IMG/VR virus record: IMGVR_UViG_3300027763_000036
Span: 1-64,000 of that record
Length of the DNA: 64,000 nt
Strand: one strand, 5' to 3'
Origin: a virus
Shown here: one piece after another, positions 1 through 64,000 of the stretch
Layout: each line of letters opens with the position of its first letter
Position numbering within the stretch: position 1 is the first letter of the stretch
Program-made: the position numbers and the translations under genes
The notes under the pieces: generated by a model
What the model was told of the DNA's origin: nothing
What the model saw: the letters and a program-made list of their open reading frames with translations, nothing else
The model's database searches: none

Positions 1-81
1 CTCTTTTGCTTGTTCTATTAAATAATTATTCGGTGGTAAATCAAGCATTTCTACCAACCATTCTACTGCTGTTTGTTTCAT
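1..81 (-). CDS. Hypothetical protein, 3' end outside window
   Basis: An open frame starts with ATG at 79-81 on the minus strand and runs off the left edge without a stop. It begins MKQTAVEWLVEML and continues with an acidic, hydrophobic stretch. The same first nine residues recur in the tiny frame at 164-223, so this start lies inside a duplicated segment. I do not recognise a function. The A/T-rich leader without a Shine-Dalgarno sequence is like the other genes of this arm. Confidence 0.6.
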   Translation of the reverse strand, partial: MKQTAVEWLVEMLDLPPNNYLIEQAKE

Positions 82-87
82 ATTAAT
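54..87. repeat. 34-bp direct repeat, copy 1 (copy 2 at 196-229)
   Basis: The 34 bases at 54-87 recur exactly at 196-229. The repeat covers the start codon and first nine codons (MKQTAVEWL) of a minus-strand gene, plus seven leader bases. It looks like a partial gene duplication, because the two frames diverge straight after the repeat. Confidence 0.9.
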
Positions 88-163
88 TATTATTTAAGTA
101 GCCAAATGTTCCTTAAAAAAGCACTTTTGGCTGTAGATAATCGGTTTTTTTCCGTTTATATAC

Positions 164-223
164 TTAAAATTTGTCAAGTTTTATAAACTCTTGTTCCAAC
201 CATTCTACTGCTGTTTGTTTCAT
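164..223 (-). CDS. Tiny open frame, duplicated gene start
   Basis: This 19-residue frame starts MKQTAVEWLEQEF and stops at 164-166. It shares its first nine residues and leader with the gene reading off the left edge. It could be a real micropeptide, but a truncated duplicate of the neighbouring gene is more likely. Confidence 0.3.
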   Translation of the reverse strand: MKQTAVEWLEQEFIKLDKF

Positions 224-274
224 ATTAATGTGTTTTATAGCGCACAAAAGTGCATTAGTTTATCCTTTTAATTA

Positions 275-362
275 CAGGTTATAACCTGATGATAGGGTCC
301 CCTGTGTTCAGGCTATAACCTTAAAATTCTTCAAGTTTTTTAAGTCTATAAGTTTATAACCT
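275..362. promoter_or_regulatory. Palindrome cluster between genes, operator-like
   Basis: The 171 bases between the tiny frame and the next gene hold a perfect 14-bp palindrome at 275-288 (CAGGTTATAACCTG). Related half-sites sharing TATAACCT lie at about 310-321 and 354-364. A further dyad, TCCGGAAAATTTCCGGA, lies at 372-388 just past the stop of the gene at 395-631. Repeated similar palindromes suggest a dimeric DNA-binding protein. No T-run follows the last dyad on the minus strand, so it is not a clear terminator there. Confidence 0.4.
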
Positions 363-394
363 GATATTATATCCGGAAAATTTCCGGATAGAGC

Positions 395-631
395 TTATTT
401 TTTTCCGGGTAGTTCCTCTCCATCTTTACCAGAAACTATACCCATTAGCTGTTTCATAATAGCATCTTGTGTATCTCCCCAGAACATATCACATTTAAAT
501 TTATCATCTGTAATAGTATATGGTGGACTTAAAAAGTATGCTTGCCAATACTCATACGGTTTAGATGTAAATCTTTTACATTTTTCTTTTACTGGGCATT
601 CAAACCCATGGCACATTGTTATATCTGGCAT
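395..631 (-). CDS. Small Cys-rich protein, possible zinc binder
   Basis: The product has 78 residues. Cysteines at about 8, 12, 18 and 48 occur as C-x3-C-x5-C followed by a distant KCDMFWG. The spacing suggests one metal site holding a small fold. The C-terminus is charged (GKDGEELPGKK). It lies at the end of a tight minus-strand operon, three bases from its upstream neighbour. The type resembles small Cys proteins of Bacteroidota phages, but I cannot name a function. Confidence 0.75.
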   Translation of the reverse strand: MPDITMCHGFECPVKEKCKRFTSKPYEYWQAYFLSPPYTITDDKFKCDMFWGDTQDAIMKQLMGIVSGKDGEELPGKK

Positions 632-634
632 ATC

Positions 635-844
635 TTATTCTTTATCTGATTTATTTATTTTCCTTGACTCTACATAATCTATAATAAAGCCCCCGGCAAC
701 TATTAGGTTCATACCCATGGACATAAGAACCTCATGTAAATCTTTGTATACATTAATAGAAAGATGTATATGACCTACTACCCAAAAAGGTATGGATAAG
801 TTTTGGCTTATCCATACCAGGGTATATTTTAAAAAGTGTTTCAC
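635..844 (-). CDS. Small two-helix membrane protein
   Basis: The product has 69 residues with two hydrophobic stretches, roughly residues 7-30 and 40-58, and a charged C-terminal tail (ESRKINKSDKE). The start overlaps the stop of the secreted-protein gene upstream by 4 bp, which indicates translational coupling. It could be a membrane-modifying or holin-like early protein. Only the membrane topology is visible. Confidence 0.7.
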   Translation of the reverse strand: MKHFLKYTLVWISQNLSIPFWVVGHIHLSINVYKDLHEVLMSMGMNLIVAGGFIIDYVESRKINKSDKE

Positions 845-1299
845 TGTTTGATTACAGCATTAAGTGCAGCTGTACTTCCAGTCATTTTAAATTCATGAGT
901 TTCAGTAGAACATACATGATCATAGACTCTCACTTTTAATCTACTAGCTGCTTTAAAATCAGCTACCATAAGTGAATCTGATAATATATTTGAAACCATA
1001 AATACTGATTCATGATCACTACTTACATGTCCCCATGTTTGGTATAATTTATTTACACCGTTTACTACAAATAATAAATCTACATTTACTGGATCATCAC
1101 AAATAAATAGTCCAGAAATATAAAATGCAACTTTATCAGTCCCTCTTTCAAGTTTTAAATATTCATCTTGTCCATCTTCGGTATATGCAATTGTATATGC
1201 ACGACTAAACCCATCATCAACTTTCTTGGTAACCCATTGTGCAAATGAATTTGCTGTAAATAAAATAATTCCTAATAATACTAATATTAACTTTTTCAT
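841..1299 (-). CDS. Secreted hypothetical protein with signal peptide
   Basis: The product has 152 residues. It begins with a clear signal peptide: KK, a hydrophobic core over about residues 4-14, and a cleavage-type end NSFA-QW near residue 20. The mature part looks beta-rich, with a few cysteines and repeated Asp/Val patches. Export to the periplasm or cell surface is likely. No family recognised. Confidence 0.75.
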   Translation of the reverse strand: MKKLILVLLGIILFTANSFAQWVTKKVDDGFSRAYTIAYTEDGQDEYLKLERGTDKVAFYISGLFICDDPVNVDLLFVVNGVNKLYQTWGHVSSDHESVFMVSNILSDSLMVADFKAASRLKVRVYDHVCSTETHEFKMTGSTAALNAVIKQ

Positions 1300-1320
1300 T
1301 TTTTCGGTTTTTTAATTGTT

Positions 1321-1542
1321 TTACTTTCTTCTGATGAACTCTCCTTCAGAATCTTTTGCAGTCTCTCCCAGATCTGTTTGTTTATTAGATTGTAATCTGG
1401 TTCTTTCTTGCGCTCTTTCATACTCTTGCCAATTATAGATATTTAATTCTTTCATTTTCAAGAAATCATCCAGAGTCATATCCTCTGGCATATCATTGTT
1501 ATTATTCATTATTTGAATATATGCTTCTTTCACTCTTCCCAT
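1321..1542 (-). CDS. Hypothetical hydrophilic protein
   Basis: The product has 73 residues, charged and without membrane segments. It contains DMTLDDFLKMKE and a Gln/Arg-rich middle. Its ATG overlaps the TAA of the upstream DnaA-like gene as TAATG, so the pair is probably translationally coupled. A second Met (residue 12, before an Asn run) could be an alternative start. Function unknown. Confidence 0.7.
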   Translation of the reverse strand: MGRVKEAYIQIMNNNNDMPEDMTLDDFLKMKELNIYNWQEYERAQERTRLQSNKQTDLGETAKDSEGEFIRRK

Positions 1543-1997
1543 TATTTCATTGTTTTAAAGACATTAATTAATTCTTCTTTTGTTATATTTTCAGGAAGCT
1601 TGTCAAGTAAATTAAGATCAAAGTTGCCAGTAATTATTATTTGAGATTTTTCAACATCAATGTAATTTGTTTGAATACTAAACAAACCTAAGTCTCTGTT
1701 TCTCGTATCAATAATACTTACTATTGGTTGAATAGCTTTTAGATAATCTATATCTTTATGCTTCCACCAATAATCATGTTCCTGAAGGCCTAGGGTTACT
1801 GATGAGTGATCTCTATTAAAGAACTTACCTATCATCAAATGAGTTAAGTGTCTTCTTTTCTTTAGAACATTATAAAGATAATATCTCATGTATGTCTTTT
1901 CTCTCTTTCTACTTTTTGTGTTTAGCTGATACTTATCAATAATACCAACTATATCTTGGTTTACAACTTTGTTAAGTTCAAATACATCTTCTACCAT
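1542..1997 (-). CDS. DnaA domain IV-like DNA-binding protein
   Basis: The product has 151 residues. Residues about 35-75 read like the DNA-binding domain of DnaA: a basic helix (YLYNVLKKRRHLTHLMIGKFF), then NRDHSSV, close to the DnaA signature (G)RDHTTV, and a helix-turn-helix. The AAA+ part of DnaA is absent, so this would be a stand-alone domain that binds DnaA-box-type DNA rather than an initiator ATPase. It could help host DnaA at a phage origin, compete with it, or act as a regulator. An exact DnaA box lies at 12589-12597. The family call rests on motif recall only. Confidence 0.6.
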   Translation of the reverse strand: MVEDVFELNKVVNQDIVGIIDKYQLNTKSRKREKTYMRYYLYNVLKKRRHLTHLMIGKFFNRDHSSVTLGLQEHDYWWKHKDIDYLKAIQPIVSIIDTRNRDLGLFSIQTNYIDVEKSQIIITGNFDLNLLDKLPENITKEELINVFKTMK

Positions 1998-1999
1998 CT

Positions 2000-2179
2000 C
2001 TAAATAAAAAATGGAAATAATAATCCTTTAAATTCACCTACAATAGGTCCAATAAATACTGTTGCTAAAAATCCATGGTTTTGTCCATACAAATACCAAA
2101 AATATAAAGCAAAAAATTGCGCTACCAAAATATAGAGCATAACAGCAATATATAGTGGCACTATATATCTTTCTTCCAT
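2000..2179 (-). CDS. Small membrane protein
   Basis: The product has 59 residues: MEERYIVPLYIAVMLY at the start, then a strongly hydrophobic helix to about residue 30, the polar stretch YGQNHG, and a second hydrophobic part ending FPFFI. It fills the gap between the DnaA-like gene and the next gene exactly. The frame is closed (start 2177-2179, stop 2000-2002). Likely an inner-membrane protein of unknown role. Confidence 0.65.
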   Translation of the reverse strand: MEERYIVPLYIAVMLYILVAQFFALYFWYLYGQNHGFLATVFIGPIVGEFKGLLFPFFI

Positions 2180-2185
2180 AAAATT

Positions 2186-2461
2186 TTAAATTAGTTCTAA
2201 GTCAGCTTCTTTAACTGTTTCTTTTGTTTCTTCAAATGCCTGTGATAATAAGTCAAGAGACAAGAATCTCTCTGCATTATAAAGTTCATAGGGAAAAGAA
2301 CTTGATGACAATTTAACTTCTTTAAGAAGTACACCAAATTTATTATCCTGTAATCCCATCCTTACTATCCTGGTGATAGTATATACTTCACCCTCTATAA
2401 TCCACTCATTATCAGGTATTTTACTTGGCTTATTTGAAGCATCAATACATATTGCCCGCAT
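2186..2461 (-). CDS. Conserved hypothetical protein
   Basis: The product has 91 residues. The opening MRAICIDASNKPSKIP and the phrase EGEVYTITRI resemble small proteins I recall from Bacteroidota and their phages, but I know of no assigned function. Composition suggests a compact beta-rich fold with an acidic C-terminal helix. It overlaps the 3' end of the ClpS-like gene by 20 bp, so the two are co-transcribed. Confidence 0.75.
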   Translation of the reverse strand: MRAICIDASNKPSKIPDNEWIIEGEVYTITRIVRMGLQDNKFGVLLKEVKLSSSSFPYELYNAERFLSLDLLSQAFEETKETVKEADLELI

Positions 2462-2696
2462 ATTGTTCTACTGAAGTTTTGAGATCTAAATTACGTAAAC
2501 TCTCTGAAATTTCCAACATGGTTAATAAATCTCCATATTTTACTGTGCACTTTCCCATCTCATGTACAAGCAAAGCACATTGCTCTGCCTGTAAAGGTTG
2601 GTGTTCACAAAATCTTATGAGACAAGCCATTACATATAGAAATGTATTCTTGTCATCATTATGCAGAATAATCTTATGTGTAACACTTTCTTCCAT
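2442..2696 (-). CDS. clpS: ClpS-like protease adaptor
   Basis: The product has 84 residues, almost entirely a ClpS core. HKIILHNDDKNTFLYV matches the family's I-L-x-NDD-x-TPMEFV block (Asn13-Asp14-Asp15 for the N-degron amine). ALLVHEMGKC matches the A-x2-VH-x2-G block (His45). In bacteria ClpS delivers N-end-rule substrates to ClpAP or ClpCP. The flexible N-terminal extension, needed in E. coli ClpS to drive ClpA delivery, is nearly absent here (about 7 residues before the core). A phage ClpS could redirect host proteolysis or act as a decoy. The family call is strong; the role is inference. Confidence 0.82.
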   Translation of the reverse strand: MEESVTHKIILHNDDKNTFLYVMACLIRFCEHQPLQAEQCALLVHEMGKCTVKYGDLLTMLEISESLRNLDLKTSVEQYAGNMY

Positions 2697-2711
2697 ATAG
2701 TAATATAGTAA

Positions 2712-3806
2712 TTATATTGGTTGTAGGTTGTAATTTCGCCACACTATCTTGCTTTGGTCAAAATCTTCCAAAGCTTCTTTAACCCACTTTTCATCTACAG
2801 TTCCTATGTAACATAGTATGTGCACAATAGCCTTGTCATCTGGGTTTAAGCGCAAAAGTCTCCCTATTCTCTGACTAGCCTTACGCTCATTCCCATATGC
2901 ATGCATAATAATTCCTTGTTTTAAACCCGGTATATTTACACCCTCATTTAATTGCAATACACATGAGAGCTTTGTAATATTACCAGCCTTAAAATCTTGC
3001 AAATTTGCTTCAGAATCAGGGTTATTACTATGATAGCTATGTGTACACATTCTATCAGCTTGATCTTGAGTATTAGCAAATACAATACACTTACTACTAA
3101 TACTTTTTAGTAGTTCTTTAGCATATCTTTCTTTACTTGGATACTCCATCATAGCTTTCATTCTCATTACTCTAAGTATGTGAGGTTGTCCTGCTGATGT
3201 GTCAATCCTTGTACCCCAATAACCATAATTCTGAGCTTCAGAGGTCATAAATGACTTATTCTTTGTCTCAACTTTATAATTCTTTGCTGTATCTAGATTG
3301 ATCTCATGTACAATTATTTGATAGCTGTTAATAATACCTGATTCTATTGCATCATCTGCCTTAAATGTAAAAACAACTGGACAATACTCAGATACTAGTT
3401 TACCTTTCTCAGAACTCTTATGCTTAGGTGGAGTACCTGTTAGACCAAGTACCATTCCTGAATAATTATCTAAAAAAGTTTTGTGACTATCAAGTAAAGA
3501 ATGAACCTCATCAAAGTAAATACAATCATACTCTCCTGGGTGATGTTTATTCAAGCTTAGATAAGTTGTAAATGTAACATTTTCCAATAGTCTACTCATC
3601 TTAAACTTTTCTGCTTCATATCTCCATGAGCTTATAATAGATAATTTGGGAGCTACAACTAAAATACTACGCAAAGGAGAATAGTGTTTTTCCATGTGCT
3701 TTAAACCTACAAGGGTTTTACCCACACCTGTACCAAGTACAATAGTGCATCTTTGTTTACCCTCAGTAGCATTTATTGCTTCTGTTTGTATTTCTTCTCT
3801 GTTCAT
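2712..3806 (-). CDS. SF2 DNA/RNA helicase (UvsW-like)
   Basis: The product has 364 residues, short for the family. Visible motifs: Walker A GTGVGKT (25-31), motif Ia VVAPKLSI (50-57), DEVH box (99-102), motif III TGTPP (123-127), and motif VI QRIGRLLR (312-319) preceded by NEGVNIPG. These define a superfamily 2 helicase of the restriction-helicase/UvsW type, which unwinds branched intermediates and remodels forks in phage replication. The motif I to VI span is complete. It sits between the ClpS-like and HNH genes on the minus strand. Confidence 0.9.
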   Translation of the reverse strand: MNREEIQTEAINATEGKQRCTIVLGTGVGKTLVGLKHMEKHYSPLRSILVVAPKLSIISSWRYEAEKFKMSRLLENVTFTTYLSLNKHHPGEYDCIYFDEVHSLLDSHKTFLDNYSGMVLGLTGTPPKHKSSEKGKLVSEYCPVVFTFKADDAIESGIINSYQIIVHEINLDTAKNYKVETKNKSFMTSEAQNYGYWGTRIDTSAGQPHILRVMRMKAMMEYPSKERYAKELLKSISSKCIVFANTQDQADRMCTHSYHSNNPDSEANLQDFKAGNITKLSCVLQLNEGVNIPGLKQGIIMHAYGNERKASQRIGRLLRLNPDDKAIVHILCYIGTVDEKWVKEALEDFDQSKIVWRNYNLQPI

Positions 3807-3816
3807 AATTTGTAAG

Positions 3817-4239
3817 TTATTTTAAATATCCAAGAGCTCTAGACTCTTTCGGGTTTAAGTGTAACCAATCATGGCAGTTCCTACAGACCGCAAGCCATGT
3901 AGACTGCACTAAATAAAAAGCATCTCTATTAGCACCAGAATGTGTATGGTGTACATCTGTGGCATTAATATCACAACCTTTTACTGCTATTTGACACAGA
4001 CTGAAATCTGTAAGAAATCTCTTTCTTAGTTTGAGATACTCTGCATCTTTCTTTTTCCTTTTAGAAGAAACCTGAGGGATTTTATAATCAGTTGGTTTCT
4101 GTATATTATCTTTATTCTTGGGATTTTGGCAACTCCAACAATACTTACAATACTTGAATCCCCCGGTTTCTCCACTTTTCCAGATGTGTTTTTCTAAACC
4201 ACATCCATCACAAATTTTTAATTTAATTTTAATTGACAT
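3817..4239 (-). CDS. HNH-type nuclease with N-terminal zinc knuckle
   Basis: The product has 140 residues. The N-terminus carries C10-x2-C13 and C31-x2-C34 around GGFKYCKYC, a zinc-ribbon pattern. The C-terminus has DVHHTHSGANRD (His97-His98) followed by AVCRNCHDWLH (Cys119, Cys122, His123), an HNH-like layout seen in NinG/Rap-type recombination nucleases and HNH endonucleases. It may process recombination intermediates or cut DNA. It overlaps the homing endonuclease gene by 11 bp. A fragment resembling its N-terminus lies at 5451-5537. Confidence 0.7.
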   Translation of the reverse strand: MSIKIKLKICDGCGLEKHIWKSGETGGFKYCKYCWSCQNPKNKDNIQKPTDYKIPQVSSKRKKKDAEYLKLRKRFLTDFSLCQIAVKGCDINATDVHHTHSGANRDAFYLVQSTWLAVCRNCHDWLHLNPKESRALGYLK

Positions 4240-5089
4240 AGACTTCTATATTTGTGATCTCTTTCCATAAATAACCATAAGCAGTTCTCTGTATAACACC
4301 TTTAATAGCATTATCAATAGAGTTATGACTCTTTAGTTTTAACTTTTTCTTTACATCATTAAGAGATGAGAATTTGTTTAATAGTATACCATCAAGTGAA
4401 TACTGTTCAATTATTCTTTTTACTCTACAGTAGTTTCTATTATGTGAAAGAATATAACCTTTTACAGTAACTCTTTTACCATTTAAACCCTCTCTAACAT
4501 GATTTGCTGTAGTATTTAATTGTCTAGCTGTTTCTTCAATAGATTTATAACTAGTAATATATTCAGCTGTTTTAGAAAAGATAAAAACCTGTTTAGATAG
4601 TTTATCAGTCCATGGATCAATAACTTGTTTCTTAAAGGTTTTAAATTGGAAGTTACTAGCTTTATAATCACTTTTACATGACTGATATATAGAAGTTTCA
4701 CTTATACTAAGAACATGAGCAGCTTCTTTTGCTGAAATCCATTCTGCAATAAATTCTCCAGTTAACCTATATTGGTAGACTTTAGTAGAATCTTTCCATT
4801 TATGACCACCAGGAGCCTTGTTCAATAATAAACCATTACCATGAATCTTTCTACCATATTTAGATATAAGTTCAACTTCTTTAGCACAAGCATCTTCTTT
4901 ATTGTCATAGATAGCAATAATACTCACAGAATAATCATTTATAGAGGTATATTCAGTCCATTCAAATTGTCTCTTTCTATTCTTACTATAAGCTCTAGAG
5001 TATTCATTGTTATTAACTGAAGAACCTATACCAACATAAAATACAGTGTTGTCAACAATATTTGTATGAGTGTAAACATAATAATACAT
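4229..5089 (-). CDS. GIY-YIG homing endonuclease with NUMOD-type repeats
   Basis: With the start at 5089 the product has 286 residues. The N-terminal 90 residues form a GIY-YIG domain variant: YYVYTHTN, FYVGIGS, Arg in SRAYSKNRKRQFEW, then a Glu helix (KEVELISKYG). Three DNA-binding NUMOD1-like repeats follow, each of the type 'Y..tGe.i..w.S..eAa..l..s...I...', at about residues 105-155, 170-220 and 225-280. It is a free-standing mobile endonuclease. A longer frame starts with GTG at 5134, but a TATATTTG promoter element lies inside that extension, so I chose the ATG at 5089. Confidence 0.8.
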   Translation of the reverse strand: MYYYVYTHTNIVDNTVFYVGIGSSVNNNEYSRAYSKNRKRQFEWTEYTSINDYSVSIIAIYDNKEDACAKEVELISKYGRKIHGNGLLLNKAPGGHKWKDSTKVYQYRLTGEFIAEWISAKEAAHVLSISETSIYQSCKSDYKASNFQFKTFKKQVIDPWTDKLSKQVFIFSKTAEYITSYKSIEETARQLNTTANHVREGLNGKRVTVKGYILSHNRNYCRVKRIIEQYSLDGILLNKFSSLNDVKKKLKLKSHNSIDNAIKGVIQRTAYGYLWKEITNIEVYVN

Positions 5090-5111
5090 ATGGAAGAATT
5101 GTTTTATACTA

Positions 5112-5119
5112 CAAATATA
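5112..5119 (-). promoter_or_regulatory. Bacteroidota -7 element for the homing endonuclease
   Basis: The minus strand reads TATATTTG, matching the Bacteroidota -7 consensus TAnnTTTG. It lies 23 bases before the ATG at 5089, which suits a short leader. No clear -33 TTTG is visible. Confidence 0.45.
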
Positions 5120-5160
5120 ATACATTTCTTCCACATAGTTATCTTATTTTGTTTTCTCTT

Positions 5161-5382
5161 TCATTGTTCTTGTTGTTTATTTAGTTCGTGTTTTACTTCT
5201 TCCCAATAATTTATTATTAGTCTATTTTGCCAATGATGCTCGTGTAAAGACTCAATTACTTCATCAACTGCAATCAATGCACATTGTTTTCCTTTATAAT
5301 TGTTTAAGCCGCTGCCTTCATAATCTACTACATTTAACCTAAACTTATCAAATAACTCTTCTGCTTTTTCTTTTGGTGTCAT
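5161..5382 (-). CDS. Conserved small hypothetical protein
   Basis: The product has 73 residues. MTPKEKAEELFDKF, KQCALIAVDEVIESL and the closing NYWEEVKHEL pattern are typical of a small helical protein I recall as common in Bacteroidota genomes and phages, with no known function. All-helical and soluble. It lies just upstream of the homing endonuclease. Confidence 0.75.
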   Translation of the reverse strand: MTPKEKAEELFDKFRLNVVDYEGSGLNNYKGKQCALIAVDEVIESLHEHHWQNRLIINYWEEVKHELNKQQEQ

Positions 5383-5476
5383 ATTTCTTGTTGTTTAAAA
5401 GTTTAAAAAAGTGCTTGTCTTTCCAAGCTGTCAGAGAATTAATCTTTTTCTCAAATAAGGGATTTAAATCCCCCAT
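5348..5476 (-). CDS. Possible small basic protein, overlapping frames
   Basis: A 42-residue frame starts MGDLNPLFEKKINSL and ends KRKSRRVI. It overlaps the start of the gene at 5161-5382 by 35 bp and the Cys frame at 5451-5537 by 26 bp. The gap it fills would otherwise be empty in a tightly packed arm, which is the main argument for it. Low confidence. Confidence 0.25.
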   Translation of the reverse strand: MGDLNPLFEKKINSLTAWKDKHFFKLLNNKKYDTKRKSRRVI

Positions 5477-5537
5477 GGTTCTTCCATATAACGGTTTCTT
5501 TTCCACAACCGTCACATTCTTTAAGCTTTTGCTGCAT
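5451..5537 (-). CDS. Short zinc-knuckle peptide, fragment of HNH-type protein
   Basis: A 28-residue frame reads MQQKLKECDGCGKETVIWKN then HGGFKSLI and stops. It matches the N-terminus of the HNH protein at 3817-4239 (ICDGCGLEKHIWKSGETGGF) but ends before the second Cys pair. The ATG sits inside the 3' end of the upstream gene. It is probably the remnant of a duplicated or disrupted gene rather than a working zinc ribbon. Confidence 0.4.
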   Translation of the reverse strand: MQQKLKECDGCGKETVIWKNHGGFKSLI

Positions 5538-6021
5538 TCTTTAATCTTGGTAAAGTGACCGGTGCTTCCTGTAAACTTAAAAAGTTTTTAGGAAGTATAC
5601 CTTCAGATATAAAGATACTGATAATATCACTCTTTCCAATGTTTAAATCTTTAAAAGTTAAAGTATTAGTATACTTTTCATCTACCTCAGAATAAGCTAC
5701 CATAGATTCTGTCCAAGGACTTTTGGGAAACAAAGTCTGAAATATATAATTGCTGTACTGATTAGTAACTTGCTGTTTAAAAACATTAAGCACTCTTTGA
5801 GCACGTTTATATACATTTAGTATTCTTTGTTTCTTTTTGCTACACATTGTGTCTAGCTCTTCTTTTGTCAGTGCATTTAGGCCATACAAAGCACGCTTGT
5901 ATAAATAATTCTGGTACTGAGAGTAACCATCTGATTCATACTGTGTATATGTTTTGCCTGCATTTAACTGATAATTTTTGACCTGCTGTTTTAACTTTTC
6001 CATTTTATACATTTTTTTCAT
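5521..6021 (-). CDS. Conserved hypothetical protein
   Basis: The product has 166 residues, mostly helical, rich in Lys, Gln and Tyr. It has a repeated basic helix (RILNVYKRAQRVLNVFKQQV) and YLYKRALYGLNALTKEEL in the middle. Two possible starts (residues 1 and 4, MKKM) are close together. It lies directly after a strong terminator, so it should have its own promoter. Function unknown; DNA or RNA binding is possible from the basic helices only. Confidence 0.75.
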   Translation of the reverse strand: MKKMYKMEKLKQQVKNYQLNAGKTYTQYESDGYSQYQNYLYKRALYGLNALTKEELDTMCSKKKQRILNVYKRAQRVLNVFKQQVTNQYSNYIFQTLFPKSPWTESMVAYSEVDEKYTNTLTFKDLNIGKSDIISIFISEGILPKNFLSLQEAPVTLPRLKNAAKA

Positions 6022-6034
6022 AAATTAATAATCA

Positions 6035-6067
6035 TAAAAAATAAAAGGGGGTAGTTACCCACCCCCA
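6035..6067 (-). terminator. Rho-independent terminator
   Basis: GGGGGT at 6047-6052 pairs with ACCCCC at 6061-6066. On the minus strand a T-rich run follows. It ends the unit that carries the gene at 6090-6563. Confidence 0.8.
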
Positions 6068-6089
6068 ATTATTCTATCAACTCAATATC

Positions 6090-6563
6090 TTAGATATTAA
6101 ATTCTTGTCCTGCTGCACTTTTGATAGCAGAACTATTTGCTTGAGAATATGCAGTACGTAATTGCTCTACATTATCATGCTTGATTAATGTATCTTGTGC
6201 ATTAGATGCAGAAGAATATACTGCTCTACGGTAGATTGGTAACCCACCTACAGTACAGATAATTCCTGTATCACCAGCAACTTTAAGATCACGCTCAGGA
6301 GTTTTCTTGTTAAATGGAGTCATAGACTCTTCAATAACAATAGTACCTGGCAACTCTTGTCCGGCATAAAAGCCCATAAGAGTTAAATCTGCAGTAGAAC
6401 CTTGTAATAAGGCAGAAACATTTTTTCTCTCAATGAAGTTATTATTACCAATAATCATTCGAGTTTGTTCTACTCTTACACTTGCAAAAACTGGATTGTT
6501 TTCAGAAATTTTAACTACTGCACCTGTAGTAGCATCAGCTACAACTTTAACTGTTGAATTCAT
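6090..6563 (-). CDS. Conserved hypothetical protein, probably highly expressed
   Basis: The product has 157 residues: MNSTVKVVADATTGAVVK at the start, then LGN-type beta strands and the block GTIVIEESMTPFNKKTPERD, ending in a Ser/Ala-rich helix. No membrane segment. The gene stands alone, with an AAAT-repeat leader before it and a strong terminator after it, which suggests an abundant product. A role in binding DNA or nucleotides would fit such a single-gene unit, but no motif proves it. Confidence 0.75.
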   Translation of the reverse strand: MNSTVKVVADATTGAVVKISENNPVFASVRVEQTRMIIGNNNFIERKNVSALLQGSTADLTLMGFYAGQELPGTIVIEESMTPFNKKTPERDLKVAGDTGIICTVGGLPIYRRAVYSSASNAQDTLIKHDNVEQLRTAYSQANSSAIKSAAGQEFNI

Positions 6564-6577
6564 AATTCTTGTTTTTA

Positions 6578-6603
6578 ATAAATAAATAAATAAATAAATA
6601 AAT
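6578..6603. repeat. AAAT microsatellite in a gene leader
   Basis: About six and a half copies of a 4-bp ATAA unit fill the leader just before the start codon of the gene at 6090-6563. The copy number is likely to vary by slippage and could tune expression by changing leader length. Confidence 0.85.
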
Positions 6604-6688
6604 AGATTGTTGAGTGTAGATTTACTATATCATTAGTTACTCATGCTAAGTGATAAGTGGTAAGTATTGCATATCGCGATTAGCAATA

Positions 6689-6961
6689 CTAGTTATCCAG
6701 TGGATCCTCTAAGTCAATGATATCATCAAATGGTAAATCATCTGATGCTATATCATTAGCGTCATAATCTTCTAGTGGAAGAAAATCTGTATCAATATAT
6801 TTTTCTCTGGTGTTTTTCTCAACAGCAGAACCGGTAAAAGGGTCTATGACATGTTCACCATAATCTATAGACATTAAGAACTGTATATCTAAATCTGTAA
6901 GATCTAAAAACTCATCTATGCTTAGATGCACAACCTTCCCGTTTGGTAACTGATATAACAT
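6689..6961 (-). CDS. Small acidic protein
   Basis: The product has 90 residues. The first half (LPNGKVVHLSIDEFLDLTDLDIQFL) looks folded. The second half is strongly acidic (many Asp in DDLPFDDIIDLEDPLDN), as in DNA mimics or disordered interaction tails. An 8-bp hairpin (AGTATTGC 6663-6670 with GCAATACT 6683-6690) overlaps the stop codon and may end the transcript. Function unknown. Confidence 0.75.
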   Translation of the reverse strand: MLYQLPNGKVVHLSIDEFLDLTDLDIQFLMSIDYGEHVIDPFTGSAVEKNTREKYIDTDFLPLEDYDANDIASDDLPFDDIIDLEDPLDN

Positions 6962-7040
6962 TATTTATTCTCTAGTAAAAATACGTGATAAAATCAAGTA
7001 TAATTGCTTGTGCAAAATAATATAATGCAATATATAGCTA

Positions 7041-7067
7041 ACAATAAAAGGGGAAACTTAATCCCCC
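7041..7067 (-). terminator. Rho-independent terminator
   Basis: GGGG at 7050-7053 pairs with CCCC at 7063-7066, with A/T flanks extending the stem. The minus strand then reads TTTTATT. It follows the glucosaminidase gene. Confidence 0.75.
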
Positions 7068-7110
7068 TATTATTTGGTCAGGAAAAGCATATTCGCAGGA
7101 ATACACTATC

Positions 7111-7632
7111 TTACATTTTCTTATAGCTTTGAGCTATTTTTCTAATTAGCTTAGAGTAATGTGCGTTATTTGCATATGATCTATCTAAGTATGCATAATA
7201 TGCTTCTTCAGTTTTGAACTTGTGCATATATATGGCATAGTAAAAAATATAATCAATTACAGAATCACGCCAATGGTCATACTTTGCAAATCCATTTCTA
7301 GAACCTTTATTTGTAGTTGGTCTTAATCTAGCTTGACGCATGCCAAATAGATTATTGTTGTTTGCAAATATTCCTGAAGTAAACTTGCCTGACTCTAAGT
7401 GTGCCTGTGCTAGTATAATATGCGGGAATCTTACATTAAGACTATATACATATTTTACAAGAGCTTCTTGAGAGAATGTTGAATCTAAACTTGGTATATA
7501 TTTAGGTTTTGGATCAATGTTTTTAGCAATTGCTCTTCTTTGTACTGGTGTCATTGCTAAATTAATAGCAAGAGCAATTACTACAAGTGCTCCTAACACC
7601 ATCATGTTTCTGTAAAATTTACTATTATCCAT
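7111..7632 (-). CDS. Membrane-anchored N-acetylglucosaminidase
   Basis: The product has 173 residues. One membrane segment or signal anchor lies at about residues 10-27, then a glucosaminidase domain of the FlgJ/LytD type. The active-site helix reads ILAQAHLESGKF with catalytic Glu80, and the NNNNLFGM block follows at 92-98. It would cleave glycan strands of peptidoglycan from the periplasmic side. It sits in the early arm, far from the lysis cassette at 22.3-23.9 kb, so a role in early wall remodelling is as likely as lysis. Confidence 0.85.
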   Translation of the reverse strand: MDNSKFYRNMMVLGALVVIALAINLAMTPVQRRAIAKNIDPKPKYIPSLDSTFSQEALVKYVYSLNVRFPHIILAQAHLESGKFTSGIFANNNNLFGMRQARLRPTTNKGSRNGFAKYDHWRDSVIDYIFYYAIYMHKFKTEEAYYAYLDRSYANNAHYSKLIRKIAQSYKKM

Positions 7633-7661
7633 AATGTTTAGTTTAGTTAATAAGTAGATAG

Positions 7662-7735
7662 TGATCCTGTTTGGATTCGAACCAAAGACCTATTGCTTAG
7701 AAGGCAATTGCTCTATCCAGCTGAGCTACAGGACC
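7662..7735 (-). tRNA. tRNA-Arg (anticodon TCT)
   Basis: This is a 74-base cloverleaf on the minus strand. The acceptor stem GGTCCTG pairs with CAGGATC (one G-T). The D arm contains AGCTCAGCTGGATAGAGC. The anticodon stem ATTGC/GCAAT holds loop CTTCTAA, giving anticodon TCT (codon AGA). The T arm has GGTTCGAATCC. The discriminator is A and CCA is not encoded. AGA is by far the most frequent Arg codon in the genes around it, so the tRNA matches the phage's codon demand. Confidence 0.96.
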
Positions 7736-7790
7736 AATATAAAACAGACTATTGCACCTTTCATCTGTTTCCTGCGGTTATAAGTGCACG

Positions 7791-7798
7791 CAAATATA
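7791..7798 (-). promoter_or_regulatory. Bacteroidota -7 element upstream of the tRNA
   Basis: The minus strand reads TATATTTG, 55 bases before the 5' end of tRNA-Arg, overlapping the 3' end region of the gene at 7800-8090. No good -33 element is visible. Confidence 0.4.
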
Positions 7799-7799
7799 A

Positions 7800-8090
7800 T
7801 TAATATTCTGGTCCCATTTCTTCCCAGGTAAGATCATCATCACTAAGAATCCACAAATTTGCTACAAATCCTGTAGCTGTATTTAGTAAATACTTAGCAG
7901 TTGGGAAAACTACCATTACATAGCTATCTCCTTGTCTAGAGATGCTAGTAATTCTTTCTTGTTGAACAACTTCAACGTTTTTAATAAACTTTACCTCAGA
8001 TTTAGTAAAGCCACGGAACATACCATCATCAGCTAAAGTAATGGTAGTTGTACATGTAATCAGTAATGCAAATAATAAGTTCTTAATCAT
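7800..8090 (-). CDS. Secreted hypothetical protein
   Basis: The product has 96 residues with an N-terminal signal peptide (MIKNLLFALLITCTTTITLA, cleavage before DDG). The mature part of about 76 residues looks beta-rich. Its ATG overlaps the upstream stop by 4 bp. With the two genes before it, it forms a coupled trio of a lipoprotein, a membrane coiled coil and a secreted protein. Possibly envelope modification or superinfection exclusion; no family recognised. Confidence 0.7.
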   Translation of the reverse strand: MIKNLLFALLITCTTTITLADDGMFRGFTKSEVKFIKNVEVVQQERITSISRQGDSYVMVVFPTAKYLLNTATGFVANLWILSDDDLTWEEMGPEY

Positions 8091-8341
8091 GATAATTTTT
8101 TAAATAGTCCAACAAAAAGTAACAATAATGCAGATGCTACAAAGAACACAAGACCCTGTTTGAATCTTACAAATGTTTCTTCCATCTGTATCTCTTCATC
8201 AACAGTATCTAAATCTATGCATAGTTCATTTACTCTATAAACTACTATTTCAGGATCTGCACTTGACTGATATGCAGCAATAATGAGGGACTGTATATCC
8301 CTCTTTTGCTGTTCTAATTTTCTTAACTTTCTGTAAATCAT
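8087..8341 (-). CDS. Coiled-coil protein with C-terminal membrane anchor
   Basis: The product has 84 residues. The first 60 are helical with heptads (LRKLEQQKRDIQSLI, EIQMEETFVRF). The last about 20 form a transmembrane helix (LVFFVASALLLLFVGLF). It overlaps both neighbours by 4 bp (ATGA type). Topology suggests a tail-anchored inner-membrane protein that multimerises. Confidence 0.7.
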   Translation of the reverse strand: MIYRKLRKLEQQKRDIQSLIIAAYQSSADPEIVVYRVNELCIDLDTVDEEIQMEETFVRFKQGLVFFVASALLLLFVGLFKKLS

Positions 8342-8475
8342 TTGCTTACAGTTTTGTTCTGCACTTGCTTTGTCTGACCATAAGCATCACAGTGGTGAGT
8401 AGTACCGCAACTAACAAAAGATGCTAATACACCAATAAATAAAAACCATAATACTACAATTGCAATTGTTTTCAT
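8338..8475 (-). CDS. Small lipoprotein
   Basis: The product has 45 residues: a hydrophobic signal sequence, then a lipobox-like LASFVSC with the acylated Cys at about residue 23, followed by GTTHHCDAYG and a polar tail. The stop overlaps the next start as ATGA. The CDAYG motif also occurs right after the lipobox of the lipoprotein at 16312-16578, so the two may be distant paralogues on opposite arms. Confidence 0.7.
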   Translation of the reverse strand: MKTIAIVVLWFLFIGVLASFVSCGTTHHCDAYGQTKQVQNKTVSK

Positions 8476-8486
8476 AATCATAAATT

Positions 8487-8831
8487 TTAAAAGGGTAAAT
8501 CTAAATCAACAGGTTGGCTAAAATTTTCCATACCTAATGCGCTATCTAACAGTGCTTGCTTCTTACATGCAAGTTTATGCATCTTAGCATTAACTTGATA
8601 TAGTTTGAGTTTTTCAAACCACATGATATACTTTTCACTTGATCTTGTATTCCAATGTACAACACCTTCTATTCTGTAGAGGTGTGGATTCTTTCTGCTA
8701 TTGCAGTAAGCCACATCAAAATCATATTCTTTCCTGATCTCAATAGCATCTTCAGGTGTAAGATTCATGTTAAGTTTAATCAGAGTGTGGCTACCAAATG
8801 AATGGTAACCAAAAGGGACTGTTTTGTTCAT
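8487..8831 (-). CDS. Hypothetical protein
   Basis: The product has 114 residues: a His/Gly-rich start (VPFGYHSFGSHTL), then a helix-rich, basic middle (MWFEKLKLYQVNAKMHKLACKKQ) and an acidic end. No membrane segment. It is the first gene after the structured noncoding stretch at 8877-9117. Function unknown. Confidence 0.65.
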   Translation of the reverse strand: MNKTVPFGYHSFGSHTLIKLNMNLTPEDAIEIRKEYDFDVAYCNSRKNPHLYRIEGVVHWNTRSSEKYIMWFEKLKLYQVNAKMHKLACKKQALLDSALGMENFSQPVDLDLPF

Positions 8832-8876
8832 AAGTTTATTTTTAAATTGTTAATCATAATATAAAATCATAGTCAC

Positions 8877-9117
8877 CTAGTGACAAGAATATATAGATAA
8901 AGTCAAATTCAAATACTAAGGCAAAGACCTTCTCTTCTACAAAGGCAAATACAAATACTAAGTCTCAATGTTAGCCAATTGCATATAATGCATAACCTGT
9001 CTAACTTGGGAGTTCTATCTCAGTTTTTATAGTTTGAAGAGAAGCGGTAATTATTAGTAATTTTAATTTTATAAGTGGTATCACCACATACTTTATTAAA
9101 AAAATTCTTGTCACTAG
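8877..9117 (-). ncRNA. Candidate structured RNA closed by a 14-bp helix
   Basis: This 344-base gene-free gap holds a nested fold. A perfect 14-bp inverted repeat (8877-8890 with 9104-9117) encloses a perfect 9-bp pair (8929-8937 with 9036-9044). Inside that, GTTAG/CTAAC (8970-8974 with 9001-9005) closes a TGCAT/ATGCA hairpin. A side hairpin GTGGT/ACCAC lies at 9075-9087. Only very short frames exist here. The strand is assigned by context: both neighbours are on the minus strand and a terminator separates it from the gene upstream. Confidence 0.5.
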
Positions 9118-9120
9118 ATA

Positions 9121-9160
9121 TAAAGAGTAGAGGAATCAGCTTGTGCCTATCCCCTACTCA
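9121..9160 (-). terminator. Terminator of the gene at 9176-10087
   Basis: GAGTAG plus AGGAA (9125-9135) pairs with the TCC and CTACTC of 9149-9159 around a loop of about 14 bases. On the minus strand the hairpin is followed by TTTATA. Moderate strength. Confidence 0.6.
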
Positions 9161-9175
9161 CCTAATACCAGTACA

Positions 9176-10087
9176 CTATTTCTCAGGTGTCATGAATAAG
9201 TCAATGACATTCTGAAATCTAGGATCAACATTGATTCTCAATGCTGCAGCAGCTTTAACATTCAACTCTCGTTGAGCATTAAATTCCATAGTAAGCCTAC
9301 ACAACTCACCTTTGTACTCATCCATAGCAAGAGTATATTCTCTGTTAAGAGCTTCTTCTTGCTTTAGGAAAATAGCAGCTTTATCTGCATTTTCTTTTTG
9401 GATACGTGCATTCTCATCACTAACTAAGTTCTTAACCTTGGCTTTGAAGTAGTTTACACGTTGCTCATACTTGCGGTGCTCTTCAGCAACATCTTCATGC
9501 AATTGCATTAAAGACTGAGAGTCATGATGCTTAGTAATCTTAACAGGAGTTTTCTTATTATCCTCTACATTGAACCATTCAATGCTAGGCATGTTAGATA
9601 ACTCTTTTCTAAGACTAGACAACTTACCATTTTTATGGATAAATTGACCCAAGTGAGATGCCATAGCTTCTACTTGCAAATACTCTGAGTATTCTACATC
9701 AGAAAGTCTAGACCATCCCCATGATTCTTCAACATCTTGAATAACATCATAGTCAGTTGCATACTGTCTCTTAGGTTCCACAAGATGAGAGAAATCAGGA
9801 CGCGTATTCTGGATTCTCTCTATCTCAGCATCTTTACCCTTGATAGCTTCCATAAGGAATGCTTGGCAAGCATGTAAGTCACCCTTGATTTTAAGTTTCT
9901 CAAGGATATTATCCGGAATCACAGATGCCTCTTGCATCATATAAGACTGACCACTAATGGTAATAGTCTTACTGCAGTTGTTATAAGATTCCAACTCACG
10001 TTGAATCTCCAAAGCATTTTGGTTGCACAAGTTAGATACTGATTGTGCTTGGGACATGCTTAAACCCTTGGTAGATAAATTTCTCAT
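9176..10087 (-). CDS. Conserved coiled-coil hypothetical protein
   Basis: The product has 303 residues, starting MRNLSTKGLSMSQAQSVSNL. The middle contains ESWGWSRLSDVEYSEYLQ. Residues about 190-280 form a long charged coiled coil (EDVAEEHRKYEQRVNYFKAK onward). No membrane segment and no catalytic motif I can see. It has its own terminator and a long A/T leader, so it is probably a monocistronic, well-expressed early gene. Confidence 0.75.
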   Translation of the reverse strand: MRNLSTKGLSMSQAQSVSNLCNQNALEIQRELESYNNCSKTITISGQSYMMQEASVIPDNILEKLKIKGDLHACQAFLMEAIKGKDAEIERIQNTRPDFSHLVEPKRQYATDYDVIQDVEESWGWSRLSDVEYSEYLQVEAMASHLGQFIHKNGKLSSLRKELSNMPSIEWFNVEDNKKTPVKITKHHDSQSLMQLHEDVAEEHRKYEQRVNYFKAKVKNLVSDENARIQKENADKAAIFLKQEEALNREYTLAMDEYKGELCRLTMEFNAQRELNVKAAAALRINVDPRFQNVIDLFMTPEK

Positions 10088-10133
10088 TGTTTTTTGTTTT
10101 TGAGAGTTAATAAATAAATTGATTTTTAAGTTG

Positions 10134-10161
10134 ATAAAAAGAGCAGTTTAACATCATGCTC
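10134..10161 (-). terminator. GAGCA/TGCTC terminator, family copy 1
   Basis: GAGCA at 10141-10145 pairs with TGCTC at 10157-10161, with a T-run on the minus strand. The surrounding bases (AGAGCAGTTT ... CTCAGG) recur at 10692-10716 and 10993-11017. Confidence 0.7.
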
Positions 10162-10178
10162 AGGATAATATTTGAATA

Positions 10179-10535
10179 CTAATCTATTAGATTAGGTTCA
10201 TCTTCCCCTCTAAGATCATAGTTAGTTCTATCATAGAAATCACCATAAGATTCTTCTCTACTGTAGAACTCATCACGGGCAACATCTTCTTGATCATCAA
10301 GATCACTTAACTGATCTTTATATCCTTGTAGTTCTGCTTTAAGTGACTCTATTAATTCTATTTGTTCTTCTCTCCACCATCTGTACTCAAGTGCTTCTTG
10401 ATGTTTGTCTGTTAAATCTTCACAGTCAGCAATTGTTGCAGAAACATTAGGAGTATTATATAAATCATATTCCGCTTGTTCAAGTTCATGAGAAGTTTCA
10501 ACAACAAGTTTAAATAAATCATCTCTTGTAATCAT
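10179..10535 (-). CDS. Acidic coiled-coil hypothetical protein
   Basis: The product has 118 residues, strongly acidic, helical through residues 1-95 (ELEQAEYDLY, IESLKAELQGYKDQL), with an Asp/Glu/Tyr-rich tail (RGEDEPNLID). Ended by the GAGCA/TGCTC terminator. Function unknown. Confidence 0.7.
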   Translation of the reverse strand: MITRDDLFKLVVETSHELEQAEYDLYNTPNVSATIADCEDLTDKHQEALEYRWWREEQIELIESLKAELQGYKDQLSDLDDQEDVARDEFYSREESYGDFYDRTNYDLRGEDEPNLID

Positions 10536-10578
10536 ATTTTTAAGTTTAATTGGTTACTAATTTTTACCCCTCTGCACT

Positions 10579-10907
10579 CAGTTGTAACACTAATCTTTAA
10601 CCACTATTGATAAGTTGGGTCAAGAAACCATAATTTGTATATATGGTGTTACAACTGCTCACCCTTGGGAAGTGAGTTATGGTGCATTAATAAGAGCAGT
10701 TTGTCTACATGCTCAGGTATACGCAGAATATCACTGCCTTTCTATTGTGTACTCTCACAAGGTTGCAATCCTTGAATTTGATAGCCTCTGCATATTACTA
10801 TGCTTCATATGCTACTATCTTGGTATAGTATCCACACGCTCAGCATAACTGATTGTGTTTACCTGCTTGGATGAGAGTATAATAAATGGCTGTTTATGCT
10901 ATAAACA
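10579..10907. other. Gene-free, hairpin-rich stretch
   Basis: Bases 10536-11026 hold no convincing gene. A perfect 12-bp inverted repeat (10579-10590 with 10646-10657) closes a 55-base loop. AACTGCTC at 10653-10660 pairs with GAGCAGTT at 10694-10701 around CTCAC/GTGAG. GAGCA/TGCTC (10694-10714) is terminator family copy 2 on the minus strand. Further perfect hairpins are CAAGG/CCTTG (10758-10774), TACTAT/ATAGTA (10813-10830) and TGTTTAT/ATAAACA (10891-10907). This looks like small structured RNAs with a terminator rather than decayed genes. Confidence 0.45.
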
Positions 10908-10994
10908 TTTAATACATAGTAATTTGTATGATGAATATTTAACAGGCTAGCTAAACCTGCAGTACTCAACACCCCTATGTAACCATAAAATAAA

Positions 10995-11041
10995 GAGCAG
11001 TTTTATATCCTACTCAGGATAGTTGGTTATCCCAACTGCTC
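10995..11041 (-). terminator. GAGCAGTT terminator, family copy 3
   Basis: GAGCAGTT (10995-11002) pairs perfectly with AACTGCTC (11034-11041). An inner hairpin, TATCC with GGATA, lies in the loop. On the minus strand TTTATTTT follows. It covers the stop codon of the gene at 11027-11164. Confidence 0.75.
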
Positions 11042-11164
11042 AATAGCAATCGGGAGTCCCTGTTTGTCTAACACTCTTTTTACTGTTTTACCATTAGAGT
11101 ATTTAACATACTGTACAAGGGAGAGGTTACCCTTATACATTTCAATCATAGTTTTGATAATCAT
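11027..11164 (-). CDS. Small hypothetical protein
   Basis: The product has 45 residues: MIIKTMIEMYKGNLSLVQYV, then SNGKTVKRVLDKQGLPIAIE. It looks like a small alpha/beta protein. The start has an A/T-rich leader and the stop lies inside a strong terminator. An alternative start is Met6. Function unknown. Confidence 0.6.
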   Translation of the reverse strand: MIIKTMIEMYKGNLSLVQYVKYSNGKTVKRVLDKQGLPIAIEQLG

Positions 11165-11746
11165 AACTTAATATTTTTTAGTGTGAGGACTTGCCTGTGC
11201 TAGGTACACAGGACTTGGGTGTTAATAATAATATTGATTGTGCTCAATATTTAAATAATAGACAAGAGTGTAACAATATCCTACATTGCTACTAGACCGC
11301 TGAGTCATCACTTGAATTAAACTGAATTCCACTTCAGTCAGCTGTATTCTCCCAAGTGGAATCTTGTATAAGAGAATAGATAATGGCATACCACATATTA
11401 CTGCTGCGGTCAACAGGTTCACACTGCCGGATTACTCCCGTGTATAACACTGCCTAGTTTAAATTAAACTCACATAGCTTTATCAATACTATGTGTAAAA
11501 TACCTGATTTTTAAGTCTGCACTAACTTTGGATTATATCACTGCAAATGATAAGTAGCACTATAAATCTCTTTGCAGGAGAAATACAGAACCCAATAGTA
11601 GCCCCACAGGTTTGTCACTGTTTGCTAACAGTAATGAACTTTGCTTGACATCAACAACCCCGTCAAGTATAAACTTGAGTGTAAACCGTATAGAGTGCAA
11701 AGGTTAAAAACTCCCCCTCAGTTATTTACAGTTGATGTACTAATTA
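11165..11746 (-). ncRNA. Candidate structured RNA region with eight perfect hairpins
   Basis: Within 480 bases lie eight perfect stems: 11194-11199/11207-11212 (6 bp), 11230-11237/11244-11251 (8), 11326-11334/11354-11362 (9), 11456-11462/11464-11470 (7), 11471-11477/11489-11495 (7), 11541-11547/11571-11577 (7), 11617-11622/11627-11632 (6) and 11644-11649/11662-11667 (6). The minus-strand motif AATCTTTAATAA, used as a promoter in the cassettes at 13.8-15.6 kb, stands just upstream at 11745-11756, overlapping the stop of the neighbouring gene. No convincing gene is present. Boundaries are approximate. Confidence 0.45.
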
Positions 11747-11992
11747 TTAAAGATTATCCATAGAGATAATGCTATCAAGGTCACTATATGTACCTTGATA
11801 AACATTACCTTGTAAAGATTCAACTTTAATATTGTTTTCAGATACTTCAAGGAAGTATTCTGTTTTAATGTGCTTAGAAGCTTTCGCGGGAGTTTCTTTC
11901 TTTACAATAACATGTAGTATTACATGTATAAGTATAGAGAAGGAAACACATCCAAGTATAAAGCCAATAAGGAATGAATCATTTGATTTCAT
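11747..11992 (-). CDS. Small membrane-anchored protein
   Basis: With the start at 11992 the product has 81 residues. MKSNDSFLIGFILGC begins a single transmembrane helix (to about residue 30), followed by a basic stretch and an acidic, beta-rich C-terminus (YFLEVSENNIKVESLQG). A longer frame starts at 12037 but would cross a terminator at 12017-12041, so I chose the inner ATG. The stop codon overlaps an AATCTTTAATAA motif. Confidence 0.65.
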   Translation of the reverse strand: MKSNDSFLIGFILGCVSFSILIHVILHVIVKKETPAKASKHIKTEYFLEVSENNIKVESLQGNVYQGTYSDLDSIISMDNL

Positions 11993-12016
11993 ATTTATGG
12001 TTTTAGTTATTACTTT

Positions 12017-12041
12017 AAAAAAATGCAGGCCTTTCACCTGC
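12017..12041 (-). terminator. Rho-independent terminator
   Basis: GCAGG (12025-12029) pairs with CCTGC (12037-12041). On the minus strand ATTTTTTT follows. It ends a transcript coming from 12.2-12.4 kb. Confidence 0.75.
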
Positions 12042-12205
12042 TTGGGATAATATCCTCAATGGTATGACATTATTGGTTAGTCATACAAGTTGCGGAGAGG
12101 ATTACTGCCTCTCACTCTGTAAGTATAAGTTACATAGATAATCTGTTCCTATCATTTGTTCAAGGATACTGATTAGTATGGATATGGACAATCTTCTGAT
12201 TTCAT
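12042..12205 (-). other. Gene-poor stretch with hairpins and a 10-codon frame
   Basis: Bases 12173-12205 hold a frame coding MKSEDCPYPY. Its leader matches the AACAATTAAA-type leaders of the cassette genes, and its ATGAAATCA start matches the gene at 11747-11992, so it may be a decayed paralogue. Towards the terminator lie two perfect hairpins, GAGAGG/CCTCTC (12095-12113) and GTATGAC/GTCATAC (12062-12086). Confidence 0.35.
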
Positions 12206-12237
12206 ATTATATGTTTTTAATTGTTAAACAATATAGA

Positions 12238-12405
12238 TTACCCTGCAAGAGAGTAATCCTTTTGCATTACTACCACTAAACCAACTGCTGGATGCTGGTA
12301 TTCATGTAGTACTGTATAACCTTCTTTACATTTCATATGTATAAGGTCTTTAAGCTCTATGCCCATAGACATAGCTTGATCTTCTGTAATGGTAATTTCT
12401 TCCAT
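12238..12405 (-). CDS. Small hypothetical protein
   Basis: The product has 55 residues: MEEITITEDQAMSMGIELKD at the start and HPAVGLVVVMQKDYSLAG at the end, a plausible small alpha/beta fold. The A/T leader resembles those of neighbouring small genes. The frame closes at 12238. Function unknown. Confidence 0.6.
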   Translation of the reverse strand: MEEITITEDQAMSMGIELKDLIHMKCKEGYTVLHEYQHPAVGLVVVMQKDYSLAG

Positions 12406-12663
12406 TGTATATTGATTTAATTGGTTACTAGGTAAGCAGTTAGCTATATAAAATCTTTTAACTATACTATACTAGTATAGTAAAATACAGATATATTAGT
12501 GTTAATAAATAGAGAGAGTGTTTAGTAGTAACATAGACTAATAGATTAAAACAAGCTTGTTTCCGCACTGGTTATCAGTAAGTTATGGTTATCCACAGAA
12601 TGTTTGCAATAACAGCAGAGGTACCCTGCGGTGACCGCCACAAAGACAGTCTCCTTTTTTGTC
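12406..12663. other. AT-rich intergenic region with DnaA box; origin candidate
   Basis: These 258 bases hold no convincing gene. They contain a perfect DnaA box TTATCCACA at 12589-12597, an AT-rich tract (12430-12560) with a perfect 16-bp palindrome (ACTATACTAGTATAGT, about 12468-12483), CAAGCTTG at about 12552-12559, and the compact dyad GCGGTGACCGC near 12628-12638. This combination is what a DnaA-assisted origin would show, but only one exact box is present. Confidence 0.35.
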
Positions 12664-12713
12664 TTATTAAAGATTCCACAGGCTGAAACTCCTTAGAGTT
12701 TCTCCTTTCTAAG
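12664..12713 (-). promoter_or_regulatory. Promoter-like motif with adjoining hairpin element, copy A
   Basis: On the minus strand the element reads TTAGAAAGGAGA, a hairpin AAACTC-TAAG-GAGTTT, CAGCCT, and then AATCTTTAATAA (12664-12675). Copy B at 13271-13319 keeps the flanks, but its stem is AACAC-TCC-GTGTT. The bases change while the pairing is kept. Directly downstream the leader can form AAGACA/TGTCTT. Confidence 0.55.
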
Positions 12714-12750
12714 CATAACAAGTTGTATTATACACTCCCGGCTCAGTAAT

Positions 12751-12790
12751 TAAAAAGGGAGAGCATGTATTTCTACACACTCCCCCTTTT
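12751..12790 (-). terminator. Terminator after the gene at 12798-13202
   Basis: A long stem forms between AAAAAGGGAGAG (12752-12763) and CTCCCCCTTTT (12780-12790). On the minus strand it ends in TTTTTAATT. Confidence 0.65.
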
Positions 12791-12797
12791 AGCACCC

Positions 12798-13202
12798 TTA
12801 CAGGTTCAACACCTTGGATGTCTCCTCTACCTCATCAAACATGTCATCAGTGATTTCTGCACCAACAACTAATGAGGATAAGGCCCACCATGGACTACGT
12901 GGAGTTCCATCAGCATTCTTGCTACGGGTAACAGAACCTAAGTAAGTACCACCTGTTTCCATGTCTTGCTCATAGGATTTCCTATAAACATGGACATTGT
13001 TGGCTACATGCTTTTGCTGATTTTCATCTAAGAACTCAACAGTTGCAAGTTTGTACTCAACTTTCTCAATGCCGTTTTCCCCCTCAACCTCATAGTCAAA
13101 AACATTGTCACTCAGTCTTTTAAGAGTGCCTTTGATTTTTGCTACTTTAACCAAGTTACCGCGTGAAGTTGTTTGCTCCACAAATTTTAATGCAATTCCC
13201 AT
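12798..13202 (-). CDS. Conserved hypothetical protein
   Basis: The product has 134 residues, soluble and beta-rich (VKVAKIKGTLKRLSDNVFDY, VEGENGIEKVEYKLATVEFL), with an acidic C-terminal helix. The arrangement of strands would suit an OB-like or SSB-like fold, but I see no decisive motif. The leader (13203-13270) contains a GGGCAA/TTGCCC hairpin, and the promoter-like element copy B lies upstream. Confidence 0.7.
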   Translation of the reverse strand: MGIALKFVEQTTSRGNLVKVAKIKGTLKRLSDNVFDYEVEGENGIEKVEYKLATVEFLDENQQKHVANNVHVYRKSYEQDMETGGTYLGSVTRSKNADGTPRSPWWALSSLVVGAEITDDMFDEVEETSKVLNL

Positions 13203-13270
13203 TTTGATAAAATTTAATGAGATTATATTTGTAGGGCAAAACCAAGCCTTGCCCTTTTAGGCTTTTCTTT

Positions 13271-13319
13271 TTATTAAAGATTTCTGTTAGGCTGAACACG
13301 GAGTGTTCTCCTTTCTAAG
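13271..13319 (-). promoter_or_regulatory. Promoter-like motif with adjoining hairpin element, copy B
   Basis: This is the second copy of the element at 12664-12713: CTTAGAAAGGAGA, stem AACAC/GTGTT, CAGCCT, then AATCTTTAATAA at 13271-13282 (minus strand). It lies 69 bases before the start of the gene at 12798-13202. Confidence 0.55.
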
Positions 13320-13422
13320 AGTAAGTTTTTGTATTTTTAGTCATTTTGTAACTGCTTGATTATCAGGACCAAAGTCTACTTGTTCCACCGCGTAGATACT
13401 TAACACTCCTTGGCTAACTTTT

Positions 13423-13450
13423 CAAAAAGAAAAAAGGGGATTACTCCCCT
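13423..13450 (-). terminator. Terminator after the gene at 13450-13824
   Basis: AGGGGA (13435-13440) pairs with TCCCCT (13445-13450). A long T-run follows on the minus strand. Bases 13320-13422 beyond it hold only a nine-codon frame. Confidence 0.75.
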
Positions 13451-13824
13451 TATAAGTTCTTAAACATGTTAACCAAGTCTGCATGGTCATCATTACCATT
13501 TGTGTTTTCTAACTTAAGTAACTCAGGTAAGTTAACATCTTTACCAGAATACACATGATAATCTATTGAGCCATATCCTGTACGTTTTTCATGATAGGTT
13601 TCCATGACATATGCTTCAAGCATTTTCCATATATCATTACAATACATGCCTGTAAGTTTATGATAACCATCAATAGTAAGCCCATCATATCTTGGTACAT
13701 AACCCATAGTATCCCATGAGTAACCATCTTCAAACATTCTGATTTTCTCAGCAACAAATGTAATAACAGGAAAAGCTACAGTAGCTTCTACTTCAATCTT
13801 TTTCTTGTAAGTAATTGTTTTCAT
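13450..13824 (-). CDS. Hypothetical protein of a one-gene cassette
   Basis: The product has 124 residues. It starts with a basic beta strand (MKTITYKKKIEVEATVAFPV), has aromatic residues around DGYSWDTMGYVPRYDGLTID, and ends in an acidic tail. No known motif. The start lies 25 bases downstream of the promoter-like motif at 13849-13860, which fixes the ATG at 13824. It is the largest member of the cassette train. Confidence 0.7.
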   Translation of the reverse strand: MKTITYKKKIEVEATVAFPVITFVAEKIRMFEDGYSWDTMGYVPRYDGLTIDGYHKLTGMYCNDIWKMLEAYVMETYHEKRTGYGSIDYHVYSGKDVNLPELLKLENTNGNDDHADLVNMFKNL

Positions 13825-13848
13825 AATAAATAGTTTTAAATTCTTTTC

Positions 13849-13885
13849 TTATTAAAGATTAAAAAAGGGGATTATATCCCCTTTT
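13849..13885 (-). promoter_or_regulatory. Terminator-promoter junction
   Basis: A perfect 10-bp stem AAAAGGGGAT/ATCCCCTTTT (13863-13872 with 13876-13885) ends the upstream gene. Its T-run leads straight into AATCTTTAATAAG (motif at 13849-13860, minus strand), which stands 25 bases before the next ATG (13824). Confidence 0.65.
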
Positions 13886-14177
13886 CAGCTAACAGCTCAG
13901 CAACCTTATGTTCCACCAATTTTTCCATTAGGGAAACCTGATAATTAAAATCATGTATTGGTTCCATTACATAAGATTGGTCATAACCATTTGACTTTGG
14001 TAGTCCATGTACTGTAATTTCAGTACCTGTTTTAACAAAGAGCAGGTCTCTCATAGTAATCATAACAAAGGATTCTGTTTCTTCTCCAGTTATGATAACT
14101 CTACCCCAAGCATAGGGTCTATTAAATTTGTCAGTATATATGTTTTTACCGACCCATGTAAGTGTTCCTTTAAGCAT
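13872..14177 (-). CDS. Hypothetical protein of a one-gene cassette
   Basis: The product has 101 residues: MLKGTLTWVGKNIYTDKFNR followed by VIITGEETESFVMITM and GTEITVHGLPKSNG, an all-beta pattern that could be an OB-type fold, then a C-terminal helix. The stop codon sits within the terminator hairpin. The ATG lies 27 bases from the promoter-like motif at 14204-14215. Confidence 0.7.
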   Translation of the reverse strand: MLKGTLTWVGKNIYTDKFNRPYAWGRVIITGEETESFVMITMRDLLFVKTGTEITVHGLPKSNGYDQSYVMEPIHDFNYQVSLMEKLVEHKVAELLAEKGI

Positions 14178-14203
14178 AATAAATAATTTTAAATGTTTAT
14201 ATT

Positions 14204-14243
14204 TTATTAAAGATTAAAAAAGAAAGGGGATGTTACTCCCCTT
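14204..14243 (-). promoter_or_regulatory. Terminator-promoter junction
   Basis: AAGGGGA (14224-14230) pairs with TCCCCTT (14237-14243), ending the upstream gene. The motif AATCTTTAATAA follows at 14204-14215, 27 bases before ATG 14177. Confidence 0.65.
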
Positions 14244-14248
14244 AACTT

Positions 14249-14431
14249 TTAAATAGCAATCTTACCTACATACTTTACCTCTATTATCTTATAAGATACA
14301 CCGGGATGTCTATTACTTGATTCAAGATATTTATATGCCTGTTCTACTGCATAAAACATACTAGATGCTTTTATGTGAAAGTATTCTGTATCATTACTTT
14401 TCACGGTTACTAAAAATAGATTTTCTTTCAT
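14249..14431 (-). CDS. Small hypothetical protein of a one-gene cassette
   Basis: With the start at 14431 the product has 60 residues, MKENLFLVTVKSNDTEYFHI onward, ending EVKYVGKIAI. An upstream ATG at 14455 is in frame but would touch the promoter-like motif (14457-14468). The inner ATG gives the same 26-base spacing as its neighbours, so I chose it. The pattern VTVKSNDTEYFHIKASSMFYAVEQAYKYL suggests a beta-beta-alpha fold. Confidence 0.65.
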   Translation of the reverse strand: MKENLFLVTVKSNDTEYFHIKASSMFYAVEQAYKYLESSNRHPGVSYKIIEVKYVGKIAI

Positions 14432-14456
14432 TGTATATAATTTAATTGTTCTCATA

Positions 14457-14495
14457 TTATTAAAGATTAAAATTTAAAAAGGGTGTTACCCCTTT
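14457..14495 (-). promoter_or_regulatory. Terminator-promoter junction
   Basis: AAAGGG (14478-14483) pairs with CCCTTT (14490-14495) after the upstream gene. AATCTTTAATAA follows at 14457-14468, 26 bases before ATG 14431. Confidence 0.65.
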
Positions 14496-14632
14496 CTAAT
14501 TCTAAACTTTCCATAAGTATGATTACCTTGGTTTTGTAAATCATATCTTTTCCAATAAGCTAAATCCCTTGTTGGGAATGTATATGCCTCTCTAACTTCA
14601 GAGCCATTAACAATGTATTCAAGTATCCACAT
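14486..14632 (-). CDS. Small hypothetical protein of a one-gene cassette
   Basis: The product has 48 residues: MWILEYIVNGSEVREAYTFP, then basic and aromatic (AYWKRYDL, HTYGKFRIRKG). The closed frame has a stop inside the terminator stem. The ATG is only 18 bases from its promoter-like motif, the shortest leader in the train: about 8 bases of the usual leader are missing. Confidence 0.6.
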   Translation of the reverse strand: MWILEYIVNGSEVREAYTFPTRDLAYWKRYDLQNQGNHTYGKFRIRKG

Positions 14633-14649
14633 AGTTTATATTTCTTATC

Positions 14650-14697
14650 TTACTAAAGATTCAAAAATAAACTAAGCCCCCTGGTTAAGGAGCTTAG
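14650..14697 (-). promoter_or_regulatory. Terminator-promoter junction
   Basis: CTAAGC (14672-14677) pairs with GCTTAG (14692-14697) over the 3' end of the upstream gene, followed by TTTATTTTTG. AATCTTTAGTAAG follows at 14650-14661. Confidence 0.6.
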
Positions 14698-14869
14698 CTA
14701 TTTCTTTGGCATCTACATATTTCTTGCATATTGTAAATCCGCAAGCAGGTGGAACACGGTCAATGTATTCTTGTGCTAAGAATGCAGAGTGTTTAGCAGT
14801 AGCAGTGTATGCTAATTGTAGAACAGGTTTTCCTAAGTAATCTGTGATAAGTGCAAAGTAAATTTTCAT
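14672..14869 (-). CDS. Small hypothetical protein of a one-gene cassette
   Basis: The product has 65 residues: MKIYFALITDYLGKPVLQLA, then a helix, RVPPACGFTICKKYV and KEIAKLLNQGA. Small alpha/beta protein with two cysteines. The ATG lies 27 bases from the variant motif at 14896-14907. Function unknown. Confidence 0.65.
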   Translation of the reverse strand: MKIYFALITDYLGKPVLQLAYTATAKHSAFLAQEYIDRVPPACGFTICKKYVDAKEIAKLLNQGA

Positions 14870-14895
14870 GGCAATTGTTTTTAATGATTATTTTA

Positions 14896-14931
14896 TTAAT
14901 AAAGATTAAAATTAAAAGGGGAATCACCCCC
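14896..14931 (-). promoter_or_regulatory. Terminator-promoter junction (variant motif)
   Basis: GGGG and CCCC (14918-14930) form a short terminator after the upstream micro-gene. The motif here is AATCTTTATTAA (14896-14907), one base off the consensus, 27 bases before ATG 14869. Confidence 0.55.
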
Positions 14932-14995
14932 TTATAATTCGATACTTAATGTATGCCAACAGGAACACAAGTCCCCAAAGAATTGCTGTTATCAT
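14924..14995 (-). CDS. Single-helix membrane micropeptide
   Basis: A 23-residue frame codes MITAILWGLVFLLAYIKYRI plus IRG: one transmembrane helix with a basic end. The ATG lies exactly 26 bases from the promoter-like motif at 15021-15032 and a terminator follows the stop, so the position within a cassette is the main evidence that it is real. Confidence 0.55.
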   Translation of the reverse strand: MITAILWGLVFLLAYIKYRIIRG

Positions 14996-15020
14996 AGTAT
15001 TTAATTTAATTGTTCTTATC

Positions 15021-15053
15021 TTACTAAAGATTAAAAAGGGGAATTAATCCCCT
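15021..15053 (-). promoter_or_regulatory. Terminator-promoter junction
   Basis: AGGGGA (15037-15042) pairs with TCCCCT (15048-15053); the stop of the upstream gene lies in the loop. AATCTTTAGTAAG follows at 15021-15032, 26 bases before ATG 14995. Confidence 0.65.
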
Positions 15054-15193
15054 AACATTGGTGTTAACATTCCTGCCCAGAACAAGCAAGAGAATCCTAT
15101 ACAAGGCCAAATGTCATGTCCCATAGACATTAACAATCCCATAAAAGAACCTAACAAAGCAACACCAAATAAATAACCAGCAATTGATTTCAT
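15044..15193 (-). CDS. Small two-helix membrane protein
   Basis: The product has 49 residues: MKSIAGYLFGVALLGSFMGL (helix 1), MSMGHDIWP, then IGFSCLFWAGMLTPMLGD (helix 2). The frame runs from ATG 15193, 26 bases from its promoter-like motif, to a stop in the terminator loop. Probably an inner-membrane protein. Confidence 0.6.
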   Translation of the reverse strand: MKSIAGYLFGVALLGSFMGLLMSMGHDIWPCIGFSCLFWAGMLTPMLGD

Positions 15194-15218
15194 AATATAT
15201 AGTTTTATAATTCTCTCC

Positions 15219-15266
15219 TTACTAAAGATTTAAAAAAAATAAAGAGCCACCTTAAAAAGGTAGCTC
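15219..15266 (-). promoter_or_regulatory. Terminator-promoter junction
   Basis: GAGC-ACCTT pairs with AAGGT-GCTC (15244-15266) and a long T-run follows on the minus strand. AATCTTTAGTAAG stands at 15219-15230, 26 bases before ATG 15193. Confidence 0.65.
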
Positions 15267-15276
15267 AGAACTTACA

Positions 15277-15456
15277 TCACCATACATAAACTTCTGAAGT
15301 TAAACATGGTTCCTCCCATTCAGTAACTCTTATATACATAGAGTGAAACTGAACAGGAATAAAACTAAGTTCAAATTCCAAATCACCAAATGGATGCCAT
15401 TCATCATTTGGTAACATGTACTTACGAAAGAAATAATTTGCAATTGCTTGTTTCAT
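15277..15456 (-). CDS. Small hypothetical protein of a one-gene cassette
   Basis: The product has 59 residues: MKQAIANYFFRKYMLPNDEW, then PFGDLEFELSFIPVQFHSMY and a C-terminal beta stretch ending in VYVW. The ATG lies 26 bases from its promoter-like motif. Aromatic-rich, no membrane segment. Function unknown. Confidence 0.6.
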   Translation of the reverse strand: MKQAIANYFFRKYMLPNDEWHPFGDLEFELSFIPVQFHSMYIRVTEWEEPCLTSEVYVW

Positions 15457-15481
15457 GGTATTTAGTTTTAAAGTTCACACC

Positions 15482-15493
15482 TTACTAAAGATT
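15482..15493 (-). promoter_or_regulatory. Cassette promoter-like motif
   Basis: AATCTTTAGTAAG on the minus strand, 26 bases before ATG 15456, directly after the terminator of the candidate small RNA. Confidence 0.6.
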
Positions 15494-15494
15494 C

Positions 15495-15613
15495 AAAAAA
15501 AAAACAGGGAACGTCTTCCCTGCTTTGGTGGCTTTGTAGTATCAACACTGATTCCATATAGAGGCCTTACTATGGGTGTTGGCTATAACTCTCTTGGCTA
15601 TAGACTTTATATT
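15495..15613 (-). ncRNA. Candidate small RNA of a gene-less cassette
   Basis: This cassette has the promoter-like motif (15614-15625) and a strong terminator (CAGGGAA 15505-15511 with TTCCCTG 15516-15522, then ten Ts on the minus strand) but no start codon at the usual 26-base position and no closed frame before the terminator. A transcript of about 110-120 nt would result. It carries imperfect internal pairings (CCATA with TATGG, a doubled TTGGCTATA). Confidence 0.5.
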
Positions 15614-15625
15614 TTATTAAAGATT
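15614..15625 (-). promoter_or_regulatory. Cassette promoter-like motif, rightmost copy
   Basis: AATCTTTAATAA on the minus strand. It is the outermost member of the train, next to the strand switch. Confidence 0.6.
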
Positions 15626-15690
15626 AAAAAGAAAGAAAGACAGAAAGATAGTGGCGCAGCCACACCTATAGAATGAATGATGAGTAAGGC

Positions 15691-15903
15691 ATGTGTGGCA
15701 AGCCATAGTATAAATGCTTTAAGTGTTGGCCTCAAGGGTTGGCTAAAGTATTTATGCTTGGCGCGCAGGTGTGTGGCAAGAGCATTTACTAAGGCTTAAG
15801 TCTGAACGATAGAGAAGGCTAAAGTCTTAGTAAGTGCTCAGTGCGTGTGTGCAAAGGCAGAGAAGGCAAAGGGCTGAAGTATGAAGCAGCTTGCCTTCTG
15901 CGC
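15691..15903 (+). ncRNA. Three-unit hairpin array RNA
   Basis: Three tandem units of about 77 nt each start with a shared linker, TGTGTGGCAAG at 15692-15702 and 15770-15780 and TGTGTGCAAAG at 15846-15856, followed by a long hairpin. Helix 1: 15702-15721 with 15744-15762 (19 bp, one bulge). Helix 2: 15780-15797 with 15822-15839 (18 bp without interruption). Helix 3: 15861-15869 with 15891-15899, capped by GCTG/CAGC (15873-15890). The stem sequences differ between units. Helices 1 and 2 contain four G-U wobbles, which pair only in RNA copied with the plus-strand sequence. No coding frame fits. No known family recognised. Confidence 0.6.
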
Positions 15904-16197
15904 GGTGGCGGTTAATAGTCACTTAGTCATTACATAGTATATTTACTTAGCCTTGGCATAGCATGCACACCCTTGGATCACTAGTCATGTAGCACAAGCA
16001 TAGTCTTAGCATCCACATGTCTTTGCTTTGCTAGGTAGCTAGAAACTTTTCTGCTGAGAAAACATTTGCAAAATATTTCTGTAACACAGGTTTTTGCTTC
16101 AGATTTCATGGGGGGTGGCTCCAGTCTCCTTGGCCCCCGGGGGGTCAGTTACATATGACCCACCACAACCTCTCCAATAAAATATTTCTCCTACCGG
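15904..16197. other. Gene-free strand-switch region, locally GC-rich
   Basis: These 294 bases separate the two arms and hold no convincing gene. After the hairpin array comes a stretch echoing its motifs (ACTTAG twice, AGCCTTGGCATAG). A GC-rich patch at about 16110-16162 follows: a G-run pairs with a C-run around GGCTCCAGTCTCC, and GGGTCA pairs with TGACCC. It may be part of the same RNA, its end, or a control region for both arms. Confidence 0.4.
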
Positions 16198-16228
16198 TTT
16201 GGAGTTTTAAAATATAGTTTTATATTTG
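16198..16228 (+). promoter_or_regulatory. Bacteroidota promoter for the right arm
   Basis: TTTG at 16198-16201, 19 bases, then TATATTTG at 16221-16228. This matches the Bacteroidota primary sigma consensus (TTTG, about 19, TAnnTTTG) in both boxes and in spacing. It is the best promoter in the window and faces the plus-strand arm. Confidence 0.8.
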
Positions 16229-16311
16229 CAACATAATTTTAAGGGTTAATAAGTAACAATAGGTCTGGAGTTGAAAGCCCAGGCCTTTGTTATGTTATTT
16301 AAATTTGTTAT

Positions 16312-16578
16312 ATGGAAAAATGGAAGATATTCTTCCTATATGTATTTGCTTTATGTATGGGAATTGCTATTGCTTGTTCTATGTCTGGGTGTAAGTCTCC
16401 GCAGAATTGTGATGCCTATGGTTCTTTTGATATTAAAGGGTATGAGTATGTCCAGGTTATTGGTTATACAGATACTATGCCTACCTTGGGTGAGAACTTA
16501 ATTCATCTTCCTATAGGGGAGTATGAACTTAGAGTCTGGGAAAGTGGGCAGTCTAAAGTATTGAAAGTTAAATTATAA
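16312..16578 (+). CDS. Lipoprotein
   Basis: The product has 88 residues. A hydrophobic signal sequence is followed by ACSMSGC, a lipobox with acylated Cys at about residue 27, then KSPQNCDAYG and a beta-rich domain. CDAYG after the lipobox also occurs in the small lipoprotein at 8338-8475. First gene after the strong promoter; possibly an early envelope protein or exclusion factor. Confidence 0.75.
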   Translation: MEKWKIFFLYVFALCMGIAIACSMSGCKSPQNCDAYGSFDIKGYEYVQVIGYTDTMPTLGENLIHLPIGEYELRVWESGQSKVLKVKL

Positions 16579-16582
16579 TTCG

Positions 16583-16589
16583 TATATTA
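16583..16589 (+). promoter_or_regulatory. GTATATTA motif before a gene
   Basis: TATATTA preceded by G, five bases before the ATG at 16594. One of about eight such motifs in front of right-arm units. Here it may be too close to the start to serve that gene. Confidence 0.3.
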
Positions 16590-16593
16590 GTAT

Positions 16594-17040
16594 ATGAAGA
16601 AGATAGACATGGGTAAGTATGTATTACTCATTGGTAATGATGCTACTGAAATATTTGACTATTACAAAGTCCCGGAAATGCATGGGCTAAATAGAGCAGA
16701 TGCTCAAGCTGAAGAAGTAGATAAGACCAAGGGTAATGGTGTTTACATATATGGATTTACTAACTATGATCCCGCGGATAAGAAGCTGACAGGTAAAGCT
16801 CCACACAAACCATTCTTGTTTTTGAACATGGGTACTTTCAAGAAGTATTCACCTACAGAGAAAGCCACAGCCGTTATGCATGAGACTATGCACATGAGTC
16901 TGCTACTAAATAATGGGGATATCAAAGACAAGGAAGAAGAAGTTATTACCTTTGCCGAGGATGAAGCAAATAAGATTATAGAGAAGTTAAAAACTACCAA
17001 GGTAGAAGCACCAAAGAAAAACTTCTTCTCAAGAAAATAA
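16594..17040 (+). CDS. Zincin-type metallopeptidase-like protein
   Basis: The product has 148 residues. TAVMHETMHMSLLL contains HExxH (His96, Glu97, His100), and EEEVITFAEDEANKI, about 17-25 residues later, supplies a Glu that could be the third zinc ligand, as in gluzincins. No signal peptide, so it would act in the cytoplasm or virion. The C-terminus is basic. Compact for a peptidase. Substrate unknown; virion maturation or host factor cleavage are options. Confidence 0.65.
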   Translation: MKKIDMGKYVLLIGNDATEIFDYYKVPEMHGLNRADAQAEEVDKTKGNGVYIYGFTNYDPADKKLTGKAPHKPFLFLNMGTFKKYSPTEKATAVMHETMHMSLLLNNGDIKDKEEEVITFAEDEANKIIEKLKTTKVEAPKKNFFSRK

Positions 17041-17041
17041 T

Positions 17042-17671
17042 ATGGCATATCTAAATTCAAATATTCCTACTATAACTTGTTTTATTAGGAATCAGTTTTT
17101 GTTTAATCACGAACAAGGACATGGCGAATATACTCTAGCAGATGTGCATTCTGTAGCTTCTATACAGAAGAGGACTCCACTGTTTGAAGCATTCTTAGAG
17201 AACGGGGTCAACTGGACAAGAAGACCTATCCATGCATTTTGCTGGAAGAAGGATGCAGAAACATTACCACTTACAGAGCATGTATATTGGGATTGCTTTT
17301 CTTCTTATGTAGATGTACAGGTAAGAGAGAGGATGTTTGGATTACGCGCAGATCTAATTTCTATAACTGGTGTAAAGAGACAAGGAGTATATATGTTTAC
17401 TCTTGATTGGTCACATGAAAATAGAAACATGTTAGATACTAATTTCTCAGAGACACCTGAGCATAAGTGCGGGCATGTTTTTAAAATGGACAATGGTAAT
17501 TATTTTATATATCCTAATAATAGAATTATATGGTTTGACAAAGCATGGACATATAACAGGATAGATGAGAACCCAGGGTATAAGATTGACATGACTATCT
17601 ACTCAGTAGAAAATAATACTGGGTATGAAAGTGATTATAGTTACATAACAGAGTTTAATAAAAATAAATAA
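17042..17671 (+). CDS. Conserved hypothetical protein
   Basis: The product has 209 residues: MAYLNSNIPTITCFIRNQFL, HEQGHGEYTLADVHSVASI and NWTRRPIHAFCWKK are distinctive blocks rich in His, Trp and Arg. No membrane segment. It follows the HExxH gene after one base and precedes a tiny basic protein. It reads like a conserved phage protein of enzyme-like composition, but I cannot assign a fold. Confidence 0.75.
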   Translation: MAYLNSNIPTITCFIRNQFLFNHEQGHGEYTLADVHSVASIQKRTPLFEAFLENGVNWTRRPIHAFCWKKDAETLPLTEHVYWDCFSSYVDVQVRERMFGLRADLISITGVKRQGVYMFTLDWSHENRNMLDTNFSETPEHKCGHVFKMDNGNYFIYPNNRIIWFDKAWTYNRIDENPGYKIDMTIYSVENNTGYESDYSYITEFNKNK

Positions 17672-17672
17672 G

Positions 17673-17810
17673 ATGGCAAAAGTAAAAGAAGGCACAACAA
17701 AGTCAGCTAGTGCAAAAGTATCCCGGCCAGGGATTCATGCAAAATCAGGAACTAGTAATCTAAAGAGTTCTAAGAATTATAAAAAAAAGTATAGAGCACA
17801 AGGTAGATAA
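17673..17810 (+). CDS. Small basic protein
   Basis: The product has 45 residues, very basic: MAKVKEGTTKSASAKVSRPG, then HAKSGTSNLKSSKNYKKKYR. It is disordered-looking and Ser/Lys-rich, similar in style to the packaged basic proteins at 37-40 kb. The frame fits neatly between its neighbours, with 1 base after the upstream stop. Nucleic-acid binding is likely; the exact role is unknown. Confidence 0.65.
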   Translation: MAKVKEGTTKSASAKVSRPGIHAKSGTSNLKSSKNYKKKYRAQGR

Positions 17811-17832
17811 AATAATTTTTATATATTTGCCT

Positions 17833-18207
17833 ATGACGAATGAAGAAAAATTACTCTGGAAAAAAGCTACTGAGTCATCAGAGAACAATCTTCATGCGCG
17901 TGAATTATTTGAAAAACTAAAAACAAAAACAATGCAAGTAAAAGGAAAAAGGGTTTTGTTAAACAAACCAGAAGCAAAAGAATCAATGTTTCAATTAAGT
18001 GAGTCAGACAAGATGGCACTTGAGATGGACATGAGAAAGACATGGACTAAGTTAGAAGTTTATGCAGTGGGGGATGATGTAGAATCAGTAAAGGTAGGGG
18101 ATAAAGTGTACATGGGAATCACTGGGCTACAAGCATCTGAAGCAGTTGAGTTAGAGGATGGGATTAAGTTGATGGTAGCAGAACGAGACATTGCAATAGT
18201 ATGGTAA
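17833..18207 (+). CDS. GroES-like co-chaperonin
   Basis: The product has 124 residues when started at ATG 17833 (an in-frame TTG at 17827 is less likely). After a 34-residue helical leader, the Cpn10 pattern appears: VKGKRVLLNKPEAKESM, then a variable mobile-loop-like segment, EVYAVGDDVESVKVGDKVYM, and a closing ERDIAIVW. Phage co-chaperonins such as T4 Gp31 adapt host GroEL to fold the major capsid protein, a likely role here. The mobile loop is not of standard GroES sequence. Confidence 0.72.
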   Translation: MTNEEKLLWKKATESSENNLHARELFEKLKTKTMQVKGKRVLLNKPEAKESMFQLSESDKMALEMDMRKTWTKLEVYAVGDDVESVKVGDKVYMGITGLQASEAVELEDGIKLMVAERDIAIVW

Positions 18208-18509
18208 ACTTGACAGAAGAATCAGAACAATTGTATAGTAGTAAGATGCATACCCCGTTTGATAAAATAATATCTAAAGAAATACCATTAACTGATAGGA
18301 TTGTAAATCTTGATAGACCACAGTATTATGGTGGAGCAGGAAATACTTATGAAGTATTTAATGTACTAGAAGCTTGGGGATTAGATGAAGATTTTTATCT
18401 TGGTAATGTTATCAAGTATATTGTAAGAGCTGGTAAAAAAACTAATACTAAAAAAGAAGATTTACAAAAAGCTTTAGTATATTTACAACGAAGAATAAAT
18501 AAATTATAA
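18201..18509 (+). CDS. DUF3310 protein (SaV-like nucleotide kinase family)
   Basis: The product has 102 residues. YYGGAGNTYEVFNVLEAWGL, LGNVIKYIVRAGKK and DLQKALVYLQRRI are the hallmark blocks of DUF3310, found in many phages and often labelled nucleotide kinase. It overlaps the co-chaperonin gene by 7 bp. The biochemical role is not settled. Confidence 0.8.
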   Translation: MVNLTEESEQLYSSKMHTPFDKIISKEIPLTDRIVNLDRPQYYGGAGNTYEVFNVLEAWGLDEDFYLGNVIKYIVRAGKKTNTKKEDLQKALVYLQRRINKL

Positions 18510-18512
18510 GTC

Positions 18513-18767
18513 ATGGATGAACAACAAATAATAATAGAAACTAAGATTTATTCTTTTGGAGATATCTTAGTAGGTTTAGATTCAGAAGAAATCAATGAGT
18601 CTGAGCAAATTATTGAATTGAGAAAAACATTTTCTAAATTAGCAGAAGATCTTAAGGATAACTATAATGAAAATAGATCACCAGTAAAGAGTTTATTGTT
18701 TGACCAAGCAATCGGAGATATCACAAGAGCTTTGTTGATATCAGAGAAACTTTTAAAAATAAAATGA
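18513..18767 (+). CDS. Hypothetical helical protein
   Basis: The product has 84 residues, acidic and mostly helical (EINESEQIIELRKTFSKLAE, SLLFDQAIGDITRALLISEK). Three bases separate it from the DUF3310 gene, and it overlaps the next by 4 bp. No family recognised. Confidence 0.7.
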   Translation: MDEQQIIIETKIYSFGDILVGLDSEEINESEQIIELRKTFSKLAEDLKDNYNENRSPVKSLLFDQAIGDITRALLISEKLLKIK

Positions 18768-18958
18768 TGAAAGCATTAGTAATTACAGTAATGATCTTAG
18801 CAATAGCCTTCCTATGGTTGTTAACTAATATTCTTTATAAACCTTCTTATGATAGAATTAAAAGAGAATATGTAATTGATGAGCCGGGAATGAGACTTGC
18901 TAATCTTTGCATAGTGATTATGTTATCTTTATCATTAGCAATAGGATTACTCATCTAA
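18764..18958 (+). CDS. Small two-helix membrane protein
   Basis: The product has 64 residues with hydrophobic helices at about 4-24 and 46-64 around a charged middle (KPSYDRIKREYVIDEPG). Last gene before a strong terminator. Function unknown. Confidence 0.7.
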   Translation: MMKALVITVMILAIAFLWLLTNILYKPSYDRIKREYVIDEPGMRLANLCIVIMLSLSLAIGLLI

Positions 18959-18985
18959 CCTGTCCTCTCCAATCAGAATAGGTTA

Positions 18986-19024
18986 AATCCCCGGTTTGAA
19001 TACTGGGGATTTTTTTGTATATTA
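18986..19024 (+). terminator. Terminator followed by GTATATTA motif
   Basis: ATCCCC (18987-18992) pairs with GGGGAT (19005-19010), extended by GT/AC, and seven Ts follow. The T-run leads into GTATATTA (19017-19024), five bases before the next ATG at 19029. Confidence 0.8.
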
Positions 19025-19028
19025 TATT

Positions 19029-19340
19029 ATGGTTGAAATAGTTAAACAAGGACAAGTTAGTGTTATGGGTACCGTATTGTATACCGGTACTGCTAGTTTA
19101 CCAATAGTCAAAGTTATAAATCTTAGATTTAATAATCCTGCAGCATATACACTTAGATTAGATAGATATAATGCGGGGACGTCTAATACTGAAACATTAT
19201 ATGAACTAACTTTATCTGCGGGAGATACAGTAACAGATCCATTAGTATATCCACTTAATGAAGGAGATCAACTTATTGTTTATTCAAATATATTAGGAAC
19301 AGTATACTACTCATATATTTTAGATTATGCAACTAACTGA
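19029..19340 (+). CDS. Beta-rich virion protein
   Basis: With ATG at 19029 the product has 103 residues. An upstream in-frame start lies inside the terminator and is rejected. It is all-beta: VSVMGTVLYTGTASLPIVKV, RFNNPAAYTLRLDRYNAG, then a regular Thr/Leu/Tyr alternation. It overlaps the tail-fibre gene by 14 bp. Probably a small surface or fibre-associated structural protein. Confidence 0.65.
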   Translation: MVEIVKQGQVSVMGTVLYTGTASLPIVKVINLRFNNPAAYTLRLDRYNAGTSNTETLYELTLSAGDTVTDPLVYPLNEGDQLIVYSNILGTVYYSYILDYATN

Positions 19341-20547
19341 TAAAAACGGTAATGTATATGGTGGTGGATTAGTAGTAACTGGTCCAGATGGTAAACCTAA
19401 AACAACAGGAGGCGGGGGAGGTGGTTCACCATCAGGTCCTGCCGGGGGTGATTTATCAGGTACCTATCCTAACCCTGGTGTACAATGGAATAATGGGTTA
19501 TCAACATATAACACAAAGTATTATCCATTAACTTTAAATCCCGCTGGATATATTACAACTGCAGCTCTATCAGGTTATTTAACTATAGCATCAGCTGCAA
19601 GTACATATTATCCACTTACAAATCCTAATGGATTTATCTCAGGTATAACAAGTTCAGATGTTACTACAGCTCTTGGGTTTACTCCATATAGTAATACTAA
19701 TCCTTCTGGATTTATAACTTCATCAGCATTAACACCTTATCTTACAGCAGCAACTGCAGCAACAACATATTTCCCAATACCTACTGGTACAACATCAGAA
19801 TATATTAGGGGAAATGGAACATTAGCTTCTTTTCCTACTATACCTACAGTAACACCAGCAGCCTTAACAAAAACAGATGATACAAATGTAACTCTTACTT
19901 TAGGGGGAACTCCATCTACTGCATTATTACAAGCTACATCATTAACACTAGGATGGACAGGAACATTGGCTGATGGTAGAATTGCATCTGCCGCTACATG
20001 GAATGCTAAACAAAATGCTCTAGTAAGTGGTACATCCATTAAGACAGTTAACGGCAACTCATTGCTAGGTAGTGGGGATATAAGTACTAACCCACGAACA
20101 TTAGCTAGTGTTAATGGTAGCAACCTAACAGGTACAGCAAATCAAATAAGTGCATCCGTATTAATTCCTGCAAATACTTTGGTAACTAATAACACAATTT
20201 ATATTAAAGGTTTTATAAATAAGACAGCAGGATCAACTACTTCAACACCTCGGATATACATTAATAGTACAAATTCTCTGACAGGTGCAACTTTATTATC
20301 AACAGGGTTACCCATGAATGCTACTACTTATTTTCAAAGAATGGAACGTCACTTTTATTTTGATGGCACAAATCTAAATGGTTTAATTTCAAATAGTGGG
20401 GCAACCAGTGATATAACTTCCAATGTTATTACGTTGACTACATTCAATCCTGCCACTGCTTACTACTTAATTTTTGCAATACAAAATACATCTACTTCTC
20501 CTGATAACCTTGGTTGGAAACGCACAATAGTACAGATATATGATTAA
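19327..20547 (+). CDS. Tail fibre protein
   Basis: The product has 406 residues. A Gly-rich hinge (TGGGGGGSPSGPAGG) is followed by GDLSGTYPNPGVQW, a motif common in phage tail fibres. Repeats of about 30 residues follow, rich in Tyr-Pro-Leu and Thr/Ser (TKYYPLTLNPAGYIT, STYYPLTNPNGFIS). The C-terminal 130 residues form a beta-rich, probably receptor-facing domain. The repeat region suggests a trimeric shaft. Confidence 0.75.
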   Translation: MQLTDKNGNVYGGGLVVTGPDGKPKTTGGGGGGSPSGPAGGDLSGTYPNPGVQWNNGLSTYNTKYYPLTLNPAGYITTAALSGYLTIASAASTYYPLTNPNGFISGITSSDVTTALGFTPYSNTNPSGFITSSALTPYLTAATAATTYFPIPTGTTSEYIRGNGTLASFPTIPTVTPAALTKTDDTNVTLTLGGTPSTALLQATSLTLGWTGTLADGRIASAATWNAKQNALVSGTSIKTVNGNSLLGSGDISTNPRTLASVNGSNLTGTANQISASVLIPANTLVTNNTIYIKGFINKTAGSTTSTPRIYINSTNSLTGATLLSTGLPMNATTYFQRMERHFYFDGTNLNGLISNSGATSDITSNVITLTTFNPATAYYLIFAIQNTSTSPDNLGWKRTIVQIYD

Positions 20548-20683
20548 GATAAACGAAATTGAGTACACTATCACAGGACCTATTGAGGTCATAAGTGATA
20601 CACAGCTACACGTAGAAACTGATAAGGGAATTATTCTAGTAGATGATACAATGGATGTATATAAAGAATTAGTTTCTCAATAG
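20540..20683 (+). CDS. Small hypothetical protein
   Basis: The product has 47 residues: MIKINEIEYTITGPIEVISD, TQLHVETDKGIILVDD and an acidic helix. Short beta-rich protein overlapping the fibre stop by 8 bp. It could be a fibre-associated clamp or chaperone; not recognised. Confidence 0.6.
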   Translation: MIKINEIEYTITGPIEVISDTQLHVETDKGIILVDDTMDVYKELVSQ

Positions 20684-20706
20684 TTTGTTATCTGGATAAT
20701 TTTTAT

Positions 20707-20713
20707 TATATTA
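20707..20713 (+). promoter_or_regulatory. TATATTA motif
   Basis: TATATTA, 34 bases before the ATG at 20748, within a 64-base gene-free gap. Confidence 0.35.
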
Positions 20714-20747
20714 TAGATATAGTGTATATAATTAAAAACAAAAAGTC

Positions 20748-21218
20748 ATGGATATTTTAAATTTTATTTCTTGGATTAAAGCTGGTAATTACAGAAAAAC
20801 TCTTCCAACAGATGTACCAAATCTATTAGCAATTGGATCTAGAGATGTAACTAGAGATGATGCTTGGTTACCACTTGCTGTAAATGCATCACCTTTACAA
20901 TCATTATATGATAAAGGAGCAGTTACTCAAATTACTAGTGCTAGTACACAAGTTACACTTGATACACATTGTGGTGTTATAACAACTGTATCACTTACAA
21001 CTGCAGCAGGAGCTTCTGACACATTTCAATTTTATAATGATAAACTCTTATTAAGTTCAGTATTGTTAGTTTCATTAGAATATAAAGGAATAGCCGGTAG
21101 ACCTATAGTTAGAACTGATATTAGCAATGGTGTTACTAAAATTATTATTAGTAATACAGCTACTTCAGGTGCATTAAATGGTCTTGCAAAAGTTCACTTT
21201 ATGATTATTAACTCATAA
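20748..21218 (+). CDS. Virion structural protein, MDILN family
   Basis: The product has 156 residues. The N-terminal MDILNFISWIKAGNY is shared in part with the next gene (MDILNWIYLKTKN), and both continue with a Leu-x-Ile-Gly block and RGD/RDD-A patterns. The C-terminal part is beta-rich. The common N-terminus probably docks to the same virion site while C-termini vary. Exact position in the particle unknown. Confidence 0.65.
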   Translation: MDILNFISWIKAGNYRKTLPTDVPNLLAIGSRDVTRDDAWLPLAVNASPLQSLYDKGAVTQITSASTQVTLDTHCGVITTVSLTTAAGASDTFQFYNDKLLLSSVLLVSLEYKGIAGRPIVRTDISNGVTKIIISNTATSGALNGLAKVHFMIINS

Positions 21219-21226
21219 TAATTACA

Positions 21227-21862
21227 ATGGATATTTTAAATTGGATTTACTTAAAAACCAAAAATAAAATTAAAAAAACCTTTAATAACTCTTCTACAGA
21301 TTTAGTTATTCTTGGTGCAAATGTTGGTTTTGAAAATAGAGGTGATGCATATCAAAGTTATGGTATGACTGTTAATGATTTTATTAGTCAATCAGTACCC
21401 TATATTTTATATTCTGCAACTTTTTATGATACTACTACACAACCTAATGGAGGAGCGACAACTGCAAATCAAGTTAAAATAAACTCAACACAAAATTCAA
21501 CAGGATTTGCATTAGGAAGTAATAATGATATTGTAGTTAGTAATACAGCAACATATTTTCTTAGTTTATCTTTGCAACTATCTTTTACTGGAGGAGCATC
21601 CAATTATAATGTAACAGTATGGTATACAATTGATAATGTTATTGTACCTAATTCAGCATTTACATTTACAACTACAGGAGCCCAAAATGATCAAACATTA
21701 GCAGTAATTACAGATACCATAAAAATTAATAAGGGGCAAAGTATTAAATTTTACTGGTGGTCTCAAGCTACAGGAATGAAACTATTATCAACTGCAGCTG
21801 GAACTAGTCCTACAAGACCATTTTCTCCATCCGTAAACTTTAGTATATTTAATGTTGGATAA
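21227..21862 (+). CDS. Virion structural protein, MDILN family
   Basis: The product has 211 residues: N-terminal MDILNWIYLKTKNKIKK, then DLVILGANVGFENRGDAYQS YGMTVNDF and a long Thr/Asn-rich beta domain with a jelly-roll-like C-terminus (VNFSIFNVG). It starts eight bases after the previous gene, which has a related N-terminus. Likely a fibre or decoration protein. Confidence 0.65.
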   Translation: MDILNWIYLKTKNKIKKTFNNSSTDLVILGANVGFENRGDAYQSYGMTVNDFISQSVPYILYSATFYDTTTQPNGGATTANQVKINSTQNSTGFALGSNNDIVVSNTATYFLSLSLQLSFTGGASNYNVTVWYTIDNVIVPNSAFTFTTTGAQNDQTLAVITDTIKINKGQSIKFYWWSQATGMKLLSTAAGTSPTRPFSPSVNFSIFNVG

Positions 21863-21883
21863 TAAATTTAAAAATAAGAAATT

Positions 21884-22303
21884 ATGTCAATAGGAAATTT
21901 AAAAGATTATGGTAATAAAGGAAATAATTTTCCTTGGCAATTAAAAGTATTAACAGGGTTACAATCTACTTTTGATGAAATAGGAAAAGTAATTCAATTA
22001 TTAACAAATATAGAGGGATACACTAGTCTTTTACCAGGTATTTTAGCAAATACAAATCCAAACGCAAGAACACCTGTATTTCTTAAAGATACAGGAACAT
22101 TTACAGTTATTCCACAGTGTTATAGTCTTTCTATTACTAGTACGGGAACTGCTGCAGCACTTGTAAATGGCGCACCTTTAACTACTGGTCAATCTATTAG
22201 TTTTGATGCAGGTTCATTAAATAATTACTTTAATAATGGCTCTTTTAATGTAGACACAGTTACAAATTTTGGTGCTGAAGTAATAATTACTTATGTGTTT
22301 TAA
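21884..22303 (+). CDS. Virion structural protein
   Basis: The product has 139 residues: MSIGNLKDYGNKGNNFPWQL as N-terminal docking-like segment, a helix, then a beta sandwich-like C-terminus with FTVIPQCYSLSITSTGTAAA. Third member of the 20.7-22.3 kb surface-protein block. Function inferred from neighbours and composition. Confidence 0.6.
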   Translation: MSIGNLKDYGNKGNNFPWQLKVLTGLQSTFDEIGKVIQLLTNIEGYTSLLPGILANTNPNARTPVFLKDTGTFTVIPQCYSLSITSTGTAAALVNGAPLTTGQSISFDAGSLNNYFNNGSFNVDTVTNFGAEVIITYVF

Positions 22304-22304
22304 T

Positions 22305-22784
22305 ATGAAATATTTAGTTATTTTATTAGTCTTATTATCATCTTGCTCATTAGAAAGAAGATTAGAGAAATACTGTCCACTTTGTACACAAAAAGATAGT
22401 ACAGTAACTGTAATACAAATTAGAGATACTACAATTAATATTCCTGGAGAAACTGTATATATAGAAGATACACTATTCTGTGATTCATTAGGCAATGTAT
22501 ATGCTTCTAGACTTGCTGAAAAAGATGGAACTATCATTAAACTACAATCAAGAGTAAGAGATAACAAATACAAAGTAATTGCCAAAGTAGATACTATCTA
22601 CAGAACTGTAAGAGGCAATACTATTTACAAAACCAAACTTGTAACAAAAACTCAAAAACCACAAAAGATAAAATATATCCCAGGTTGGGTTAATTTCCTA
22701 GCATGGGTTGGTGGTATATTTCTGATTATACTAATCTTATACATACTATACAGATTGATAAAAAGTAAAATTATTATGTTATGA
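22305..22784 (+). CDS. Unimolecular spanin-like lipoprotein
   Basis: With ATG at 22305 the product has 159 residues. A lipobox (VLLSSC, Cys14) would tether the N-terminus to the outer membrane. The C-terminus has one transmembrane helix (WVNFLAWVGGIFLIILILYI). A periplasmic domain of about 100 residues lies between, beta-rich and starting with a coil. This is the layout of T1-type u-spanins, which fuse both membranes at lysis. It stands first in the lysis cassette, which supports the call. Confidence 0.72.
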   Translation: MKYLVILLVLLSSCSLERRLEKYCPLCTQKDSTVTVIQIRDTTINIPGETVYIEDTLFCDSLGNVYASRLAEKDGTIIKLQSRVRDNKYKVIAKVDTIYRTVRGNTIYKTKLVTKTQKPQKIKYIPGWVNFLAWVGGIFLIILILYILYRLIKSKIIML

Positions 22785-23050
22785 TAACAACAACAACAGC
22801 AAGCTTGGTGGTTCTAGCCATTGCAACAGTACTAGGAGTTATAGGATATTTTTTAAGAATGGTCCATACAGATGTAAGAAAAGTAGTAGAGGAACAAGGA
22901 AAATTAAAAGGTAAAATTGAACTTGTAGAACAAGAGAGCCGTTTAAAATATCAAGCAATTCAAGAACAAACACAGATTGAGCTTAAGAACTTAGCAAAAA
23001 ATGTAGGAGATTTGACAGATACTGTAAGACAATTGGTAACTCTTAGATGA
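22781..23050 (+). CDS. Membrane-anchored coiled-coil lysis-cassette protein
   Basis: The product has 89 residues: an N-terminal transmembrane helix (LVVLAIATVLGVIGYFL) and a long coiled coil (residues about 35-85). It overlaps both neighbours by 4 bp between spanin and holin-like genes. It may be a holin regulator or antiholin; the topology is all that is visible. Confidence 0.65.
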   Translation: MITTTTASLVVLAIATVLGVIGYFLRMVHTDVRKVVEEQGKLKGKIELVEQESRLKYQAIQEQTQIELKNLAKNVGDLTDTVRQLVTLR

Positions 23051-23322
23051 AAAAGTTTTTAATTATAATGGTTAGTGATGATAATGGTATAATATCTTCT
23101 AAAAGAGTATTAGGAACATTATGTGTATTAGCACTTGTAATATGTTTATTGATGAGTGCTTTTAGTAAAAGAACCATTGTTCCATCCGGAGATTTAGTTT
23201 ATTCAATTGCTGGATTTGCTTTAGCTTCTTTCGGACTAAGTACAATGGAAAAGGTAATGGGTAAAAAAAATGAAAAGAATGAAGTTGGATCTAACAAAAA
23301 TAGTACAGAAGAGATTGGATAG
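23047..23322 (+). CDS. Holin-like membrane protein
   Basis: The product has 91 residues. DDNGIISSKRVLGTLCVLAL begins the first of two transmembrane helices (about 20-40 and 52-68), followed by a polar, charged tail. Small size, two helices and position directly before the amidase gene (53-bp overlap) fit a holin. Confidence 0.65.
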   Translation: MKKFLIIMVSDDNGIISSKRVLGTLCVLALVICLLMSAFSKRTIVPSGDLVYSIAGFALASFGLSTMEKVMGKKNEKNEVGSNKNSTEEIG

Positions 23323-23926
23323 TGATCAATACTTTCCAGAAATTACAGAAAAGTCTCAAATTTATCTTCACCATACAGCAGGAAGTGGTGACGCAGTTGG
23401 TGTAAGTAGATTCTGGAACAGCAATGATACTAGAATAGCAACTGCATTTATTATTGGAGAGAATGGAGATATTGTACAATGCTTCTCATCTAAACATTGG
23501 GCATGGCACTTAGGTATAGATTCAGAAGACTTTACTAAGAATGGTGCAAAGTATCAGAACCTTAATAAACTTTCTGTAGGTATAGAAGTATGTAACTGGG
23601 GTCCATTGAAACTCCGCAATGGTAAATACTATAACTATGTAAATAGTGTAGTTAAACCTGAGAATGTTACAACATTAGAAACACCATTTAAAGGTACCAA
23701 ATATTGGTACAAATATTCAGATGCACAGATAGAATCTTTAAGACAATTAGTAGAGTATTTATGTGAAACATATAATATTCCCAAAACTTATAGATCAGAA
23801 ATTTGGGCTATTGATAAAGAAGCATTCAAAGGAGTACCTGGAATCTACACACATAACTCAGTCAGAAAGGATAAGAGTGATATGTATCCAGATCCTAAAG
23901 TAATAGAAATGTTAAAAAACCTATAG
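23270..23926 (+). CDS. N-acetylmuramoyl-L-alanine amidase endolysin
   Basis: The product has 218 residues of the Amidase_2 (T7 lysozyme/PGRP) family. IYLHHTAGSG gives the first zinc His (34/35), AWHLGID lies in the active-site wall, SVGIEVCNWG is the central strand, and YTHNSVRKDKSDMYPDP gives the second His and an Asp in place of the third Cys ligand. It cleaves the amide bond between MurNAc and the stem peptide. No signal peptide, so it needs the holin. An inner Met (residue 4) is possible as start. Confidence 0.9.
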   Translation: MKRMKLDLTKIVQKRLDSDQYFPEITEKSQIYLHHTAGSGDAVGVSRFWNSNDTRIATAFIIGENGDIVQCFSSKHWAWHLGIDSEDFTKNGAKYQNLNKLSVGIEVCNWGPLKLRNGKYYNYVNSVVKPENVTTLETPFKGTKYWYKYSDAQIESLRQLVEYLCETYNIPKTYRSEIWAIDKEAFKGVPGIYTHNSVRKDKSDMYPDPKVIEMLKNL

Positions 23927-23927
23927 T

Positions 23928-24086
23928 ATGAAATTTAGAAATGGCTGGCAAGCATCTGCAAAACAATGGGATAAACTAATGATTAGATTTAGAATATCTG
24001 CATTAGATATATTTTCGGTAGAAATAGATATATCTAGAAACTTTTACTTACTAACTATATTGAATCTAACAATTAAAAATAGATAG
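23928..24086 (+). CDS. Small basic hypothetical protein
   Basis: The product has 52 residues: MKFRNGWQASAKQWDKLMIR, then LDIFSVEIDISRNFYLLTIL NLTIKNR. Amphipathic and basic. It lies one base after the amidase stop and before a terminator, so it probably belongs to the lysis unit. Function unknown. Confidence 0.55.
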   Translation: MKFRNGWQASAKQWDKLMIRFRISALDIFSVEIDISRNFYLLTILNLTIKNR

Positions 24087-24111
24087 TCTATTTAAACTTC
24101 TCTAAGTAGGA

Positions 24112-24145
24112 TGATCCAGGTATATTAAGTACCTGGATTTTTTTT
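24112..24145 (+). terminator. Strong rho-independent terminator
   Basis: A perfect 9-bp stem, ATCCAGGTA (24114-24122) with TACCTGGAT (24130-24138), followed by eight Ts. It ends the lysis unit. Confidence 0.85.
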
Positions 24146-24178
24146 ATTTAAACTTGTTTTATTTAAACTTATTATATA

Positions 24179-24186
24179 TATATTTG
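24179..24186 (+). promoter_or_regulatory. Bacteroidota -7 element before the packaging genes
   Basis: TATATTTG, 26 bases before ATG 24213, just after a terminator. A TTG at 24154-24156 is the only -33 candidate, with a 22-base spacing that is longer than ideal. Confidence 0.4.
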
Positions 24187-24212
24187 TAAAAACTAATATA
24201 AATTAATGTCTT

Positions 24213-24491
24213 ATGGAAACAACAAACCAACAACCGGAAATGGAGATGACTCCAGAACAATTAGAAGAACAAAAGGAAAAAATGTTTGAGTTTTATAAAA
24301 GCTCAATGCCATACCTTAGAGCTCAATTAGATTATGAAGAAATGCTTTTAAAGATTGATGAAGTAAGATTCAAAAGATCTAGCATTCAGTATCAGTTTGC
24401 TGCTATGATGGCAAATCCTTCTGAAGAAGATGATCAAGAAGAAACATCTGAACCATCTAAATCTGAGGGAAGAAAGCTTAAAAGAGGATAG
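24213..24491 (+). CDS. Conserved hypothetical acidic protein
   Basis: The product has 92 residues: a Glu/Gln-rich start, a helical core (MPYLRAQLDYEEMLLKIDEV RF), and an acidic tail ending in a basic patch (GRKLKRG). First of a tight run of genes leading to the terminase. Possibly a packaging or assembly cofactor. Confidence 0.65.
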   Translation: METTNQQPEMEMTPEQLEEQKEKMFEFYKSSMPYLRAQLDYEEMLLKIDEVRFKRSSIQYQFAAMMANPSEEDDQEETSEPSKSEGRKLKRG

Positions 24492-24493
24492 TC

Positions 24494-24871
24494 ATGGCTC
24501 TAGTAAATCAAGTACAAAAGCGTGTAAAAATGCCTAAGTGGGATATTGTAAAGTTTCAGATTCTCACACACTGCTACATTAAGAGAATTAATCTTAGTGA
24601 TTCAGATCTTAATTGCTTGACTTTACTAAGTTTTAATGAACCAATAGAATTAACAGACTTTTGTTATGATGCATCTTCAGAAGAAGAACCAATATTTAAA
24701 TCTCCGCAAACTGTAAGAAACAGTGTAAATAAAGCTGAGAAAAATAATTTGGTAATTAAAGATGCATCTAACAAAAAGTTAATTAAACTAAATCCAGATT
24801 TAAAAATTCAGACAGAAGGAACTATTCTTTTAGATTACAAATTTTTAGGAGATGAATCCAAGAAAGGCTAA
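24494..24871 (+). CDS. Hypothetical protein with winged-helix-like pattern
   Basis: The product has 125 residues. KWDIVKFQILTHCYI and FKSPQTVRNSVNKAEKNNLV resemble a helix-turn-helix with a recognition-like helix, followed by strands (IKLNPDLKIQTEGTILLDYK). It overlaps the HU-like gene by 20 bp. A DNA-binding packaging or regulatory role is possible. Confidence 0.6.
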   Translation: MALVNQVQKRVKMPKWDIVKFQILTHCYIKRINLSDSDLNCLTLLSFNEPIELTDFCYDASSEEEPIFKSPQTVRNSVNKAEKNNLVIKDASNKKLIKLNPDLKIQTEGTILLDYKFLGDESKKG

Positions 24872-25226
24872 AAGAATTTATGAAATTGTTTCTGAAGATC
24901 TTAATATTAAAAAAGATTTAGTCGAAGACTTAGTAGAGTTTTATTATAAGGATGTAAGAAAGTCACTTACTAATTTAGATTATCCAAGAATAAATGTAGA
25001 TGGTTTAGGACATTTTGTTGCAAAACCAAGAATAGTATCAGGTTCTATTGAGAAAATTACTAAATCTCTTGATGCTCATGATACTTCTACATTTAAAGCT
25101 TACCACAATAAAAAAGCAATGGAAATTAAGTTAGATCTATTAATAAAATTACATTCAAAGATATTAGACCAGGAAAATAAAAGACAAGAATTTTTAAAAA
25201 CTAAATACAATGAAAAACGTACTTAA
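24852..25226 (+). CDS. HU/IHF-like DNA-binding protein
   Basis: The product has 124 residues. A helical start (IVSEDLNIKKDLVEDLVEFY YKDVRKSL) is followed by YPRINVDGLGHFVAKPRIV, close to the HU pattern 'v.l.g.G.F.v..R', then a basic C-terminal helix. The HU arm is short or altered. It may bend DNA at the packaging site or substitute for a small terminase; the fold call is moderate. Confidence 0.55.
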   Translation: MNPRKAKRIYEIVSEDLNIKKDLVEDLVEFYYKDVRKSLTNLDYPRINVDGLGHFVAKPRIVSGSIEKITKSLDAHDTSTFKAYHNKKAMEIKLDLLIKLHSKILDQENKRQEFLKTKYNEKRT

Positions 25227-25503
25227 TCTTATTTGGCAAAACAGATCACAAATATTTGAGGGAATTAAAAACTCAGTTATTAGAGATGAAACTGTAGAAG
25301 AAATTTCTAGACTCAGATATGATATCTGTGATGAGTGTCCAGAAAAAGGTAAGAAGTGTGCAGTAAAAGGTACAGCTCCATGCTGTAATGAATGTGGTTG
25401 CTCTCTTTCTTTTAAAACTAGATCACTATCAGCATCATGTCCATTGGGAAAGTGGGATGCTTTAATTACTGAAGAACAAGAAGACGAATTGGAAAAACTA
25501 TGA
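25210..25503 (+). CDS. Cys-rich zinc-binding protein
   Basis: The product has 97 residues with about nine cysteines in CDECPEKGKKC, PCCNECGC and a later SCPLGKW, enough for two zinc sites. It overlaps both neighbours. I recall similar Cys-rich genes upstream of terminases in Bacteroidota phages. Function unknown. Confidence 0.7.
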   Translation: MKNVLNLIWQNRSQIFEGIKNSVIRDETVEEISRLRYDICDECPEKGKKCAVKGTAPCCNECGCSLSFKTRSLSASCPLGKWDALITEEQEDELEKL

Positions 25504-26333
25504 GTATAGTATTTAATGCCAAGGATCATAGCTATAAAAGCAATGATGGCTCAGAAATTAATTGGATAAGTGTAACAACTTTGGTATCACATTTTAAGAT
25601 ACCCTTTGATGCTGAGAAAGTAGCAAAGAAGGTTTGTAAAAATAAAAGATCTAAGTGGTATGGCTATACTCCAAAAGAAATTGTATCTATTTGGAATGCT
25701 GAATCAGAAAGAGCAATGTCTCTTGGAACATTTTATCACAACCAAAGAGAAGCTGACTTATGTTCTTTAGCTTCAATAGAAAGAGAAGGTGTAACTGTAC
25801 CAGTGTTTAAACCAACAGATTTAAATGACGGTATTAAGTTAGCACCATCACAAAAATTAGAACCAGGCGTGTATCCAGAGCATATGGTTTATCTTAAATC
25901 AGCAGGCATCTGTGGTCAGTCAGATCTCGTAGAAGTTGTTAATGGTAAAGTAAATATTATTGACTATAAAACTAATAAAGAGATTAAGACTGAATCTTAC
26001 AAAGATTGGGAGGGAGTATCTGAAAAAATGCTCTCTCCTGTATCTAGTTTAGATGATTGTAATTTTAATCACTACAGTCTGCAGTTGAGTATCTATATGT
26101 ACATCATATTAAAACACAATCCTAAATTACAACCAGGGAAAATGTTTATTCATCATATAGTATTTGAAACAGAAAGTTTAGATAGATATGGATATCCTTT
26201 AACTAGTTATGATCATAATGGAGACCCCATAGTTAAAGATGTAGTACAAATGGAAATACCATATTTAAAAGATGAGGTAATTGCAATTATGCACTACTTA
26301 CATGATAACAGAAATAAAATTAAAAAGAAATGA
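25500..26333 (+). CDS. PD-(D/E)XK nuclease (Cas4/RecB-like)
   Basis: The product has 277 residues. GQSDLVEVVNGKVNIIDYKT carries the active-site Asp and the D-Y-K triad (IIDYKT), and HYSLQLSIYMYIL matches the downstream QLS-Y helix of Cas4/RecB-type exonucleases. An N-terminal His in LGTFYHNQREAD is a plausible extra metal ligand. It may process DNA ends for recombination or trim packaged DNA. It sits two genes before the terminase. Confidence 0.8.
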   Translation: MSIVFNAKDHSYKSNDGSEINWISVTTLVSHFKIPFDAEKVAKKVCKNKRSKWYGYTPKEIVSIWNAESERAMSLGTFYHNQREADLCSLASIEREGVTVPVFKPTDLNDGIKLAPSQKLEPGVYPEHMVYLKSAGICGQSDLVEVVNGKVNIIDYKTNKEIKTESYKDWEGVSEKMLSPVSSLDDCNFNHYSLQLSIYMYIILKHNPKLQPGKMFIHHIVFETESLDRYGYPLTSYDHNGDPIVKDVVQMEIPYLKDEVIAIMHYLHDNRNKIKKK

Positions 26334-26845
26334 TTGTAAAACTATTTGACATACAGAATGGTAAAGTAATTCCAACAGAACATTGCTATACCCTAAAGGC
26401 TCTTAAGGTGGTTATGGATAACTATCCTGATAATTACATTAAAATTTATCAGTACTTATTTTATATGACATGTCCTAACCCAGATTTAAATCCATTTTTT
26501 TATACACCGGATTTAGATAAAGAGTCTTTAATTCTAGATCAAATAGAAGCGGACTTTTCTACTGAAGATGATGATATATACACAGCCTTACAGTTTTGCC
26601 AGAGAATGTTTGAAACTCCCACATCTAGAGCATATAAAGGAATTGCATCCATGTTAGATAGATTAGGTAGATACATGGAAACTACACCTATCACACACGG
26701 GCGGGATGGTAATATTACAGCTTTAGTAAATGCTGCAAAAAACTATGAGGCAATTAGAGCATCATTTAAAGGTGCATATAAAGATCTACAAGAAGAACAA
26801 TCTAGTAGAGTAAGAGGTGGTATTGGAATGGCATATGATCAGTAA
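26330..26845 (+). CDS. Conserved protein next to terminase, possible small subunit
   Basis: The product has 171 residues, helical, with blocks LFDIQNGKVIPTEHCYTLKA, YKGIASMLDRLGRYMETTP and a Gly-rich end. It overlaps the nuclease and the terminase start (1 bp). The position and helical make-up suit a small terminase subunit, but the usual HTH is not obvious. Confidence 0.5.
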   Translation: MIVKLFDIQNGKVIPTEHCYTLKALKVVMDNYPDNYIKIYQYLFYMTCPNPDLNPFFYTPDLDKESLILDQIEADFSTEDDDIYTALQFCQRMFETPTSRAYKGIASMLDRLGRYMETTPITHGRDGNITALVNAAKNYEAIRASFKGAYKDLQEEQSSRVRGGIGMAYDQ

Positions 26846-29046
26846 TGGAGATATTTGAAAACATACCAACCTATGATAATGGAACTTGGACTGTTACAGA
26901 CTTTTCTTCAAGAGAAGAGTTTGCCAAATTTTTAAAAGACTTATTTAGTGAACCAGGTAAATATAACTTTGATGAAACTAGCTTATTATTTAATTCTGAA
27001 TCAAGAAAGTTCAGAGAAAATGGATATTACTGCGACTCTCCATTTAAATCCAAAGATTTTATCAATTACTGGGATGAGCAAAAACTCAGATGTAGGAGAG
27101 GAGTTATCTATAAATCAGGAAACAACATATGGTACCTTACTAGAGACTATTACATGTGGCTTAACTTCTTACCAATATTTGATAAAGAACAGCAAATTTT
27201 TGACTTTGCCAAAATACGGGATGCACAGTATCACATGGCCATCTATGAACTATTGGCAGAGCTCAACTTTAAGCATGTAGCTATTCTTAAGAAACGTCAG
27301 ATAGCTTCTTCTTATTTTCACATGGCTAAACTTTTAAACCAGATTTGGTTTGAATCTGGTGTCACATTAAAGATAGGAGCCAGTCTTAAAGACTATATAA
27401 ATGAGAAAGGCTCATGGAAGTTCTTAGATGAATATGCTGCTTTTTTAAATGAGCATACAGCTTGGTATAGACCAATGACTCCACACAAGGTAATGATGTG
27501 GCAACAAAAGATAGAAGTTAGAAAAGGAGATAGAAAGAATGAAGTTGGTCTTAAAGGAACTATGCAAGGTATGTCATTTGAGAAAGATCCTACAAATGGT
27601 GTAGGGGGTCCGGTAAAGTTCTTCTTCCATGAGGAAGCAGGTATTGCTCCTAAGATGGACCAGACATATGAGTATATGAGACCAGCAATGAGATCTGGTT
27701 TAATTACTACAGGTATGTTTATAGCTGCGGGCTCAGTAGGGGATTTATCTCAGTGTAATCCTCTAAAGGATATGATCCTAAATCCTACTTCAAAAGATAT
27801 TTATGCTGTAGAAACTAATTTAATAGATAGTAAAGCAACAGAAGGTCTCTCAGGTTTGTTTATTCCTGAGCAATGGTCTATGCCACCACATATAGACCAA
27901 TATGGTAATTCAATGGTAGAAGAAGCTTTGATTGCCCTTGAAGAGCAATTTGAAAAATGGAAGAAAGAATTATCTCCAGAAGATTATCAGTTAAGGATAT
28001 CACAGCACCCTAGAAATATTGAGGAAGCATTTGCACATAGATCAGTATCTGTGTTCCCTCCACACTTAGTAGCAGCACAGCAAAGAAGAATAGAAGAGAA
28101 AGAATATGCATATGAATTCTTAGATATATTCTATGATGAGAATGGTAAGCCTGCAGTAAAGGAAACAAACAAGCTTCCTATTATGCAATTCCCTGTATCC
28201 AAAAAACTAGAAGATAAAACAGGAACTCTTGTTGTTTGGGAAAGACCAATTAAAGATCCAACCTTTGGTCAGTACTATGCATCTATTGACCCCGTGTCAG
28301 AAGGTAAGACAACTACCTCAGATTCACTGTGTTCTATATATGTAATGAAAGCACCAGTTGAAGTAACTAAAGTAACTGGCATAGAAACAGAGACTTATCT
28401 TGAGCAAGATAGAATAGTAGCCGCATGGTGTGGTAGATTTGATGATATTAATAAAACTCACCAGAGATTAGAATTAATAATAGAATGGTATAATGCATGG
28501 GCACTTATAGAAAGTAACGTGTCATTATTTATACAGTACATGATATCTAGAAAAAAGCAAAGATATCTTGTACCAAAAGGACAGATTATGTTCCTTAAAG
28601 ATCTTGGTGCAAATACTAACGTATACCAGGAGTATGGTTGGAGAAACACCGGTAACTTATTTAAAGCTCACATGCTCAGTTATGTTATTGAGTATTGCAA
28701 AGAAGAGCTAGATACAGAAACAAAAGCTGATGGAACTATAGTTAGAACTAAATATGGAATAGAAAGAATTCCAGATCCCATGTTAATCAAAGAGATGCAA
28801 GAATATGTAGAAGGACTCAATGTGGATAGACTTGTAGCATTTACAGCATTGGTTGCATTCATGAGAATACAGCAATCTAATAGAGGTTATGCTAAAAGAA
28901 CAATCATGGATGATGCAGCTAAAAACTTGCAAAAGTCAGAAAATTTGTTTAAATTAAATAGTAGTCCATTTAGGCATATGGGTAACAACGGTAGATTAAC
29001 AAATGGTAATGTATTTAAAAAATCACCATTTAAAAATATAAAGTAA
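26845..29046 (+). CDS. terL: Terminase large subunit
   Basis: The product has 733 residues, at the long end for terminases and as in crAss-like phages. The ATPase half has a deviant Walker A (KKRQIASSYFHMAK, about 148-161) and Walker B KFFFHEEAG (about 258-266). The nuclease half has YYASIDPVSEG (Asp482), ALIESN (Glu about 555) and a late Asp near DPMLIKEM (about 644). It cuts concatemers and powers DNA into the prohead through the portal encoded next. Confidence 0.94.
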   Translation: MEIFENIPTYDNGTWTVTDFSSREEFAKFLKDLFSEPGKYNFDETSLLFNSESRKFRENGYYCDSPFKSKDFINYWDEQKLRCRRGVIYKSGNNIWYLTRDYYMWLNFLPIFDKEQQIFDFAKIRDAQYHMAIYELLAELNFKHVAILKKRQIASSYFHMAKLLNQIWFESGVTLKIGASLKDYINEKGSWKFLDEYAAFLNEHTAWYRPMTPHKVMMWQQKIEVRKGDRKNEVGLKGTMQGMSFEKDPTNGVGGPVKFFFHEEAGIAPKMDQTYEYMRPAMRSGLITTGMFIAAGSVGDLSQCNPLKDMILNPTSKDIYAVETNLIDSKATEGLSGLFIPEQWSMPPHIDQYGNSMVEEALIALEEQFEKWKKELSPEDYQLRISQHPRNIEEAFAHRSVSVFPPHLVAAQQRRIEEKEYAYEFLDIFYDENGKPAVKETNKLPIMQFPVSKKLEDKTGTLVVWERPIKDPTFGQYYASIDPVSEGKTTTSDSLCSIYVMKAPVEVTKVTGIETETYLEQDRIVAAWCGRFDDINKTHQRLELIIEWYNAWALIESNVSLFIQYMISRKKQRYLVPKGQIMFLKDLGANTNVYQEYGWRNTGNLFKAHMLSYVIEYCKEELDTETKADGTIVRTKYGIERIPDPMLIKEMQEYVEGLNVDRLVAFTALVAFMRIQQSNRGYAKRTIMDDAAKNLQKSENLFKLNSSPFRHMGNNGRLTNGNVFKKSPFKNIK

Positions 29047-29048
29047 CT

Positions 29049-31799
29049 ATGCAAGTATATAACGCATTACAGTTAAAGAAAGGAGCTAAAGTAGATCAAA
29101 ACAGGATGGGTAGTGTTACCCAACCTTTGCAGTTCTTATCTAAAAAAGATAAGGATGAAGAATGGGCTGCTTGGAACTTAGACTGGTTAGAATGGAATGG
29201 TCTTAAGCAAATCAGAAGAAATGCAAGAAGACTAATGAAAAACTATAAGCTTGCAAAAGGTATTATAGATAGAACTGACTATATCATTGAAGAGAATAAT
29301 GAATATAAAGACATTGTAGAATTACTTACAAGAGAAGAAGCAACAGCATTAGAATTAAAGTTTTACCCTATTATTCCAAATGTTATTAATGTCTTAGTAG
29401 CTGAATTTGCTAAAAGGTCTACTAAGTTAACTTACCGTGCAGTAGATGAGTTCTCATACAATGAGATGCTAGAGGAAAAAAGAAAGATGGTAGAGGAAAC
29501 TCTTCTAGCAGATGCTCAAATGAAAATTGTTACAGCATTGTTAGAGCAAGGACTAGATCCAAACTCTGAGGAGGCTCAACAACAAACATCACCAGATAAT
29601 TTAAAAACTCTTCCTGAGATTGAAGCTTTCTTTAAGAAAGACTATAGATCAATGATAGAGCAATGGGCTTCTCATCAGCATAGAGTAGATGTGGAGAAGT
29701 TTAAAATAGATGAGCTAGAGGAAAGAGGTTTTAGAGACATGCTTATCACAGACAGAGAGTTCTGGCATTTTAATATGCTAGAAGATGATTATGAAGTAGA
29801 GCTATGGAATCCTGTAGTTACTTTCTATCACAAGTCTCCGGATGCTAGATATATTTCTCAAGGTAACTGGGTAGGTAAAATAGATATGTTCACTGTGTCA
29901 GATGTAATTGACAAGTTTGGATATATAATGAGTGAAGAGCAATTAAAAGCTTTAGAAGCAGTTTATCCTATTAGATCAGGTGGTTATATAGTTGGTGGTT
30001 ATCAAAATGATGGTACATATTATGATGGAACAAAATCTCATGAATGGAATGTTAATATGCCTTCTCTTGCATATAGACAATATACTACAGCTAGAGCAAA
30101 TTCAATTACTGATGGTGGTGATATCATAAACCAGATATTATCTCAGGGAGAAGATTACTTTGATCAAGGTACTGCATATTTACTTAGAGTAACTCAAGCA
30201 TACTGGAAATCTCAAAGAAAAGTGGGACATCTTACTAAGATTACAGAAGAAGGTGAAGTAACCAATGAAGTTATTACAGAAGACTATCAGGTAACAGATA
30301 AACCAGTTTATGACACTAGATTATTTAAGAATAAAACAAAAGATAATTTAGTATTTGGAGAACACATTGACTGGATTTGGATTAATGAGGTATGGGGAGG
30401 AATTAAGATTGGACCAAACATTCCTTCATTCTGGGGTATGAATAACCCAGGTGGATTCTCTCCAATTTATATTGGTATCCAAAAAAATAAAATTGGAGCA
30501 TTAAGATTCCAGTTTAAAGGAGATCAAAGTTTATATGGATGTAAGCTTCCTGTAGAAGGAGCTGTGTTTTCAGATAGAAATACAAAGTCTACAGCTTTAA
30601 TAGACTTAATGAAGCCATATCAGATTGGATACAATATTGTGAACAACCAGATTGCAGATATCCTTGTAGATGAACTTGGTACTATCATCATGTTAGATCA
30701 AAATACTTTACCTAAACATTCACTTGGTGAAGACTGGGGTAAAGGAAACTATGCTAGAGCATATGTTGCAATGAAGAACTTTCAAATGTTACCATTAGAT
30801 ACTTCTATTGCAAATACAGAGAATGCATTAAACTTCCAACATTTTCAAAAACTAGATCTATCCCAAACAGAAAGATTGATGTCTAGGATTCAGTTGGCTA
30901 ATCACTTTAAACAACAGGCTTATGAAGTAATTGGTGTTACTCCACAAAGAATGGGACAACAGATAGCTCAAATGACTGCCACTGGCATTGAGCAAGCTAC
31001 CGCATCATCATATGCTCAAACAGAAGTATTCTTTATTCAGCATTGTGATTACTTAATGCCTAGAGTACATCAAATGAGAACTGACTTAGCTCAGTATTAT
31101 AATGCTACTAAACCATCATCAAGATTATCTTACACTACCACAGCAGATGAAAAAGTTAATTTTCAGATTAATGGTACAGATCTTTTAATGAGAGATCTTA
31201 ATATCTTCTGTAGTACTACTGCAAACCATAGAGCTGTTCTTGAACAGTTAAAACAAATGGCAATGCAAAATAATACTACAGGCGCATCCATTTATGATTT
31301 AGGTAAGATTGTTCAGTCAGATTCAATTGCTGAGCTTAATAATGCTCTTAAGTCATCTGAGGATAAACAAACTCAACAAAAACAACAAGAGATGCAGCAA
31401 CAACAGCAAATGCAAGAACAACAAACTAAATCTCAACAAGAAATTGAGAAGATGAAAATTGATGCTACAGCTGCTGAGAAAGAAAAAGATAGACAAAGAG
31501 ATATCTTAGTTGCAGAAATTAGAGCTGCTGGGTATGGATCTATGGCTGATGTAAATAAAAATGAGATGTCAGACTATGCAGATGCTATGAAAGATATTAG
31601 ATCTTCTGAACAATATCAAGAACAAACTAGCTTGCAAAGAGAAAAGCAAACTAATGAAAATCTAAGACAATCTCAGAAGATGGATATTGAAAAAGAAAAG
31701 CTTCAGACACAGAAAGAAATAGCAGATAAGCAACTTCAAATAGCTAGAGAAAATAAGAATAAATTTGATAATAAAAATAATCAGAAAGAAAAAGATTAG
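29049..31799 (+). CDS. Portal protein
   Basis: The product has 916 residues. The N-terminal WNLDWLEWNGLKQIRRNARR and the stem/wing organisation, plus the position straight after the terminase, identify the portal. The last about 150 residues form a Gln-rich coiled coil (QQKQQEMQQQQQMQEQQ and onward), an unusually long tail that could form a barrel extension into the head. Gene spacing is two bases from the terminase. Confidence 0.85.
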   Translation: MQVYNALQLKKGAKVDQNRMGSVTQPLQFLSKKDKDEEWAAWNLDWLEWNGLKQIRRNARRLMKNYKLAKGIIDRTDYIIEENNEYKDIVELLTREEATALELKFYPIIPNVINVLVAEFAKRSTKLTYRAVDEFSYNEMLEEKRKMVEETLLADAQMKIVTALLEQGLDPNSEEAQQQTSPDNLKTLPEIEAFFKKDYRSMIEQWASHQHRVDVEKFKIDELEERGFRDMLITDREFWHFNMLEDDYEVELWNPVVTFYHKSPDARYISQGNWVGKIDMFTVSDVIDKFGYIMSEEQLKALEAVYPIRSGGYIVGGYQNDGTYYDGTKSHEWNVNMPSLAYRQYTTARANSITDGGDIINQILSQGEDYFDQGTAYLLRVTQAYWKSQRKVGHLTKITEEGEVTNEVITEDYQVTDKPVYDTRLFKNKTKDNLVFGEHIDWIWINEVWGGIKIGPNIPSFWGMNNPGGFSPIYIGIQKNKIGALRFQFKGDQSLYGCKLPVEGAVFSDRNTKSTALIDLMKPYQIGYNIVNNQIADILVDELGTIIMLDQNTLPKHSLGEDWGKGNYARAYVAMKNFQMLPLDTSIANTENALNFQHFQKLDLSQTERLMSRIQLANHFKQQAYEVIGVTPQRMGQQIAQMTATGIEQATASSYAQTEVFFIQHCDYLMPRVHQMRTDLAQYYNATKPSSRLSYTTTADEKVNFQINGTDLLMRDLNIFCSTTANHRAVLEQLKQMAMQNNTTGASIYDLGKIVQSDSIAELNNALKSSEDKQTQQKQQEMQQQQQMQEQQTKSQQEIEKMKIDATAAEKEKDRQRDILVAEIRAAGYGSMADVNKNEMSDYADAMKDIRSSEQYQEQTSLQREKQTNENLRQSQKMDIEKEKLQTQKEIADKQLQIARENKNKFDNKNNQKEKD

Positions 31800-31860
31800 C
31801 ACTTAGCTATATAGTGCAAAAAATAAATTTTCTTATTATAAATTTTTCAAGTTTATTTCT

Positions 31861-31867
31861 TATATTA
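31861..31867 (+). promoter_or_regulatory. TATATTA motif
   Basis: TATATTA, 23 bases before ATG 31891, in the 91-base gap after the portal gene. Confidence 0.35.
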
Positions 31868-31890
31868 AACTATAAACAAAACCAACACAT

Positions 31891-33132
31891 ATGGAAGAAT
31901 TAGAAAAAGAACTTGAAAAAGATCAAGTTCAGGATTCTACAAGGGTAGAACAAGTAGATGTAAACATTGATGAAATGTTTGGAATGCCAGGAGCAGAAAA
32001 TGTAATGCTTCCAGCAGATGAAGAAAAACCTAAGTCTATGTTCTCTAAAGAGACAGTAGACACCACGTTCCTTGACAAGCCTGCTTCTAAAGAAGAAGTA
32101 GCAAAGAAAGAAGAAGTAGAAGAAACTATTGCTGAGTTAGATAGTTTAATTACTCAAGAAGAAGATGCTGGTAATAAAGGAAGACCAAAGGTTGACAAGT
32201 CAGGTCTTGCTGAACTGGCAAGTAAAATGATTGAGGAAGGATCTTTAGTACCTTTTGATGATGACAAACCATTAGAGGAATATACTACAAAAGATTTCCG
32301 TGAACTATTTGAAGCAAACTTTCAGGAAAGAGAAAATGCAGTTAGAGAAAATACTCCAAAAGAGTTTTTCAATGCATTACCTGAAGAACTTCAGTATGCA
32401 GCTAAGTATGTAGCAGATGGTGGTACAGATCTTAAGGGTCTATTTAGAACTCTTGCTCATGTAGAAGAGATGAGAGAACTAGATCCTAATGATGAATATG
32501 ATCAAGCAGAAATTGCAAGACAATACTTATTTACTACAAACTTTGGTACTTCAGAAGAAATTGAAGAAGAAATCAATGATTGGAGAGATATGGATAAGCT
32601 TGCACAAAAAGCTAATCAATTTAAACCAAAGTTAGATAGAATGCAAGAAGAAATTGTTGCTAGACAACTTGCTGAACAAGAAGTAAAAAAGCAACAACAA
32701 GAAGAAGCTGCTAGACAATACACAGATAATGTATATGGTACTCTAGCAAATGGTGAAATCGGAGGAATTAAACTTGATAGAAAAGTACAAAGTATGCTAT
32801 ACTCAGGATTAGTTCAACCTAACTACCCTTCTATTTCTGGTAAACAAACTAACTTACTTGGACACTTATTAGAAAAGTATCAGTTTGTAGAACCAAGACA
32901 TGATCTTATTGCAGAAGCACTTTGGTTACTTGCAGATCCAGATGGATATAAATCTAAGATTAAAGACCAAGGAAATAAACAAGCTGTAGAAAAAACAGTA
33001 AGGCAATTAAAAACAGAACAGTCTAGAAAGATCACATCTTCTGTAAATGATGATAGAGAATATGATCAAAAGACTAGAACAAGTAAACCACAAAAAACCA
33101 TCTCAAGAACTAATATGTTTAAGAGATTTTAA
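31891..33132 (+). CDS. Scaffold-like head assembly protein
   Basis: The product has 413 residues, acidic, with predicted helices and a coiled coil at about 230-275 (DKLAQKANQFKPKLDRMQEE). The first 90 residues are disordered and acidic. The C-terminus is basic (KTRTSKPQKTISRTNMFKRF), as expected for a scaffold that docks to the capsid shell. It lies between portal and major capsid, where scaffold genes usually sit. No protease motif. Confidence 0.6.
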   Translation: MEELEKELEKDQVQDSTRVEQVDVNIDEMFGMPGAENVMLPADEEKPKSMFSKETVDTTFLDKPASKEEVAKKEEVEETIAELDSLITQEEDAGNKGRPKVDKSGLAELASKMIEEGSLVPFDDDKPLEEYTTKDFRELFEANFQERENAVRENTPKEFFNALPEELQYAAKYVADGGTDLKGLFRTLAHVEEMRELDPNDEYDQAEIARQYLFTTNFGTSEEIEEEINDWRDMDKLAQKANQFKPKLDRMQEEIVARQLAEQEVKKQQQEEAARQYTDNVYGTLANGEIGGIKLDRKVQSMLYSGLVQPNYPSISGKQTNLLGHLLEKYQFVEPRHDLIAEALWLLADPDGYKSKIKDQGNKQAVEKTVRQLKTEQSRKITSSVNDDREYDQKTRTSKPQKTISRTNMFKRF

Positions 33133-33160
33133 TTAAGTAACAAATAAAACAAATATAAAA

Positions 33161-34780
33161 ATGGCAACTCCAATTTTAAACAATGGGATATTCCTAAGAG
33201 ACACAGCCTACCAAGCGTCATCGCATGTAGACTCTTATCACTTAGTGAATATGTTAAAAGATGCTGAACCTATGGATTTAGGTCCGGTAGACCTTTGGGC
33301 TATGGCTCAAAAAGTAGAAATGCCCCTTTACCAGCTTTCTAGCTTTGGTGGCAAAAATGTAATTATGGTAGATAATGCTCGTGGAGAGTATAAGTGGCAG
33401 ACTCCTGTCTCTACAGATCTTCCTTATATCATTGAGGACATTGAATCAGGTAATGCATTTAAAGGTGTTGATGGTACTACCTTCAAAATCAAAATTAACC
33501 GTAGAGAGTTTGGACATGGTGACATCATCACTTATGACAAATACAATGGGGTTGAGATGTACATTACAGATGAAGATATCCTTCCAATTGGTGATGGATT
33601 TATTTATACTGTTCAACTTGTAAACAATGACAATACTAAATACTTGGATAACAAGTACTTGGCTAATGGTACAAGAATGTTTAGAAAAGGTTCTGCAAGA
33701 GGTGAGTATGGTGAAAGATTCTCTGACATCATGACCAATGCAGGATTCCGTGAATACTATAACTTTGTTGGTGGTGCTGAAGCTCACGTACATTATTCTA
33801 TCTCTTCAAGAGCAGACTTAATGATCAAAGGTGGTATGAATGCAGATGGTACAGTTCCTGTAACTGAAATCTGGAGAACATTTGATAAAAACAACCTAGA
33901 TCCATCTATCACATCTTTGGAAGATATGGTAAAAGTTATGGGTAAAGATGCAGTTAAAAAAGCATTTGACAATGGAGATCTTTCTAGAACTTTCTTGACA
34001 AATATGGAAGCTGCTCACTTATCTAAAATTGCTACAGATATTGAGACTTACTTAATGTGGGGACAAGGTGGTAAAGTTAAACAAGATGGTCCAGATGATA
34101 TCAGACTTTCTGTTGGACTTTGGCAACAATTGAACAACGCGTTCAAAAGAGTATACAACAAGAATAACTTTACTCTTGACTTATTCCGTGGAGAAATTTA
34201 TAACTTCTTCAATGGTAAGGTTGAGTTCCAAGGACCAGATCCAAAAAGATCTCTTATTGTACAAACTGGTATGGGTGGTATGCGTATGGTTAATGAGGCC
34301 ATCAAGCAAGAAGCTATCTCTTCAGGTTTGTTAATTCAGGCTGCTGATATTGGTGCTATCACTGGTAAAGGTATGGACTTGAACTTTGGATTTGCTTATA
34401 CATCATATGTAATTCCATTCTTGGCAAATGTTAAGTTTGTTCTTAACCCAGCATTTGACAATGTTCATACAAATGATATTGAGAACCCAATCATTGATGG
34501 TTTCCCATTATCTTCTTATAGCTTTATCATCTTTGATATCACTGATAACACTAATGATAATATCTTTATGTTGAAACTTTCTTGGGATAACCAATTGAAG
34601 TGGTGGTATCAAAATGGTACTATGGACTACATGGGAAGAACTCAAGGATTCCAGTCTTCTGGACAATTCAACGGGTACCGTGTGATGATGTCTCAAACAA
34701 TGCCAGCTATTTGGGTAAAAGACCCAACTAAAGTCTTGAAAATTGTTATGAGAAACCCAATCACTGGAGGCTCTCTATAA
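33161..34780 (+). CDS. Major capsid protein
   Basis: The product has 539 residues of HK97-fold type by size and context, with an A-rich leader that suggests high expression and a strong terminator directly after. Its codon use is richer in C-ending codons (AAC, ATC, TTC) than its neighbours, another sign of high expression. Blocks such as NNGIFLRDTAYQASSHVDSY and FGFAYTSYVIPFLANVKFVL are distinctive. Folding may depend on the GroES-like protein at 17833-18207. Confidence 0.88.
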   Translation: MATPILNNGIFLRDTAYQASSHVDSYHLVNMLKDAEPMDLGPVDLWAMAQKVEMPLYQLSSFGGKNVIMVDNARGEYKWQTPVSTDLPYIIEDIESGNAFKGVDGTTFKIKINRREFGHGDIITYDKYNGVEMYITDEDILPIGDGFIYTVQLVNNDNTKYLDNKYLANGTRMFRKGSARGEYGERFSDIMTNAGFREYYNFVGGAEAHVHYSISSRADLMIKGGMNADGTVPVTEIWRTFDKNNLDPSITSLEDMVKVMGKDAVKKAFDNGDLSRTFLTNMEAAHLSKIATDIETYLMWGQGGKVKQDGPDDIRLSVGLWQQLNNAFKRVYNKNNFTLDLFRGEIYNFFNGKVEFQGPDPKRSLIVQTGMGGMRMVNEAIKQEAISSGLLIQAADIGAITGKGMDLNFGFAYTSYVIPFLANVKFVLNPAFDNVHTNDIENPIIDGFPLSSYSFIIFDITDNTNDNIFMLKLSWDNQLKWWYQNGTMDYMGRTQGFQSSGQFNGYRVMMSQTMPAIWVKDPTKVLKIVMRNPITGGSL

Positions 34781-34791
34781 TAGATCAAAGT

Positions 34792-34822
34792 ATAAGAGGG
34801 AGAGTAATATCTCCCTCTTTTT
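34792..34822 (+). terminator. Terminator after the major capsid gene
   Basis: A perfect 9-bp stem, AGAGGGAGA (34795-34803) with TCTCCCTCT (34810-34818), followed by Ts. Confidence 0.9.
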
Positions 34823-34853
34823 ACTTATTTTTAAATTTTAAAACCAACAAAAA

Positions 34854-35879
34854 ATGGAAAGTACAGGATTTACAATGGTGGAAATTAACAAGGCTGCCAC
34901 CAGCAGAAAAACAGCTATAGCAGTTAGAACGTTCTTTGATAGTAACTCATCTAATATGGGATTAGAAAACTACCAACAGGTATTGTTTGATGGTGTAAAA
35001 CATCATGAGCAATTAGCTTGTTTGGAAGTTAATGGAGTAATTAGATATATCACAGGTTTAAATGAGTTTGCACCTGAGATTAAAAATTTACCTACAGACC
35101 AAAAAGAAGCAAAAGTTAGAGAAATCAGAACAGCAATTGCAGAACTTGAAAGAGAATTAGCATCTAATGTTGTTGATATTGAAGACAAAGATTTTTGGAA
35201 TAAAGTAAAATTACTTACTCCAAATAACAAAGATTTCTGGAATAAGATAGATATTAAATGTGGTAATGAGCCAGTATATCTAGATCCAAAAGATCCTTTT
35301 GATAGAATTAAAATTTATGCTATTGAAGCTGGAGGATTTTCAATTATAGCAAAAAGCTATGAAGATGCAAGATCAAAAGCTAAACCGCCTAAATTTTATT
35401 TAGATAAAGAAGAAGAAACTGTAATGATCAGAACTGAGTACAAGAAAATGCGTAACAAAGCACTTTCTGAGTTACAAAAGTTATTTGATAAGAACAGTAC
35501 AAAACTATTCTATGTTGCTAAAGTAGTAGATATTAATAGCACACAGTATAGAAAAACTACTCCAAATGATATCATTTATGAAAATATGGATATGTACATA
35601 AATGGTGAAGGTGGAGAAAGCAACAAAGAAAGAGCAGCAAAATCTTTCATGGATGCAGTTAGTATGGATATGGAAACATTAAAAATTAAATCAGTTGTAC
35701 GTGATTCCATATTTTTTAAGTATATTATTAATAAGGCAGATGGTCATATTTACCATGCTAAGTCTAATAGCTTACTTGGTAGAAATGTAGCTGATGTTGT
35801 AGAGTACATGAAGAACCCACTCAATGAGGATGTTCTTAAAGACCTTACAGCTTCTGTTGAGAAATTATGGAATTCATAA
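34854..35879 (+). CDS. Conserved virion-region protein
   Basis: The product has 341 residues, helical, rich in Lys/Asp/Asn. Blocks include AVRTFFDSNSSNMGLENYQQ, KFYLDKEEETVMIRTEYKKM and IYHAKSNSLLGRNVADVVEY. No membrane segment. It follows the capsid gene and precedes the basic-protein run. A head-associated role is inferred from position only. Confidence 0.6.
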   Translation: MESTGFTMVEINKAATSRKTAIAVRTFFDSNSSNMGLENYQQVLFDGVKHHEQLACLEVNGVIRYITGLNEFAPEIKNLPTDQKEAKVREIRTAIAELERELASNVVDIEDKDFWNKVKLLTPNNKDFWNKIDIKCGNEPVYLDPKDPFDRIKIYAIEAGGFSIIAKSYEDARSKAKPPKFYLDKEEETVMIRTEYKKMRNKALSELQKLFDKNSTKLFYVAKVVDINSTQYRKTTPNDIIYENMDMYINGEGGESNKERAAKSFMDAVSMDMETLKIKSVVRDSIFFKYIINKADGHIYHAKSNSLLGRNVADVVEYMKNPLNEDVLKDLTASVEKLWNS

Positions 35880-35891
35880 ATATTATATAAA

Positions 35892-37040
35892 ATGGCAACT
35901 TCAAAAAAACAAAAAAAACAAAGTACTAGTTTAATAGATGCTGTAAACAGATGGGCAGATAGAAATTTTAGAAATAGTATTAATAAATCTTCTTCAGATT
36001 TAAATAAAAAGATTCAAAAAAAACTTGATCCAGTTAGAAAAGAAGCAAAAAAAGTAAATACTAAAATTCAAAAAGAATATGGTGATCCTTTAAGAAAAAA
36101 GGCATCTAATTTAAATACTAAAATTCAGACTAAAGTTGGAGATCCAATAAGAAAAAGTACTTATGGAGATAAAAAGAAAGAAGTTAAAAAAGTAGAAGTT
36201 AAAAAACCTGCGGTTAAACCAAATAATAAAGATCTCCTTGACAAGATGACAAGAACTGCTCAAGGTTATTATTTAAATACTAAGACTGGTAAACTTGAAA
36301 AGAATCCTGATATTAATACTATAACTAAAAAATTTGCTGAAGATCTTAAAAACAAACAGACTAAAAAAGTAGAAGTTAAAAAGCCTACTGCTAAACCAAT
36401 TAGTATGAAAACCCCAGTAAGGGTATCTGATATTGCAAATAAAGTAGCAGAAGGAGCTGGAAAAAAAGACGCTCCAAAAGTAAAAGCTCAAATTGAATCT
36501 TTAATAAGACCAGAGATTAAAAAGAAAAAAGAAAAAGTAAAGAAAAAAGTATTACAACCAGAAATTAAAAGATATAAGCCTAATACTGAACCATTAAGAT
36601 ATCTTGATGATAAATTACCAATTAAAAACTCAGAGTCTAAAAAGTCTACACCAACTCCACCACCAACTCCACCACCACCTGCTTCTTCACCTACAGTATC
36701 ACAATTGTGGCAACAAAAAACTGGTACTAGTTGGTCAGAAGCTAAAAAACAAGGATTAACCGATGGTAGTGCTTCTGCAAATATGGCTTTGATGAAGAAG
36801 TTAAAGTCTGGTGAAATAAATAAAAGCAGTTTGTCAAAACCAAAAACTGAGGTTACCCCAACTCCAGTTGCAACAACTCCTACTCCTACTCCAACTCCTA
36901 AATCTAAGCCTACTCCATATGCTGGATCAGGAATAGGTGCAATGGAAAGATCAGAAAGAGAATTTGAAGAACAAGGATTTAGAAGAGGAGGTTCAGTTAG
37001 AAAAATGCGCAAGGGTGGTATGGTAAAAAGAAAAAAATAA
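35892..37040 (+). CDS. Lys/Pro-rich protein with C-terminal GG motif
   Basis: The product has 382 residues, very basic and low complexity. The first 130 residues repeat a K-x-Q-K-x-x-D-P unit (NKKIQKKLDPVRKEAKK, NTKIQKEYGDPLRKKASN, NTKIQTKVGDPIRKS). A Pro/Thr-rich linker follows (TPTPPPTPPPPASSPT). The end reads RRGGSVRKMRKGGMVKRKK, a GG motif shared with other proteins here. Likely packaged with DNA. Confidence 0.6.
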   Translation: MATSKKQKKQSTSLIDAVNRWADRNFRNSINKSSSDLNKKIQKKLDPVRKEAKKVNTKIQKEYGDPLRKKASNLNTKIQTKVGDPIRKSTYGDKKKEVKKVEVKKPAVKPNNKDLLDKMTRTAQGYYLNTKTGKLEKNPDINTITKKFAEDLKNKQTKKVEVKKPTAKPISMKTPVRVSDIANKVAEGAGKKDAPKVKAQIESLIRPEIKKKKEKVKKKVLQPEIKRYKPNTEPLRYLDDKLPIKNSESKKSTPTPPPTPPPPASSPTVSQLWQQKTGTSWSEAKKQGLTDGSASANMALMKKLKSGEINKSSLSKPKTEVTPTPVATTPTPTPTPKSKPTPYAGSGIGAMERSEREFEEQGFRRGGSVRKMRKGGMVKRKK

Positions 37041-37059
37041 TTTATATAAATTAAATAAA

Positions 37060-37551
37060 ATGAAAGCAAAAATGCAAAGAGGTGGATTAACTGCCACTAA
37101 TAGAAAAACAGCTATGACAGCATTAGGAATCAAACCAAAATCTAAAGAGTTTGATCCATCAAGATTTGGTGATAAGGCTAGTGTTGGTACTACTAGAAAA
37201 AAATATGCTGAAGGTGGTCCTACACTTGGTCCGGTTTATAGCGGACCAACAGGTGGAAAAGGTGGTGCTGGAACATATGAGCCGCCTGTAACAAAAAAAA
37301 CACCAACCACAAGAAAAAAATCATATAAAACTGGTGGTATGGTTAATCCAAATGCAACAGTTAAAAAACAAACTGTACCTGGATCTAAAGGAGTTATGTC
37401 TGGAGAGAATCCAAAAGCATCTGCATCTAAAGTTGCTAAAGGACGTTCAGGTGGAATTTCAAAGGCTCCTAAAACTGCAACTCCTAAAGCAATGTATGGC
37501 ATGTCTATGAAACCAGGCATGATGAAAATGGGTGGTGCTAAAAAGAAATAG
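37060..37551 (+). CDS. Basic Gly/Lys-rich protein
   Basis: The product has 163 residues, rich in Lys, Gly and Thr: AEGGPTLGPVYSGPTGGKGG, KSYKTGGMVNPNATVKK, ending KMGGAKKK. Disordered, with several GG motifs. Probably a virion-internal protein that binds DNA. Confidence 0.6.
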   Translation: MKAKMQRGGLTATNRKTAMTALGIKPKSKEFDPSRFGDKASVGTTRKKYAEGGPTLGPVYSGPTGGKGGAGTYEPPVTKKTPTTRKKSYKTGGMVNPNATVKKQTVPGSKGVMSGENPKASASKVAKGRSGGISKAPKTATPKAMYGMSMKPGMMKMGGAKKK

Positions 37552-37553
37552 TC

Positions 37554-37892
37554 ATGCCTAAAGATTCTTGCTATCATAGTGTAAAATCAAGATATGCCGT
37601 CTTTCCCTCTGCAAGAGCTTCACAAGCTATTGCTAAGTGTAGAAAAGGTAAAGGTCAAGTAAGAAAGACTGAGAAGGGTGCAGAACTAAAAAGATGGCAA
37701 GCAGAAAAATGGCAAGATACTAAATCAGGAAAAGCTTGTGGTGCCGGTGGTAAAAATGAATACTGCCGGCCTACAAAAAGAGTATCTAAGGATACACCTA
37801 AAACAAAGTATGAACTAACACCTTCTAAACTAGCTGCTAAAAAGGCTGAGAAGTCAAGAGTAGGAATGGGAAGAAGAGTTAAAAAAGTATAA
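37554..37892 (+). CDS. Basic protein of the phage 'YAVFPSARAS' type
   Basis: The product has 112 residues: KSRYAVFPSARASQAIAKCR, then EKWQDTKSGKACGAGGKNEY CRPTKRVSKDTPKT. These two blocks occur together in a family (I recall it as DUF5872) of small virion-linked proteins in aquatic phages. It is basic with four to five Cys, possibly one zinc. Two bases follow the previous stop. Confidence 0.65.
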   Translation: MPKDSCYHSVKSRYAVFPSARASQAIAKCRKGKGQVRKTEKGAELKRWQAEKWQDTKSGKACGAGGKNEYCRPTKRVSKDTPKTKYELTPSKLAAKKAEKSRVGMGRRVKKV

Positions 37893-37894
37893 CC

Positions 37895-38137
37895 ATGGCA
37901 ATTAAAAAAACAACTACAAAAAAAGCACCAGCTAAGAAGTCAAGTTCTTCAGTTGGTATTTCTATTTTAGGTGGTAATAAAGCAGACATGAGAAAATGGG
38001 AAATTGAATCTGCTATGTCTACATTACAAAGAGCTGCTGAGATTCAGAAGAATGCTAAGCTTATGAATGATGTTAAGAAAATGGCAGCTGAAAAAGCAAA
38101 AGAATTCAATAGCATTGCTGCTGGTAAAAAGATTTAG
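37895..38137 (+). CDS. Small basic helical protein
   Basis: The product has 80 residues: a Lys/Ala-rich disordered start (KKTTTKKAPAKKSSSS), then a helix of about 55 residues (KWEIESAMSTLQRAAEIQKN AK). Histone-H1-like composition at the start. Part of the small basic run. Confidence 0.6.
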   Translation: MAIKKTTTKKAPAKKSSSSVGISILGGNKADMRKWEIESAMSTLQRAAEIQKNAKLMNDVKKMAAEKAKEFNSIAAGKKI

Positions 38138-38139
38138 TA

Positions 38140-38379
38140 ATGGCAAGAGTTACTGCAGGTGGTGAAAAACATAGAGTTTACAAAAAGACTAATAAGATTG
38201 GTAAAGGTAAGCCTGGTGATATAATGGTTAATCATCCTACTAAAGATAAAGGAATGTGGGATACAATTAATCTAACCAAAAAAGCAGGAGCAAAAACAGT
38301 AAAGCAAGGTATAGCAGCAACTAAAAAATGGCATAGAGAAAATCCATATCCAAAACCTAAAAAAAATGGCAAAGTATAA
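38140..38379 (+). CDS. Small basic protein
   Basis: The product has 79 residues: MARVTAGGEKHRVYKKTNKI GKG, then PGDIMVNHPTKDKGMWDTIN and a basic tail. Two bases from its neighbour and overlapping the next gene by 14 bp. Probably a packaged protein of the same set. Confidence 0.6.
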   Translation: MARVTAGGEKHRVYKKTNKIGKGKPGDIMVNHPTKDKGMWDTINLTKKAGAKTVKQGIAATKKWHRENPYPKPKKNGKV

Positions 38380-38644
38380 AAGTCCAAGCTGGACCAGAAA
38401 AGAAGGTAAGGATCCTAAAGGAGGATTAAATGCTAAAGGAGTAGCTTCTTATAGAGCAGCTAATCCTGGAAGTAAGCTTCAAACAGCTGTAACTACTAAA
38501 CCATCAAAGCTTAAGCCTGGTAGCAAAGATGCTAAAAGACGCAAGAGCTTTTGTGCTAGAATGTCAGGAATGCCTGGACCAATGAAAGATGAAAAAGGAA
38601 GACCAACTAGAAAAGCTCTTTCTTTAAGAAAATGGAATTGTTAA
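38366..38644 (+). CDS. Small basic protein of a phage-wide family
   Basis: The product has 92 residues: SPSWTRKEGKDPKGGLNAKG, TTKPSKLKPGSKDAKRRKSF CARMSG and a closing LRKWNC. These blocks recur in many aquatic phages (I recall the pattern as a DUF6321-like family). Strongly basic, no enzyme motif. Likely a virion protein. Confidence 0.7.
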   Translation: MAKYKSPSWTRKEGKDPKGGLNAKGVASYRAANPGSKLQTAVTTKPSKLKPGSKDAKRRKSFCARMSGMPGPMKDEKGRPTRKALSLRKWNC

Positions 38645-38660
38645 TTTATTATATATAATT

Positions 38661-38978
38661 ATGAAGACTTGTAAAATGGGTTGTGGTAAGATGAAATCTG
38701 GAGGCACAATCAAAAAGGTAAAAAAGATGGCATTAGGTGGTTCTGCTACCAATAAACTAAATAATCCTAAAGCACCTACTAAACCTATGAGAGGTGGTGG
38801 CAATACTAAAATGGGAATCTATGGTGTTCCTAATGCAGGACCTACAGGACCAAACATTCAAGGTATTAATACTATGAAAGCAGGTGGTAATGTTACTGCT
38901 GTTAAAAGAGGATGCCCCGGAGGGACTCAAAGATTGGAAAATGGCAAATGTGGTCAAAGACCATTATATGGTGCATAG
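38661..38978 (+). CDS. Gly-rich basic protein
   Basis: The product has 105 residues with Cys in CKMGCGKMKSGG and CPGGTQRLENGKCGQR, several GG motifs (MALGGSATNK, MRGGGNTKMG, MKAGGNVTAV). Preceded by an A/T leader. Same packaged set as its neighbours. Confidence 0.55.
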   Translation: MKTCKMGCGKMKSGGTIKKVKKMALGGSATNKLNNPKAPTKPMRGGGNTKMGIYGVPNAGPTGPNIQGINTMKAGGNVTAVKRGCPGGTQRLENGKCGQRPLYGA

Positions 38979-39003
38979 TAAATAACTATTAAAAGAAATA
39001 ATC

Positions 39004-39042
39004 ATGTGTAGCTGTAGAAATAAAGGTAAAATAAAAAAGTAA
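39004..39042 (+). CDS. Possible 12-residue micropeptide
   Basis: A closed frame codes MCSCRNKGKIKK. It fits the regular spacing of this run (an ATG soon after each stop, aatcATG or gtcATG leader). Too short for certainty. Confidence 0.3.
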   Translation: MCSCRNKGKIKK

Positions 39043-39046
39043 AGTC

Positions 39047-39199
39047 ATGGCAACTAAAAAGAAGACTGACAAGAAGTGGATCCAGAAAGCAATTAATCCT
39101 GCACATAAAGGATATTGCACTCCGATGACTAAAGCTACTTGTACTCCTAAAAGAAAGGCTCTTGCTATTACATTAAGAAAAATGTCTAAAAATAAATAA
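39047..39199 (+). CDS. Small basic protein
   Basis: The product has 50 residues: KKWIQKAINPAHKGYCTPMT then KATCTPKRKALAITLRKMSK. The Cys-Thr-Pro pair pattern (GYCTPMTKATCTPKRKALA) recurs in phage proteins I recall. Highly basic; two Cys. Three bases between its stop and the next ATG. Confidence 0.65.
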   Translation: MATKKKTDKKWIQKAINPAHKGYCTPMTKATCTPKRKALAITLRKMSKNK

Positions 39200-39201
39200 T
39201 C

Positions 39202-39786
39202 ATGAAAAAAAATAATAAAGTAAATCCACTTAAATACTTTAATGATAATAAAGCTATGGCTTATAAAAAAGCTGGTGGTGCTATGAAAGATTTTAAAAAA
39301 TCATTAAAAAGATATCAAGGTAATGTGACAGGTAGTCAAGTTTCTTCAGATGTTAGGAATGCTCTAATGGATAGTGCTAATAAAAGTAATATGGCCAATG
39401 AACAATATAATAGTAGCCTTACTAATTCACGTAAATTAATGGAGGATTCTTATAATACTCAAAATCTTTTGCGTGAAGCATCTGAAAGAAATAGACAATT
39501 ACTTGAAAATGCACCAAGAAACAATTCAGCTGCGCAAGCAAGAATGAATGCAACTATAAGCTCACCTGCAAAAGCTGTTGCCCAACCAGTTTCAAATGTT
39601 GACTCATCTTCATATGAAAGATATAAACAACAATTTAATAGAAAGGGCGGCTCTGTAAAAAAAATGTCTAAAGGTGGGGCACTTAAACCAGTTCCTGCAG
39701 ATAAAGTAGGTCTTTCTAAACTACCAACACCTGTTAGAAATAAAATGGGATATCAAAAGAAAGGTGGTTCTGTAAAAAGAAAATAA
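39202..39786 (+). CDS. Basic protein with GG motifs
   Basis: The product has 194 residues. A Lys-rich start with AYKKAGGAMKDFKKSLKRYQ, a long Asn/Ser-rich helix region, and an end with RKGGSVKKMSKGGALKPV and KKGGSVKRK. The GG-V-K pattern matches the C-terminus of the gene at 35892-37040. Probably a virion protein. Confidence 0.55.
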   Translation: MKKNNKVNPLKYFNDNKAMAYKKAGGAMKDFKKSLKRYQGNVTGSQVSSDVRNALMDSANKSNMANEQYNSSLTNSRKLMEDSYNTQNLLREASERNRQLLENAPRNNSAAQARMNATISSPAKAVAQPVSNVDSSSYERYKQQFNRKGGSVKKMSKGGALKPVPADKVGLSKLPTPVRNKMGYQKKGGSVKRK

Positions 39787-39793
39787 ATAAGAA

Positions 39794-40495
39794 ATGTTAA
39801 ATAGTACTATAACTGTAAAGATTAAACAACGGCTGAATAAATTAGATAGCCAAGATTATGACAACTTAGAGTGTTGGCAGATAGTTGAGGCGTTTAATAA
39901 AGCTCAGGTGGAGTGGTCTAGAAGACAGTTACATGGTATTAACTTAACCAAGGAGGGTGATGAAGGATCTACTAGAAGAAAGGACGATATGCAAGTTCTT
40001 CTTTTCAAAGAGACTATAACTAATCTAACTGACAAAGGAGATTATTCATTCTTAAATATTCCTGGAGATTATTTACAATGGAAAAGAGTAGATGTATTTG
40101 CTCAAAGAGATTGTTGTGATAAAAGAAGAATGGTTATATATCTGGCAGAAGAAGGGAATGTCTCAGTACTTCTTAGAGATAAATTAAAGAAGCCAAGCTT
40201 TGAATGGGCAGAGACATTTGCTACTCTTATAGATGATAACATTAATGTTTACACCAACGGGGAATTTAATATACCAGAGGTTCAATTAACTTACTACAGA
40301 CAACCTAGAAAGATTCAGATTCAGGGATGTGTGGATCCCTATACTAATATACAATCTCCTGTTAATGTTACATGTGAGTTTAAAGATGATATAATAGAAT
40401 TAATAATTGATGAAGCAGTAAGTATTATAGCTGGAGATATTGAGTCAGGAAATCAATTCTCTAGAGGTACAGATACTGCAGAACGCAACAACTAA
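39794..40495 (+). CDS. Connector/neck-like structural protein
   Basis: The product has 233 residues: CWQIVEAFNKAQVEWSRRQL HG at the N-terminus, then IPGDYLQWKRVDVFAQRD and a closing helix EAVSIIAGDIESGNQFSRG. This helix, beta, helix plan with a C-terminal acidic helix is typical of head-tail connector (ring) proteins. Function inferred from this layout and position. Confidence 0.5.
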   Translation: MLNSTITVKIKQRLNKLDSQDYDNLECWQIVEAFNKAQVEWSRRQLHGINLTKEGDEGSTRRKDDMQVLLFKETITNLTDKGDYSFLNIPGDYLQWKRVDVFAQRDCCDKRRMVIYLAEEGNVSVLLRDKLKKPSFEWAETFATLIDDNINVYTNGEFNIPEVQLTYYRQPRKIQIQGCVDPYTNIQSPVNVTCEFKDDIIELIIDEAVSIIAGDIESGNQFSRGTDTAERNN

Positions 40496-40498
40496 AAA

Positions 40499-41017
40499 AT
40501 GGAACCAAAATCTAGACTTTTAAAAAGAAATCCTGAGCCTACTAGAACATTGAGTAGACCACAGGTAACAGTAACACAACCTAAATCAGAACCTTCAAAA
40601 CCACAACCTACTCCGGATACTGGAGTTGGTGGTAGCTCATTAGATACTATGACAGCAGCCTGTGCATCAGAACTTATGAATGCTACAACAAGTTTTCACA
40701 AACTTCATTTAAAAGTTACAGGAGATGGATCTTATGCAGCACATAATGCACTTAATCCATTCTATCAAGGACTTCATGAACATGCCGATACTTTGGTTGA
40801 AGGATATCAAGGAGCAGCTGAAAAACTATTAACTTATACAGAAGTGCCTGCTAGAACTTTAGATACAGTAGCAGATGGTGTAGCATATCTTAGAGATTTA
40901 TATAATATTATTAACAAATTACAAGGTATGATGCCCTACTCTGAGATTGTTAATAATTTAGATTTAGTTAAAGAGTCAATTACGTCAACTAAGTATAAAC
41001 TTCTTTTCTTGAAATAA
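40499..41017 (+). CDS. Ferritin/Dps-like helical protein
   Basis: The product has 172 residues. After a Pro-rich 45-residue leader comes a helical domain: CASELMNATTSFHKLHLKVT, GDGSYAAHNALNPFYQGLHE, HADTLVEGYQGAAEKLL. The His/Asp/Glu in helices (H-x-x-H, YQGLHEHADTLVE) resemble Dps-like di-iron helices and a phage family I recall as DUF5856. Could protect packaged DNA or be purely structural. Metal binding is unproven. Confidence 0.5.
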   Translation: MEPKSRLLKRNPEPTRTLSRPQVTVTQPKSEPSKPQPTPDTGVGGSSLDTMTAACASELMNATTSFHKLHLKVTGDGSYAAHNALNPFYQGLHEHADTLVEGYQGAAEKLLTYTEVPARTLDTVADGVAYLRDLYNIINKLQGMMPYSEIVNNLDLVKESITSTKYKLLFLK

Positions 41018-41041
41018 TTTTGATATTGTAAATATTTTTAC

Positions 41042-41053
41042 TATATTATATTA
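41042..41053 (+). promoter_or_regulatory. Doubled TATATTA motif
   Basis: TATATTATATTA, 28 bases before ATG 41082, in a 64-base gap. Confidence 0.4.
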
Positions 41054-41081
41054 TATATATGTTTAACTAAAATTTAAAAAA

Positions 41082-42773
41082 ATGGCTTATTTTAATCATG
41101 CGTTTAAGAAAACGTTTCTTGCAACAGGAGCAAGTATTTCTTCTGTTCCAATCAAAAATCCACAAGGTGGATCTTTAGGTACTGCTAGTGCAACTGGTGG
41201 TTTTTTGACTACTGCATCCTCTGGTAAACCAACTTATACATTAAATCAAATTGCTGCGGCATCTACTCTAGTAAATGGTAGTTATGCAAACAATTATGTT
41301 GGATTATTTACTAAAGACCAGCTTTCTGCATCTAGTAGTGATCTTTCATCTTGTTGCCCACTTTACTTAGTTGGTTCTGCCATCTACTGTAATGATAAGA
41401 TTAGTCCTTTCTTAGGTGGATACCAAGAGACTAATAAATCTAAACTTATTAATCCTAAATATGTATCTAGATTCTATAGTGTAGGTTCTTGTGCTCCATC
41501 TAACAATGTTGTTCACGTTGGATCTACTTATTCAACTTTAGGTGGTGGTGTTAAAACAGGTTCTATTACTACTGCTGGTGCTGGGTATTTACCAGCCCCA
41601 TCTACTAATGTTCTTGTTACAACAACAACTGTTACTGGAACAGGAACCGGATTAACTTTATTTATTAATATTTCAGGTACGGGTGTTCCAACTTTAGTAG
41701 TTTCAAATCCAATTGGAAGTGTTGGTAAGGGTTATGCTGTTGGTGACACTGTAACAATTAACTCCCCTTCTGGAGTACCAGGTACTCTTGCAGTATATAC
41801 TATTGGAAGTGTATATCCTGCAGTTTCTCCAGTTATCCCAGGAACTAATTGTTGTAAAGAATTTTTATGTGGTGAGACTTATAATCTTCGTTTAGATGTT
41901 AAAGGTTCTCCTGCTCTAAGATTCTTAAATCACAATGCATACTATACTGCAACTGCTTACACAGGATGTTGTCCAGCAGGAGCTATTGCTCCAACCGCTG
42001 TTAACTCAACTAATGTTATGATCCTTTGGGCCAATGATTTATTAAACTCTCCAATTGTATCTCCATTTATTCAGATTGCTATTCAAGATGAATCTGGTGT
42101 TATCTGGTATGCTCCAGGAACAGATGCTGCTTTCTTAGCTGCTGAAGGTGCTAACACTTGGAATAACTATAATACAGCTACACCACACACAGCTAATAAA
42201 TGTGCCGGTTTAATCCTTAATGGTGCTTATGTAGATACTAGATTTGGTGATTGTACTTTCCAAATTTCTGACTTCTATGAGAAACAACCAGTCAACTTAA
42301 TTGTAAGTGAAGTAGATTTAAATGGTGATCCATGTGAGTTTACAGGTATCTGTGTTGCTAATGAGTGTCTTGGTAGTCAAGTAATGGGTCTTGGAGAAAC
42401 AGTTCTTAGAGATATTATTCTTTCTGAGTCTTATAGACAAAACTTCTTCTCTTCTGACTTCAGAATCCGGGAGATTACTCAAGGTAACCAAATTGTAAAT
42501 GCTATTAACAGACAAGCACTTTACTATAGAGATTATATTCAGCATAGTGTTCCTAGATTTAACAATCCTTCTGGAACATTTGATAATGATCAATACTTAT
42601 TGGAAGTTGTCTTTACAAGTTCTACTACTGCAAGTGCATTTGAAACTGCTGTTTCAGGTTGGTTAACAACTTGTGGAGTTTGTGAAGTTGAAGTTGGTGT
42701 AAATGGATATAACTGTTTATCTACTTGTGCAGCTATTGCATTCCCAGCTCTTCCAGCTCAGTGCGGAATCTAA
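41082..42773 (+). CDS. Major structural protein with inserted beta domain
   Basis: The product has 563 residues. It has an A-rich leader, C-ending codons more frequent than in neighbours, and a strong terminator, so it is probably made in large amounts. The core (residues 1-150 and 255-563) includes LRLDVKGSPALRFLNHNAYY and ILSESYRQNFFSSDFRIREI. Residues about 155-245 are a Gly-rich insertion (GSITTAGAGYLPAP, GSVGKGYAVGDTVTI), absent from the core pattern. It may be a tail tube, sheath or head-fibre protein; I cannot decide. Confidence 0.6.
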   Translation: MAYFNHAFKKTFLATGASISSVPIKNPQGGSLGTASATGGFLTTASSGKPTYTLNQIAAASTLVNGSYANNYVGLFTKDQLSASSSDLSSCCPLYLVGSAIYCNDKISPFLGGYQETNKSKLINPKYVSRFYSVGSCAPSNNVVHVGSTYSTLGGGVKTGSITTAGAGYLPAPSTNVLVTTTTVTGTGTGLTLFINISGTGVPTLVVSNPIGSVGKGYAVGDTVTINSPSGVPGTLAVYTIGSVYPAVSPVIPGTNCCKEFLCGETYNLRLDVKGSPALRFLNHNAYYTATAYTGCCPAGAIAPTAVNSTNVMILWANDLLNSPIVSPFIQIAIQDESGVIWYAPGTDAAFLAAEGANTWNNYNTATPHTANKCAGLILNGAYVDTRFGDCTFQISDFYEKQPVNLIVSEVDLNGDPCEFTGICVANECLGSQVMGLGETVLRDIILSESYRQNFFSSDFRIREITQGNQIVNAINRQALYYRDYIQHSVPRFNNPSGTFDNDQYLLEVVFTSSTTASAFETAVSGWLTTCGVCEVEVGVNGYNCLSTCAAIAFPALPAQCGI

Positions 42774-42795
42774 TAGAATTAAATTAATAATTATA

Positions 42796-42832
42796 AAAGG
42801 GGAGAGAGAGTTTATACTCCTCTCCTTTTTTT
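42796..42832 (+). terminator. Terminator after the major structural gene
   Basis: GGAGAG (42801-42806) pairs with CTCTCC (42820-42825), with AAAAGG/CCTTTT flanks, and seven Ts follow. Confidence 0.85.
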
Positions 42833-42847
42833 ATAAAATAAAGTAGT

Positions 42848-43417
42848 ATGGCAAATCATGTATTAAGTTTAGAGGTGCCTCAAGTAATGAATGAATGCAT
42901 TCTTAAGATACTTGACACAAGTGTATATCAAACATTGGATCCCGCTATTCCAATAGTATGCCCTACCTTAAATGTTACTGTACCTGGATTTGGTTATTCT
43001 AACCAGATAACAGGAACTACAATGACTAATTTTGTTAATACAGGTCACATAACTTTAACAGCATGTGATTTGCAATTGCAAACTACAAATTGTGGAACAA
43101 CTTATTTTAATATACCAGACGGTATTTATATTATAAAATACAGTGTATCCCCTAATGAGACAGTATATGTAGAGTATAATCATTTAAGAGTAACAGCAGC
43201 ATTAAATAAATATTACAAGATTCTTTGTGATGTAGATGTAGCTGATTGTGATCCTCCTTTTAAAATAAAACAAAGACTTGAAGAACTAAGATTAATTTTT
43301 ATGTATCTTCAAGCAGCAAAGTCTAAGGTAGAGTTTTGTCTTGAGCCACAGAAAGGTATGAGCTTATATAACTATGCCCTTAAACTTTTGAATAGAATGG
43401 AATGTAGAAATTGTTAA
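42848..43417 (+). CDS. Virion structural protein
   Basis: The product has 189 residues: a beta-rich first 130 residues (PTLNVTVPGFGYSNQITG, FNIPDGIYIIKYSVSP, VYVEYNHLRV), then two helices (KQRLEELRLIFMYLQAAKSK) and a Cys-bearing end (MECRNC). Likely a tail or fibre-base protein; it starts the Cys-rich gene block. Confidence 0.6.
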   Translation: MANHVLSLEVPQVMNECILKILDTSVYQTLDPAIPIVCPTLNVTVPGFGYSNQITGTTMTNFVNTGHITLTACDLQLQTTNCGTTYFNIPDGIYIIKYSVSPNETVYVEYNHLRVTAALNKYYKILCDVDVADCDPPFKIKQRLEELRLIFMYLQAAKSKVEFCLEPQKGMSLYNYALKLLNRMECRNC

Positions 43418-43436
43418 ACCAATAAAATCAATAATT

Positions 43437-43595
43437 ATGTCAGTTTGTCCTAATTGTAAAGCAAATTTATCCTGCGGATGTCAAATAAGAAAAGCCTCTG
43501 ATGGAACTCAAGTATGCACTAGTTGTCTAGGTAATTATGAAATAAAAGTAAAAGGTCCTCAACCAAAAGATAATTTAAAAAAATTCACTAAATAA
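43437..43595 (+). CDS. Small zinc-ribbon protein
   Basis: The product has 52 residues: CPNCKANLSCGCQIRKASDG, then VCTSCLGNYEIKVKG. Five to seven Cys in two C-x2-C pairs plus CGC make one zinc ribbon. The ATG of the next gene overlaps its stop (TAATG). I recall similar ribbons in Bacteroidota phages. Function unknown. Confidence 0.7.
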   Translation: MSVCPNCKANLSCGCQIRKASDGTQVCTSCLGNYEIKVKGPQPKDNLKKFTK

Positions 43596-46024
43596 TGTCT
43601 GCACCTGTTCCTTATTATTTAATAACTAGTTGTTGCTCTCAAACAGTAATCTCTGGTTTATTTCGTATACCAGGTTTAGGTACAGTTCCTAATGGAGTAT
43701 ATCAATATACCGGACCTACTTTTACTGAATCTGTAACAGGCATGGTATTTAACTCTAATTTTTGTTATACAGTAATATTTCAAGGAACAGTTTCTACAGC
43801 ATATCCATCAGCTTTTAATTCAAGTCAAATAACATTAACTGCAAGTAATGATTGTGAAGATCTAATATGCGCACCATGTGGTTCTAAATTTCCAGCATAC
43901 TCTATTTTTAATTGCTGTGATACTGCTAATGTAATTAGTTTAAATATTGATACAGATGCCTGTACCCCAACAGATGGAGTATGGGTATATAATGGTCCTG
44001 GTTTTATAGAACCAATTAGTGGATTTATTTTTAGTACAGGAGAATGTTATAATTTTACTGAGTTACCTGATGGAACATTTGAGCAAGGACCAGATTGTAC
44101 AGATTTTGATATAACAATTTATGATACATGTCAAGCAGCACAAGCTGATGCTGAATGTCCTGCATGTAATTTAGCTTTAGAATTTTTAATATTCACAAGT
44201 TGTTGTGATGATACTGAACTTTTATTTAAAGGTCCTTTTCCTACTTCAACTTATTATGGTGTAAAAGAATATTTAGGACTTCCAGTAAATGGATTAGAAA
44301 ATATATGTTATTCTATTGAAACTGGTGTTGTAGGGGATATACAAGTTCCAGATCTTGCAGCATATAATCTTTTACCAGATCCTCCAGTATATGTAGAAGG
44401 TCTTACTTTTAGTAACTTATCGGCATTAAATACAGATTGTGCACTTTATATTGATGAATGCCCAAATTGTATTAAACAATGTTATACACTTTATGACTGT
44501 GATGGTAATCGTTTTAATACTGAAATAGATTTATCTACATATGTAAATACTTTTATAACAATAATTCAATTAGGAGTTTCTTCAGGACCTTGGTATGTTT
44601 TAGAAAATAATACCGGATCTTGTAATAATGCTGTAACTGGTTTTACAGTAAGCCCCACAGCTCCAACTCCTTGTGATTGTATATGTTATACAGTTGTTGC
44701 ATTAGCTAAAAATTGTGTTTATATAGATTGTGATGGAAATTTACAAAACACAGGTCCTTTATTAACCGGAACACCAATAGAATTTTGTTCTATAGTATAT
44801 CCTTTTATTCAAGGATCTTTTGGAAATCCACCATATATAGTTGGTCCAGGAATTTGTGGAACAACAGCCTGTAACCCGTGTTATAAACTTCAAGATTGTG
44901 AAGGTTTATTACCTGATATTTATACTACAAAACCTTCATTAGGCATAAACGCTATACTTGGACAGATTGTAATACTTTTAGAATACCCAGGAGTTTGTTG
45001 GGAAGTAATTGACACAGTTGAATGTGACTGTGCAATAGATGTTACTGTTATACAATCTTTTGCTAGTTGTGCAACTTGCTTAAGTGCTCCTAAATATAAA
45101 CTAACTAATTGTGATGATTCTACAACAATTGTTTATACTAGTACAGATTTAAGTGCATATGTTGGTCAAGTAATAATCAGATTAGATTGTCCAGGATGCT
45201 GGTTAGTGGAAGAAATAAAAGATATTCCTTCAGATGTTATTATTACAGTAGATGCAAGTTATATTAACTGTACTGAATGTGCAAGAGATTATTACTTACT
45301 TACAGATTGTACAGGATATAAAGATCCTATTATTACTTATACAGATCTTAGTCAATCTGTAGGAAATGTAATTAAAATTAAATATTGTCCAGAAACTTGT
45401 TGGACGGTAACTAGAACATTATTAGCTACAAATGCAGGTATAGTAATTCCAGATGTAGAATATGAAGATTGTGAAGAATGTTTATTAACATTCCCTTGTA
45501 TTTGTACAACAGTTAGAAATGATAGTACTACAAGTAAAGAATATGAATATTATGATTGTGAACTTATAGTACAAACATTTACGTTAGCTCCAGGTGTAAC
45601 ATCAGAAAGATTTTGTGTAAGAACATGGGGAGAGTATTATCCTGAAATAGATTTCATAGTAACATTTGGTAATTGTTCAGAAACTACACCTAATATTTGG
45701 AATTGTCCGCCAATTGTTTATCCAAGAAGAAGTGTACAACCAGGATATAATACACCAGCATGTACTATATCAAAATATGAAAAAATATCTTGTAGATCTG
45801 CAGATGTATACTATAAGCAAGTACTCTATTTAAGATACGGTATATCAGATTGTTGTCCAGAAGACAATGACAAGTGGTTAATCAAAAAGGAACTAATAGA
45901 CTTGGATGCAATAAGAGATCCTAACTATGAATGTACTGTAATAAACCCATGTTGTCCAAATACGCCATCTTGTGGTTCAACACCTTGTGGATGTACTTCA
46001 AATATTCCTTGTAATTCTCATTAA
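43595..46024 (+). CDS. Cys-rich repeat protein, probable fibre or adhesin
   Basis: The product has 809 residues. At least six repeats of 65-75 residues follow 'Y.L.dC.g.......T..DLs.yvG..I.......CW.V.......C..C', for example YKLTNCDDSTTIVYTSTDLS AYVGQ with GCWLVEE, and YLLTDCTGYKDP with ETCWTVT. Earlier parts (residues 1-260) have related but looser units with paired Cys (TSCCSQ, FNCCDTA, TSCCDDT). No signal peptide. Likely an elongated surface fibre; Cys pairs could bind zinc or form disulfides after lysis. Confidence 0.65.
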   Translation: MSAPVPYYLITSCCSQTVISGLFRIPGLGTVPNGVYQYTGPTFTESVTGMVFNSNFCYTVIFQGTVSTAYPSAFNSSQITLTASNDCEDLICAPCGSKFPAYSIFNCCDTANVISLNIDTDACTPTDGVWVYNGPGFIEPISGFIFSTGECYNFTELPDGTFEQGPDCTDFDITIYDTCQAAQADAECPACNLALEFLIFTSCCDDTELLFKGPFPTSTYYGVKEYLGLPVNGLENICYSIETGVVGDIQVPDLAAYNLLPDPPVYVEGLTFSNLSALNTDCALYIDECPNCIKQCYTLYDCDGNRFNTEIDLSTYVNTFITIIQLGVSSGPWYVLENNTGSCNNAVTGFTVSPTAPTPCDCICYTVVALAKNCVYIDCDGNLQNTGPLLTGTPIEFCSIVYPFIQGSFGNPPYIVGPGICGTTACNPCYKLQDCEGLLPDIYTTKPSLGINAILGQIVILLEYPGVCWEVIDTVECDCAIDVTVIQSFASCATCLSAPKYKLTNCDDSTTIVYTSTDLSAYVGQVIIRLDCPGCWLVEEIKDIPSDVIITVDASYINCTECARDYYLLTDCTGYKDPIITYTDLSQSVGNVIKIKYCPETCWTVTRTLLATNAGIVIPDVEYEDCEECLLTFPCICTTVRNDSTTSKEYEYYDCELIVQTFTLAPGVTSERFCVRTWGEYYPEIDFIVTFGNCSETTPNIWNCPPIVYPRRSVQPGYNTPACTISKYEKISCRSADVYYKQVLYLRYGISDCCPEDNDKWLIKKELIDLDAIRDPNYECTVINPCCPNTPSCGSTPCGCTSNIPCNSH

Positions 46025-46031
46025 TAATTAG

Positions 46032-46038
46032 TATATTA
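46032..46038 (+). promoter_or_regulatory. GTATATTA motif
   Basis: TATATTA preceded by AG, five bases before ATG 46044. Confidence 0.35.
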
Positions 46039-46043
46039 TAAAT

Positions 46044-47723
46044 ATGAAACCTCTTAATTTAGATAATAGTCCATGTAGTCCAATATCAAGTAACTGTGTT
46101 ATTTGGCAAGGACCAGACATTCCATGTATTAAACTATGTACAGGGGATACAGTATCTGATGTAATCCATAAACTTGCAACAGAACTTTGTAATATTATGG
46201 ATCTGTTAGATGTTAATGGTTATGACTTATCTTGTTTTGACTTAGCAAGCTGTAAGCCTCAGAATATCCAAGAGTTAATTCAGTTTTTAATTGAAAGAAT
46301 TTGTGCACTTGAAGCTGTTGATGCTGTGGTAGCTGCAGCACCTGCTGGACAGACAAGATCAGCAACAGCAGAAACTCTTGTTACTGTTGCTCCTTGTTTT
46401 GTTATAGGTACTACAACAGTAATGACCATTGCTGAATATGCCCAAGCTATGGGAACTAGAATTTGTGGTATAATAGATCAAATAGGTATTATCAATAATC
46501 AAATTAATGATTTAAATGTTAGAGTAACAACATTAGAAACTACCCCAGTACCTACATTCACTATTCCTACATTTACATTAGCATGTAACATTAATACTTT
46601 ATTGTCTGGTGTTACATACGGCATTGATCAAATTCTTGAAGAATATATAAATAATGTATGGTGTGGTTTTTATGCAGTAACTGGATCAACTGCAGATTTA
46701 TCTAGTGCAGTTGCATCACAATGTATATTAGGTACAGATTTTACTAAAGTGAATCCTGCAGCTACATATGCAGTACAATATCCAACCTGGATTCAACCAA
46801 CCACTACTGTTGCAGACTTATTAAATAATGCATGGATAGTTTTATGTGATATTTATAATGGAACTAATGTAACAGTAACAGGAGCTACTACAAACACAAT
46901 TCAAACAACTGTAACTGGTGGACCAGCATATACTGTATCTTCAAAACTTTTAGATACCGGATGGGTAGACCTAAATGGTTTTGGTTATTATTCTGGAGCT
47001 GACACATTAGCATTAAAACCACAAGCAAGAAGAATTGGTAATGTAGTACATTTTAGAGGGTTGATCACTATTCCAATTGATGATGGTGCTGGTGCTCCAT
47101 TATTATGGCAATACCAATCAGCTCCCCCAGTTGATACATATTATCTTTCAACTGTTGTTGCTCCTGCAACAATTGGTCCCAACTCTGTTGTAGCTTCTAC
47201 TGCAGGTACTATAACATTTAATCAAGGTAATTCAGTTATCCCAACATCTATAATGGCTGTAGGTGAAACATTTGATAATAGCTATGCATTAACATTTGTT
47301 GTAGGAACAAGACCAATTCAAGTTGATGGCTCTCCTGTAACAAGTTCTATTTTGTCAGGACTATTTAATGTTTCAATTTCTAGTGCAAAAACATTATCTC
47401 TTTCCCTTCCTAAAAATGCAGAGCAAAATATATTTTCAGGAACTGGAGCATTTAATACATCTCATTTAAACTATATTGTTTCTCATGTTATTTCTGGTGA
47501 TAACGTACCTAAATTTGATAGTGCAAATACTAATGTAAACAGTAATGGTGGGGCAGGAACAATTGGACTTGACTTAGAATATGATGCAACATTAACATAT
47601 CCTTTTACATGTAATGCAAATAATGAACAACAAGTTGGTGGGTTTAGAATTCAACTTGACGGACTAGTTGCATATATTGATCCATGTACTACTGATATAC
47701 TAACACCAATTGTTTGTCCTTAA
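46044..47723 (+). CDS. Tail fibre or spike protein
   Basis: The product has 559 residues. N-terminal Cys-rich docking region: NCVIWQGPDIPCIKLCTGDT, VIHKLATELCNIMD. A helical segment follows (IIDQIGIINNQINDLNVRVT TLE, coiled coil) and a beta-rich C-terminal half (residues 300-559) with ARRIGNVVHFRGLITIP, resembling fibre tip domains. The next gene repeats the CVxYTGxxI-like Cys docking motif. Confidence 0.65.
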   Translation: MKPLNLDNSPCSPISSNCVIWQGPDIPCIKLCTGDTVSDVIHKLATELCNIMDLLDVNGYDLSCFDLASCKPQNIQELIQFLIERICALEAVDAVVAAAPAGQTRSATAETLVTVAPCFVIGTTTVMTIAEYAQAMGTRICGIIDQIGIINNQINDLNVRVTTLETTPVPTFTIPTFTLACNINTLLSGVTYGIDQILEEYINNVWCGFYAVTGSTADLSSAVASQCILGTDFTKVNPAATYAVQYPTWIQPTTTVADLLNNAWIVLCDIYNGTNVTVTGATTNTIQTTVTGGPAYTVSSKLLDTGWVDLNGFGYYSGADTLALKPQARRIGNVVHFRGLITIPIDDGAGAPLLWQYQSAPPVDTYYLSTVVAPATIGPNSVVASTAGTITFNQGNSVIPTSIMAVGETFDNSYALTFVVGTRPIQVDGSPVTSSILSGLFNVSISSAKTLSLSLPKNAEQNIFSGTGAFNTSHLNYIVSHVISGDNVPKFDSANTNVNSNGGAGTIGLDLEYDATLTYPFTCNANNEQQVGGFRIQLDGLVAYIDPCTTDILTPIVCP

Positions 47724-47734
47724 TAAATTAAACT

Positions 47735-47980
47735 ATGGCTACTAATACTTGCACAACTTGCGGATGTAGAAAATGTGGATGTTCAGATAATGCACTTACA
47801 TCTCCACCACCATGTCCTACACCAGAAGGATGTCCTACTCCTTTAACATGTTCTGAAGTTTTTGATGCAGAGTGTGTAGTATATACAGGAGCTCCAATTC
47901 TTTGTGGGCAAACAGTTGTTGTACCTACTGATACAAATATGGCAGAAGCATTACAATTAATTGTTGCTTACTTCTGTTAA
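47735..47980 (+). CDS. Small Cys-rich docking-like protein
   Basis: The product has 81 residues: CTTCGCRKCGCSD at the start, a Pro/Cys linker, then DAECVVYTGAPILCGQTVVV and EALQLIVAYFC. The second half matches the N-terminus of the previous fibre (NCVIWQGPDIPC...VIHKLATELC), so it is probably a stand-alone copy of that docking domain. Confidence 0.65.
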   Translation: MATNTCTTCGCRKCGCSDNALTSPPPCPTPEGCPTPLTCSEVFDAECVVYTGAPILCGQTVVVPTDTNMAEALQLIVAYFC

Positions 47981-48021
47981 CAATATAAAGTTGCAGTTTG
48001 TTGGTTTCTGTAACAAATGGT

Positions 48022-48048
48022 AGAACCCCTGCACTTGCGGGGGTTTTG
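48022..48048 (+). terminator. Strong terminator
   Basis: AACCCCTGC (48024-48032) pairs with GCGGGGGTT around ACTT, followed by TT and a T-rich tract. It ends the fibre block. Confidence 0.85.
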
Positions 48049-48086
48049 CTTTTATTACTATATTTGTTAAAGTCATTTATTTTTAG

Positions 48087-48093
48087 TATATTA
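48087..48093 (+). promoter_or_regulatory. GTATATTA motif
   Basis: TATATTA preceded by TAG, 11 bases before ATG 48105 and after the terminator at 48022-48048. Confidence 0.4.
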
Positions 48094-48104
48094 ATTAGTA
48101 TAGT

Positions 48105-48686
48105 ATGAAGGAATTTAGAAGTCCTGATTTAACAGCACCACGGTATAGACCAGAAGTATATACCATAATGAACAAGAAGTTCTTTGAAAGTTTTAAAAAG
48201 AAACATCCTAAGTATAAAGACTTAGATGATAAAGAGTTAAGAAAGATTGTTAAATATTTTAACAATGCTCTTTTTCAGACAGTTATAGATACAAGGGATG
48301 GTGTTCAACTACCTGAACAAATAGGTTGGTTGTTTATTGGAACTTGTCAAAGTCCTAAAAAACAAAACACTGATTTTATTAAGTCAAAAAAATATGGAGT
48401 AACAGTAACAAATAAAAACTGGGAATCAGATGGTAAGCTTGCCAAAATATTTTTTACAAGCTATGCATTAAAACACAAAATGAAGAATAGAGAGTTTTGG
48501 GGTTTTACAGCATGCAGAGATTTTAAAAGATCAGTAGCAAAAGCTTATCCAGAAAACTGGAACATGTACCTAGTAGTTGAACCAACAAAAAGAATAAAAC
48601 TTGAACATACTAAAAACTTTTTAATCAACTCTGCCAAAATTAAGGAAAGGGAAGATTTAAAACATTATAATGAATTTGACTTATGA
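48105..48686 (+). CDS. Conserved hypothetical tail-region protein
   Basis: The product has 193 residues: MKEFRSPDLTAPRYRPEVYT, DGVQLPEQIGWLFIGTCQSP, EFWGFTACRDFKRSVAKAYP. Basic, alpha/beta. It begins the tail operon and overlaps the next gene by 4 bp. I recall similar proteins in large Bacteroidota phages; function unknown. Confidence 0.65.
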   Translation: MKEFRSPDLTAPRYRPEVYTIMNKKFFESFKKKHPKYKDLDDKELRKIVKYFNNALFQTVIDTRDGVQLPEQIGWLFIGTCQSPKKQNTDFIKSKKYGVTVTNKNWESDGKLAKIFFTSYALKHKMKNREFWGFTACRDFKRSVAKAYPENWNMYLVVEPTKRIKLEHTKNFLINSAKIKEREDLKHYNEFDL

Positions 48687-49348
48687 CAACTATTGGTGAA
48701 GCAATATCAAGGGTTAGAAATACTCTAAAGGCAGTTAAAGAAGATCCATTCTTAACTGATAGAGTTATATACAGCTCATTGATTAAATATGGTCAGACTC
48801 TTTTAAAGAGAGAAGATAATCAATTTAAACTTATGAAGATAAGTTCTATCTTTCAGGTATTGCCTTATATAGAACTTATAGATGTAGACAAAGTAGAAGC
48901 AGGTTGTATAGGAGTTTATTCTGGATGTTATTTTAAGAGATCTAAAGAAAAACTTCCAACTATTCTTGAAGGGGCAATGGGTCCTATTATACGTACTACA
49001 TCTTCAATAGATGGTACAATAGAAATGTTTAGAACAGATCCAGGTACTTGGGTGTCTATGGTTAGAACAACAACATTTAAATATAATACAAGAAAATATT
49101 TCTGGTATCTTAATGGATACTTATATGCACCAAACATTGATTGGGAAGCAGTAAGGATGGAAGCTATATTTCAAGGAGTTACAGATCCATGTGATCCAAA
49201 ACAGCAATGTGAAATTGCACAGGATCAAAGATTAACTATTCCGGAATATTTATTCTCTGAAGTAGAACAGTTTGTAATCAAAGAACTATCAATGTCAATG
49301 CAGGTTCCTGCTGATAATGCAGATGATAGTCAAAACTCTCTTAGATAA
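48683..49348 (+). CDS. Ring/neck-like tail protein
   Basis: The product has 221 residues. N-terminal helices (IGEAISRVRNTLKAVKEDPF LTDRVIYSSL) with a central beta region and an acidic end. The helix-first layout and the string of overlapping genes (48105 to 50400) fit stacked ring proteins of a short tail, as in crAss-like phages. Inference. Confidence 0.5.
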   Translation: MTTIGEAISRVRNTLKAVKEDPFLTDRVIYSSLIKYGQTLLKREDNQFKLMKISSIFQVLPYIELIDVDKVEAGCIGVYSGCYFKRSKEKLPTILEGAMGPIIRTTSSIDGTIEMFRTDPGTWVSMVRTTTFKYNTRKYFWYLNGYLYAPNIDWEAVRMEAIFQGVTDPCDPKQQCEIAQDQRLTIPEYLFSEVEQFVIKELSMSMQVPADNADDSQNSLR

Positions 49349-50400
49349 TGGATTTTAATTATACTCTTAGATATAGAACATTTGATCAACTGTTAGAAGA
49401 TGTAACAGTTGACTTAAATACTTTTGCTCTTGAAAATATGATAGAGCCTCAACAGCTGATTAAGCTTACTAAAAAAATAAACTATGATCTTGGTTTACGA
49501 GTAAATCAAACTAAAGAAATTATATTAGAGGTATGTCATGGTAGAGTAAAACTACCAGATGATTTTTATGTATTTAACTTTGCATTTGTTTGTGGAAATT
49601 ATGAACAGCATGCAGGTTATGGACCAATGGCATCAGGGACTCATATTATGGAAGTTCCTTATCAAGAAGTTCCATCTACTGTAGATGTATGTGCTCCACC
49701 AACAGTAAACTGTAGAACATGTAATTCTAATCCATGTAACCAAACTGCAGCATGTAGTCTTAATCATCCAATAGTAGATCCAATACCTACAGAGTATGAT
49801 CCTTTAAATCCTTATGGTAACACATGTGTTGCTCCTAGAGTATTTATGAACTGTAAAGGAGAAAAATGGGAACTTGTTCAAGTAATGAATAACTCCGGTT
49901 CAAGTGTTACTAGAGTTTATAGAGATCTTTTGCCATTAAGAATGAAGGCAAGTCAAGAAATAGAATGTGATTGTCCAAATCTTTATTGGAATGCTGCAAA
50001 CGAGGGATGGATTAAAGGAGGATTTTTATTTACAACATTTCAAACAGGAAGAGTATATTTAAACTACCAAGGTCAAATGGAAGATGATAATGGAAACTTA
50101 ATGGTTCCGGATCATGATCTTTTAAATGAATACTATGAGTATGCACTAAAAGCTAGAATCTTTGAAAACTTATATTTAAATGGAGAGGATGTAGCACAAA
50201 GAATGCAACTTGTAGAACAAAGACTTAAAGCTGCAAGAAACAATGCATTAAGTGTAGTTAATACTCCAAACTTTAGAGAGTTAGAGCAAATGTGGTGGAC
50301 AAATAGAAAAGCTATGTACGGTAAGTACTATTCTATGTTTCAAAGTTATTCACCTAATGCAGGATATTATAGAAATATAACTGGTAATAGAATTATATAA
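49348..50400 (+). CDS. Ring/neck-like tail protein with Cys insert
   Basis: The product has 350 residues. The N-terminus FNYTLRYRTFDQLLEDVTVD is helical. Residues about 110-150 contain a Cys/Pro insert (CRTCNSNPCNQTAACSLNHP) that looks like an inserted loop. The C-terminal helix EQMWWTNRKAMYGKYYSMFQ is conserved-looking. One base overlap on each side. Structural role inferred from position. Confidence 0.5.
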   Translation: MDFNYTLRYRTFDQLLEDVTVDLNTFALENMIEPQQLIKLTKKINYDLGLRVNQTKEIILEVCHGRVKLPDDFYVFNFAFVCGNYEQHAGYGPMASGTHIMEVPYQEVPSTVDVCAPPTVNCRTCNSNPCNQTAACSLNHPIVDPIPTEYDPLNPYGNTCVAPRVFMNCKGEKWELVQVMNNSGSSVTRVYRDLLPLRMKASQEIECDCPNLYWNAANEGWIKGGFLFTTFQTGRVYLNYQGQMEDDNGNLMVPDHDLLNEYYEYALKARIFENLYLNGEDVAQRMQLVEQRLKAARNNALSVVNTPNFRELEQMWWTNRKAMYGKYYSMFQSYSPNAGYYRNITGNRII

Positions 50401-53400
50401 TGGGTAAAGAAATTCAAAATACTAGTCAAACAGTAACTAATAGTTTTTCAAAAGGTCTTAATAAAGATACAGACCCTTCATTTGTAGAATCTGGATTGTG
50501 GACACATGCTAGAAACATGGTTAACAATACAGATGAAGGTAACTTAGGTACATTAACTAATGAGGACTCAAACTATCTCTGTGGAACAAGTGGTGAAACC
50601 ATGCAGGGTGAGAAAGATATTATTGGATTAATACATCTCTTTGCTGATAAGTGGGTAGTCTTTACTGTTGCTAATGTTAATGGAAAACCTGTTAACTCTG
50701 AGATTGGTTTATATGAAGAAGACTTCTGTAGGTATAGACCAATTGTTTCTGCACCATGTTTAAACTTTAGTAATTTACATCTTATAACTGGTGGATCAAG
50801 ACAGAAGGGAGATTGTAGATGGGAAGTTTATTGGGTTGATGGAAATAACGTGGATAGGTATATGGATGTTGGTGATCCTAAAACTTGGCCAGATCCTAAT
50901 TTTGTTTGGGGAGGTTCTGATCAATCAGTAGCTGGTGCCAATTATAATTACTATTTAGATAATAATGGAAATACAGTTCTTTGGCCAATAACTGCTTGGG
51001 AACAAAAATGTTTACCAACAAATTGTCATATATGTTTTGACACTAATCAACTAGACTGTGATAAAATAAGATTAGCATCTCTTGTTAAAACTCCATGTGT
51101 AGAATTATCTATTGCACCTGGTACAGGTACATTAGAAAATGGAACATACTTTGCAATTGTAGCTTATACAATTAATACTCAGAAAGTAACCAACTATTTT
51201 TCTCCAAGTAATTTACAACCGGTATATACTGAAAGAAATTTATCACAAGGATCTTTACAATTAAATTTAGATTTAGATACAGATAACTTTCAGCAGTTTG
51301 AACTTGTAATAGTAGCATCTATAAATGAAAATGTTATTGCAAAAAAGATTGGATATTATTCTACATCACAAACAACAATTCTATTAGATGATATCCCACT
51401 TACATTAGAGACTATTCCATTAAGTTTAATTACCATTCAGAATCCTGTGTATGAAACATCTGATCAAATGGTTAATGTTAATCAGTACTTATTAAGGATA
51501 GCTCCTAAATCTAAATTTGATTTTAACTATCAGCCATTAGCAAATTTAATTAATACCGAATGGGTTTCTGTTGAATATCCAGAAGATTATTATATTAAAG
51601 GTGGATCAAAGACTGGATATCTTAGAGATGAAGTATACTCATTCTTTATACGTTGGGTATATAATACAGGAGATAAATCTGCTTCTTATCACATTCCAGG
51701 TAGAGCAGCTGAACCATATACATTTGTTGCACCTAATGGAACTACACAAACTTTATTAGACACTGCATCTTATACAGATATAAATAGTTTTGCAGATGAC
51801 ATAAGACTTTGGCAAACTATAAATACAGCAACTCAAACTGGTGTATTTTTAATTAATAATCCAATATTACCAGATGGAGGAAAAGTATTAGCATTTGGTA
51901 AAATGGGATATTGGGAGTCAACAGAATTATATCCACCTAATCAACCAGAAGTTTGGAATTCAAGTTCTCAATGTTGGACAGGAACTACAAATCCAAATTA
52001 TGATTTATGTGGTACACCAATAAGACACCATAAGTTTCCTGATAATGCTTTATCATCTGAAACATATCACTTTAGAGTAGACAATGCAAACTTTGTAGCT
52101 AATCCTTCTGATGGTAAAAAATATATTAGAATCATGAGTGTTAGATTTAATGGAATCATTTATCCAAAAGATAATGATGGAAATCCAATACCAGGAATAG
52201 TTGGTTATGAAATTCTAAGAGGGTCAAGAGAAGGTAATCAAAGTATAGTAGCTAAAGGTATGATTAATAACTTTAGAGATTATGAAATACAAGGTCAGTC
52301 AAAAGGTAATAGAAAAGGGTTGTACGCAAACTATCCATTTAACTGTAGTATTCCTTTAGGTAATACATTGACACCAACTGATCATGATTATAGATTTAAT
52401 GATCCATTTATTAAACCAGTAACTATAAATTCACAAGGAAATGAAACTTTTGTAAATCAGTTTATACCTGAAAATTTATTAACATTTACTTCTCCAGATA
52501 CAAGTTTTAGAAATCCATTTTTAAATCAAACTGAGTTAAAAATATATGGAAGTTTAGAAGGAAACTCAACACATGCATTTGTAGTTCCTAATAAACATCC
52601 AGAAAATAAATTAATGAGTGATGAAGCATTTTATATTTCTGTTATAGTTGGTTTAGGTAATGCTCTTTTAAATTTATTAGGAAAACAAGAAATGCATACA
52701 CAAGCAACTCCTGATTTTCAAGCACCTTATCAAAAATATCCACAATGGAATATAGCAGCTGGTCCAACAGGAGGAACAACAGGTGCTACATTTGATTTAG
52801 ACGCATTTACAGTTAATGCAGCCTCAAGTACTTATAATAATTATGTAACTCAAATGCAAAATTATTTTACATTGGGTGGACAATTAAATGCAGCATTAAC
52901 CGGAGCATTAACATTACAGGATATTTATGATACAACATCTCAAACATATGCTAATATAGGATTATCTACTCCACAAGTAATCGTAACAGATTATACAGCA
53001 GCAACTGTATTTAACAATCTTGGTTTAAATCCAGTTGTAACTGGAGCTATAAATGTTGCTATACAAATACCCTATTACTTTGCAGAAGGATTTAATACTA
53101 CACTAAGAGTAATACAAGCATTCTTACCATTTAGACAGTATGCATTACAATCTCTTGCCCATGGTTTCTATGCAAGGTTTGTTCCTCCTGTAAATAGTTT
53201 CTTAAAAAGATTTAGTTTAAAGGATGGATTTTATTTAACAGATAGTAATCAAGAAGTTCCTGATTATTTAAATGGCCTTGGTGGATTTGAAAGATATTCA
53301 ATAAATAATCTTAATAGAACTAAGACAGTATTTTTAAGAACTGCTGCACCTAATAATTTAAATCCGCTTACTGCTCCTGTTATTGGTCCAAGATTGGTTG

Positions 53401-55892
53401 GAACATATGCGGCTGGTGTTTTACAACCAGGTAACCAAGAAGATAACACATTAATTAATCTTGGTAAAGCTGTATCTGCTTCATTAGGTGGAGGTATGGC
53501 GTTTGACAATGAAACAAGATTTAATAGTTTTATAGCTAATATTGCTAGTCATTATGTTGGATTAAAATATAATGTACAAAATCAATATGGACAATTAGAA
53601 AGTATTAAACAAGTTGTTGCTACATCATGTGAAGTTAGATTTGATAAAAATAGTATTTATGATCCAGCAACAAATCCTGATGGAGATGTTTCAATTGTAA
53701 CAACATCAGCTTTTTGTGGTCCAACTACTAGTCCTACACAAGTTCAACATACTATATTATTACCAACACAACCAATCTTTGGTGGAGATACTTATATAAA
53801 CAGATTTACAGAAAAGAATACAATGCTATTCTTTTACAATTGGTTATATAATCTTCCTGATGGCACTCCTTGGAATTATGCTTTATATAATAATATTCCA
53901 ACAGCAAGATACTGGATGAACTCTCAACCATATTCTAAAGATGAGAATGTATTATTTGGAGGAGGTATTAACCCTTTATCTATAATTCAAGGATTATTTA
54001 ATAGTAATCCAAACTTTGGTACAGGACCAACTCCTAGAGGTTATTATAATTTAGATAATGATAATTATGATAGACAAACCGATCAAGAAACTGGAGCAGG
54101 TTCCTTCCCTAGAGGTTATGATGGATTCATGTCTGTTAAAAATTCTTATTTCTATCTAGCTAATTCAGGTGTTAGAGATTTCTTTGTAGAGAGTAATGTA
54201 CTTGTAGATTTTAGATCTCAAGGAACTTTCCAATATGAACAGCCATATATACCATATCAGTATACAGATATGCGGCAGTTATTTGATATGAATCCAGAAG
54301 TAATTACTAAAGGTAACTTCTATAACTATGATTACTCATTAAGTGTTACTAAGTTCTTTACACAATATCTTTCTGCAGGATCTTTACAAGGATTAACATA
54401 TAATCCTTATGTAGCTGAATTATGTTTTACATATTATCCTAACAGAGCATTATATTCGTTATATCAAGATGATGAATCATATGACAATAACTGGTTAATT
54501 TATTTACCATTAAACTATGTACAGTTTAATGATAGAATAACTACAGTTAAACCTGTAGGGATGAGTGGTATGTTATTTACATTTCCAACTACGGGTCCTT
54601 TATTCTATCAAGGTGTGGATCAATTAACTACAAACTTGGGTAAAAAAGTTACTATAGGTGACGGAGGTTTATTTTCTAACCCGCCTTCATCAGCAGCTAA
54701 TTCAGATGCTCCATTTGAATATGGTTCATCACAAAATATTAGATCAGTAATTTATTCTCCCGCAGGACTTTACTATGTATCAATGAATCAAGGAAAGATA
54801 TTTTCATATGGAGAAGGAATTAAAGAAATATCTCAGAATGGTCTTAAGTGGTGGTTTACATTATTTTTACCATATAAGCTTACAGAGGACTTCCCAGATT
54901 TTCCACATATAGATAATCCAGTAGCTGGTATTGGTATACAATCAATGTATGATAGCAGAAACTCATTATTATATTTTAGCAAAAAAGATTATCAGTTAAA
55001 ACCTAACTTAGGTAAAGTAATATATAGTCCTACTATTAACAGATTTATTTATTCTGGTGTTAAATATCAACTAGGAGATCCAGCAATATTTGATGATGCA
55101 TCTTGGACAGTAAGTTATGATCCTAAGATGAATGTGTTTATTAGTTATCATGACTGGCATCCTGATTTAGCTTTCTCATCTAAAGAAACTGTATTTACTG
55201 TAAAGAATAATACTATCTGGAAACACAATGACACATGTACAGATTTTAATAACTATTATGGTATTCAATATCCTTTTGAGATAGAGTATCCTATAAATAC
55301 TGGTCAATCACCTACAGTTATTAAATCATTTGAATATATTCTTGAGGCTTACAGATATTCTCATCTTAATTGTGTAGATCAGTTCCATGTTCTAGATGCA
55401 AACTTTAATCAAGCTGTGGTATCTAACACAGAACAAGTATCTGGATATTTAAACTTAAATATATTCCCTAAGAACAACATTACTCTTTCACTTGATTATC
55501 CAAAACTAAATCAATCTAACTTATCTTCATTTGATATTTTATTCTCAAAAGAAGAAAACAAATATAGATTCAACCAGTTCTGGGATATTACAAAAGATAG
55601 AGGAGAGTTTCCAATAGGATCAGATTATCCTCCAACAGGACAACTTATTCCTGGAACTACACAGTTATTAGGTAACTATGCAGATCAAGTTATTTGGAAT
55701 ACACAACCTAACGGTTATATCAAAACTTTAAATGCAAATAACTTGAATTACAATAAACCTGAAATGCAAAGAAAAAGATTTAGACATTATCTTAATTATC
55801 TATTCTTGTCAAAACTTGCAACACCAGAAGAAAGAGATATTAACTTTATCCTTAAGATAATAAATAGTAAGAATCAAGCATCATATAGATAA
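50400..55892 (+). CDS. Giant tail protein (muzzle/tail-tip-like)
   Basis: The product has 1830 residues, the largest in the window. The start (SFSKGLNKDTDPSFVESGLW THARNM) and repeated YxxP/WxVYWVDG beta-propeller-like segments suggest a large beta-rich assembly. Central residues 780-1010 are more helical and Ala/Thr-rich; the last 400 return to beta. Size and position after the ring-like proteins resemble the tail muzzle of crAss-like phages. No enzyme motif seen. Fold assignment is inference. Confidence 0.5.
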   Translation: MGKEIQNTSQTVTNSFSKGLNKDTDPSFVESGLWTHARNMVNNTDEGNLGTLTNEDSNYLCGTSGETMQGEKDIIGLIHLFADKWVVFTVANVNGKPVNSEIGLYEEDFCRYRPIVSAPCLNFSNLHLITGGSRQKGDCRWEVYWVDGNNVDRYMDVGDPKTWPDPNFVWGGSDQSVAGANYNYYLDNNGNTVLWPITAWEQKCLPTNCHICFDTNQLDCDKIRLASLVKTPCVELSIAPGTGTLENGTYFAIVAYTINTQKVTNYFSPSNLQPVYTERNLSQGSLQLNLDLDTDNFQQFELVIVASINENVIAKKIGYYSTSQTTILLDDIPLTLETIPLSLITIQNPVYETSDQMVNVNQYLLRIAPKSKFDFNYQPLANLINTEWVSVEYPEDYYIKGGSKTGYLRDEVYSFFIRWVYNTGDKSASYHIPGRAAEPYTFVAPNGTTQTLLDTASYTDINSFADDIRLWQTINTATQTGVFLINNPILPDGGKVLAFGKMGYWESTELYPPNQPEVWNSSSQCWTGTTNPNYDLCGTPIRHHKFPDNALSSETYHFRVDNANFVANPSDGKKYIRIMSVRFNGIIYPKDNDGNPIPGIVGYEILRGSREGNQSIVAKGMINNFRDYEIQGQSKGNRKGLYANYPFNCSIPLGNTLTPTDHDYRFNDPFIKPVTINSQGNETFVNQFIPENLLTFTSPDTSFRNPFLNQTELKIYGSLEGNSTHAFVVPNKHPENKLMSDEAFYISVIVGLGNALLNLLGKQEMHTQATPDFQAPYQKYPQWNIAAGPTGGTTGATFDLDAFTVNAASSTYNNYVTQMQNYFTLGGQLNAALTGALTLQDIYDTTSQTYANIGLSTPQVIVTDYTAATVFNNLGLNPVVTGAINVAIQIPYYFAEGFNTTLRVIQAFLPFRQYALQSLAHGFYARFVPPVNSFLKRFSLKDGFYLTDSNQEVPDYLNGLGGFERYSINNLNRTKTVFLRTAAPNNLNPLTAPVIGPRLVGTYAAGVLQPGNQEDNTLINLGKAVSASLGGGMAFDNETRFNSFIANIASHYVGLKYNVQNQYGQLESIKQVVATSCEVRFDKNSIYDPATNPDGDVSIVTTSAFCGPTTSPTQVQHTILLPTQPIFGGDTYINRFTEKNTMLFFYNWLYNLPDGTPWNYALYNNIPTARYWMNSQPYSKDENVLFGGGINPLSIIQGLFNSNPNFGTGPTPRGYYNLDNDNYDRQTDQETGAGSFPRGYDGFMSVKNSYFYLANSGVRDFFVESNVLVDFRSQGTFQYEQPYIPYQYTDMRQLFDMNPEVITKGNFYNYDYSLSVTKFFTQYLSAGSLQGLTYNPYVAELCFTYYPNRALYSLYQDDESYDNNWLIYLPLNYVQFNDRITTVKPVGMSGMLFTFPTTGPLFYQGVDQLTTNLGKKVTIGDGGLFSNPPSSAANSDAPFEYGSSQNIRSVIYSPAGLYYVSMNQGKIFSYGEGIKEISQNGLKWWFTLFLPYKLTEDFPDFPHIDNPVAGIGIQSMYDSRNSLLYFSKKDYQLKPNLGKVIYSPTINRFIYSGVKYQLGDPAIFDDASWTVSYDPKMNVFISYHDWHPDLAFSSKETVFTVKNNTIWKHNDTCTDFNNYYGIQYPFEIEYPINTGQSPTVIKSFEYILEAYRYSHLNCVDQFHVLDANFNQAVVSNTEQVSGYLNLNIFPKNNITLSLDYPKLNQSNLSSFDILFSKEENKYRFNQFWDITKDRGEFPIGSDYPPTGQLIPGTTQLLGNYADQVIWNTQPNGYIKTLNANNLNYNKPEMQRKRFRHYLNYLFLSKLATPEERDINFILKIINSKNQASYR

Positions 55893-58800
55893 TGAAAAAA
55901 TCTTTTAAAAAATATGAAGTGGCAGGTTTACCTGGAGGACCAAATGAATTAAAAAGATTCACTAACGGATTTATTATATCTGAGAGAGGTCAATGGGATT
56001 ATCCCGGACAACCTACAGCAGTACCAACTCCTTCTGGTAGAATTACTACTGAAGGAGTAGAAGATGATCTAGTGGGTATTGATAATTTAGGTAACACACA
56101 ATACATGTCTCCTGATAATGAATATCAGTTTGAAGGAGATATGGTATATGAAATACCACAAGCAAAAAAAGGAGGAAGCAAGAAACCATCTAAAAAGTTC
56201 TCAAAAAGTCTGATGGCTAAGAATAGATTATTTGCAAAAAATCCTTTACTTAAAAAATCAAAGTCTGTTAAGAATAAAATCTTTGATCCTTATTCCCCAT
56301 ACTTTCAACCAGGAGGAGAAACTTATAATCAGTTACCTTCAAGATACGGAGATGCTTTAAAAAACTTTGTGTATCCTGAAGTAGTTGATTCATCTGAAGA
56401 AACAGGTTATGATGCAGCATTAGGGGTTATTAAACAAAATCCAAATGACCCTATTGCAAATGTAAATAATCCTTGGTGGTATGAACATGAGTTAATGCAT
56501 CATTTACAAAATCAAGCTGGAGGAATGAGTACATATGGCGCAGTTGGTTTAAGACCAAATCCTTATGTAGCTTCAGATGAAGCAATAGGTTCTTACTATG
56601 ATAGAAGAGGGTCAGAATTTGAAACAGAATTAAATAGAATTTTAGAAGAAAATCCAGATATATTAGAAGAAGAAGCATATGCAAGAGCTGAAGAAGATTT
56701 ATATAACAATCCAACAACTACAGAAGGTGAAGCAAGAAACTATGAAGGATACATAGAAGCTGGTAATCCATCTATCTTCCCAAAAAAACAACAAGATGGC
56801 GGAATAATTTTAGATCTTACAGAAGATCGAATAGAAGAATATAGAAAAGGTGGATACATAGTAGAAGAAATAAATGATTATAAAAAAGGTGGTGCATTAC
56901 TTACTAAGAAAGTAACATGTAAAAAATGTGGTTGGACATGGGATGCTGCAGATGGTGGTAATGATCTTACTACTTGTCATAAATGTGGTGGTCAAGGATT
57001 AATACATGCACAAACTGGAGGATATATAAATGACATTTCTATACCTACATTAACTAGAATGCAACCTGGTGGACCAGTTCCTGAATCTACATATACTCCA
57101 ATTGATCCAAACTTCTTATCTGCAAATCCTGATACATATTCTCAAATTGTAAATAAACCTGAAGTTACATCAGAAAGACAAGCTTCAGATATTGGTAAAT
57201 TAAGAGCAGAGTATCGTGATAAAAATTCAATGGATAAATTTTTAGATGAAAAGAAAAGACAATATTTAAAAAAGAATAAGGGATTAAATAAAGCTGCTGG
57301 AGTTACTATGGAAAATTTTCCAGAAGATGTTCTTCAAAACTTTACAAATGAGTATAATTATAAAACAAATAATTATGCTGTAAATAAACTTGGTAAGAAA
57401 GAAGGATGGAATCCTAAAAGAAGAGGTGAGTGGGTGGATGAATTAACACCGGGAGAAAAAGATGCTGTTGCTGAATCTAAATATGGATCTAAACTACAAC
57501 CTAGTTATTGGTCAAGATCATTAGCTGGTGTACAAGAACTTGGTAATGCAGCAATTAAATTATTACCGGGAAAACAAGGTGATGTCTTAAAATATAATAT
57601 CCCAGGACTTACTAAAAAGGAACAAAAAGAAATAGCAGAATCAAAAATAGGAGCTCTTGAAACTTTAGCTCCAATGGATATACCAGGAGCAGCAATAGCT
57701 AATTTAGTTAAGAATACTGGATTATCTACAGGATCAGATTACAAAGAACAGGCTAATGCTTTAGCAGGAGAAAAAATGGCTAATGTATCTGATACAGAAG
57801 CAATGGCATTTAATCCATTAACTTATGCAGGATTAGAGTCTTTACCTGAACTTGGAGTAAACTTAGCAAGAGGTATTGGTAAAGGTGCAAGCAAGCTTGA
57901 AAGGTTTGTTAAAAATGCAAGGGATATGGAGAAAATATCTAAAGCATATAGTCCCAATCTTACAAAAATGGGCTTCTCATTCTCATCATCTAAACCAGCA
58001 GTTGATTTTGTAGGACCAATGAGAGCACCAGCACATGCTGTTAGTGATGTTCTATCAGGTTTGAAAAATAGAGGGACAAAATGGGATAAAGTTGGTGCAA
58101 AAGGAGAAGAACTTTTACATCCTGATATGATTAATTATCATGGAACATATGCTGGAAGACCAATTGTTGAAGTAAGAATGCCAGATGGTACACCAGAGTT
58201 TTTTTATAAATCTTCTGGATGGGCTGGAAAAGAAGGTGCTGGTTTAAAAGGAACTACAGAAGGACAATGGCAAGTATTTGGAGGATTTAGTGACGTACCA
58301 AATACTAAAGATTGGTTTATTAAAGATGCAGGTTATAAAGATTATTATGGTAGTAACACATTTAAAGGTATGGCTGAAAATCTTGATAATGCTTTAATAC
58401 AAAAGCTTGGTTTTCAAAATACTGATGAATTGGATAATGCAATTAATTTTCAAAATAGATTTGGAAATGTAGATTCATACACACCAATAAGAAAATATGG
58501 TGGTACAGCCGCTAAATATGGATACTCTGTTGGAAATCTTATAAGAAAAGATAAAGGGGGTGCTGTTAGTGGTACTCAAGGTTTAACAGCTGATTTCTCA
58601 CAGAGACTTACTCAAATGATTCTAGATGCTAGATCACAAGGTATAGACTTAGGTGTTGGTTCAGGATATAGATCATATGAAAAACAAAAGAGACTTTGGG
58701 AACAAGCTCTTAAGAAATATGGATCTCCTGAGAAAGCAAGAAAATGGGTAGCTCCTCCGGGAGGGTCATTTCATAATAAAGGTCTTGCAGTTGATTTACA

Positions 58801-59296
58801 TTCAAGTGGAAATGCATTAGGTAAAGAAAAAAATGCCAAAGCCACAGAATGGGCACATGCTAATGCTAAGAAGTATGGTTTACATTTTAGAATGGGGCAT
58901 GAGCCTTGGCACATTGAACCTATAGAGAAAACTAAATCAAGTTCTGAGAAAGAAAATGAACATGATCATTCAGATCAAGAAGAGTATGAGCAAATGATTG
59001 CAGATAAAAATATGGAGTTTGAGTTAAAACAAAAAGAATTAGCAGAAAGAGAAAGAAAGTTACATGATGATGATTATAGTAATTGGGAACCTGCTAAAAA
59101 AGAAGTTGTAGATCCAAGACAAGAAATGTTAGATGATTATGCAAAGGTGATTGCTCCAAGCAATCAAAACCTTTTTGAACTCTATACAGCTAATCTTCAA
59201 GGTCAAATGAAAAAGGGAGGATTTATTATGGAATTAACTGATAAAGAAATTGAAAGATATAGAAAAGGAGGATTTATTATAGAAGAACTTGATTAA
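55892..59296 (+). CDS. Multidomain virion protein with three zinc-site modules
   Basis: The product has 1134 residues. (1) Residues 195-205 NPWWYEHELMHHL contain HExxH (His199-His203), a zincin-type motif. (2) Residues 343-365 form a zinc ribbon, CKKCGWTW ... TCHKCG. (3) Residues about 900-1010 form a VanY/M15-type D,D-carboxypeptidase: GVGSGYRSYEKQKRLW, SFHNKGLAVDLHSSG, EPWHIEP. GG-Tyr/Phe motifs lie between (EEYRKGGYIVEEI, EIERYRKGGFIIEEL). The M15 module could open the murein during entry. The HExxH module may be a virion protease; catalysis is not shown. Confidence 0.75.
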   Translation: MKKSFKKYEVAGLPGGPNELKRFTNGFIISERGQWDYPGQPTAVPTPSGRITTEGVEDDLVGIDNLGNTQYMSPDNEYQFEGDMVYEIPQAKKGGSKKPSKKFSKSLMAKNRLFAKNPLLKKSKSVKNKIFDPYSPYFQPGGETYNQLPSRYGDALKNFVYPEVVDSSEETGYDAALGVIKQNPNDPIANVNNPWWYEHELMHHLQNQAGGMSTYGAVGLRPNPYVASDEAIGSYYDRRGSEFETELNRILEENPDILEEEAYARAEEDLYNNPTTTEGEARNYEGYIEAGNPSIFPKKQQDGGIILDLTEDRIEEYRKGGYIVEEINDYKKGGALLTKKVTCKKCGWTWDAADGGNDLTTCHKCGGQGLIHAQTGGYINDISIPTLTRMQPGGPVPESTYTPIDPNFLSANPDTYSQIVNKPEVTSERQASDIGKLRAEYRDKNSMDKFLDEKKRQYLKKNKGLNKAAGVTMENFPEDVLQNFTNEYNYKTNNYAVNKLGKKEGWNPKRRGEWVDELTPGEKDAVAESKYGSKLQPSYWSRSLAGVQELGNAAIKLLPGKQGDVLKYNIPGLTKKEQKEIAESKIGALETLAPMDIPGAAIANLVKNTGLSTGSDYKEQANALAGEKMANVSDTEAMAFNPLTYAGLESLPELGVNLARGIGKGASKLERFVKNARDMEKISKAYSPNLTKMGFSFSSSKPAVDFVGPMRAPAHAVSDVLSGLKNRGTKWDKVGAKGEELLHPDMINYHGTYAGRPIVEVRMPDGTPEFFYKSSGWAGKEGAGLKGTTEGQWQVFGGFSDVPNTKDWFIKDAGYKDYYGSNTFKGMAENLDNALIQKLGFQNTDELDNAINFQNRFGNVDSYTPIRKYGGTAAKYGYSVGNLIRKDKGGAVSGTQGLTADFSQRLTQMILDARSQGIDLGVGSGYRSYEKQKRLWEQALKKYGSPEKARKWVAPPGGSFHNKGLAVDLHSSGNALGKEKNAKATEWAHANAKKYGLHFRMGHEPWHIEPIEKTKSSSEKENEHDHSDQEEYEQMIADKNMEFELKQKELAERERKLHDDDYSNWEPAKKEVVDPRQEMLDDYAKVIAPSNQNLFELYTANLQGQMKKGGFIMELTDKEIERYRKGGFIIEELD

Positions 59297-59336
59297 ACTT
59301 ATTAAGTTTAAACACTATGTTTTTATTTATTATATT

Positions 59337-59343
59337 TATATTA
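59337..59343 (+). promoter_or_regulatory. TATATTA motif
   Basis: TATATTA, 12 bases before ATG 59356, in a 59-base gap. Confidence 0.35.
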
Positions 59344-59355
59344 TAGCGCGTTATA

Positions 59356-62300
59356 ATGAAAAGAAAAGTAAGAATTTATAAAGACCCATTTGGGCAAGGT
59401 GGTTATATAAACAAGACTGCTCAGTGGTTAAGAAAAGCACAAGAAGGTGCTGAAACAGGGATGACTCCTGTAACTGCTGGTATCATGCAACAAATGCAAC
59501 CTGCTCAACAGCAAATGATGCAACAGCAACAACCACAACAAGATCCACAAGAACAAATCTTACAAGTTGTAGTTGCATTAGCTCAACAAGGAAAAGGAGA
59601 AGATGAGATTAAAGATTACTTGTTAACTAATGTTTATGGTTTTGAGGAAGGGTCTCAAGAGTATGCTGCATATGAGCCACAAATATTAGACTTTGTATCT
59701 GCTGTGTTTGAAAGATCTGCACCAGAGGAAGAAGAACAAGCAGTAACAAATGAACCTATAGAAGATATTGTTGCAGATACAAGTGTTGAAGATACATCAG
59801 AAGAAGATGGTAACTATGATCAAATGATCAATGACATTATTTATGATGATGAGGATCAAGAAGCTAGATATGGAGGTGTTCCAAATAAAAGATCTTATGT
59901 CAACAAATTAATAAGACAACTTAAGAAAGCTCAGAAAGGGGATCAAGTAGAAGAAGCTAACACAGCTAATGTAAGAGGAACTGAAGATAACCCTACAAGT
60001 GATGCTCCTGGAAATAAAAATCCATTTATCTCAGGAGTAAAAGGACAAGCTGAGAATCATTTCTATAAACAACAAGCGGAGCAAATGTATAACAATCAGT
60101 TTGGTCAAGGTATGCCTCAAGCAGGTATGTCTCAACCACAAGATGATATGGATTATGCTCAACGCGGAGGTTGGAGAATGAGAAGAGCTAATAGAAAAAT
60201 GTTTGGTACTCCAAATTTACCAATGGGAGTTACATCATCTAAATATTCTTTTGGTCCATTGGGTGGAGTTAGATCTGCAGAGATGCAGTTTAATCCACTT
60301 ATGATGGCTTCTATGTTTCCTATGATGACATTCCCAGGAATGGGAGGAAGTTCATCATGGGGATATAATGAACCTTACAGAAAAACTACAAAAGGAAGAC
60401 TTGTTACTGAAAAGATTGCAAGTACTGTAAATAATAAATCTATAGAAGATGTAGCTAATGATACTGATTCTGATGCAGCTAATAAATCTGCAGAACCAAA
60501 AAAAGATACTGCAATTCCAAATGCAGATGGGACAGTTACAGTAGATACTAGTGGAGAAGGTGCTTCTAGCACTACTCCAGGAACAACTCCAAATACTGGT
60601 GGCGGTACTGGGCCAGTTCCTATTGACGGTGCAAGACAAGCCATGGAGCTTAGAAATAAGAAAGATAAATGGGGTAGATCGCGAGCTGATAAATGGTATG
60701 GTTTTGATCCAGCTACAAAAAAATGGACACTTACTGCTGCACCAGACTGGTATAAAGAACCATCTAAGAAAAGTAGATGGAGTAATGTTACTATGAAAAA
60801 AGATTCTTGGGGAAGAAATGAAGATAGCAAGTGGTATGGTTATGATTCTAAAAAGAAAAAATATACTGAGGGTCCAAATAAAGGAAAAACAACAACACAA
60901 GTAAAAAATAAACTAGAAGATCAAAAAAATAAAGAGCTTATTAAAAAATTTCCAAAACTAAAAGAGCAAATAGAATATGACTCATGGTATAAAAATGCTA
61001 GTGGTACTGATAGAGTATTAGGATTATTAGGTTTTGGTCCAAGTGATCCAAGTTTTCGTGGTGGTTTTACAGATGATGATGCTCTATCATATGTAACACC
61101 AATGGGAATTAAAGGAGCAACTGAAGCATTTAAATTAACTCCCGCAGCAGAAAGAATTTTAAGGGGTGAAAGATTAAATATTGGTTCAGGAATGGCTGCT
61201 AGTTTTAGAGATCCTAAAGCCCAACAAGCTGCAAATGCTATTTATAAAAACTTTTACAAGTCAGTTAGATCTGCACCAAAAGGTTTACCAGAACCTCCTC
61301 CAGGAACACAATTAAAATTTAATTTTGCAGCCGGTGGATTTGTAAATAATCCTATGCAAGATCAATTTGGAAATCTTCAGAAGTTTATATATGGTGATCA
61401 GGTAGATGATCAAATGCTGGAAAATTTATATCAACCACCAATTAATCAATCTGACTTAGACTACTCTGATTCTGAAGATCCATCAGATCCATACTTTAAA
61501 AAACATGGTGGTCTTCACAGATTTGATGGAACTACTAATAGTCAAACTAATCCTACAAATGCTCCAAAAACATATACTCAAGAAGAGTTAGACAAGATGC
61601 TTGCTGAAAAACAAAAGTCTTGGGAAACTGATTATCAAAAAAAATATAATCAGCAGATGCAAGGTCAACAACAAATGATGCAAGGGTTTGGTGGTTATGG
61701 TGCAGCAGGTTATAATCCTTATGATAGTTATTCTGCTTGGAGTTCAAGAGGTAACTATGGAGGATTTGGTCCTATGGCAAGTACTGGTCTTTTAGGAGCT
61801 GCTGGTAATTTAATTAAAGGTTTTGGTAGAGGTCCAAGTACATATGGTCCTGCAGGAAATCCATTGCAATATGCAGCTACTGCTGCCCAAATTACCAAGT
61901 CAGGAATGCTACCTACAGGAATGAAATACTCTAAAGAAAAAGCAGAAGGTTTCCTTGGTAAATTAGGATTGAAGAATGATAAAGTTTGGACTCTTGATTA
62001 TGCTACACCAGAACAAATAAAAGCTGGTGCAATACCTGGTGCACAAGGAACTGCACCTGGTACTAATCAAAATACTTCAAACATGTCCGGTAGAGATAGA
62101 AGAATTAATAGAAGAGATGAGAGATTAAATAGAAATACTCCTGCTGAAGCTGATGCTTATCAATTTACAGGTACTCTTACCGGATCTCCAGTAACATATG
62201 CAAAAGAGCCTTTATCTAATGAAGAGATGTTAAAGTCTCAAGGAAAAATGTGGGATGAAAAACAACAGAAATGGGTTACTGGTTCTGCACCAACAAAAAA

Positions 62301-62946
62301 TACTGAGATGGCATATGGTGGATTTATTCCAGATTATATGGCTTATGGTGGAGACTTGCCTACTGCTGATAATGGAATTAATTTTTCTACCGTGTCTTAT
62401 GAGGGTAATCCAGTTATAGGTGTTGAAGAAAGTCCAACATGGGGAGCAATGCAATATTTCAATCAAAATCAGAATATTAAAAATCCTGATGCTGATAAGT
62501 TTAAAAATTATACCATAGAACCAGAAGGTGAAGATTTAACAGATTGTACATATGAACAAAAACTAGATCCAACAAGTAAGTGTTATGAACCTCAAACTGC
62601 TCAGTTAAAAATTAAAGAGGAAAAGGGCAAAATGGATCCTACTAAACTTTCTAGAGGTGTGTTAGATTTTGGAGCTAATCTTGCAGATGCTCAAGATTAT
62701 ATGACTGAAAGAAGAACTAAGTATATTCCTGGAATGACAGAGTTTGCAATGGGTGAAAAACAAGATGCAGAAGAAAGAATAAATAAAGGTGAGTGGAATG
62801 CAAGAACTGGTAAAGAAGGTATACAAGGTTTTGAAGGTGTAATAAGAAAGGGTGGTTCTATTAAAAGTAAAAAATCAAAAGCTAGTGGTCATAAAATAAA
62901 CATAAGTGACTTTCAAGATTTAATGAGATTGGCTGGTTTAAAATAA
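59356..62946 (+). CDS. Low-complexity giant virion protein (cargo-like)
   Basis: The product has 1196 residues. It opens with FGQGGYINKTAQWLRKAQEG; a close copy, GGVPNKRSYVNKLIRQLKKA QKG, recurs at about residue 175. Gln/Met runs, an acidic region and Gly-rich linkers follow. Residues about 435-510 hold a doubled W-G-R-x-x-x-x-K-W-Y-G-[FY]-D unit (DKWGRSRADKWYGFDPATKK and DSWGRNEDSKWYGYDSKKKK). GG motifs (MAYGGFIPDYMAYGG) appear near the end. It resembles ejected cargo proteins of podoviruses in style. Confidence 0.55.
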   Translation: MKRKVRIYKDPFGQGGYINKTAQWLRKAQEGAETGMTPVTAGIMQQMQPAQQQMMQQQQPQQDPQEQILQVVVALAQQGKGEDEIKDYLLTNVYGFEEGSQEYAAYEPQILDFVSAVFERSAPEEEEQAVTNEPIEDIVADTSVEDTSEEDGNYDQMINDIIYDDEDQEARYGGVPNKRSYVNKLIRQLKKAQKGDQVEEANTANVRGTEDNPTSDAPGNKNPFISGVKGQAENHFYKQQAEQMYNNQFGQGMPQAGMSQPQDDMDYAQRGGWRMRRANRKMFGTPNLPMGVTSSKYSFGPLGGVRSAEMQFNPLMMASMFPMMTFPGMGGSSSWGYNEPYRKTTKGRLVTEKIASTVNNKSIEDVANDTDSDAANKSAEPKKDTAIPNADGTVTVDTSGEGASSTTPGTTPNTGGGTGPVPIDGARQAMELRNKKDKWGRSRADKWYGFDPATKKWTLTAAPDWYKEPSKKSRWSNVTMKKDSWGRNEDSKWYGYDSKKKKYTEGPNKGKTTTQVKNKLEDQKNKELIKKFPKLKEQIEYDSWYKNASGTDRVLGLLGFGPSDPSFRGGFTDDDALSYVTPMGIKGATEAFKLTPAAERILRGERLNIGSGMAASFRDPKAQQAANAIYKNFYKSVRSAPKGLPEPPPGTQLKFNFAAGGFVNNPMQDQFGNLQKFIYGDQVDDQMLENLYQPPINQSDLDYSDSEDPSDPYFKKHGGLHRFDGTTNSQTNPTNAPKTYTQEELDKMLAEKQKSWETDYQKKYNQQMQGQQQMMQGFGGYGAAGYNPYDSYSAWSSRGNYGGFGPMASTGLLGAAGNLIKGFGRGPSTYGPAGNPLQYAATAAQITKSGMLPTGMKYSKEKAEGFLGKLGLKNDKVWTLDYATPEQIKAGAIPGAQGTAPGTNQNTSNMSGRDRRINRRDERLNRNTPAEADAYQFTGTLTGSPVTYAKEPLSNEEMLKSQGKMWDEKQQKWVTGSAPTKNTEMAYGGFIPDYMAYGGDLPTADNGINFSTVSYEGNPVIGVEESPTWGAMQYFNQNQNIKNPDADKFKNYTIEPEGEDLTDCTYEQKLDPTSKCYEPQTAQLKIKEEKGKMDPTKLSRGVLDFGANLADAQDYMTERRTKYIPGMTEFAMGEKQDAEERINKGEWNARTGKEGIQGFEGVIRKGGSIKSKKSKASGHKINISDFQDLMRLAGLK

Positions 62947-62952
62947 AGAAAG

Positions 62953-64000
62953 ATGAACAAAAGACTAACAAGACTTCCTAAAGCAAGAACTGGATACCAA
63001 GTAAGAGGTTCATTAGCAAATGATGTACCTGCTTTTGGTGGAGCAGATTATAATGCTTACATGGGTATAGCAAGTCCACAGGTAAGAAAAACTATGGGAG
63101 CTGTGCCTAGAGAAGAAGCAAATTTAGAAGCTGAAGGTGGAGAAACATTAGTAGGAGATCTTGATGGCTCTACATTCCCATCTTTCTTTCATATAAAAGG
63201 ACCAAGACACTCTGCTGGTGGAGTTCCTATGAACTTACCAGATGACACATTTATCTTCAGTGATACAGCATCTATGAAGATAACTGATCCTAAGATCTTA
63301 AAGATGTTTAATAAGTCACCTAAGAAAGGTGGTTATACTCCAGCAGAACTATCTAAAGGTTATGACATAAATAAATATAGAAAAACTTTGCAAGATCCTG
63401 AAGCCAATAAGATGGAAAAGAAGACTGCAGAGATGATGATTAAAAACTATGTTATGAAGCTTGGTGCATTAGCTATTGCACAAGAATCTAAAAAAGGTTT
63501 TCCTCAAGGTATCCCTGTTATAGCTAAACCTTATATGGAGGCTAATAAAATTACAGAAGCTGATTTAATGCCTGAAGTTGCTAAACAACAAGAAGAGCAA
63601 CAACAGATGATGGCTCAACAACAAGGTGCACCACAAGAACAGATGGGAGAAGCACCTGAGCAAATGCCATCTGGAGAACCAGTAGCACAACCTTCTATGG
63701 AGGAAGATATGCAAATGCCACCACAGATGTCACCTGAGCAAATGCAACAAGCACCAATGGCTATGTATGGTATGGAGATGGGAGGCTATGATATGCCATT
63801 TGCTGCATATGGTATGGCTATGGGAGCTAATTCTAGTAACTATATGGGAAGGACTAAAAACATTGTTGGTAGTGGTCCATTCTTAAATCGTGAGATGGCT
63901 AAAGAAGGACTTATTGTTGGTGGTATGTTAGGTATGCCGGTAATAATGAGTGGTGGAGGTTACATAGATAAGTATCCAGGTGGTGGACAAAAGAAAACTA
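62953..64000 (+). CDS. Cargo-like virion protein, 3' end outside window
   Basis: The frame starts at ATG 62953 and is open to the right edge (349 codons seen). GGETLVGDLDGSTFPSFFHI followed by GPRHSAGGVPMNLPDDTFIF SDTASMK is a block I recall from crAss-like phage cargo proteins. After about residue 200 comes a Gln/Met/Pro-rich stretch (QQEEQQQMMAQQQGAPQEQM) and GG motifs (MSGGGYIDKYPGGG). Likely ejected with the DNA. Because it is cut at the edge, its full domain set is unknown. Confidence 0.6.
   Translation, partial: MNKRLTRLPKARTGYQVRGSLANDVPAFGGADYNAYMGIASPQVRKTMGAVPREEANLEAEGGETLVGDLDGSTFPSFFHIKGPRHSAGGVPMNLPDDTFIFSDTASMKITDPKILKMFNKSPKKGGYTPAELSKGYDINKYRKTLQDPEANKMEKKTAEMMIKNYVMKLGALAIAQESKKGFPQGIPVIAKPYMEANKITEADLMPEVAKQQEEQQQMMAQQQGAPQEQMGEAPEQMPSGEPVAQPSMEEDMQMPPQMSPEQMQQAPMAMYGMEMGGYDMPFAAYGMAMGANSSNYMGRTKNIVGSGPFLNREMAKEGLIVGGMLGMPVIMSGGGYIDKYPGGGQKKT

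Follow-up and report, generated by a model that had tools for sequence, protein, structure and literature searches.

An apparently new structured phage RNA with a conserved 5′ module and a variable chain of long hairpins

Locus and anatomy of the element

The window is the whole stretch of DNA that we analysed: the first 64 kb of a 113,521-base virus record that is, judged from its proteins, a divergent crAss-like phage from freshwater. Its large terminase shares 23–26% identity with those of crAss-like and Flavobacterium/Cellulophaga phages, its muzzle protein matches Pfam crAss_MUZ, and its portal and major head proteins have PHROGs matches; from these relatives, and from TATATTTG promoter-like sequences, we infer that the host probably belongs to the Bacteroidota. 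Genes run on the minus strand left of 15.6 kb and on the plus strand right of 16.3 kb, where the first rightward gene starts at 16312 and encodes a putative lipoprotein with no Pfam match. The element under study ends ~400 nt short of that gene and has a cluster of small minus-strand genes around it, most of them without known domains; PADLOC gave no match among the ten proteins neighbouring the element. Side by side with these features, we find a Hatchet self-cleaving ribozyme among the minus-strand small genes (window 11502–11638, minus strand; 81 bits against a cut-off of 51), a tRNA-Arg (TCT) that is the only tRNA found in the record (window 7661–7735, minus strand), and, at window 16101–16310, a conserved G-rich spacer (GGGGGG...CCCCCGGGGGG) and a CAAAGGTCTGGAGTTGAAAGCCC(G/A)GGCCTTTG hairpin, both present in many relatives with or without the hairpin array. 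Farther along the record (68.5–89.3 kb; L236 4452–11948 and L236/L237 from 11948 onward) lie very large proteins of 2498 aa and more, where crAss-like phages may keep their virion RNA polymerase; a domain search of the first of these (L236 4452–11948) returned weak nuclease-domain matches only.

The pattern AATCTTTA(A/G)TAA has eleven minus-strand copies between window positions 11755 and 15625 and a single plus-strand match elsewhere in the genome (36496), and the copies examined have a terminator on one side and a start codon on the other. Because of this location, after terminators and before start codons, the repeats look like a phage-specific promoter of single-gene cassettes.

The element itself spans ~290 nt of the plus strand, from about 15630 to about 15922. 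The original prediction, an array of three units at 15691–15903, had the right location, with ends that fall short of the real element on both sides. A 5′ module (GAAAGAAAGAC, a GUGGC/GCCAC hairpin, then GAAUGAAUGAU), holding two invariant boxes of 11 nt each, is followed by long hairpins on G/U-rich single-stranded linkers. The features are as follows.

15612 to 15626, minus strand: promoter-like repeat AATCTTTAATAA, adjoining the element; one before each small minus-strand gene
15631 to 15641, plus strand: 5′ box GAAAGAAAGAC, invariant in 8/8 distinct members, including the hairpin-less L092
15651 to 15663, plus strand: small hairpin of the 5′ module, GUGGC-GCA-GCCAC; stem in 8/8, with loops GCA, GUA, UUUA or GCAA
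15671 to 15682, plus strand: 5′ box GAATGAATGATG, with GAATGAATGAT invariant in 8/8; single copy in the window
15691 to 15702, plus strand: linker copy 1, 1 mismatch to GTGTGTGGCAAG
about 15702 to 15762, plus strand: hairpin H1, an optional unit, missing from L083, L088 and L090
15769 to 15780, plus strand: linker copy 2, 0 mismatches to GTGTGTGGCAAG
15780 to 15839, plus strand: hairpin H2, whose compensatory changes are two-sided; G-U pairs number three, and A-C is absent
15804 to 15815, plus strand: H2 apical loop GAACGAUAGAGA, part of the repeated motif CUGAANGNUANNGAAGG; constant while the lower stem changes
15845 to 15856, plus strand: linker copy 3, 2 mismatches to GTGTGTGGCAAG
15857 to 15903, plus strand: hairpin H3, with apical loop GAAGUAUGA at 15876–15884
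15905 to 15922, plus strand: possible small closing hairpin GUGGC...GUCAC, which appears when the window, L090 and L087 are folded

With three linkers located and folds far beyond those of shuffled sequence, the tandem hairpin array is real, the linker being repeated faithfully in copies 1 and 2 and imperfectly in copy 3. Chance would give 2.9 such linker matches per 64 kb; the three found lie on the same strand within a 166-nt span. H2 has the 18 uninterrupted pairs ascribed to it, then an A·A mismatch and five further pairs (−32.6 kcal/mol, z −8.2). H1 comprises 15+8+4 pairs, interrupted by a bulge and by a gap (−28.4 kcal/mol, z −5.0); its base is homologous to H1 of L084, L085 and L087, and its tip has been swapped for a longer stem in the window. 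H3 is weaker, with 8–9 pairs, an internal loop and 3 pairs (z −2.0). No plus-strand promoter is recognisable at the element, and one may reside within the 5′ module, for which we considered an N4-style hairpin promoter (5-bp stem, 3-nt loop) as a candidate reading. Nor does the element have a clear plus-strand intrinsic terminator in the window, the interval between the array and 16312 included. A short frame starting in GAATGAATGATG (MND...) was rejected as a conserved peptide because its length and sequence vary between members.

Members, hairpin variation and exchange of the cassette

Using the neighbouring peptidase-like gene as query, we retrieved 80 IMG/VR loci. Scanned as exact patterns, the 5′ module, H2 and H3 recover one common small set of contigs, except that the H3 pattern misses L084, in which the H3 tip is extended; a fourth scan, for the 5′ box and hairpin, adds L092. 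After collapsing identical copies there are eight distinct members, all from IMG/VR: the window, L083, L084, L085, L087, L088, L090 and L092. The loci L010, L017, L018/L019, L023, L051 and L064 are further labels for these same contigs, and L086, L089 and L091 are identical to L090 over the module. The contigs of L086 and L089, which come from different samples, break off at one identical base within the GTGGC/GCCAC palindrome, the first base of the element that each contains; this could reflect a true end or a break in assembly where a base varies. Neighbouring-protein searches found no further members, and a loose apical-loop scan of viral contigs added none, a model search of 15 among the matches listed giving no match.

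Seven of the eight members carry both H2 and H3, in the one order of 5′ module, optional H1, H2 and H3, with H1 present in the window, L084, L085 and L087. L092 has the 5′ module alone, followed by a terminator-like hairpin. The number of long hairpins per member ranges from zero to three, so the array is not a fixed set of three units as had been proposed: relatives carry two, three or none. Besides the linker, the hairpins repeat an apical motif, CUGAA..GAAG, which window H1 has lost. The apical tips are CUGAAUGCUAAUGAAGG for H1 of L010, L051, L084 and L085, CUGAACGAUAGAGAAGG for H2 and CUGAAGUAUGAAG for H3; the motif CUGAANGNUANNGAAGG occurs in two hairpins in L051, L084 and L085 and in one in the remaining arrays, and forms the H1 tip in L010, L084 and L085. 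The hammerhead order CUGANGA...GAAA is missing from the apical motif by eye, and a self-cleaving ribozyme was rejected. The lengthened H3 tip of L084 and the replaced H1 tip of the window show that units can be re-tipped. The initial description of a constant linker with a variable stem captures part of this architecture and omits the conserved apical loop and the more strongly conserved 5′ module; the 5′ module and the H2 apical loop vary less than the linker, so the linker is not the principal constant feature.

The position of the element varies as well. Two minus-strand genes flank it in L051 and L085, where a terminator-like hairpin follows downstream and where it cannot serve as leader of the next gene. 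The strand switch, and the very early transcript that the prediction attached to it, therefore do not define the position of the element, which in these two members is inside a minus-strand gene cluster. The adjacent minus-strand gene varies among members, making it less likely that one protein partner is encoded beside the element, and the element was not found in several relatives longer than 80 kb that we searched. The clearest comparison is between L010 and L012, whose flanks are 97–99% identical on both sides: ~650 bases in L010, comprising the element and a small gene, are exchanged for ~330 bases without the element in L012, which retains the spacer and the rightward genes. The exchange within near-identical flanks identifies the element as an accessory cassette, and it behaves as an exchangeable one. 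The exchange sites (L010 1726–3200, L012 2274–3420) adjoin the promoter-like repeat, and these repeats may be the recombination sites of the exchange.

Structural constraint at the RNA level

Plus-strand RNA from 15640 to 15940 folds at −116.2 kcal/mol (z −6.1 against shuffled sequence) and minus-strand RNA of the same interval at −74.7 kcal/mol (z −3.1); the plus strand folded as DNA has z −5.3. When every 80-nt window of the 113.5-kb genome, on either strand, is ranked by folding energy, the array region takes places 1, 3 and 4, with H2 at the top; of the uninterrupted plus-strand stems found in the record, that of H2 is second in length. The hairpins predicted in the window contain 11 wobble pairs, each of them G-U in plus-strand sense, the four G-U pairs named beforehand are all present, and H2 has no A-C opposition in the six sequences tabulated. 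A DNA structure would predict about equal numbers of A-C and G-U.

We built a model-fitted structural alignment of seven distinct sequences, covering 35 pairs of H2 and H3. Such an alignment leans toward its own structure; in it, 99.2% of cells are paired, a figure that none of 500 shuffles reaches. Two-sided changes affect 11 of the 35 pairs (0/500 shuffles; at most 3 in slid versions), ten of these 11 tracing to one lineage split (L084/L085 versus the rest), so that independent covariation events are few. Every sequence preserves each of the 21 pairs counted in H2, and in ten of these both partners have changed; comparison of the window with L084 shows nine H2 pairs altered two-sidedly and none one-sidedly. 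The H2 lower stem of L084 and L085 differs in sequence and pairs in the same way, the H2 loop CUGAACGNUAGAGAAGG is retained across lineages (one base short in L087), and H3 contributes a compensatory pair, GCC/GGC in L085 versus GCU/AGC elsewhere. Among close relatives, identity is 92–98% in H2–H3 and 96–98% in the 5′ module, against 73–89% in the adjacent non-coding spacer and 86–88% in the neighbouring peptidase gene. The stems are kept as pairs in relatives despite two-sided changes, as the original prediction expected of a structured RNA, and the element is under structural constraint at the RNA level.

Over the element, Rfam 15 gives no match at gathering score, and the matches of a permissive search are all to microRNAs and lncRNAs and stay far under the cut-off (the best, mir-1502, at 29.9 bits versus 66). 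We found no match by blastn among named phages and plasmids, and scanning 84,980 genomes of bacteria and archaea for the pattern gave 12 matches in scattered unrelated taxa, taken as chance; a model search of 198 Bacteroidia genomes found none, a weak negative given its strict filters and lack of a positive control. Literature searches, mainly of freely readable papers, returned no description of the element, and we know of no structured RNA gene described in crAss-like phages. The idea of a new structured plus-strand RNA is strongly backed by the plus-strand fold, the paired alignment, the plus-only wobbles and the lack of an Rfam gathering-score match: apparently, this is a new phage RNA that belongs to no Rfam family.

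Proposed role and comparison with known systems

The element is very probably a genuine functional plus-strand RNA, and it is probably transcribed as a separate RNA rather than as a leader. On sequence grounds we lean, somewhat beyond an even chance, toward a stand-alone plus-strand non-coding RNA gene, for which a multi-site decoy or scaffold would be the leading function; that role, taken by itself, is put forward tentatively. The RNA would act in trans as a multi-site molecule, in which the repeated apical motif, which can form tandem sheared G-A pairs, and the linkers would offer identical docking sites to one host or phage protein. The long stems would serve as spacers, free in sequence provided that pairing is kept, and the RNA would titrate or scaffold the docked protein during host takeover. 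Window H1, being without the apical motif, weakens the docking-site idea, and L092, with its 5′ module and no hairpins, suggests that the module may have a separate role.

Several other explanations account for part of these data. The hairpins could be a 5′ untranslated region acting in cis on RNA polymerase or mRNA stability, like HK022 put or EAR, and the window array does face the rightward genes from 16312 with no clear intrinsic terminator between; however, L051 and L085 have their next gene on the opposite strand, L012 keeps its spacer and rightward genes without the array, and the first of those genes is ~400 nt away, which makes a leader unlikely. Less probable still is a minus-strand boundary element, in which the 5′ module is a terminator that shields the minus-strand gene after it, the hairpins being bystanders. 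The GUGGC..GCCAC stem and its T-rich tract do resemble a weak terminator on the minus strand in the window, L051, L085 and L064, and L092 retains the module without hairpins, but this account leaves unexplained the conservation of H2 and H3, the plus-strand wobbles and the two invariant 11-nt boxes; the 5′ module may have minus-strand termination as an additional role. A DNA element, forming a cruciform or single-stranded hairpins for replication, recombination or packaging, would fit the good folding of the plus strand as DNA, the strand switch adjoining the array in the window and the G-rich conserved spacer close by. It would have to treat the G-U excess as coincidence, whereas every window-hairpin wobble is G-U on one strand, the position varies among members and several long relatives appear to do without the element; we consider it very improbable.

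The RNA could also be anti-defence or immune-triggering, expressed early as an accessory and occupying a host defence protein that senses dsRNA or RNA; this is a variant of the decoy model, from which our data do not separate it. Adenovirus VA RNA, a decoy, and cabRNA, which activates CBASS, offer comparisons. Gain and loss between near-identical phages, the long near-perfect helices and the setting among small, mostly domain-less minus-strand genes speak for it; the PADLOC result speaks against it, and we give it a small chance. Returning to the stand-alone RNA, the broadest version is comparably speculative: a fixed head with an expandable chain of dsRNA-like hairpins, each bearing the same apical motif, might disarm or hijack one host protein, possibly in RNA-sensing defence, and diversify by hairpin gain, loss and re-tipping. 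Host-takeover and counter-defence genes often show such cassette behaviour, and a defined RNA, a covariance model and mutable motifs provide a handle for testing for a protein partner.

Known systems share some of these traits. ToxI, of type III toxin-antitoxin systems, likewise consists of tandem repeated RNA units, but the units here are long hairpins with differing stems; no recurrent toxin-like gene lies beside the element among the members compared, and in place of a same-strand downstream toxin gene there is an opposite-strand gene in L051 and L085 and, in the window, the putative lipoprotein gene ~400 nt away. HK022 put and EAR, which are processive antitermination RNAs, form stem-loops early in a phage or operon transcript, whereas the element is not consistently upstream of a same-strand gene and in L051 and L085 leads no same-strand operon. 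The structured phage RNA cabRNA derives from terminase genes and activates CBASS (PMC10686824); our element is instead in a non-coding cassette about 11 kb from the large terminase gene. GOLLD and ROOL are large structured RNAs found in phages (PMC12286853). The element resembles them as a structured phage RNA and differs in being a short linear chain of simple hairpins, with no Rfam match, rather than an ornate single fold. RNAs of the CsrB/RsmZ type sequester protein through several hairpins that display a repeated apical motif. That motif, ANGGA, is absent from the hairpin loops of the element, whose apical loops are GAACGAUAGAGA and GAAGUAUGA. The element too combines multiple hairpins with a repeated apical motif, in a form of its own: CUGAA..GAAG in place of ANGGA, on stems of 20+ bp, and carried by a phage.
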